From the IMG/VR virus record IMGVR_UViG_3300025426_000143, positions 1 to 20,623 of that record: a DNA stretch of 20,623 bases; one strand, 5' to 3'. This stretch comes from a virus. Below, one piece after another: positions 1-20,623 of the stretch (position 1 is the stretch's first letter; each line of letters starts with the position of its first letter). The position numbers and the translations under genes are program-made. Under the pieces are notes generated by a model. That model was not told the DNA's origin. It was given only the letters and a program-made list of their open reading frames with translations, and did no database searches.

Positions 1-230
1 CCTGTTGTGGTGAATGTAGAGCTAGGTGTATAAACAACACCTTGCAAATTGGGGATTGTGTTGGAAGAAACAAACTGCCCAGAACCACCACTATAACCAG
101 TAGTGCCAACGGTTGAATTTGATAAATCAATATAGCAGTCTTGCTCTAAAACTGTATACCCAATATCGCGTAGGGGGCCAAAACGCTGGTCACCCGATAT
201 GATCGGGCCGTCAAATGTACTACGTGCCAT
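1..230 (-). CDS. Virion structural protein, N-terminal part (runs off window)
   Basis: The frame is open from the ATG at 230 to the left window edge, giving 76 codons with no stop. The product starts MARSTFDGPIISGDQRFG and is rich in Gly, Ser, Thr and Asn, as usual for phage head or tail surface proteins. The start is supported by AGGAA at 236-240, five bases upstream. It lies on the same strand as the head genes, but behind its own promoter and leader, and it is separated from the capsid gene by the acidic gene and the plus-strand GNAT/HNH pair. I recall similar N-termini in uncultured aquatic phage structural proteins, but I cannot name a family. The C-terminus is missing. Confidence 0.75.
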   Translation of the reverse strand, partial: MARSTFDGPIISGDQRFGPLRDIGYTVLEQDCYIDLSNSTVGTTGYSGGSGQFVSSNTIPNLQGVVYTPSSTFTTT

Positions 231-241
231 GATAATTCCTT

Positions 242-300
242 ATGCAAAAGCCTCTTGTCAATCGTTGCATCGTGACCCCTAGGCGGGCTGCCGACAAGAG
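242..300 (-). promoter_or_regulatory. Candidate pseudoknot leader RNA before the virion gene
   Basis: Read on the minus strand, CTCTTGTC (300-293) pairs with GACAAGAG (259-252), an 8-bp stem that can extend with G-U pairs. ATGCAA (270-265), inside that stem's loop, pairs with TTGCAT (247-242), beyond it. The strand order P1-5', P2-5', P1-3', P2-3' is an H-type pseudoknot. The second helix ends one base before the AGGAA ribosome binding site at 240-236. A small GGC/GCC hairpin with a CCC loop facing a GGGG run sits inside the P1 loop. No known riboswitch or ribozyme consensus was recognised. Confidence 0.5.
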
Positions 301-319
301 AAAAATCCTAGATAGGAGT

Positions 320-347
320 AATATACACTAATTAAGGGGTATGTCAA
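320..347 (-). promoter_or_regulatory. Sigma70-like promoter for the leftmost virion gene
   Basis: On the minus strand a perfect -35 TTGACA (347-342) is followed by a 16-bp spacer and -10 TATATT (325-320). Transcription would start near 313, giving a leader of about 83 nt that contains the whole pseudoknot element. The -10 region TAGTGTATATTA is nearly identical to one before the terminase operon (10103-10114). Confidence 0.7.
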
Positions 348-387
348 CAATAATTTAAGTGTCATATTAAAAAGTTACATTTGCGCC

Positions 388-828
388 ATGAATTACAATG
401 CCCGTCAAGTTGATACCAAGTTGCCTGAAATTCAGGAAAACTTGCGCTATCTTCAAAAAACGTGCCTACCGGGAGATACCCTATATGCTACGAGCTCTGG
501 TCATTGGTGGATTCTTTATACTGAGTCCGGTAATCTCGCTGGTTTTTGCGGTCTTGTTTCTTCTACTCGTTGGACTGACTGTATGTACATGTGTCGTGCT
601 GGAGTTCTTAACGCTCATCGGGGGCATGGACTACAAAAAAAACTTATTCAAGTACGGCTCCAAAAAGCACGGACGCTGGGAATGAATTGGGTGGTTACGG
701 ATACTTACCATAACCCAGCTTCTGCCAATAATTTAATTGCTTGCGGATTTAAAATGTTTGAGCCAACCGATCCTTGGGGTGCAAGAGGGACGCTGTATTG
801 GAGAAAGAAAATTATCCATGCCGTATAA
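388..828 (+). CDS. GNAT-family N-acetyltransferase
   Basis: The 146-residue product has the length of a single GNAT domain. It should transfer an acetyl group from acetyl-CoA to an amine; the substrate cannot be read. The acetyl-CoA pyrophosphate-binding motif A, R/Q-x-x-G-x-G/A, appears as HRGHGLQKKLI around residue 77. It follows a beta-strand region (CRAGVLNAH) and is followed by a DTYHNPASANNLIACGF segment, the usual 'N-x-x-A-x-x-x-Y/L-x-x-x-GF' end of GNAT folds. No clear Shine-Dalgarno precedes the ATG, so expression may be weak or the start may differ. It overlaps the next gene by 11 bp, and the pair is transcribed against the surrounding late genes, which suggests a later insertion (moron). 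Confidence 0.8.
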   Translation: MNYNARQVDTKLPEIQENLRYLQKTCLPGDTLYATSSGHWWILYTESGNLAGFCGLVSSTRWTDCMYMCRAGVLNAHRGHGLQKKLIQVRLQKARTLGMNWVVTDTYHNPASANNLIACGFKMFEPTDPWGARGTLYWRKKIIHAV

Positions 829-1204
829 AGACCCAGAAAAACGCAAAGCAATGCACAAAATTTATTCTAAAAATAACTATGAAAAAAGTAAAACTACCGG
901 TAGTACAAAATTAAAAAAATCAAACCAAGACAAGAAAAAAGCTTGGAAAGACTATAAAGCTACCCTATCTTGCAGCTTGTGCGGGTTCAAACATCCCGCC
1001 GCTATAGACTTTCATCACGTAGACCCAAAGACTAAAGTTAAAGGCGTGCATGAATGGGCGCGTATGGGGTCATATAAAAAAGCGCATGAAGAAGTTACTA
1101 GGTGTATTGTTCTTTGCTCAAACTGCCACCGCATATTGCACTACGATTTACAAAACGAAAAGCAAGCCAAACAGCGCAAAAAGAAGGGGGCCGTAGCCCC
1201 CTAG
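818..1204 (+). CDS. HNH endonuclease
   Basis: This is a 128-residue product from the ATG at 818, chosen over the upstream ATG at 737 because GGAGAAAG (800-807) lies just before it. The N-terminal third is very basic and probably contacts DNA. The HNH/zinc core follows: CSLC (two Cys), then DFHHVDP with the catalytic His pair, then CSNCH near the C-terminus. The two CxxC knuckles frame the beta-beta-alpha metal site. Free-standing HNH nucleases are frequent in phage head regions, where they act either as homing enzymes or as packaging-associated nickases. Being 11 bp overlapped with the GNAT gene and inverted relative to the late operon, it could have carried the pair in. Confidence 0.85.
   Translation: MPYKDPEKRKAMHKIYSKNNYEKSKTTGSTKLKKSNQDKKKAWKDYKATLSCSLCGFKHPAAIDFHHVDPKTKVKGVHEWARMGSYKKAHEEVTRCIVLCSNCHRILHYDLQNEKQAKQRKKKGAVAP
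1174..1201 (-). terminator. Intrinsic terminator of the acidic-protein gene
   Basis: On the minus strand GGGGGC-TACG-GCCCCC (1201-1186) forms a 6-bp GC stem with a 4-nt loop and is followed by TTCTTTTTG. On the plus strand there is no T-run, so it acts only for the minus-strand gene ending at 1206. It lies within the last codons of the HNH gene, so the two convergent genes share it. Confidence 0.85.
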
Positions 1205-1205
1205 A

Positions 1206-1502
1206 TCACTCTGCGTCGTCTTCAGACTCTTCGTCTTCATACTCAGCTTCTTCCCAATAGCCATCTTCTTCGTTATACCAATACCACTCATCAGAACTCT
1301 CGTCATACCACCAAGCGAAGCCTTCTTCGTCAAATTCCAACTCGTCAAAATCGACACCACCAATTTCCGTAGTATCGTCTTCTTCGCCATCCAAAATAGC
1401 GTCATTAAATTTAGCCATAATATTGGCTAATTTTTCCATTGATTCGGATTTAAAAGAAATAGAAGCATCGCCAAAAGTAGATTCAATCGTAAAAGTAAAC
1501 AT
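1206..1502 (-). CDS. Highly acidic Trp/Tyr-rich small protein
   Basis: This is a 98-residue product from the ATG at 1502, chosen over a longer frame that starts inside the capsid gene because TTGGAG (1514-1509) lies 6 bases upstream. By count 36 residues are Asp or Glu, against three Lys and no Arg. The C-terminal half alternates aromatic and acidic residues (WWYDESSDEWYWYNEED). The N-terminal 35 residues look like a short folded beta/alpha segment. There is no signal peptide, membrane segment or Cys. It is transcribed separately from the capsid gene, with its own promoter and terminator. The function is unknown. Extreme acidity fits a DNA-mimic or a virion or chaperone-like accessory, but that is inference only. 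Confidence 0.75.
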   Translation of the reverse strand: MFTFTIESTFGDASISFKSESMEKLANIMAKFNDAILDGEEDDTTEIGGVDFDELEFDEEGFAWWYDESSDEWYWYNEEDGYWEEAEYEDEESEDDAE

Positions 1503-1549
1503 TTTTTGCTCCAAGTAAATAAAAATTTCATGCAGTCGGTGGTGCTGCA

Positions 1550-1577
1550 ATCCTATCTTACTAAAGAATTGTGACAA
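1550..1577 (-). promoter_or_regulatory. Promoter for the acidic-protein gene
   Basis: On the minus strand TTGTCA (1577-1572), a 16-bp spacer and TAGGAT (1555-1550) lie between the capsid terminator and the acidic gene. The -35 box matches consensus at five of six positions and the -10 at four. The leader would be about 40 nt. Its presence just downstream of a strong terminator makes independent transcription likely. Confidence 0.5.
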
Positions 1578-1580
1578 ATC

Positions 1581-1608
1581 AAGAATAAAAAAGGGCCCCG
1601 AAGGGCCC
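1581..1608 (-). terminator. Strong intrinsic terminator after the capsid gene
   Basis: On the minus strand GGGCCC-TTCG-GGGCCC (1608-1593) is a 6-bp all-GC stem closed by a UUCG-type tetraloop, followed by TTTTTTATTCTT. It begins 32 bases after the capsid stop codon and marks the end of the head operon. Confidence 0.93.
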
Positions 1609-1639
1609 CATAAATAAACTTTAAGTTTACTTTTACGGA

Positions 1640-2542
1640 TCAATATGAACCGTAGATTCCGAGCGGATCGGAATAGCCGAAGCTGTAACGCTCACGTGCT
1701 TTGTAACGCACGTTACCTGTATCGAAGTCACCATCCATTGAATTCTGGAGGGGTGTACGCTCGAAGTGCTTCATGCCGTTTGGCACGTCAGTGGTTAGGA
1801 ACCAAGCATTAGTTGCGGTCAAGAAGTGATTAACGGTGTAACCTTCGGGGATTGAACCGTTGTTCTTGATAGCATTAATGTCATTGTTGTTTGTACCAAC
1901 GCGCAATTCTGTATCGAGCAAACGGGTTGCAACGAACATTAGTGCTGGGGGCACAATCAACTTCTTGGGTCTAGCGGCGATCAAAAGACCACGCTCATCA
2001 GTCCATGCGGCGATTTGAATAACAGCATTTTCCAACGCGGTTTCATTCAAGTCAGCAGGAGTAGAAGGAGTGTTGGCGTTTGTGCCGCCGTTCACCAAGG
2101 GGTGAGCAGTGTTGAATAGAGACACACCATCACCGCCAACAACAGCGGCGTTGAAGCCGTTATTGAGGACAGCGGCAGCTTTTACCTGCTTGGTGTATGC
2201 CATAGCACGGGCCAAACCTTTGGTGTAACGAGCAGACAAGCTGTCGTACAAGTTATCTTCAATCGCCTCTTCAGTGATTGAGAAACCCAAAGCAATGGTC
2301 TCGTGGCTGTAGCGAGCTGTAAATGCTTCTTGTGCATTATCGTAGCTGATGGCTGTGCCCTCGGCCTTGACTGGTGCAGCAGAGAAACCTGACAGTTTGG
2401 TCTCTTCTTCAAAGCTACGCTCTGATTTCTCAGTTTCGTAGATCTCTTTGTGCTCTTCGCCGTAACGTGCATACTCTAGACCGAACAATGCGTTCAAGCC
2501 GGGGAGCAGCTCTTTCAATAGTTGTGCGCGTGAAATAGCCAT
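1640..2542 (-). CDS. Major capsid protein
   Basis: This 300-residue protein is the main shell subunit of the phage head, expected to have the HK97 fold. The recognisable segments are the SITEEAIEDNLYDSL helix region, GDGVSLFNTAHPLVNGG near the middle, LLIAARPKKLIVPP, a short DNDINAIK stretch, PEGYTVNHFL, and the C-terminal NVRYKARERYSFGYSDP. These match capsid proteins of many uncultured aquatic phages and resemble the Mu gpT-like group. The start has AAGGAGCTAAC upstream. It is the last gene of the operon, 15 bp after the decoration-like gene, and is followed by a strong terminator. Position, length and motifs agree. Family-level placement is from memory of the family, not a search. Confidence 0.92.
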   Translation of the reverse strand: MAISRAQLLKELLPGLNALFGLEYARYGEEHKEIYETEKSERSFEEETKLSGFSAAPVKAEGTAISYDNAQEAFTARYSHETIALGFSITEEAIEDNLYDSLSARYTKGLARAMAYTKQVKAAAVLNNGFNAAVVGGDGVSLFNTAHPLVNGGTNANTPSTPADLNETALENAVIQIAAWTDERGLLIAARPKKLIVPPALMFVATRLLDTELRVGTNNNDINAIKNNGSIPEGYTVNHFLTATNAWFLTTDVPNGMKHFERTPLQNSMDGDFDTGNVRYKARERYSFGYSDPLGIYGSY

Positions 2543-2557
2543 TTGTTAGCTCCTTAA

Positions 2558-3427
2558 TTAAACGCCAGATGAATTGGTCATTCCTTGGAAGCCTTGGTTC
2601 CACACCACGAGCACTTCAGGATAACCAACAAAAGACAAGGCTGTACCAGCAGGAACAGTAACACTTGCAGACAACGTGAGAGTTGTACCACTGATGTTAG
2701 TCACTGTGAGGTAGTTACCTTGAGCCATACCAGTCACGCCGGGGGCAATAATTTGCATACCAGCACTGATGTTTGTATTTGCCGCTGTGATTGTCAAAGT
2801 TGCACTTGAGCTGGTTGCATTACCGCTTGTGGCAGTAACTGTAACAGCTGTATCAGGCACAATACCAACAACGCGGAAGGGCAATGCTGAAGTAACACGG
2901 GTGTTACCAGATGTACCAGAGCTGACCACGCCACCAGACAAGGCCAATGCTGAATCGCCAGTAATGGTGTTACCTGAATTACCGGTGACGGCATACAAGT
3001 TAGTACCAATGAATGACTGGTTAGCATAACCAATAGTGGTTCCAGTGTTTGCCAAAGATGTACCTTGCACAGTCAAAGCGGCTTTGAAAACTGTACGGGG
3101 ATCATCAACAACATAAGCAACCATTAGGTTGGAAGTTGTACTAGCGGGGTAGTATTGAGCACGGGTAGGCTGGCTTAGCGAGTTTGTGTACTCGCAGCCA
3201 AGGAACACGCCCAAAGTACCAGCTGTTGCTGTACCGGGAGTAGAAGTGGCTGACATTGCAGTTGCAACGACAGTACCACCAGACAATTGAACAATGTCAC
3301 CATTGAACAAAGATGTGCCATAACCAGTCGCAATGGGATACATGCGAGTTGACCCAGAATAGGGTAAACCGCCGAACTCACTGACTGGCTTCAACCCGTA
3401 TGGTGCGGGTACGATTGGATAAGCCAT
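2558..3427 (-). CDS. Head decoration-like structural protein with a C-terminal beta insert
   Basis: The 289-residue protein is rich in Gly, Ser and Thr. The N-terminus (MAYPIVPAPYGLKPVSEFGG, then a GTSLFNGDIVQL segment) is typical of a phage structural family encoded just before the major capsid protein. The 'GDIVQLSGGTVVAT' and 'GVFLGCEYT' parts suggest a small beta-barrel like head decoration proteins. Residues about 195-268 are a Thr/Ser/Ala-rich beta repeat (ATSGNATSSSATLTITAA, then GTTLTLSASVTV) interrupting the usual ending, which resumes at YPEVLVVWNQGFQG. The protein probably stabilises or coats the head. The exact role, decoration versus minor head protein, is inferred from its place between scaffold-like and capsid genes. 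Confidence 0.75.
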   Translation of the reverse strand: MAYPIVPAPYGLKPVSEFGGLPYSGSTRMYPIATGYGTSLFNGDIVQLSGGTVVATAMSATSTPGTATAGTLGVFLGCEYTNSLSQPTRAQYYPASTTSNLMVAYVVDDPRTVFKAALTVQGTSLANTGTTIGYANQSFIGTNLYAVTGNSGNTITGDSALALSGGVVSSGTSGNTRVTSALPFRVVGIVPDTAVTVTATSGNATSSSATLTITAANTNISAGMQIIAPGVTGMAQGNYLTVTNISGTTLTLSASVTVPAGTALSFVGYPEVLVVWNQGFQGMTNSSGV

Positions 3428-3444
3428 TTAAAAACTCCTGAAGA

Positions 3445-3894
3445 TTATTTAGAACCTAAACCAAATCCAGAACCGCGTGAGACTGTGGAAGTTCTTTCCG
3501 CAAACTTGCGCATTCTTGGATCATTGTCTTTCATGAAACTGTTGTCAACAGAGTCCATCTGATCTTGAGATTGTTTTAGATAATACTCATCGTAAGCGCG
3601 GATGTTCTCAATAGTGTTTTTACACAAAATCAAGCCACCAATTTCCACGTTACCTTCAGCATTACCCGCAATCATAAGCTCGGGATGATCTACTGCTTTT
3701 ACTGGTTCCCAGCCATCACGTCTCATACGAGACATTCTTGTATGGTCTGCGATACCTAGTACATGTGTCATTACATATCTGAAACCGTACCCGGGTTCGG
3801 GAGTTGGATCAGGTAATGCACTCGCGGGTTTGTATTCCACACGTCCTGTTTTTTCGCGTGTATGTAAATCACGGTTAACTTTTGTATCTGCCAT
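3445..3894 (-). CDS. Conserved head-module protein of unknown function
   Basis: This is a 149-residue soluble protein with a charged, probably flexible N-terminus, a central segment containing MSRMRRDGWEPVKAVDHPEL, and a Gly/Ser-rich tail (SRGSGFGLGSK). The 'R-M-R-R-D-G-W-E-P-V' block is a feature I recall from proteins at the same place, between scaffold and capsid genes, in other uncultured phages. No catalytic motif, membrane segment or Cys pair was seen. It is one base from the end of the scaffold-like gene and 17 bp before the decoration-like gene, so it is co-translated with the assembly set. It may be a minor head or assembly protein. Confidence 0.7.
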   Translation of the reverse strand: MADTKVNRDLHTREKTGRVEYKPASALPDPTPEPGYGFRYVMTHVLGIADHTRMSRMRRDGWEPVKAVDHPELMIAGNAEGNVEIGGLILCKNTIENIRAYDEYYLKQSQDQMDSVDNSFMKDNDPRMRKFAERTSTVSRGSGFGLGSK

Positions 3895-3895
3895 T

Positions 3896-4822
3896 TTAAT
3901 TCTCCAGTTTTGCCACTTGCGCAGCGTATTGTTGAGGGGTCAATCCAAACTTCTTAGCCAAATTCATTTGGGTAGTCGTAAGTTTTACTTTTCCTGCAGC
4001 CGTTGAACGTGAAGCAGGTGCAACAACACTAGAGGGTCGTCTGGCTTCTACAGGTTTTCTCTCGGGTTCACCAAATACTTCTGGGAACTTCGAGTGTACG
4101 CGAGCATCAATTTGCTCGAAATATTCATCAGAGCGTGGGTCAAGACCCCCGGTAACTAGTTTTTGATGCAGCCCTAGTGCATAGCTGGTAACTTCTTCAA
4201 ACCCTTGCGAACCAAACCACTGGTTTTTTGCCTGCCAGCGCAGTGACTTTTCGTCTGGTTGAACGGATTGAGTTTGTCTAGGTTGTGTTTGTACCTCATT
4301 ATTCTCTTCTTGTAAAGAGGGTACTCGGTAATTTTTAACTTTATCCAACTGCATTTTGGCATCAGTTAGTCTTTCCTGAGCTGCAATGATGGCATCCGTG
4401 TCGTATGCTTCTTGCGCTTCTTTGTATTGACGTCTTGCCATTGCAAGATCCGCTTCAGCCTTTTCTTTGGCGGCATGGACAAATGCCCCCTGACCGACGT
4501 TAACAGTTTTCTTGAGGCTTTTGTTTTCCTCCATCAACTGCTGTGCAAGGCGCTCAAGTTCTTGTTTCTCCCGCATGACAGTTTCTTTAGAACGACGCTC
4601 ATCATGTCTAGCATGCGTTAGTTCTTTGATCCTGTGTTTGACTTTATCGGAATAGTTTTCAATTTCTTCATCCGTAGGGTCTTCCACTTCACGACTCAAA
4701 GGCACACGGCCCCGGTCATTTTCGGGTGTGTCATCAATAACTTCAATCTCAATTTCAGGACTTTCCGTCCTGACGTCAACTGCAGTATTTATTTCATCAG
4801 GGAACTTGTATTGTTCAGCCAT
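3896..4822 (-). CDS. Scaffolding-like head assembly protein
   Basis: The 308-residue protein is highly charged. An acidic N-terminal segment (residues 1-55) is followed by a long predicted coiled coil at about 58-165, with many Glu, Lys, Gln and Ala. A Gln-rich linker comes next, and the C-terminus is basic and helical (KVKLTTTQMNLAKKFGLTPQQYAAQV). Such an architecture, with a small basic C-terminal helix that binds coat subunits, is typical of phage scaffolds that guide procapsid assembly and then leave. Its place between the portal/co-chaperonin and capsid genes agrees. No protease domain was seen. It starts at the ATG at 4822, with GGAGTAAAAC upstream. Confidence 0.78.
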   Translation of the reverse strand: MAEQYKFPDEINTAVDVRTESPEIEIEVIDDTPENDRGRVPLSREVEDPTDEEIENYSDKVKHRIKELTHARHDERRSKETVMREKQELERLAQQLMEENKSLKKTVNVGQGAFVHAAKEKAEADLAMARRQYKEAQEAYDTDAIIAAQERLTDAKMQLDKVKNYRVPSLQEENNEVQTQPRQTQSVQPDEKSLRWQAKNQWFGSQGFEEVTSYALGLHQKLVTGGLDPRSDEYFEQIDARVHSKFPEVFGEPERKPVEARRPSSVVAPASRSTAAGKVKLTTTQMNLAKKFGLTPQQYAAQVAKLEN

Positions 4823-4833
4823 GTTTTACTCCA

Positions 4834-5250
4834 TTAAGCGCGGGAAATCCCACGAGGGTCTTGCACAACAGCGTCGATTTGATCGTCGTTTAACAGACGA
4901 AACTCTTTGCCAAATATTTTAAAACGCGTACCAGAATAGGTACGACAGAGCACGAAGTCTCCGGGTTTGCACCAAGCGCCACTAGGGAACTTGGCTTTGT
5001 CAGCGTACGCCTCTGGCCCAACCTTTAGCACGAACAGCACAGTGGTTGCGTGTTGTTCTTGAGCCGCGTATTGGGAAGGACGCACTAAATCCAACTCAGT
5101 TCCATCAATCTTGTCAGAGATATCAGGCACACCGCAGAGGATGTGAAACCCCGTTGGTTCAGGAAGTACCGTGGCTTTTTCTTCCGGTGTTGCTTCCACA
5201 GGGGGAGCAGACAACGGTTCAATGCCGGGAGGTAAGATTAAATCACTCAT
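4834..5250 (-). CDS. GroES-like co-chaperonin
   Basis: This is a 138-residue protein from the ATG at 5250; a GTG at 5262 is the alternative. After a Pro/Glu-rich N-terminal extension of about 32 residues, a GroES-like fold can be followed. PTGFHILCGV resembles the first strand. A mobile-loop region lies around 42-66. A 'VLFVLKVGPEAY' strand follows (GroES: GEVVAVGPG), then WCKPGDFVLCRTYSGTRFKI (GroES: VKVGDKVLFGKYAGTEVKL) and a C-terminal EFRLLNDDQIDAVV (GroES: EYLILREDDILAVV). Host GroEL would be the partner, and the client is probably the capsid protein encoded in the same operon. T4 gp31 is the known precedent. No GroEL gene is present in the window. The stop lies 11 bp before the scaffold gene. 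Confidence 0.72.
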   Translation of the reverse strand: MSDLILPPGIEPLSAPPVEATPEEKATVLPEPTGFHILCGVPDISDKIDGTELDLVRPSQYAAQEQHATTVLFVLKVGPEAYADKAKFPSGAWCKPGDFVLCRTYSGTRFKIFGKEFRLLNDDQIDAVVQDPRGISRA

Positions 5251-5437
5251 CGTCTTCTTCACTTTCTTTCAGCAGGTCAAGGATATAACGCTCTGCAATG
5301 GCTAGACCTGAAATAACACCACAGAGTTTTTGGTACTCATCAAAAGTGCGACAGCCCCCTCCCGCCATGTCATCGGCGTAGTTGTTCATGTCAGCGCGTA
5401 ATTTTTCGCGCAATACGCGTGCGAAGTCTTGAATCAT
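5243..5437 (-). CDS. Small conserved phage protein after portal
   Basis: This is a 64-residue helical protein (FARVLREKLRADMNNYADDMAGG, then a TFDEYQKLCGVISGLAIAERYILDLL helix and an acidic tail). Its ATG overlaps the portal stop (5434-5437) and its own stop overlaps the co-chaperonin start by 8 bp, so all three are translationally coupled. The pattern 'LRE-R-DMN-YAD ... GLA-AE-YLLDLL' is one I recall in small proteins next to portal genes in several phages. The role is unknown; it could be a neck or portal accessory. Confidence 0.75.
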   Translation of the reverse strand: MIQDFARVLREKLRADMNNYADDMAGGGCRTFDEYQKLCGVISGLAIAERYILDLLKESEEDDE

Positions 5438-7935
5438 TTGTTAGCTTTCGGCGGGGTTTCATCCCGTTTAAATTGTTGAATGTGTTGAAGAGCTGCTTGA
5501 CGTTTTTGCAAGTCTAGTTCTTGCCTGTGTTTGGCTATGTCGACCCCTGTCTGTACACCTGCCAAATTTTCTTGCGATGCCGTTCTGTGCTTGTCGCCTT
5601 GAACTTGCACGCCAATTTTCATCGCATCTATGTTTAACTGCCCGCCAATCTTGTCTTGGTCGAGTTGGAGTCTTGCCGCCGCAAGCGCCGCATCCATCTT
5701 TTGTTTTTCTTGTTTGAGTTGCAACTCGCCTTGACGGATAGCCAAGTCTTGCTGTTGCATTTGAACAACAGGATCTTGCTGTTGTTGCATTGCCTGCTGT
5801 TGTGCAGCGGCCGCTTGACCTTGTTGCATAACTTGGGTTGCCGCTTGTGCCATGAGGTTTGACAGCGCATACTCGGCTTCGGGTGGCAACTTCTCGTCTT
5901 CTGGCGGTAGCGCCATACCCAACTGCATCTCCACTTGTTGACGGAACATATATCCAACGTGCTCCGCAATATGCGCCTGCAACGCGGCCATGATGGCTTG
6001 GACTTGTGGGTTTTGACCGATCATCATCATAATCATCGGGTCATTGATCATGGCGTTGTGCACTGCCATATGCGACTGATGGTCTTGGTACTGGAATGCT
6101 TTTAAAGGTTTACCTTTAAGTACCATTTGGTTCTCGGATACAGGATCTATAGGTTTCTGATCGTCTGGCAGGGGCACCAATTTGTTTGCGTGTTTGATAC
6201 CCAACACATCCAGCATAGACCTGTGCAACTGGGGCAAGTCATAGATTTGCGGTGCCATCTGCGCCATCTGCATCACGGCTTGGTACTGTACTACGCGTTG
6301 CGATAGTGTTGCCGCATTGGGATCAGAGACAGGGATAACGTCTACCTTGTCGTAGTCTGAGTGCTTGGACTTGCGACCGCCAAACTCTGGATCGTAGGTA
6401 TAGTCTGGCTCGGTGTAGTCCCGAATTAGGTTCTTTAATAGCTTTAGCTCTTGCTTTAATGCAAAGTGTACGCGGGCTTGAACTGCCGTTAGTACTTTTA
6501 GCTGGCGCTCAAGAAGAGCTAAAGTCGTTCCGACTGGGGCTTGCGCGTTCATGTCAGACACCTGCATGTCCGCTGTTGCGGCGAAGCGACGCCCCTCGTC
6601 GACAATCTGATTCATCAGATTGAATAGTACGTTGCTTGGCTCCTTGTATGGGAGCGGTAGGATTGAGTCTCTTATGTTCCCAGAGGCAACGTCGACGTCT
6701 CTAAATTCGCCCGGAGCAATAGGTGTGTCATCACCTTTAATGCGTAGTCCCCGTGACTTGAGGCCGCCCGGTAGATTGGATAGAGTTCCTGCATCGACGA
6801 GCTGACGCATAATGCTGGTGGCAGACTTCGCGAAACCCCCGATGAGATGGAATAGACCAAACCCGTAAGCGCCGAAGCCGGGGATGTATTGGTAGTGGAC
6901 AAAGTGTTGTCGTTTGAGTCTGAGTACATCGCCATCCTTCCAGTTGCGTCTGATTGAGAGAATAGTGTTCGTGTCTTTAATTAATGTGACAACGTACGGG
7001 TACATGATCCCCGTCTCTTCTCCGTCCTCATCAACTTCTTGGAAGCCGTCCAAATCCAAGTCAACGTGGCACTCATATAGCGTGTAGCGGTCATCGTTCA
7101 GGTCGCTGAACCCGGTCTCCCTATCCTTGGCCATCTTGATGTCATCGCGCTGGCGCTGGGGATCGGGCAGCTCCACATCCATGTAGAAACCTGCCATTTG
7201 CAGTTTCAAAATGTCATTCTTTGTTTTACGCATGACGTGGGTCACGCGATGGCAGGTGTCCATATCTGTTGCGCCGTATGGAAGAATGATGTCTTCTGCT
7301 GGCACAAACATCGACACTTGACGCCCCAAGTTGGGGTCAAAGTACACTTTCTTAAATGCAGAACCCGTGGCAGGCAACGACCAAAGCATGCGCTCATGCT
7401 CGGGACGGAACTCTTTCATCTCTTCCGTCAACTCGTAATTCATGTCATCTTGCACGTTTATTGCTATCTCGCGGTTCTCAGGTGTTTCTTTACCCACGAT
7501 TTTTGTAAGCACAGGCCCTTGGGCCGGGAACGTCTCGGTGATCATCTCCGCTTGGAAGCGCACAACGGCTTCTGTGATCATGGGGTGGAACACACCACAA
7601 GCGCCGTCCCAAGGTTCTGTGCGCTCCTCCATGTGCAGACCCAACAGCTTTAAGCCTTCTGTGTATGCTTTTTCCCAGTCCTTGCGGGAGCCGCGATCAT
7701 TCTCAATGTCGTGACCTAAATCCCCAGCCAACGTTTCCAATGCACTATAGCTAACGTATTCGGCCAAGTTGTCATTAAAGTCCTCTTCGCCTTGCGTGGG
7801 TTCTTTGGGGTGGATGTCAATCTCAATCTCCACATCGGGCTCAAGGTGCACGTCCATACCCTCGCCGTCATCGGTTGAATTGTGTATCCCTTCGGGCGCT
7901 TGGTATAGCGCTTTGTCAAAACTACTTGTTGCCAT
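5434..7935 (-). CDS. Portal protein
   Basis: This 833-residue protein should form the ring at the head vertex through which DNA enters. The N-terminus is acidic. A core with WDGACGVFHPMITEAVVRFQ, a TGSAFKKVYFDP block and a long GFGAYGFGLFHLIGGFAKSA segment is typical of large portals of podovirus-like and uncultured aquatic phages. From about residue 700 onward it becomes Gln/Ala-rich and strongly helical (QQGQAAAAQQQAMQQQQ), the barrel-like C-terminal extension seen in long portals such as P22's. The ATG at 7935 has AAGGAA upstream. The start lies 8 bp after the large terminase stop and the end overlaps the next gene by 4 bp. Confidence 0.9.
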   Translation of the reverse strand: MATSSFDKALYQAPEGIHNSTDDGEGMDVHLEPDVEIEIDIHPKEPTQGEEDFNDNLAEYVSYSALETLAGDLGHDIENDRGSRKDWEKAYTEGLKLLGLHMEERTEPWDGACGVFHPMITEAVVRFQAEMITETFPAQGPVLTKIVGKETPENREIAINVQDDMNYELTEEMKEFRPEHERMLWSLPATGSAFKKVYFDPNLGRQVSMFVPAEDIILPYGATDMDTCHRVTHVMRKTKNDILKLQMAGFYMDVELPDPQRQRDDIKMAKDRETGFSDLNDDRYTLYECHVDLDLDGFQEVDEDGEETGIMYPYVVTLIKDTNTILSIRRNWKDGDVLRLKRQHFVHYQYIPGFGAYGFGLFHLIGGFAKSATSIMRQLVDAGTLSNLPGGLKSRGLRIKGDDTPIAPGEFRDVDVASGNIRDSILPLPYKEPSNVLFNLMNQIVDEGRRFAATADMQVSDMNAQAPVGTTLALLERQLKVLTAVQARVHFALKQELKLLKNLIRDYTEPDYTYDPEFGGRKSKHSDYDKVDVIPVSDPNAATLSQRVVQYQAVMQMAQMAPQIYDLPQLHRSMLDVLGIKHANKLVPLPDDQKPIDPVSENQMVLKGKPLKAFQYQDHQSHMAVHNAMINDPMIMMMIGQNPQVQAIMAALQAHIAEHVGYMFRQQVEMQLGMALPPEDEKLPPEAEYALSNLMAQAATQVMQQGQAAAAQQQAMQQQQDPVVQMQQQDLAIRQGELQLKQEKQKMDAALAAARLQLDQDKIGGQLNIDAMKIGVQVQGDKHRTASQENLAGVQTGVDIAKHRQELDLQKRQAALQHIQQFKRDETPPKANK

Positions 7936-7943
7936 GATGTTCC

Positions 7944-9485
7944 TTAATAGTAAGCTGCTGTTCTGCGACGCCAGTACACGGGATCGCCCTTGTCATCTGA
8001 GTCTAACGAAATAAACCCGCCTTGTCTAAATCTCAATAACGCTTGTGAGGTAGTATCGACGTAGTCATCGTTCTCGCCGACTGGGAAAGCCGCAACCTCT
8101 TCAATCACTTCTCGTGCCCATCTTGTGTCGGGAGCCCAGACCATACCGCTTGAAAACAAATCCGACACAGCACTCAAGCGCACCATCTTATCATTGCCCC
8201 TGCTGGGAGAAAACTCCTGCACTGGTATCCCCATTGCTTTTAGCTCTTGGATGAGCGGAGCTCCCGCGGCTTTCTTTTCCACAATGAACGCATCGGGTTG
8301 CCATTCTTTCCAGTGTTTAAGCGCTACGGCCTTGAGTTCAGGAAACGCCATTCTATCTTTGAAAGCATCGAGCAAAATGATCTGCGCTTGGTTTCCGTCT
8401 TCCTCATTGTAGAAAACGCCCCATGTGGTGCATGCACTGAAGTCAGAATTGTTCTTTACCTCGTACGCCGTATCCCAAGACTGAATGACATACTCACATG
8501 GCGGAGGGTCATCCATCGGCCAAATTCTCCATTGCTTTCTGGATATGATGGCGCTTGTGTCTGAGGTAGGCTGCTGCATGTACTGGGCGTTCCAGTACCT
8601 TGGATCCAATGACGCTTTGATTTTCTTTAGCGCATCCAGTGGCCACTGCTCTGGCCAAAGCGACTTCTCATCTTCCGCGCCTTCGTTCAGTATGGGGGGC
8701 AACTCCACAATCTCCCAAGGCATTGCTTCAGGGTTGCGTGTTTGGTACTCAATCAGTTTGCCCGTCAAGTCCAGTAAAGACCACCGCGTCATAATCACTA
8801 TGATCGCACCGCCCGGCATCAGACGCTGCAACGGGCCCGTTTGAAACCAAGACCATGCCGTATCAAACGCCAGTCGGCTGTTTGTCTTTACATCTTGTTC
8901 TGAGTGAGGGTCGTCAATAACAAAAAGATCAGCGCCCCTACCAGCGAGAGCACCGCCAACTCCTGCGGCGTAGTACTGGCCTCCCGCCGATGTAGACCAC
9001 TTGCCAGCCGCCTTCTGATCCTCCGCAATCTGTGTGCTAGGGAAAATTTCATGGTATTCCTCTGATTCAATTAAGTTACGTACACGCCTACCAAAGTCTT
9101 CTGACAAGCCCGCCGTGTGCGTTCCCATGATAATTTTCTTGTCTGGAAACTTGCCTAAGAAATACGCGGGGAATAGGTAGCTGCTGAATTCTGATTTCCC
9201 ATGCCGCGGCGCAATATTAATAATGACCCGCTTCTTATTGCCCAATATGACGTCTTCAAATATCTTGGCCAGCTTCCTGTGGTGGGGGCCTGTCTTGAAT
9301 CCGGGGTATACCGCGCGGGCAAACCCTAGTATGTTACTCTGCGCTGCCAACAGGCTAGCGCGCTTCTCGCGTTCTTCGAGATCGGCAAACAATTCCAACT
9401 TCTCCGCCTTCGTCATGTTGGGCAGACTTTGTTGGATGAGCTTGGCCTCAAGCGGGGTCAGACTCGTTATGCTCGATAGATTCAT
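7944..9485 (-). CDS. terL: Terminase large subunit
   Basis: The 513-residue protein is the packaging motor. The N-terminal ATPase has a deviant Walker A, APRHGKS (residues 92-98), Walker B LFVIDD (187-192) and a coupling motif MTRW (232-235). The C-terminal RNase H-like nuclease shows its acidic triad: SWDTAY with D338, FIVEKKAAG with E403, and DDYVD at 473-477. All key residues are intact and the length is normal. It overlaps the small-subunit gene by 38 bp. No clear Shine-Dalgarno precedes the ATG at 9485, so translation may depend on coupling. An internal ATG at residue 24 is the alternative start. Confidence 0.97.
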   Translation of the reverse strand: MNLSSITSLTPLEAKLIQQSLPNMTKAEKLELFADLEEREKRASLLAAQSNILGFARAVYPGFKTGPHHRKLAKIFEDVILGNKKRVIINIAPRHGKSEFSSYLFPAYFLGKFPDKKIIMGTHTAGLSEDFGRRVRNLIESEEYHEIFPSTQIAEDQKAAGKWSTSAGGQYYAAGVGGALAGRGADLFVIDDPHSEQDVKTNSRLAFDTAWSWFQTGPLQRLMPGGAIIVIMTRWSLLDLTGKLIEYQTRNPEAMPWEIVELPPILNEGAEDEKSLWPEQWPLDALKKIKASLDPRYWNAQYMQQPTSDTSAIISRKQWRIWPMDDPPPCEYVIQSWDTAYEVKNNSDFSACTTWGVFYNEEDGNQAQIILLDAFKDRMAFPELKAVALKHWKEWQPDAFIVEKKAAGAPLIQELKAMGIPVQEFSPSRGNDKMVRLSAVSDLFSSGMVWAPDTRWAREVIEEVAAFPVGENDDYVDTTSQALLRFRQGGFISLDSDDKGDPVYWRRRTAAYY

Positions 9486-10074
9486 TGTTACTTATGTCAG
9501 TTATGTCATCTTTATTTGTAAGCACATCTACAACGTCCATGAACTTATTCAACTTGTCTTTAATACGCTGATCCAGTTCGTTGTCGCTCATTTCTGCTTT
9601 TTCAATTTTGATGTTGTCCGTAAACAACCCCACCTCGGTGATCTTGCCAAGCATACCCAACGCTTTTAATCGGATATTGGCGCTGGGGTTCTCAACTTCT
9701 TCCAGTATCTTGGCCACTGCATAACCACGCAGTTGTTTGGCTTGCTCCACAAATTCCCAGTCGTATGCCGTGAGCATGCTGACCAAATGCTGTACTGCTT
9801 GTGGTGTCTTTACTTCTGCCAGTGCGTGATGTGTTTTATCTTGTGGCGCGGCTGAAACAATATTTGCAAACGTATTGCGCGCTGCTTTTGTTCCTGCCTC
9901 CCTGTCAACCTTGTCGATGAGTTCAGCAGAATCTACTACACCCTGTTTTTTCAACCAGTCAACCGTATTGACTTTGGCGTCAATGGTCGTAGCTATGTCT
10001 GCCTTTTCCAACGGCGTAAAGTTTTTGTTGAGGGGTTCAACCTCGGGTTCAAAATTCAAAAGATGATCTAACAT
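9448..10074 (-). CDS. terS: Putative terminase small subunit
   Basis: This 208-residue, mostly helical protein sits directly upstream of the large terminase. It contains FVEQAKQLRGYAVAKILEEV and IRLKALGMLGKITEVGLF, segments I recall in proteins annotated as small terminase in uncultured aquatic phages. The C-terminus is acidic and includes NELDQRIKDKL. A small terminase recognises phage DNA and regulates the large subunit. I do not see a clear helix-turn-helix, so the call rests on position, length and these helices. It is the first gene of the late minus operon. Confidence 0.72.
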   Translation of the reverse strand: MLDHLLNFEPEVEPLNKNFTPLEKADIATTIDAKVNTVDWLKKQGVVDSAELIDKVDREAGTKAARNTFANIVSAAPQDKTHHALAEVKTPQAVQHLVSMLTAYDWEFVEQAKQLRGYAVAKILEEVENPSANIRLKALGMLGKITEVGLFTDNIKIEKAEMSDNELDQRIKDKLNKFMDVVDVLTNKDDITDISNNESIEHNESDPA

Positions 10075-10084
10075 GCGTAGGCTC

Positions 10085-10113
10085 TTGTAACCTCGTTGAT
10101 GTTAATGTACACT
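10085..10113 (+). promoter_or_regulatory. Candidate plus-strand promoter for a small RNA
   Basis: TTGTAA (10085-10090), a 17-bp spacer and TACACT (10108-10113) lie on the plus strand, overlapping the minus late promoter. No gene follows before the terminator at 10179-10205, so the product would be a short RNA. The match to consensus is moderate (four of six in each box). Confidence 0.35.
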
Positions 10114-10133
10114 ATATTCCGGTAGATGTGCAA
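10104..10133 (-). promoter_or_regulatory. Candidate late promoter for the terminase-capsid operon
   Basis: On the minus strand TTGCAC (10133-10128), an 18-bp spacer and TACATT (10109-10104) precede the small-terminase start at 10074. The -10 region TAGTGTACATTA differs by one base from the -10 region of the promoter at 320-347, which drives the other late unit. A shared late-promoter sequence is likely. Confidence 0.5.
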
Positions 10134-10205
10134 GCAGTTGCCATTTGCTTTCTCTCTTTTGATCGTTGGGATCAATTTGCCCGGCCTGAGCGCCGGGCTT
10201 TTTTT
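10120..10205 (+). ncRNA. Possible ~85-nt small RNA ending in an intrinsic terminator
   Basis: There is no open frame of note on either strand here. The plus strand can fold into three hairpins: GCAA/TTGC (10130-10141), TTGATC-GTTGG-GATCAA (10159-10175) and the GC-rich terminator (10179-10198). A promoter-like pair of boxes lies upstream. The size, the tandem hairpins and the terminator fit a bacterial-type small RNA, but transcription is unproven. Confidence 0.35.
10179..10205 (+). terminator. Intrinsic terminator in the divergent control region
   Basis: GCCCGGC-CTGAGC-GCCGGGC (10179-10198) is a 7-bp perfect stem followed by seven T residues. It faces right, although no plus-strand gene lies before it; it would end the small RNA above or block plus-strand readthrough from the late region. 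Confidence 0.9.
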
Positions 10206-10224
10206 ATGGTGTGTTGTCTAAGGT

Positions 10225-10254
10225 TTGACTCTGTGGATTTGGAATTTTTATAAA
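10225..10254 (+). promoter_or_regulatory. Strong rightward promoter for the plus arm
   Basis: TTGACT (10225-10230) is followed by an 18-bp spacer and TATAAA (10249-10254); reading TTATAA gives 17 bp. This is the best promoter of the plus strand. It lies just after the terminator at 10179-10205 and starts a leader of about 285 nt before the first gene at 10547. It is probably an early promoter read by host polymerase. Confidence 0.75.
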
Positions 10255-10546
10255 ATTTGTGGGGGGTGACGTTTCACATTGTGGAATTGTAGGGGGGTAG
10301 TCAAAAGGTATTACAAAGTTATTGAGAATGGTTATGGAACAGTGTTCATGGTCACCATGGCCACGCCGTCTGTATTTGGTGGGTGGGGGTGCAGTGGGGT
10401 CGAAAAATCCCGAAAATCGGGGAAAAACTCGGGGTCATCGTGCCCCCGAGAATCAAAGGTTTCGAATAAAAACCCCATGTGTGCATAATGTAGTCAGTTT
10501 CAAGCAATGGTGCTTGGGGCGAAAACCAAACCAAAAGGAAATTATC
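10255..10546 (+). other. Long structured G-rich leader, no gene seen
   Basis: I see no convincing gene in these 292 bases. They hold several G-runs (10260-10265, 10381-10389, 10397-10400), an interrupted palindrome CATGG-TCA-CCATG (10347-10359), a hairpin CCCGA-AAA-TCGGG (10409-10421) and, just after it, the first member of the repeat hairpin family (10429-10450). A 13-base word, TGTGTGCATAATG (10478-10490), recurs exactly at 11827-11839. The AAGGAA before the first gene lies at 10535-10540. Confidence 0.55.
10429..10450 (+). repeat. Repeat hairpin copy A (variant, in leader)
   Basis: CTCGGGG (10429-10435) pairs with CCCCGAG (10444-10450) around a 8-nt loop containing TCATCGTG. It shares the ACTCGGGGTCA half of the family but lacks the conserved central mismatch and the T-run, so it is more likely a leader hairpin than a terminator. 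Confidence 0.6.
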
Positions 10547-10906
10547 ATGACATCAATCAACAAACAAAACGTGTTCGCAGTATTTCAAGATGCAGACAAT
10601 GCTCAAGCCGAGTTTGCTACACGCCTATTTGACCTCGGGGTATTCAGCAAAGCCCAAGCGATCCCGTTGGTGATCGAGTTTGTCGAGCAGAAATACAACG
10701 TGAAGGCCAAAGACGGACAGCGCGGTAAGACATTCGAGAAGGACACCGCGCCCCACACCGCGATGAAACGGATTCTCAATAACTGCTTTGAGACTGTGAA
10801 AACCCCATCGGCCGAGAAAGCCAAGAAGGATGAGGTTGAACTACTGATCGCCAAGATTAAAAAGCTATCTGAAACCGATCAAAAGCGCATCAAAGACGCG
10901 ATCTGA
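10547..10906 (+). CDS. Unknown 119-residue protein, first gene of plus arm
   Basis: The start at 10547 is preceded by AAAAGGAAA at a good distance; the frame is open further upstream to 10322, but that part is the leader. The protein is soluble and helical with a Lys-rich C-terminal half (EKAKKDEVELLIAKIKKLSE) that may form a short coiled coil. A central segment reads KAKDGQRGKTFEKDTAPHTAM. No family was recognised. As the first gene behind the strongest plus promoter it is expected to be made early. Its stop is followed at once by repeat hairpin copy B. Confidence 0.75.
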   Translation: MTSINKQNVFAVFQDADNAQAEFATRLFDLGVFSKAQAIPLVIEFVEQKYNVKAKDGQRGKTFEKDTAPHTAMKRILNNCFETVKTPSAEKAKKDEVELLIAKIKKLSETDQKRIKDAI

Positions 10907-10934
10907 ACTCGGGGTCTGGGTGACCCCCAGTTTT
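10907..10934 (+). terminator. Repeat hairpin copy B, terminator
   Basis: GGGGTC (10911-10916) pairs with GACCCC (10922-10927); outside a C-C mismatch, ACT (10907-10909) pairs with AGT (10929-10931), followed by TTTTCTGTTT. It begins right after the stop of the first gene and fits an intrinsic terminator. This is the 'C-C mismatch' orientation of the family. Confidence 0.8.
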
Positions 10935-11017
10935 CTGTTTAAAAGCGCAGGGCATCGTCCTTGCGTTGTTTCGTTCTTTGTCTAACCAATTTTCACCATT
11001 CAAAAAGGATCATCATT

Positions 11018-11266
11018 ATGCACGTTTACACATACACCATCGCAGACCATTGGCTCAGTCCCATCATCAACGGCGATTACTCAGGACTCGAAGACCACGA
11101 AATCGAAACCCTCGATGCGTTCTTGGCCGACTTGCCCAAGCACTACCATTTCAAAGCCCCAATGCACGGCGTCTGGGATGTGATCGGAGATGAAGGACAC
11201 TTTGCTCGCGATGACATCAGCGACTTGCACGCCAACTGTTTCGACTGCACTCTCACGTTCATCTAA
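11018..11266 (+). CDS. Small acidic His-rich protein of unknown function
   Basis: This is an 82-residue protein starting at 11018 with AAAGGAT upstream. It is acidic, with many His and Asp (IADHWLSPIINGDYSGLEDHE, ending in a CFDCTLTFI tail with two Cys). The opening MHVYTYTIADHWLS looks like one I have seen in small phage proteins, but I cannot name a family. It lies between repeat hairpins B and C, so it may be a single-gene transcription unit or part of a run with partial termination. Third positions are strongly C-rich, as in the following genes. Confidence 0.7.
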   Translation: MHVYTYTIADHWLSPIINGDYSGLEDHEIETLDAFLADLPKHYHFKAPMHGVWDVIGDEGHFARDDISDLHANCFDCTLTFI

Positions 11267-11268
11267 AA

Positions 11269-11295
11269 ACTGGGGGTCAACCTGACCCCGACTTT
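11269..11295. terminator. Repeat hairpin copy C, probable bidirectional terminator
   Basis: GGGGTCA (11273-11279), loop ACC, TGACCCC (11283-11289), with a conserved G-G mismatch outside. On the plus strand a TTT follows (GACTTTAAA). On the minus strand CAGTTTTTAG follows, a better T-run. It is the exact reverse orientation of copies B and D. Confidence 0.7.
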
Positions 11296-11317
11296 AAACT
11301 CAATCAAAGGAAATATC

Positions 11318-11515
11318 ATGAGCATCATCTTAAACACACCCGAGCAAATTGAAATGTATCGTCTCTTAACCCTCTACCACGCCCTCAAACTAGAAACGAA
11401 AGGGTTGAAACTCAGTCGAGGCTCGGTCTACGCAAACATCAAGCGAGAATTCAATCTCAAGGGCAACAAGCAAAGCGTCTTAGAACAATTTGGCAAACTC
11501 ATCGGAAAGGAATAA
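11318..11515 (+). CDS. Small basic protein of unknown function
   Basis: This is a 65-residue helical, Lys/Leu-rich protein (LLTLYHALKLETKGLKLSRG, then SVYANIKREFNLKGNKQSVLEQFGKLIG). It has the size and charge of a small DNA-binding or adaptor protein, but no known motif was seen. The ATG at 11318 follows AAAGGAAA. It starts a tight group of three genes with 2-bp gaps that ends at repeat hairpin D. Confidence 0.7.
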   Translation: MSIILNTPEQIEMYRLLTLYHALKLETKGLKLSRGSVYANIKREFNLKGNKQSVLEQFGKLIGKE

Positions 11516-11517
11516 CC

Positions 11518-11685
11518 ATGCAACACATCCAAACCCTCGGCAAAGCCATGCTTTACCGCCGAGAATCATTCAACCACAGAACCACGCCACTCATCGAGTG
11601 GATCGTCAAAGTCAACGACTACATCGTGCGCGAATGCAACACCAAACGCGAAGCCCTCGAATGGCTTAACATCTACAAGGACTAA
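11518..11685 (+). CDS. Small unknown protein (55 residues)
   Basis: The ATG at 11518 lies 2 bp after the preceding stop, with GGAAAGGAA just upstream inside that gene. The product is basic and mixed alpha/beta: MQHIQTLGKAMLYRRESFNH, then PLIEWIVKVNDYIVRECNTK and EALEWLNIYKD. The 'REALEWLN' ending recalls small phage proteins, but no function is known. The frame has the same C-ending codon preference as its neighbours, which supports it being real despite its short length. Confidence 0.62.
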   Translation: MQHIQTLGKAMLYRRESFNHRTTPLIEWIVKVNDYIVRECNTKREALEWLNIYKD

Positions 11686-11687
11686 CC

Positions 11688-11837
11688 ATGTACACCATCA
11701 CCTACATCTACTTCACCCACGGGGACAACTACGAACACCGCTCCATCCAATGCCCCGCTCACCAACTCCAAGCCAAACTCACCCGCTTGTCCAAAGACCA
11801 CAAAGTCCGCGACATCTTTTGGGAGGTGTGTGCATAA
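11688..11837 (+). CDS. Small unknown protein (49 residues)
   Basis: The ATG at 11688 lies 2 bp after the preceding stop. The product begins MYTITYIYFTHGDNYEHRS, has a CPAHQLQAKLTRL helix and ends DIFWEVCA. It is rich in Tyr, His and Thr, with C-ending codons throughout as in the neighbouring genes. No clear Shine-Dalgarno lies directly before it, so it may depend on coupling. Its stop is followed within 4 bp by repeat hairpin D. Confidence 0.58.
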   Translation: MYTITYIYFTHGDNYEHRSIQCPAHQLQAKLTRLSKDHKVRDIFWEVCA

Positions 11838-11840
11838 TGA

Positions 11841-11868
11841 ACTCGGGGTCACCCTGACCCCCAGTTTT
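11841..11868 (+). terminator. Repeat hairpin copy D, terminator
   Basis: ACT (11841-11843), C-C mismatch, GGGGTCA (11845-11851), loop CCC, TGACCCC (11855-11861), AGT and a TTTT run to 11868. It ends the three-gene group. A further small hairpin, ACGTCA-TTTT-TGACGT (11869-11884), follows at once. Confidence 0.85.
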
Positions 11869-11917
11869 ACGTCATTTTTGACGTGTCCAACATTATGCGG
11901 TACTCAGTTATTAAAAG

Positions 11918-11945
11918 ACACGCGGAAACCCGCGTGTTTATTGGC
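11918..11945 (+). terminator. Hairpin in the left arm, possible bidirectional terminator
   Basis: ACACGCGG-AAAC-CCGCGTGT (11918-11937) is a perfect 8-bp stem followed by TTATTGG on the plus strand. On the minus strand CTTTTAAT follows. The right arm carries a degenerate version (mirror of 12117-12140) that no longer forms a perfect stem. Confidence 0.6.
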
Positions 11946-12063
11946 TTTCGCGGTTTTGTGTCCAACTAGCTAGCATTTATATTTCTTTATTAAAAAGTAA
12001 AAGTATATATATATACCTCTTCCGAAACTCCGACAGTTCGCAGAACTTGGAAAGAAAAAGTTG

Positions 12064-12072
12064 TGATATAAT
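12064..12072 (+). promoter_or_regulatory. Extended -10 promoter for the 12190 gene
   Basis: TGATATAAT (12064-12072) is a perfect TATAAT with the extended -10 TG one base ahead. No good -35 is seen at 17 bp, as is usual for extended -10 promoters. It sits at the inner edge of the right arm of the inverted repeat, so a protein binding the arms could control it. Transcription would start near 12079 with a leader of about 110 nt. Confidence 0.65.
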
Positions 12073-12189
12073 GATTTTTAAATGACGGCTAATCGGACAC
12101 TTCACGCGAAAACCTAGGATTCATGCGGTTCTCCGACTGTCTTTTATTTTCACCATGCCGAATAATCTTGGACACTTTAAGGATTTCAA

Positions 12190-12903
12190 ATGGATTATGC
12201 ACACTACATACGCAAAACACCCAACGAATTGCACAACATTCTCGCCAAAAGACGCATCCCTGACGAGGAAAAAGAACGCATAAAGATGATTGTTGCCACT
12301 CAAAAAGCCGAACGCCGATCCAATCAGCAACGCCAAACCCAACTCAAACTCCAATGGGAACGACTCACAGTACCTCTTGCGCACGAACTCCACATCATCA
12401 AGACCAACCTCAACTACAAATCCGAAGACCCCGACAACCCCCGAATCCTCGCATGGCGCGCCTATGAAATGGTGCTGACCAAACTCCGCAAAGATTATGC
12501 ACGCTACAAAGACATCGACAAAATCCTCCCGAGCAAGCTCGCCAAGGAAAAGAACTTAGAAAACGACGGCTTGCATTGGGTCGATTGGGTTCCGCAAAAG
12601 ATCAAGGACAGAGTTTATGCGTACTTTGCAGACATCCCCCACATCAAGCACGCCAAAAAGAAACACCCGTTCGTGCGCTCAGTCCCACAGAACATCCACG
12701 ACAAACTACAAAAGCGACTGATCAAGAGCGCCGACACCGAACTCACACGCTTGGAGAGACTGCAAGTGGTCGAACCCACACCCGAGCGCCAAGACCGCAT
12801 CGACATCTTAAAGAAAGCGATCAAAGAACTATCGCAAACAACCCGACACGAACCCTTGCCGAACACTTGGCACGGGCTACAAGACAACTGGGGGTCAACC
12901 TGA
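12190..12903 (+). CDS. Basic helical protein of unknown function beside the inverted repeat
   Basis: The 237-residue protein is strongly basic and almost all helical, with long Lys/Arg/Glu/Gln runs (LAKRRIPDEEKERIKMIVA, then AERRSNQQRQTQLKLQWERL) and several Trp. A C-terminal helix (RLERLQVVEPTPERQDRIDI) follows. There is no Cys pair, membrane segment or known catalytic motif. It is the first gene behind the extended -10 promoter and directly follows the candidate origin or operator region. A DNA-binding or replication-accessory role is possible, but only by position and charge. The stop codon (12901-12903) and last codons lie inside repeat hairpin E. Confidence 0.7.
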   Translation: MDYAHYIRKTPNELHNILAKRRIPDEEKERIKMIVATQKAERRSNQQRQTQLKLQWERLTVPLAHELHIIKTNLNYKSEDPDNPRILAWRAYEMVLTKLRKDYARYKDIDKILPSKLAKEKNLENDGLHWVDWVPQKIKDRVYAYFADIPHIKHAKKKHPFVRSVPQNIHDKLQKRLIKSADTELTRLERLQVVEPTPERQDRIDILKKAIKELSQTTRHEPLPNTWHGLQDNWGST

Positions 12904-12912
12904 CCCCGAGTT
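12886..12912 (+). repeat. Repeat hairpin copy E, overlapping a stop codon
   Basis: AACT (12886-12889), G-G mismatch, GGGGTCA (12891-12897), loop ACC, TGACCCC (12901-12907), AGTT. The hairpin encodes the last residues of the upstream gene, and its right half supplies the TGA stop. No T-run follows on either strand, so it may have lost terminator function. Confidence 0.75.
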
Positions 12913-12934
12913 CAGGGAGAGCGTATCTCCCGAA

Positions 12935-12967
12935 ATGGTGCATGGCACTGGCTACGCCGCGCACCAT
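12935..12967. repeat. Inverted repeat in the leader of the 13001 gene
   Basis: ATGGTGC (12935-12941) pairs with GCACCAT (12961-12967) around a 19-nt loop that itself holds GGC-TAC-GCC. It lies between hairpin E and the next gene and may be a leader hairpin or an operator. There is no T-run. Confidence 0.4.
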
Positions 12968-13000
12968 CCTCATACTAGCCGAAACACAAAGGAAATGAAA

Positions 13001-13309
13001 ATGGGATTAGATATAAGCATACTTAGCGTGCCTCGTGCGCTAGCCACAAAACCCGCCGATGCAAACATCGGTTCTCGCTATGACAGCAAACCGAGATGGA
13101 CGCAGGTCACACACGAACGAAACGATTGGGCTTTGCATGAGCGTCTTGCTGATCTGTACTACCGCCGAGGCGGTGTGCAAGATGATTTCAACAACGTGAC
13201 TGTGCGTTTGTATAGGCGTGACCTACGCTTACTTGACCAGTATCTTACTGCACCGATTATCGAACACATGAAAAAGGGGCGAGTTGTGTACGCCGAATCT
13301 AGTTTTTAA
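13001..13309 (+). CDS. Unknown 102-residue protein
   Basis: The start at 13001 is chosen because AAAGGAA (12988-12994) lies six bases upstream; an in-frame ATG at 12995 would be too close. The protein begins MGLDISILSVPRAL, a 'MGLDI' opening shared by several phage unknowns. It is basic, with RLADLYYRRGGVQDDFNNV and a C-terminal LYRRDLRLLDQYL helix. No Cys or membrane segment was seen. It is followed by a 15-bp gap and a small acidic protein, a common basic/acidic pairing, though interaction is not shown. Confidence 0.68.
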   Translation: MGLDISILSVPRALATKPADANIGSRYDSKPRWTQVTHERNDWALHERLADLYYRRGGVQDDFNNVTVRLYRRDLRLLDQYLTAPIIEHMKKGRVVYAESSF

Positions 13310-13324
13310 CCAAAGGAGAATGAT

Positions 13325-13513
13325 ATGAATGAAAAACTGCTTAACTCTGCGCTAGCGCAGATCGTTGAAGATGTAAAAAACGAAGACTTAACAGCCATCG
13401 AGGAACTGCTTAAGTTCGTACCGCAAGAAAATTTAATATCTTTTTTAACTGAGGAAGTCGAGGAAAACATCGACATTGATTTGGATGGCGGACTCAGCGC
13501 CATCAACGAGTAA
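13325..13513 (+). CDS. Small acidic protein of unknown function
   Basis: This is a 62-residue acidic helical protein (SALAQIVEDVKNEDLTAIEE, then LLKFVPQENLISFLTEEVEE and a DIDLDGG tail). A strong AAAGGAGAA lies before the ATG. The motif 'LLKFVPQENLISFL' looks like a small helical repeat, and similar short phage proteins are known to me only as hypothetical. Confidence 0.7.
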   Translation: MNEKLLNSALAQIVEDVKNEDLTAIEELLKFVPQENLISFLTEEVEENIDIDLDGGLSAINE

Positions 13514-13545
13514 TTAACCACAACCAAAGAAAGAGAGAAACCAAA

Positions 13546-14868
13546 ATGAAAACTATGTATACAACCGAAGACCGATGGGCAATGGAGGAGAGCATCCATA
13601 TGCTCCAGAAGATACTCAAGCGCTCCCGCCCTTGGTATCACCGAGAGTTCTACAAGTATCCGATGCACCCCGCCATTGCGGACGCGATCAAATTAACACG
13701 GCCTGACAACTGGCATCAGTTGGTGCTTGAGCATCCGCACCAATCCATCGGGGATCAGACCATGATCGCTTTTACCCGTGACGACAAGAGCGGGGACGCG
13801 GATCGCCAAGTCAAGACATCCATCGGCAAGTATCTGCGCCGACACTTTAGCGCCCTTGGTGACCATCAGATCAGAGACATCACCGCGCTCCATGTGGTGA
13901 CTGGGGTCAAGATCGTGCACACGATGGCCGAGATGCTGCATCACCTGATGCGCGGGCCACACTCATGTATGAAAGAAAGCAACTGGAACACGCATCCCTA
14001 TGAGGTCTATGACCCCGCGCTTGGGTGGTCGATGGCGGTGCGTGAGGAAGGGGACGATACCAAGGCGCGTGCTTTGATCTACACCGATGCGGATGGCAAC
14101 AAGAAGTTCGTGCGTTCGTACAACAAAGACCCGAACGGCGGGTACTCGCACAGCGACACGCAACTTGAGGCGTGGATGCAGAATCAGGGCATCGCCAAGG
14201 TGAGCGGATGGGATGGCGCCAAGATCAAGGCCATCGAGAACAAGGGCAATGTTATCGGGCCATACATTGATGGTCATGATCGTGACTGCAAGTACAGCGC
14301 AGACCGAATGACGTTCACGATCTGTGATGGTGATGGCGAGTACCGCATGGAGAGCACGAACGGGTATGCCAACGAGCGTAGCCAGTACGAGTACACCTGC
14401 GAGGACTGCGGGGACGGGTTCGATGATGGCGACGGCTACTGGGTCGGTTACAGCGAGGACACCCACATCTGCATGAGTTGTTGCAACAACGACTATATCT
14501 ATGTCACAGGACGCAGAGGCAATCAATACTACATCAGGGATCGTTACTCGGTCGAGGTTAACGGCGAGTACTATGACGAGGACTATCTGTCTGACAACGA
14601 CATCGTGTGTGACGTGGACGGCGAGCACCGCCATCTTGATGATGTAGTCTACATCGAGAGCGAGTCCGAGCATTACCCCGATGATGACGACCGCATCTGC
14701 TACGCCGAGGACACCGAGCAATATGAGTTGCGCGATAACTGTTGGATGTGTACCCACACCGATAAGTACTACACCAATGAGACTAATTATGTAGATATCG
14801 ATGGTGCGTTATTTCACCCCGACTGTGCGCCCGAGACAAACGAAACAACCAAAGGAGAATCAGAATGA
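13546..14868 (+). CDS. Cys-rich putative zinc protein with a phage-family N-terminus
   Basis: The 440-residue protein has two parts. Residues about 1-210 include a GPHSCMKESNWNTHPYEVYD segment followed by LGWSMAVREEGDDTKARALIYT, a pattern I recall in unnamed phage proteins ('SCM...HP-EVY...ARA'). Residues 283-430 are very acidic and carry Cys/His sites for zinc: CEDC (285-288), CMSCC (309-313), C355, C385, CWMC (399-402) and H424/C427. These could form two or more treble-clef or LIM-like knuckles. The function is unknown; nucleic-acid or protein binding is the usual job of such modules. The ATG follows AAAGAAAGAGAG, and the gene overlaps the peptidase start by 4 bp, so the two are coupled. 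Confidence 0.8.
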   Translation: MKTMYTTEDRWAMEESIHMLQKILKRSRPWYHREFYKYPMHPAIADAIKLTRPDNWHQLVLEHPHQSIGDQTMIAFTRDDKSGDADRQVKTSIGKYLRRHFSALGDHQIRDITALHVVTGVKIVHTMAEMLHHLMRGPHSCMKESNWNTHPYEVYDPALGWSMAVREEGDDTKARALIYTDADGNKKFVRSYNKDPNGGYSHSDTQLEAWMQNQGIAKVSGWDGAKIKAIENKGNVIGPYIDGHDRDCKYSADRMTFTICDGDGEYRMESTNGYANERSQYEYTCEDCGDGFDDGDGYWVGYSEDTHICMSCCNNDYIYVTGRRGNQYYIRDRYSVEVNGEYYDEDYLSDNDIVCDVDGEHRHLDDVVYIESESEHYPDDDDRICYAEDTEQYELRDNCWMCTHTDKYYTNETNYVDIDGALFHPDCAPETNETTKGESE

Positions 14869-15980
14869 ATGTACTAATGCAAACCCTGAACCACGCGCTA
14901 TCTTTGAAGCGCCCACACAACTCCTCAACCAATGAGGACTTCACGCTGTGGCTTGCCGAGATGCTACCGCCTGACGTGTGCGAGCGAGCGTTCCTCGATG
15001 GATGCAACAACCTACACATCGACACTCGCGTCAATGATTCGAACCGCACGCTGTTCGTAGCGCACGTGGATACTGTGCACAAAGACGAGGGCATCAACAA
15101 GATCAAGAAGACCCCAACCTACTGGCACGCAGACGGCGCGCAACTGGGCGCGGATGATGGGGCGGGGGTTGCCATGCTCATGCACTTGATCGACTCGGGT
15201 GTTCCCGCTTACTACATCTTTACTCAGGGCGAGGAGTGCGGGGGTATCGGTGCTAAGTTCGTGGCCGACAACTTCCAAGACTTGCTCGGTGAGTTTGATC
15301 GTGCCATTGCGTTCGACAGAAAGAACATCGATAGCGTGATCACGCATCAGGGCTATGGTCGGTGTTGCTCCGATGAGTTTGGGACGGCACTTGCTCAGGC
15401 GCTCAATGAGGATGACCGCTTGATGTACGCAACTGACGACACCGGCGTGTACACCGATACTGCGGAGTTCACCGACATCATCCCCGAGTGCACCAATGTG
15501 AGCGTAGGTTATTTCTCGGAGCACACACTCAATGAGTGTCTTGACATCGTGCACTTTGAGACGCTTGCCGAGCAAGTCGTGAAGATTGACTGGGACTCTT
15601 TGCCCACGACGCGTGACCCATCGGTCAAGGAAAGCAAATGGGATGACTACACATCGGGTGTGTACTACGGCGGGTGGGCAAGCTACGGCAAAGCCAACAA
15701 TCACAACTCAGCGTATCAGGACTATATGCGTTGGGATGAGGACATCAGTTCGCTTGACTTGCAAGATGCGATTACGGATGCCATCGAGGGTTACCCCGAG
15801 TGGCTGATCGAGATGATGGCTGAGAGCGTGTACCCCGAGGCGGTGACCACGGCGGTGAAGTTCATCGACAAGCGCCGACTGACTGTGGATGTGTTACAAG
15901 ATGCGCTCCACGATTCGTGGTCGGCCGATCCGTCTCAAGTGTTGGCATCGCTGTTCGACAGCGCGTATATGGTTGTGTAA
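14865..15980 (+). CDS. Di-zinc aminopeptidase-like hydrolase (M28/M20/M42 type)
   Basis: The 371-residue protein has all the metal and catalytic residues of co-catalytic zinc peptidases in order: LFVAHVDTV (H67, D69), LGADDGAGVAML (D97), FTQGEECGGIG (E123 as base, E124 as ligand), AIAFDRK (D151) and SEHTLNE (H220). About residues 1-240 form the catalytic domain. The last 130 residues are an acidic helical extension not typical of the family. No signal peptide is present, so it should act in the infected cell. The substrate could be a peptide, an acylated amino acid or a peptidoglycan fragment. Its start overlaps the zinc-protein stop (ATGA), with AAAGGAGAA upstream, and it ends at terminator F. 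Confidence 0.82.
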   Translation: MNVLMQTLNHALSLKRPHNSSTNEDFTLWLAEMLPPDVCERAFLDGCNNLHIDTRVNDSNRTLFVAHVDTVHKDEGINKIKKTPTYWHADGAQLGADDGAGVAMLMHLIDSGVPAYYIFTQGEECGGIGAKFVADNFQDLLGEFDRAIAFDRKNIDSVITHQGYGRCCSDEFGTALAQALNEDDRLMYATDDTGVYTDTAEFTDIIPECTNVSVGYFSEHTLNECLDIVHFETLAEQVVKIDWDSLPTTRDPSVKESKWDDYTSGVYYGGWASYGKANNHNSAYQDYMRWDEDISSLDLQDAITDAIEGYPEWLIEMMAESVYPEAVTTAVKFIDKRRLTVDVLQDALHDSWSADPSQVLASLFDSAYMVV

Positions 15981-15985
15981 GTGTG

Positions 15986-16015
15986 ACTGGGGGTCATGGT
16001 GACCCCGAGTTTTTT
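15986..16015 (+). terminator. Repeat hairpin copy F, terminator
   Basis: ACT (15986-15988), G-G mismatch, GGGGTCA (15990-15996), loop TGG, TGACCCC (16000-16006), AGT and TTTTTT (16010-16015). This is the clearest terminator of the family. It separates the peptidase unit from the small-gene run. Confidence 0.9.
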
Positions 16016-16030
16016 AAAAGGAGAAAGTAA

Positions 16031-16237
16031 ATGGATAGAAAAGCAATGATAAAGCGTTTGGTCGAGGATGACATCGAGACCGTTCGAGACGCAATGAGGA
16101 GTAACGACATCGACTATCTTCAGTTTATCTTGGAGGATGGCATAGGCTACAACAAGATGGATGATGCGGGTTTGATCGAGGAATTTAATTACAGAACTTG
16201 GGAGATTGAAGATGGAACTGAAACAGAAGATTATTAA
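16031..16237 (+). CDS. Small acidic protein of unknown function
   Basis: The ATG follows AAAAGGAGAAAGTAA. The 68-residue product is acidic and helical (MIKRLVEDDIETVRDAMRSN, then DIDYLQFILEDGIGYNKMDD) with an EDGTETEDY tail. The first two thirds resemble a short helical protein often seen in phages without a name. It overlaps the next gene by 26 bp in another frame. Confidence 0.65.
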   Translation: MDRKAMIKRLVEDDIETVRDAMRSNDIDYLQFILEDGIGYNKMDDAGLIEEFNYRTWEIEDGTETEDY

Positions 16238-16472
16238 AGAGTTGATCAAGCGCAGGATTAGTCTTGTACCCATGCACTACTGCCCCGATGGGGAGTACAC
16301 AGACTTTGATGAGTGGGATGCGGTCGAGGTAGATGGCCAGTACTATGACATCAATTTTTACAGCGATGGGGATACGTTCTTCATCACGGCCTATTATGTT
16401 AATGGCACATACGATAGGGAAAATGATAACTTCTTTCACGTTCTTAAATTTGCATTAAAGGAAACAGCATGA
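16212..16472 (+). CDS. Small acidic Tyr/Asp-rich protein
   Basis: The start at 16212 is chosen over a TTG at 16206 because GGGAG (16199-16203) lies eight bases upstream. The 86-residue product has a basic N-terminal helix (ELKQKIIKELIKRRI) followed by an acidic, Tyr-rich part that looks like beta strands (QYYDINFYSDGDTFFITAYYV). No family was recognised. It overlaps the preceding gene by 26 bp and the following gene by 4 bp. Confidence 0.65.
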   Translation: MELKQKIIKELIKRRISLVPMHYCPDGEYTDFDEWDAVEVDGQYYDINFYSDGDTFFITAYYVNGTYDRENDNFFHVLKFALKETA

Positions 16473-16648
16473 GCCCCGAAGAAATTAAACGCCGATACGG
16501 CATCGCCGTACTCAATGAAATGTACGACATCATGTTGCAGAGTCCTGTTCATGAATTGTGCAACGACATCCTGTCTCGAATGGATGACAAGGAGATCAAC
16601 AAATGGGCAAAGATAATAAGCAAAACCCAAGAAGAGTCAAACACTTGA
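16469..16648 (+). CDS. Small helical protein of unknown function (59 residues)
   Basis: The ATG at 16469 overlaps the previous stop (ATGA), with AAAGGAAA at 16457-16464. The product MSPEEIKRRYGIAVLNEMYD, then IMLQSPVHELCNDIL and an IISKTQEESNT tail, is charged and helical, like a small regulator. The -35 box of the next promoter overlaps its stop codon. Confidence 0.6.
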   Translation: MSPEEIKRRYGIAVLNEMYDIMLQSPVHELCNDILSRMDDKEINKWAKIISKTQEESNT

Positions 16649-16672
16649 CATAATCTTAATTTATAGTAACAT
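16645..16672 (+). promoter_or_regulatory. Promoter before the small membrane-protein gene
   Basis: A perfect TTGACA (16645-16650) is followed by 16 bp and TAACAT (16667-16672). It overlaps the previous stop codon, in the only gap of this run (48 bp). It would start transcription of the gene at 16697 and perhaps of the whole cassette array to the right. Confidence 0.55.
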
Positions 16673-16696
16673 TCATAAAAAACTGAGAGAAACCAA

Positions 16697-16963
16697 ATGG
16701 AAATACAACTGATTGAAAACAAAAGAACACAACGTAGGAACATCCCCTACGACACAGGCAAGGTCAAGATTGGCCTGACCCACACCCCCAAACCCCCGCA
16801 GATGGATGCCCATGATGAGCTGATCCAAGCCATGTTGCTTGGCATTGAGCCGTGGGAAGATAAGTTCGTGCGCGATGCGCTCATCTACATTGCCACCATC
16901 ATAGGGGTGCTATTCTTTTTGCTAGTCTGGACAGTCGTAAGAGGAGGAACAATACATGGCTGA
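16697..16963 (+). CDS. Small membrane protein
   Basis: This is an 88-residue product with one clear membrane segment near the C-terminus (ALIYIATIIGVLFFLLVWTV). The N-terminal 60 residues are soluble and hold Pro-rich KPPQMDAHDEL and IEPWEDKFVRD stretches. Only about 8 residues follow the membrane segment, so the long part is probably cytoplasmic or periplasmic depending on insertion. No holin or spanin family was recognised. GAGAGAAACC precedes the ATG; the end overlaps the next gene by 8 bp. Confidence 0.65.
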   Translation: MEIQLIENKRTQRRNIPYDTGKVKIGLTHTPKPPQMDAHDELIQAMLLGIEPWEDKFVRDALIYIATIIGVLFFLLVWTVVRGGTIHG

Positions 16964-17597
16964 TCTGCAAACCGCGCTCTCCCAAGCGCTCACACAATGG
17001 GAACCCCAACCTGAAATCACAGAGGAAAAACAAATGGAAACTAAAAAGAATTTATTCGAGCCAACCAACAATGTCTCTCGCGAGACGTTCAACTACATCT
17101 TGCACAGCAAAGGGTGCACAGTCAACGACATCACCAAGGAAATGACCAAGAAAGGTTACAAGGAATCTTCGGTCTCTTCGCTGACATATCAGATGCTCAA
17201 GCAAGGCATGATAGGGCGTAGGGAAGACGGCAAGCTGGAAGCCCTGATACCCGCGTACACGCCCGTCAAAACGCGCAGACCCGCCAAGAAAAAGGCCAAG
17301 AGCAAGGCAACAATCACAAAGCTATCGAATGCCCCCATTCAACCCAAGCAACAGAGTCAACATCATCAAGCTCATCAACCTCATCAACCTCATCAACCCA
17401 CCCAAAACATTGCCGCGCCCCTACCCGATACTAGATACCCTGCGGTGATGTTGGACTTGGTGTGGAACGGCGATGCGGGTGAGGTAAAGATCAACAAACA
17501 GTTCTTGGTGGCTGACCGCATGGTGCAGCTTGATGGGTTGCAAGATTGGATTTATGAGTTGCAAGATTTGTATAACTTTATGGTAAAGGCGAAATGA
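16956..17597 (+). CDS. Putative winged-helix DNA-binding protein with a His-Gln-Pro linker
   Basis: In the 213-residue protein, residues about 40-100 read like a winged helix (TFNYILHSKGCTVNDITKEM, then SSVSSLTYQMLKQGMIGRRE and a 'DGKLEALIP' wing). A very basic stretch (RRPAKKKAKSK) and a tandem HQP repeat (encoded at 17371-17397) form a flexible linker. A C-terminal domain of about 60 residues follows (LDLVWNGDAGEVKINKQFLV). It is probably a regulator. GAGGAGG precedes the ATG at 16956. A second in-frame ATG at 17034 with GAGGAAA before it could give a shorter form lacking 26 residues. Confidence 0.68.
   Translation: MADLQTALSQALTQWEPQPEITEEKQMETKKNLFEPTNNVSRETFNYILHSKGCTVNDITKEMTKKGYKESSVSSLTYQMLKQGMIGRREDGKLEALIPAYTPVKTRRPAKKKAKSKATITKLSNAPIQPKQQSQHHQAHQPHQPHQPTQNIAAPLPDTRYPAVMLDLVWNGDAGEVKINKQFLVADRMVQLDGLQDWIYELQDLYNFMVKAK
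17362..17397 (+). repeat. 9-bp in-frame tandem repeat encoding HQP units
   Basis: Three perfect copies of CTCATCAAC (17371-17397) follow one degenerate copy (17362-17370). They stay in frame and encode His-Gln-Pro-type units in the linker of the winged-helix protein. Slippage could change linker length without a frameshift. Confidence 0.8.
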
Positions 17598-17598
17598 A

Positions 17599-17958
17599 AT
17601 GAAAATCGAAGTCACATACATCAAACAAAACGATGACGGCTCGGCCACAGTCATTGTCGACACCGACGCAGAAGCCAACGAGTTCTTGCTCAAGTACGGC
17701 ATTGTGTCCGCCATAGAAGACGCGGTTACAAAAAGCAAAAAAGAGTATACGTTCGAAGAGCCTGTCGCAACTGACAAAGAAATCGAACACGACATGATGA
17801 AGTCCGAGATATACGAGATGCGCAAGATACTGGCTGTGCAAGATGAGAAACTCCAAGAGCAAGCGCTTCAACTTGTCGAGTACAACAACACCATTGAGAC
17901 GATGGGACAAGTCATTGAGTCATACTTGGCAAAACATAAAGCAAGGGGACAAGAATGA
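17599..17958 (+). CDS. Coiled-coil protein of unknown function
   Basis: The 119-residue protein has a beta-rich N-terminal part (KIEVTYIKQNDDGSATVIVD, then DAEANEFLLKYGIVSAIED) and a C-terminal coiled coil from about residue 60 (MRKILAVQDEKLQEQALQLV). The tail ARGQE is shared with other cassette genes and encodes the AGGGGA ribosome binding site of the next gene. Its stop overlaps the next ATG. Confidence 0.65.
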   Translation: MKIEVTYIKQNDDGSATVIVDTDAEANEFLLKYGIVSAIEDAVTKSKKEYTFEEPVATDKEIEHDMMKSEIYEMRKILAVQDEKLQEQALQLVEYNNTIETMGQVIESYLAKHKARGQE

Positions 17959-18164
17959 CTAACGAAGAAATCATAGAGATGGCAAAAGAATGCAATTTAA
18001 TAGGAATGCGCCCACATCTTGATGGCATTTATTTTGAATCACTTGAAGCATTTGCCAAATTGGTAGCAGAAAAAGAACGTGAGGCGTGTGCAAAGTTGGC
18101 AGATGAAATTGATCCAACTTGGGAATCAGTTTCTGCCGCAATCCGAAAAAGGAGACAAGAATGA
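17955..18164 (+). CDS. Cassette protein, family 1 (EEIIEMAK...FAKLVAEKEREACA)
   Basis: The 69-residue protein has MTNEEIIEMAKECNL at the start, a LEAFAKLVAEKEREACAKL helix in the middle and the tail RKRRQE, which encodes the AAGGAGA of the next gene. The 'FAKLVA-EREACAK' block is common in small Burkholderiales phage proteins of unknown role. Paralogues lie at 18333 and 18690. Codon use is more A/T-rich than in the genes at 11-15 kb. Confidence 0.72.
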   Translation: MTNEEIIEMAKECNLIGMRPHLDGIYFESLEAFAKLVAEKEREACAKLADEIDPTWESVSAAIRKRRQE

Positions 18165-18343
18165 ATGAAGAAGAACGCAGTGAGTTATGTTCTAACTATG
18201 GTGGTTTTTGCAAAAAGCAATGGGTAGGACTGACGGAAGAAGAAATACAAGAGATACTGGGTAAGTTTTATGCGTATAACCCTAGACTATTATCCTTTGC
18301 TCAAGAGATTCAAGCCAAGCTGAAGGAGAAAAATGGATACTGA
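18161..18343 (+). CDS. Cassette protein, family 3 (WVGLTEEEI...AKLKEKN)
   Basis: The 60-residue protein starts at 18161 with AAGGAGA upstream. After 20 residues with two Cys it reads QWVGLTEEEIQEILGKF and ends QAKLKEKNGY. WVGLTxEE recurs in the proteins at 19287, 19706, 19947 and 20482. The KLKEKN tail is encoded by the Shine-Dalgarno (AAGGAG) of the following gene, whose ATG lies 8 bp before this stop. The function is unknown. Confidence 0.7.
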   Translation: MNEEERSELCSNYGGFCKKQWVGLTEEEIQEILGKFYAYNPRLLSFAQEIQAKLKEKNGY

Positions 18344-18536
18344 AGAAATCATAGAGATGGCGCACAAGTCAGGTCTTCATTTGGCAACTGATGTGAACTG
18401 GATGCCAATCATTGGGCTTGAGTATCTTGAGAAATTTGCCAAACTGGTAGCAGAAAAAGCAACGGCTGAACTTAGAGCTGATATAAAAATTAACCAAAGG
18501 AACTTGTTGCAAAAGTTAACAAGGGGACAAGAATGA
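18333..18536 (+). CDS. Cassette protein, family 1 (second copy)
   Basis: This is a 67-residue paralogue of the 17955 protein: MDTEEIIEMAHKSGL, then FAKLVAEKATAEL in place of EREACAK, then a basic end. The REACA Cys block is lost. The tail TRGQE encodes the AGGGGA ribosome binding site of the next gene. The start is fixed by AAGGAG inside the preceding KLKEKN codons. Confidence 0.7.
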   Translation: MDTEEIIEMAHKSGLHLATDVNWMPIIGLEYLEKFAKLVAEKATAELRADIKINQRNLLQKLTRGQE

Positions 18537-18697
18537 AAACCAAAGAAGAAATTAAAGAAGAAATAATTGAACTGTATGGTGCAAACCAAGCATTGAGCGA
18601 GGCAATGAATCAACTGCACAAGCAGCAAATGGAAACTACGAAGAAGATGTTTGCCTTGAATCATATGTTGAAAGAGATGGAGGACAAGAATGACTAA
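18533..18697 (+). CDS. Cassette protein, family 2 (KTKEEIKEEIIELYGA)
   Basis: This is a 54-residue coiled-coil-like protein, too short for most ORF callers. It reads MKTKEEIKEEIIELYGANQA, then LSEAMNQLHKQQMETTKKM, then NHMLKEMEDKND. A near copy is at 19130 (identical in the first 17 residues and in NHMLKEMEDK). The tail encodes GGAGG for the next gene. ATGA overlaps the previous stop. Confidence 0.72.
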   Translation: MKTKEEIKEEIIELYGANQALSEAMNQLHKQQMETTKKMFALNHMLKEMEDKND

Positions 18698-18959
18698 AGA
18701 AGAAATCATAGAAATGGTGAAGCAAACTGATTTACTTGGAATCATTGATAGTCAATACTATGAAAATGAAAAATGGATTCCAGATGTAGTTGAGTTTGCC
18801 AAATTGGTAGCAGAGCATGAGCGTGAGGCGTGTGCAAAGATTTGTGATGACAGAACAACTGCTTACCAATATGCAACTGATGTATGGGCGCAAGAACACA
18901 TAAACGAGGCAAGACATTTGTCACAAGAAATCAGAGCAAGGGGGCAAAGTAATGGGTGA
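18690..18959 (+). CDS. Cassette protein, family 1 (third copy)
   Basis: The 89-residue protein reads MTKEEIIEMVKQTDLLGI, then VVEFAKLVAEHEREACAKIC, then a longer helical end and the tail ARGQSNG. The FAKLVAEHEREACAK block is the family's most canonical version here. The last codons again hold AAGGGGC, a ribosome binding site for the gene at 18952. Confidence 0.72.
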   Translation: MTKEEIIEMVKQTDLLGIIDSQYYENEKWIPDVVEFAKLVAEHEREACAKICDDRTTAYQYATDVWAQEHINEARHLSQEIRARGQSNG

Positions 18960-19140
18960 TATGGCTGAAATATGTAATGAATGGAAAGCATACAAAAAAG
19001 AACGCAAACAAAAATTTGGTATGCCTTGCCCTGATTGCACAATCAGATTACCTAAAGCACAACCAAAAATCCTATTGCCAAAACAAAAATGTTGGTGTGG
19101 TTATGTAGATAAACGTGAAAGGGAAAAGAATGAAAACTAA
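18952..19140 (+). CDS. Small zinc-ribbon-like protein
   Basis: This is a 62-residue very basic protein with CPDC (about residue 26) and CWCGY (about 47), four Cys that could bind one zinc. It has Lys-rich stretches on both sides (KAYKKERKQKFG). The tail REREKNEN overlaps the start of the next gene by 11 bp. A second ATG at 18961 is also possible. It interrupts the cassette run and is not related to the three families. Confidence 0.65.
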   Translation: MGDMAEICNEWKAYKKERKQKFGMPCPDCTIRLPKAQPKILLPKQKCWCGYVDKREREKNEN

Positions 19141-19294
19141 AGAAGAAATCAAAGAAGAAATCATTGAACTGTATGGGGCAACTCAAGCCTTAAACGAGGC
19201 AATGAACTTTCTCCACGCCCAACGCATGGAAAAAAGTAAACAGATGATGGCGTTGAATCATATGTTGAAAGAAATGGAGGACAAGGATGACTGA
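19130..19294 (+). CDS. Cassette protein, family 2 (second copy)
   Basis: This 54-residue paralogue of the 18533 protein begins MKTKEEIKEEIIELYGATQA and ends LNHMLKEMEDKDD. The divergent middle (NEAMNFLHAQRMEKSKQMM) keeps the helical pattern. GGGAAAAG precedes the ATG; ATGGAGGACAAGGATGA at its end sets the next start. Confidence 0.72.
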   Translation: MKTKEEIKEEIIELYGATQALNEAMNFLHAQRMEKSKQMMALNHMLKEMEDKDD

Positions 19295-19709
19295 CGAAGT
19301 ATTGAAACTGGCGCTTGATGCGTTGGAAGGTTTTATACCTTATTTGCCATTGAAAGATGAAGCGCAATGTAATCGTTACGACAAAGCCATTACTGCACTA
19401 CGTCTTGTTATTGATGTGCAAAACATGGCATCTAAATCTACTTATAAAGAACAACTAGAAACAAAAGATGAGCCTGTGGCGTGGATGAACAGACACGGTG
19501 CTTGTAAGACTTCTTTGTTTATGGAGGTGGAAGCTGGCGCAAAAGAAGAATACACCATTCCTGTTTACACCACCCCACCACAACGCACATGGGTAGGACT
19601 GACGGATGAGGAAATTGAAGCAAGCAAACCACCTTTGTCAAATGACGCAGTGGTTTGGGAACTTGCTGTTGAATGGGCAGAAGCCAAGCTAAAGGAGAAG
19701 AACACATGA
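19287..19709 (+). CDS. Modular cassette protein (LALDALE + EPVAWM + YTTPPQR-WVGLT + KLKEKN)
   Basis: The 140-residue protein joins four short modules that I recall as freely recombining in Burkholderiales phages: MTDEVLKLALDALEG with AITALRLVI, then DEPVAWMNRHGA, then IPVYTTPPQRTWVGLTDEEI, then AVEWAEAKLKEKNT. It is the longest cassette protein and includes the family-3 end. No catalytic motif was seen. The last codons contain AAGGAG for the next gene, and ATGA overlaps. Confidence 0.78.
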   Translation: MTDEVLKLALDALEGFIPYLPLKDEAQCNRYDKAITALRLVIDVQNMASKSTYKEQLETKDEPVAWMNRHGACKTSLFMEVEAGAKEEYTIPVYTTPPQRTWVGLTDEEIEASKPPLSNDAVVWELAVEWAEAKLKEKNT

Positions 19710-19957
19710 GACTAACACGAACTTTCAACGCAGGGTACGACAACTTGTATCTCAACAAGGATGATGTTGACCGATTGCTCAAGGGGCAGATGATTAAAGA
19801 ATCCTCATTGATTGTTCAAATGGAAAAGCCTGAGCGTGAATGGGTTGGATTAACACAAGCGGAACTTATTCAATGCGGGGTGTTGCCATTTGGAATGTCA
19901 TACGAACTATGTCAAGCCATTGAAGCCAAGCTGAAGGAAAAGAACAATGCCACTTAA
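19706..19957 (+). CDS. Cassette protein, family 3 (second copy)
   Basis: The 83-residue protein starts at 19706 (ATGA overlap, AAGGAG at 19692-19697), not at an earlier in-frame ATG inside the preceding gene. The N-terminus has DNLYLNKDDVDRLLKGQM, then EREWVGLTQAELIQCGVLPF and CQAIEAKLKEKNNAT. The function is unknown. The KLKEKN codons encode AAGGAAAAG for the next ATG at 19947. Confidence 0.7.
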   Translation: MRLTRTFNAGYDNLYLNKDDVDRLLKGQMIKESSLIVQMEKPEREWVGLTQAELIQCGVLPFGMSYELCQAIEAKLKEKNNAT

Positions 19958-20177
19958 ACCACACCCAACAGACCACGACAAGATGGTTTATGTATCTCGC
20001 AAGTATGACTTGCCTAAGCGTGAATGGGTAGGACTGACTGAAGATGAGATTCATGAGTGTTTTGAGGAATGTTGCAACCTTAAAGTTGTTGACCCGAAAG
20101 GCGGTGTTAGAGGAAGCGTAAACATTTTTGATGTGGGTATGGCAATTGAAGCCAAGCTGAAGGAGAAGAACACATGA
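19947..20177 (+). CDS. Cassette protein, family 3 (third copy)
   Basis: The 76-residue protein starts MPLKPHPTDHDKMVYVSRKY, then PKREWVGLTEDEIHECFEE, then FDVGMAIEAKLKEKNT. Its middle has two nearby Cys (HECFEECCNL). The tail codons again give AAGGAGAAGAACACATGA, identical to the junction at 19690-19709. Confidence 0.7.
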   Translation: MPLKPHPTDHDKMVYVSRKYDLPKREWVGLTEDEIHECFEECCNLKVVDPKGGVRGSVNIFDVGMAIEAKLKEKNT

Positions 20178-20485
20178 GCTTAAGAATCGAAGAAATAATT
20201 TACTCAATACTTGTTGTCATCGTTATGTGTTTTCTAGCATGGGCTATGGTATATGGGTTGTGGTTAGGTTTTGTCCCAAGCAATGAGGCGATTGCAAAAG
20301 ACCACGCCATGCAAGTTATACAAACATTTGATAACTGTAAGGTATATAGGTTTTATGACAGGGAGTATCACTACATCACAAAATGCGGTGACAAGGTAAC
20401 AACGCAGAAGAACTGGGATGAGAATTGCGGTAAGGCTTGTACACGACACAGAACAGAAGACATTACAACGGAGGGAAACCAATGA
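20174..20485 (+). CDS. Small membrane-anchored Cys-containing protein
   Basis: The 103-residue protein has an N-terminal membrane segment of about 25 residues (IYSILVVIVMCFLAWAMVYG, then LWLGF). A soluble part with four Cys follows (DNCKVYRFYD, TKCGDKV, NCGKACTRH), which could form disulphides if exported. It resembles a signal-anchor protein with a periplasmic domain. No lysis or superinfection family was recognised. It lacks the family-3 modules, so it is a different insert in the cassette run. Confidence 0.65.
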   Translation: MSLRIEEIIYSILVVIVMCFLAWAMVYGLWLGFVPSNEAIAKDHAMQVIQTFDNCKVYRFYDREYHYITKCGDKVTTQKNWDENCGKACTRHRTEDITTEGNQ

Positions 20486-20623
20486 CTGAAGAAGATGAAG
20501 AATTTGAACGTATTGTAAAGAAACGACAATACTTAATTGATTACATTCTAGAACCTCCATTGGTTTCTAAACAAAAAGAATGGGTAGGACTGACAGAAGA
20601 TCAAATAGACGAATTGGAAAAAG
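20482..20623 (+). CDS. Cassette protein, family 3 (fourth copy, cut by window end)
   Basis: The frame from the ATG at 20482 stays open to the window edge (47 codons). It begins MTEEDEEFERIVKKRQYLI and contains KEWVGLTEDQIDELEK at the end. GGAGGGAAACC precedes the ATG, which overlaps the previous stop. Confidence 0.68.
   Translation, partial: MTEEDEEFERIVKKRQYLIDYILEPPLVSKQKEWVGLTEDQIDELEK

Follow-up and report, generated by a model that had tools for sequence, protein, structure and literature searches.

A Conserved, Strictly Symmetric Dyad Element Next to an Orphan Gene Family as a Candidate Replication Origin of Uncultured Aquatic Podovirus-like Phages

Results

A diverged inverted repeat lies between two rightward genes

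The stretch of DNA analyzed here (the window) is a 20,623-bp IMG/VR fragment in which the structural genes are oriented leftward, starting from about 10.1 kb, and the rest rightward. Its TerL is ~50% identical to those of the Pelagibacter phages HTVC023P and HTVC027P and of the lake phage DSL-LC04. The left end encodes HNH-endonuclease-like and GNAT acetyltransferase-like proteins (737–1204 and 388–828). The gap between two of the rightward genes is occupied by a diverged, ungapped inverted repeat with its dyad at position 12029 and the following features:

11878–11990, + strand: left arm of the diverged inverted repeat (mirrored-segment score against shuffles)
11883–11888, + strand: outer half-site GTGTCC, left, −143 from the dyad
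11917–11920, − strand: middle half-site GACA, left, −110 from the dyad
11930–11946, + strand: conserved motif CCGCATGAAnnCTAGCG, left copy, degenerate in the window (6 mismatches)
11958–11963, + strand: inner half-site GTGTCC, left, −68 from the dyad
11975–12016, no strand: AT-rich least stable stretch, candidate unwinding element, off-center (−34), holding the alternating TA run
12068–12180, − strand: right arm of the diverged inverted repeat (mirrored-segment score against shuffles)
12095–12100, − strand: inner half-site GGACAC, right, +69 from the dyad
12112–12128, − strand: conserved motif CCGCATGAAnnCTAGCG, right copy (2 mismatches), 165 bp from the left copy
12138–12141, + strand: middle half-site TGTC, right, +111 from the dyad
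12170–12175, − strand: outer half-site GGACAC, right, +144 from the dyad
12190–12903, + strand: gene for a 237-aa basic, predicted all-helical protein, candidate arm-binding initiator or regulator

When mirrored segments were scored without gaps (+1/−1), 11878–11990 against 12068–12180 was the best in the region, with a score of 35. Dinucleotide-preserving shuffles of the 352-bp gap (n = 400) gave best scores with a mean of 9.5 and a maximum of 15, and the self-alignment that an earlier note on this DNA had proposed as a check thus stands far above shuffled sequence. At the dyad, 79 of 149 mirrored pairs match, compared with 55 at the runner-up center in the region. The same note had described four mirrored blocks sharing one center, GTGTCC sites 75 bp apart in each arm, and an alternating TA run in the core, and we found all of these. 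The blocks have a mirrored-coordinate sum of 24058, which gives the dyad at 12029; the outer pair, GTGTCCAACATTATGCGG and GTGTCCAAGATTATTCGG, matches at 16 of 18 positions, and the others are AAAAGACA, GTGTCC-N-A-N-TAGC, and CATTTA. The GTGTCC/GGACAC copies begin at 11883, 11958, 12095, and 12170. There is no symmetry at the dyad point itself, and no direct repeat families were found in 11600–12400.

An extended −10 promoter had also been read in the right arm. Its −10 sequence, TGATATAAT, is present, but a good −35 is absent and the place is not constant in relatives, and this reading was therefore rejected. Among the relatives' elements, no sigma-70-like promoters occur at a constant place, although the host promoters may differ from the sigma-70 type.

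Six hairpins of the form GGGGTC-N4-TGACCCC (one with a mismatch) are found at 10431, 10911, 11273, 11845, 12891, and 15990, several of them right behind stop codons; the motif gives 12 strand matches, where 0.33 are expected. They are possibly a dispersed terminator or processing hairpin.

The element recurs, once per genome, in a large group of relatives

The element is not unique to the window: a large podovirus-like group of uncultured phages has it in about 40 contigs. Close homologues of the 12190 gene were limited to two contigs; one is identical, and the other is 97% identical over the element and keeps the whole of it, with ATGTCC as the left outer site. More diverged relatives were collected in two ways. 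With the portal protein as the starting point, we obtained 80 loci, and when these were scanned blindly for long mirrored segments, an element of this kind turned up ahead of TerL in a number of them (L031, L045, L054, L058, L060, L072, L073, L074, L078, L083, L085, and others). A search for CCGCATGAAnnCTAGC-N(6–18)-TGTC, a motif conserved among these elements, gave 36 viral-contig stretches, most of which carry the element; this set is biased to its motif, whereas the portal-based set is not. The GTGTCC-type sites, whose conservation in relatives had been set as a check beforehand, are indeed there.

Weaker, gapped versions were seen in L018, L049, L068, and L100 and a borderline one in L088/G013, and the L006 and L007 hits of the first motif scan were dismissed as chance. 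In L082, L084, and L027, the element seemed to be absent; a single motif copy (2 mismatches) was resolved in them, and the apparent absence probably arose because the search region began inside the element. In seven 54–68 kb relatives (G001–G006 and G011), the element reached the ungapped threshold (score of at least 22), and no second one was found in any of these genomes.

In the stretches examined of two distant phages, DSL-LC04 (L090, 20554–20773) and 023Pt_psg01 (L093, 7640–7862), one mirrored repeat dominates, with ~45-bp arms and a ~130-bp spacer, intergenic and without a homologue of the 12190 protein; it is perhaps an analogous site. Two isolates with a related helicase gave no convincing counterpart, the top hits in phage Rollin being N runs or terminal repeats and those in Rhizobium phage RHph_TM3_14A being weak. 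The part of the literature covered by an open library yielded no description of this element.

Half-sites and the AT-rich stretch keep a fixed geometry

In the window and in most lineages, TGTC/GACA half-sites lie at about ±68, ±110, and ±143 from the dyad (about ±63, ±104.5, and ±139 in L096). Each arm thus holds three half-sites of alternating orientation, together with other conserved and lineage-specific blocks, and TGTCC/GGACA occurs 53 times in 16 elements against 7.8 expected. When the elements were stacked on their dyads, each arm read, from the outside in, TGTCC or TATCC, a 25–28-bp block peculiar to the lineage, GGACA/AGACA, AACCCGCATGAAnnCTAGCG, AAA(C/G)TGTCC, a TATCTATC-like run, and the AT-rich core. 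The earlier note had suggested inverted iterons. The sites are inverted, but "iterons" is not quite the right word for mixed half-sites interspersed with lineage-specific blocks.

In about 30 elements, 163–167 bp separate the two copies of CCGCATGAAnnCTAGCG; the distance is 154 bp, one helical turn less, in L096/L115, so that the geometry varies among lineages by no more than a few base pairs or one helical turn. By arithmetic at 10.5 bp per turn, the half-site spacings of 33, 42, and 137 bp correspond to ~3, 4, and 13 turns; because these are near-integral, the sites would all lie on the same side of the helix. Such fixed helical spacing across the "loop" favors a protein acting on double-stranded DNA. 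In L117, around 10833–11058, both arms have the conserved motif CCGCATGAA in inverted orientation, at matching places.

In all 13 of the diverse elements compared, the least stable 40-mer was located 31–55 bp from the dyad and never on the gene side. A fixed AT-rich, unwinding-like stretch beside candidate protein sites, as expected of a replication origin, is thus found in every one of them. Judged from these comparisons, the element is a real, conserved dyad, apparently organized by protein.

The two arms change in concert

Within a genome, the arms are 64–81% identical to each other, compared with near-background identity between diverged lineages. The best partner of the left arm was its own right arm in 12 of 13 diverse genomes and, for the outer 45 nt, in all 13 (mean score 21.8 vs. 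3.3). These results indicate that symmetry has been kept or restored during sequence turnover. A symmetric protein complex with drifting specificity, arm-to-arm copying, and arm pairing can all produce such concerted change. The lineage-specific block did not simply track the tree of the adjacent protein, and the 13 columns of that protein that did follow the block were not above background (26 columns went the opposite way).

An orphan gene family adjoins the element

Outward of the element, nearly every locus with enough flank carries a gene for a 206–274-aa protein homologous to 12190–12903 (25–40% identical to that of the window, with E values down to 1e-47); in L083, the adjacent gene has no more than a weak profile match to this ~240-aa family. 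The window gene starts 14 bp past the outermost half-site. The family alignment has an invariant core, HW-x-DW...K-x-PF-x-R. An AlphaFold2 model of the 12190 protein is all-helical and confident (pLDDT 87.6). Foldseek returned nothing below E 0.7 against PDB, and VIA-align matched it at the helical-bundle level only (Z 7.0 or less), which excludes no fold; in BFVD, two uncharacterized phage proteins match the model. Searches of Pfam, PHROG, NCBIfam, and PDB gave no informative match and no recognized DNA-binding fold, and PPR hits in the PDB sequence search were rejected as an effect of a 24-residue repeat. No relatives were found in the bacterial genomes and annotated phages searched.

The ~240-aa protein is among the fastest changing of the rightward array (28–64% identity across genomes, compared with 49–97% for the polymerase, nuclease, and helicases of the same genomes), as would be expected if it tracks changing sites. 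The earlier note had named the 12190 protein as an obvious candidate binder, for either an origin or an operator. Constant adjacency, fixed half-site geometry, and concerted arms lend comparative support to a protein–DNA dyad tied to this gene, although they do not settle between origin and regulator, and the gene-proximal position is equally expected of an operator.

The product of 16956–17597, fast evolving and kept in the seven relatives checked, has a weak winged-helix match (Penicillinase_R, F-93) and is a second candidate reader of the element. Of the pair of genes after the 12190 gene (13546–15980), one codes for an unknown 440-aa protein and the other for an M20/M28-like peptidase (phrog_4191); in the relative G004, the genes at the corresponding place are amidoligase-like and class II glutamine amidotransferase-like.

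The element co-occurs with a DUF927 primase-helicase

In the 54–69 kb relatives, the + strand array downstream encodes DNA polymerase A, a PD-(D/E)XK nuclease, and an SNF2-type helicase. The same array also encodes a ~965-aa DUF927 protein that matches primase/helicase families. The survey covered the relatives' contigs, the window itself being too short to contain the gene: of 14 group contigs, 11 had a DUF927 match above the cut-off, among them all eight 54–69 kb ones with the ~240-aa gene, and five more distant isolate or assembled records had none. The DUF927 gene lies about 18–20 kb from the element (e.g., they are at positions 21.5 kb and 39.9 kb of G002).

Does the base composition of these genomes also point to an origin? 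Raw GC skew has minima near the element in several genomes, and cumulative skew had been put forward beforehand as a test. The switch in skew falls together with the change in gene orientation and disappears once this is corrected for; a regression of third-position skew that accounted for gene strand showed no replichore effect at the element. GC skew was therefore rejected as evidence for an origin, which leaves anatomy and setting as the basis of that reading. Replichore skew is often missing from small phage genomes, and its absence is weak evidence against an origin.

Discussion

Several explanations could account for a dyad of this kind. The main rival to an origin is a regulatory complex, in which the ~240-aa protein or the winged-helix-like protein of 16956–17597 would bind both arms and loop or wrap the DNA, controlling transcription of the early gene array with no part in replication. 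Its attractions are the position of the element just upstream of the ~240-aa gene and within a co-directional array, the integral-turn geometry, which fits looping or wrapping, and the conservation of a winged-helix-like protein in these genomes. We nevertheless regard it as possible but rather unlikely: sigma-70-type promoters are absent from any constant place (though the host's may be of another type), the off-center least stable stretch is fixed in all elements examined, and operator dyads of nearly 300 bp are unusual.

Selection for single-strand pairing, as a long RNA hairpin or a supercoil-extruded DNA cruciform, would account for arms that change in concert, and the predicted folds of both strands are far beyond those of shuffles (z about −7), although any inverted repeat must fold so. 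On the gene strand, A.C mismatches outnumber G.T (134 to 66) and C.C outnumber G.G (80 to 10), the opposite of what an RNA stem would show; this spectrum speaks for that strand alone, and local strand composition may explain the bias. Furthermore, 20–35% mismatches persist, and neither the fixed helical spacing across the loop nor the fixed half-sites are hairpin-like. We consider single-strand pairing quite improbable and a folded RNA on the gene strand unlikely; a structured RNA family was rejected on the mismatch spectrum of the gene strand and on the lack of any Rfam match. A packaging (cos/pac) or recombination site for a terminase or recombinase is very improbable. In the window, about 2 kb separates the element from the terminase genes, but the dyad itself, where a cut would fall, has no symmetry, contig ends do not cluster at the element in the relatives examined, and the element is tied to the ~240-aa gene rather than to a terminase or recombinase gene.

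How does the element compare with known systems? DUF927 has a relative in the Rep initiator helicase of SaPIbov1. In SaPIs, the iterons of the origin are bound by Rep, apparently in the form of two hexamers (PMC7581432). Like that type of origin, the present one would combine repeated short sites at one locus with an encoded helicase of the DUF927 family, kin to SaPIbov1 Rep. Unlike it, the sites form a single, strict 300-bp dyad, the helicase gene is about 18–20 kb off, and a separate orphan protein adjoins the element; the SaPI/SCC-type arrangement of an origin beside its helicase gene is not seen in this group. A dyad with an unwinding-like stretch would suit the loading of two DUF927-type rings.

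The arrangement of the element also has parallels outside the SaPI systems. In the origins of SV40, papillomavirus, and herpesvirus (oriL/oriS), inverted binding sites flank an AT-rich core, a layout that suits symmetric loading of two helicases; the phage arms are much larger, and no homologous proteins are involved. Lambda-like phage and plasmid iteron origins consist of direct repeats of one ~20-bp unit. Shared with them are candidate protein sites by an AT-rich unwinding-like stretch and an adjacent (here candidate) initiator gene, whereas the order here is mirrored, with several different blocks per arm and, in 11600–12400, no several-fold direct repeat of one unit. Among phage repressors, 186 CI has looping or wrapping operators, which the element resembles in its symmetric sites, helical spacing, and place upstream of a candidate regulator gene; it differs in that the adjacent protein has no recognized repressor domain and an unwinding-like AT stretch is conserved.

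The explanation that we favor, at about an even chance of being right, is a dyad-symmetric replication origin to which the ~240-aa protein would bind and at which the DUF927 primase-helicase would be loaded. A dimeric or higher-order complex, most likely of the ~240-aa protein, would read the lineage-specific block in each arm and the six TGTC-type half-sites, of which each arm contributes three to the same face of the helix. The complex would join the arms across about 13 helical turns and open the off-center AT-rich stretch, where replication would start, and a DUF927-type primase-helicase, perhaps as two rings, would be loaded next. Since the start codon lies only 14 bp past the outermost site, the ~240-aa protein probably also controls its own gene.

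We know of no mapped replication origin in the abundant uncultured aquatic phages of this kind, and the adjacent ~240-aa family matches no profile searched. With somewhat less assurance, we suggest that such phages may have an origin in the form of a strict dyad read by a new initiator or accessory family, the arms being rewritten jointly so that specificity shifts fast while the geometry stays fixed. Origin recognition in these phages can be tested directly, given a shared element with constant coordinates, one candidate binder, and a helicase of a known family. If true, joint rewriting of the arms would make it possible to study how an origin shifts specificity along with its reader.
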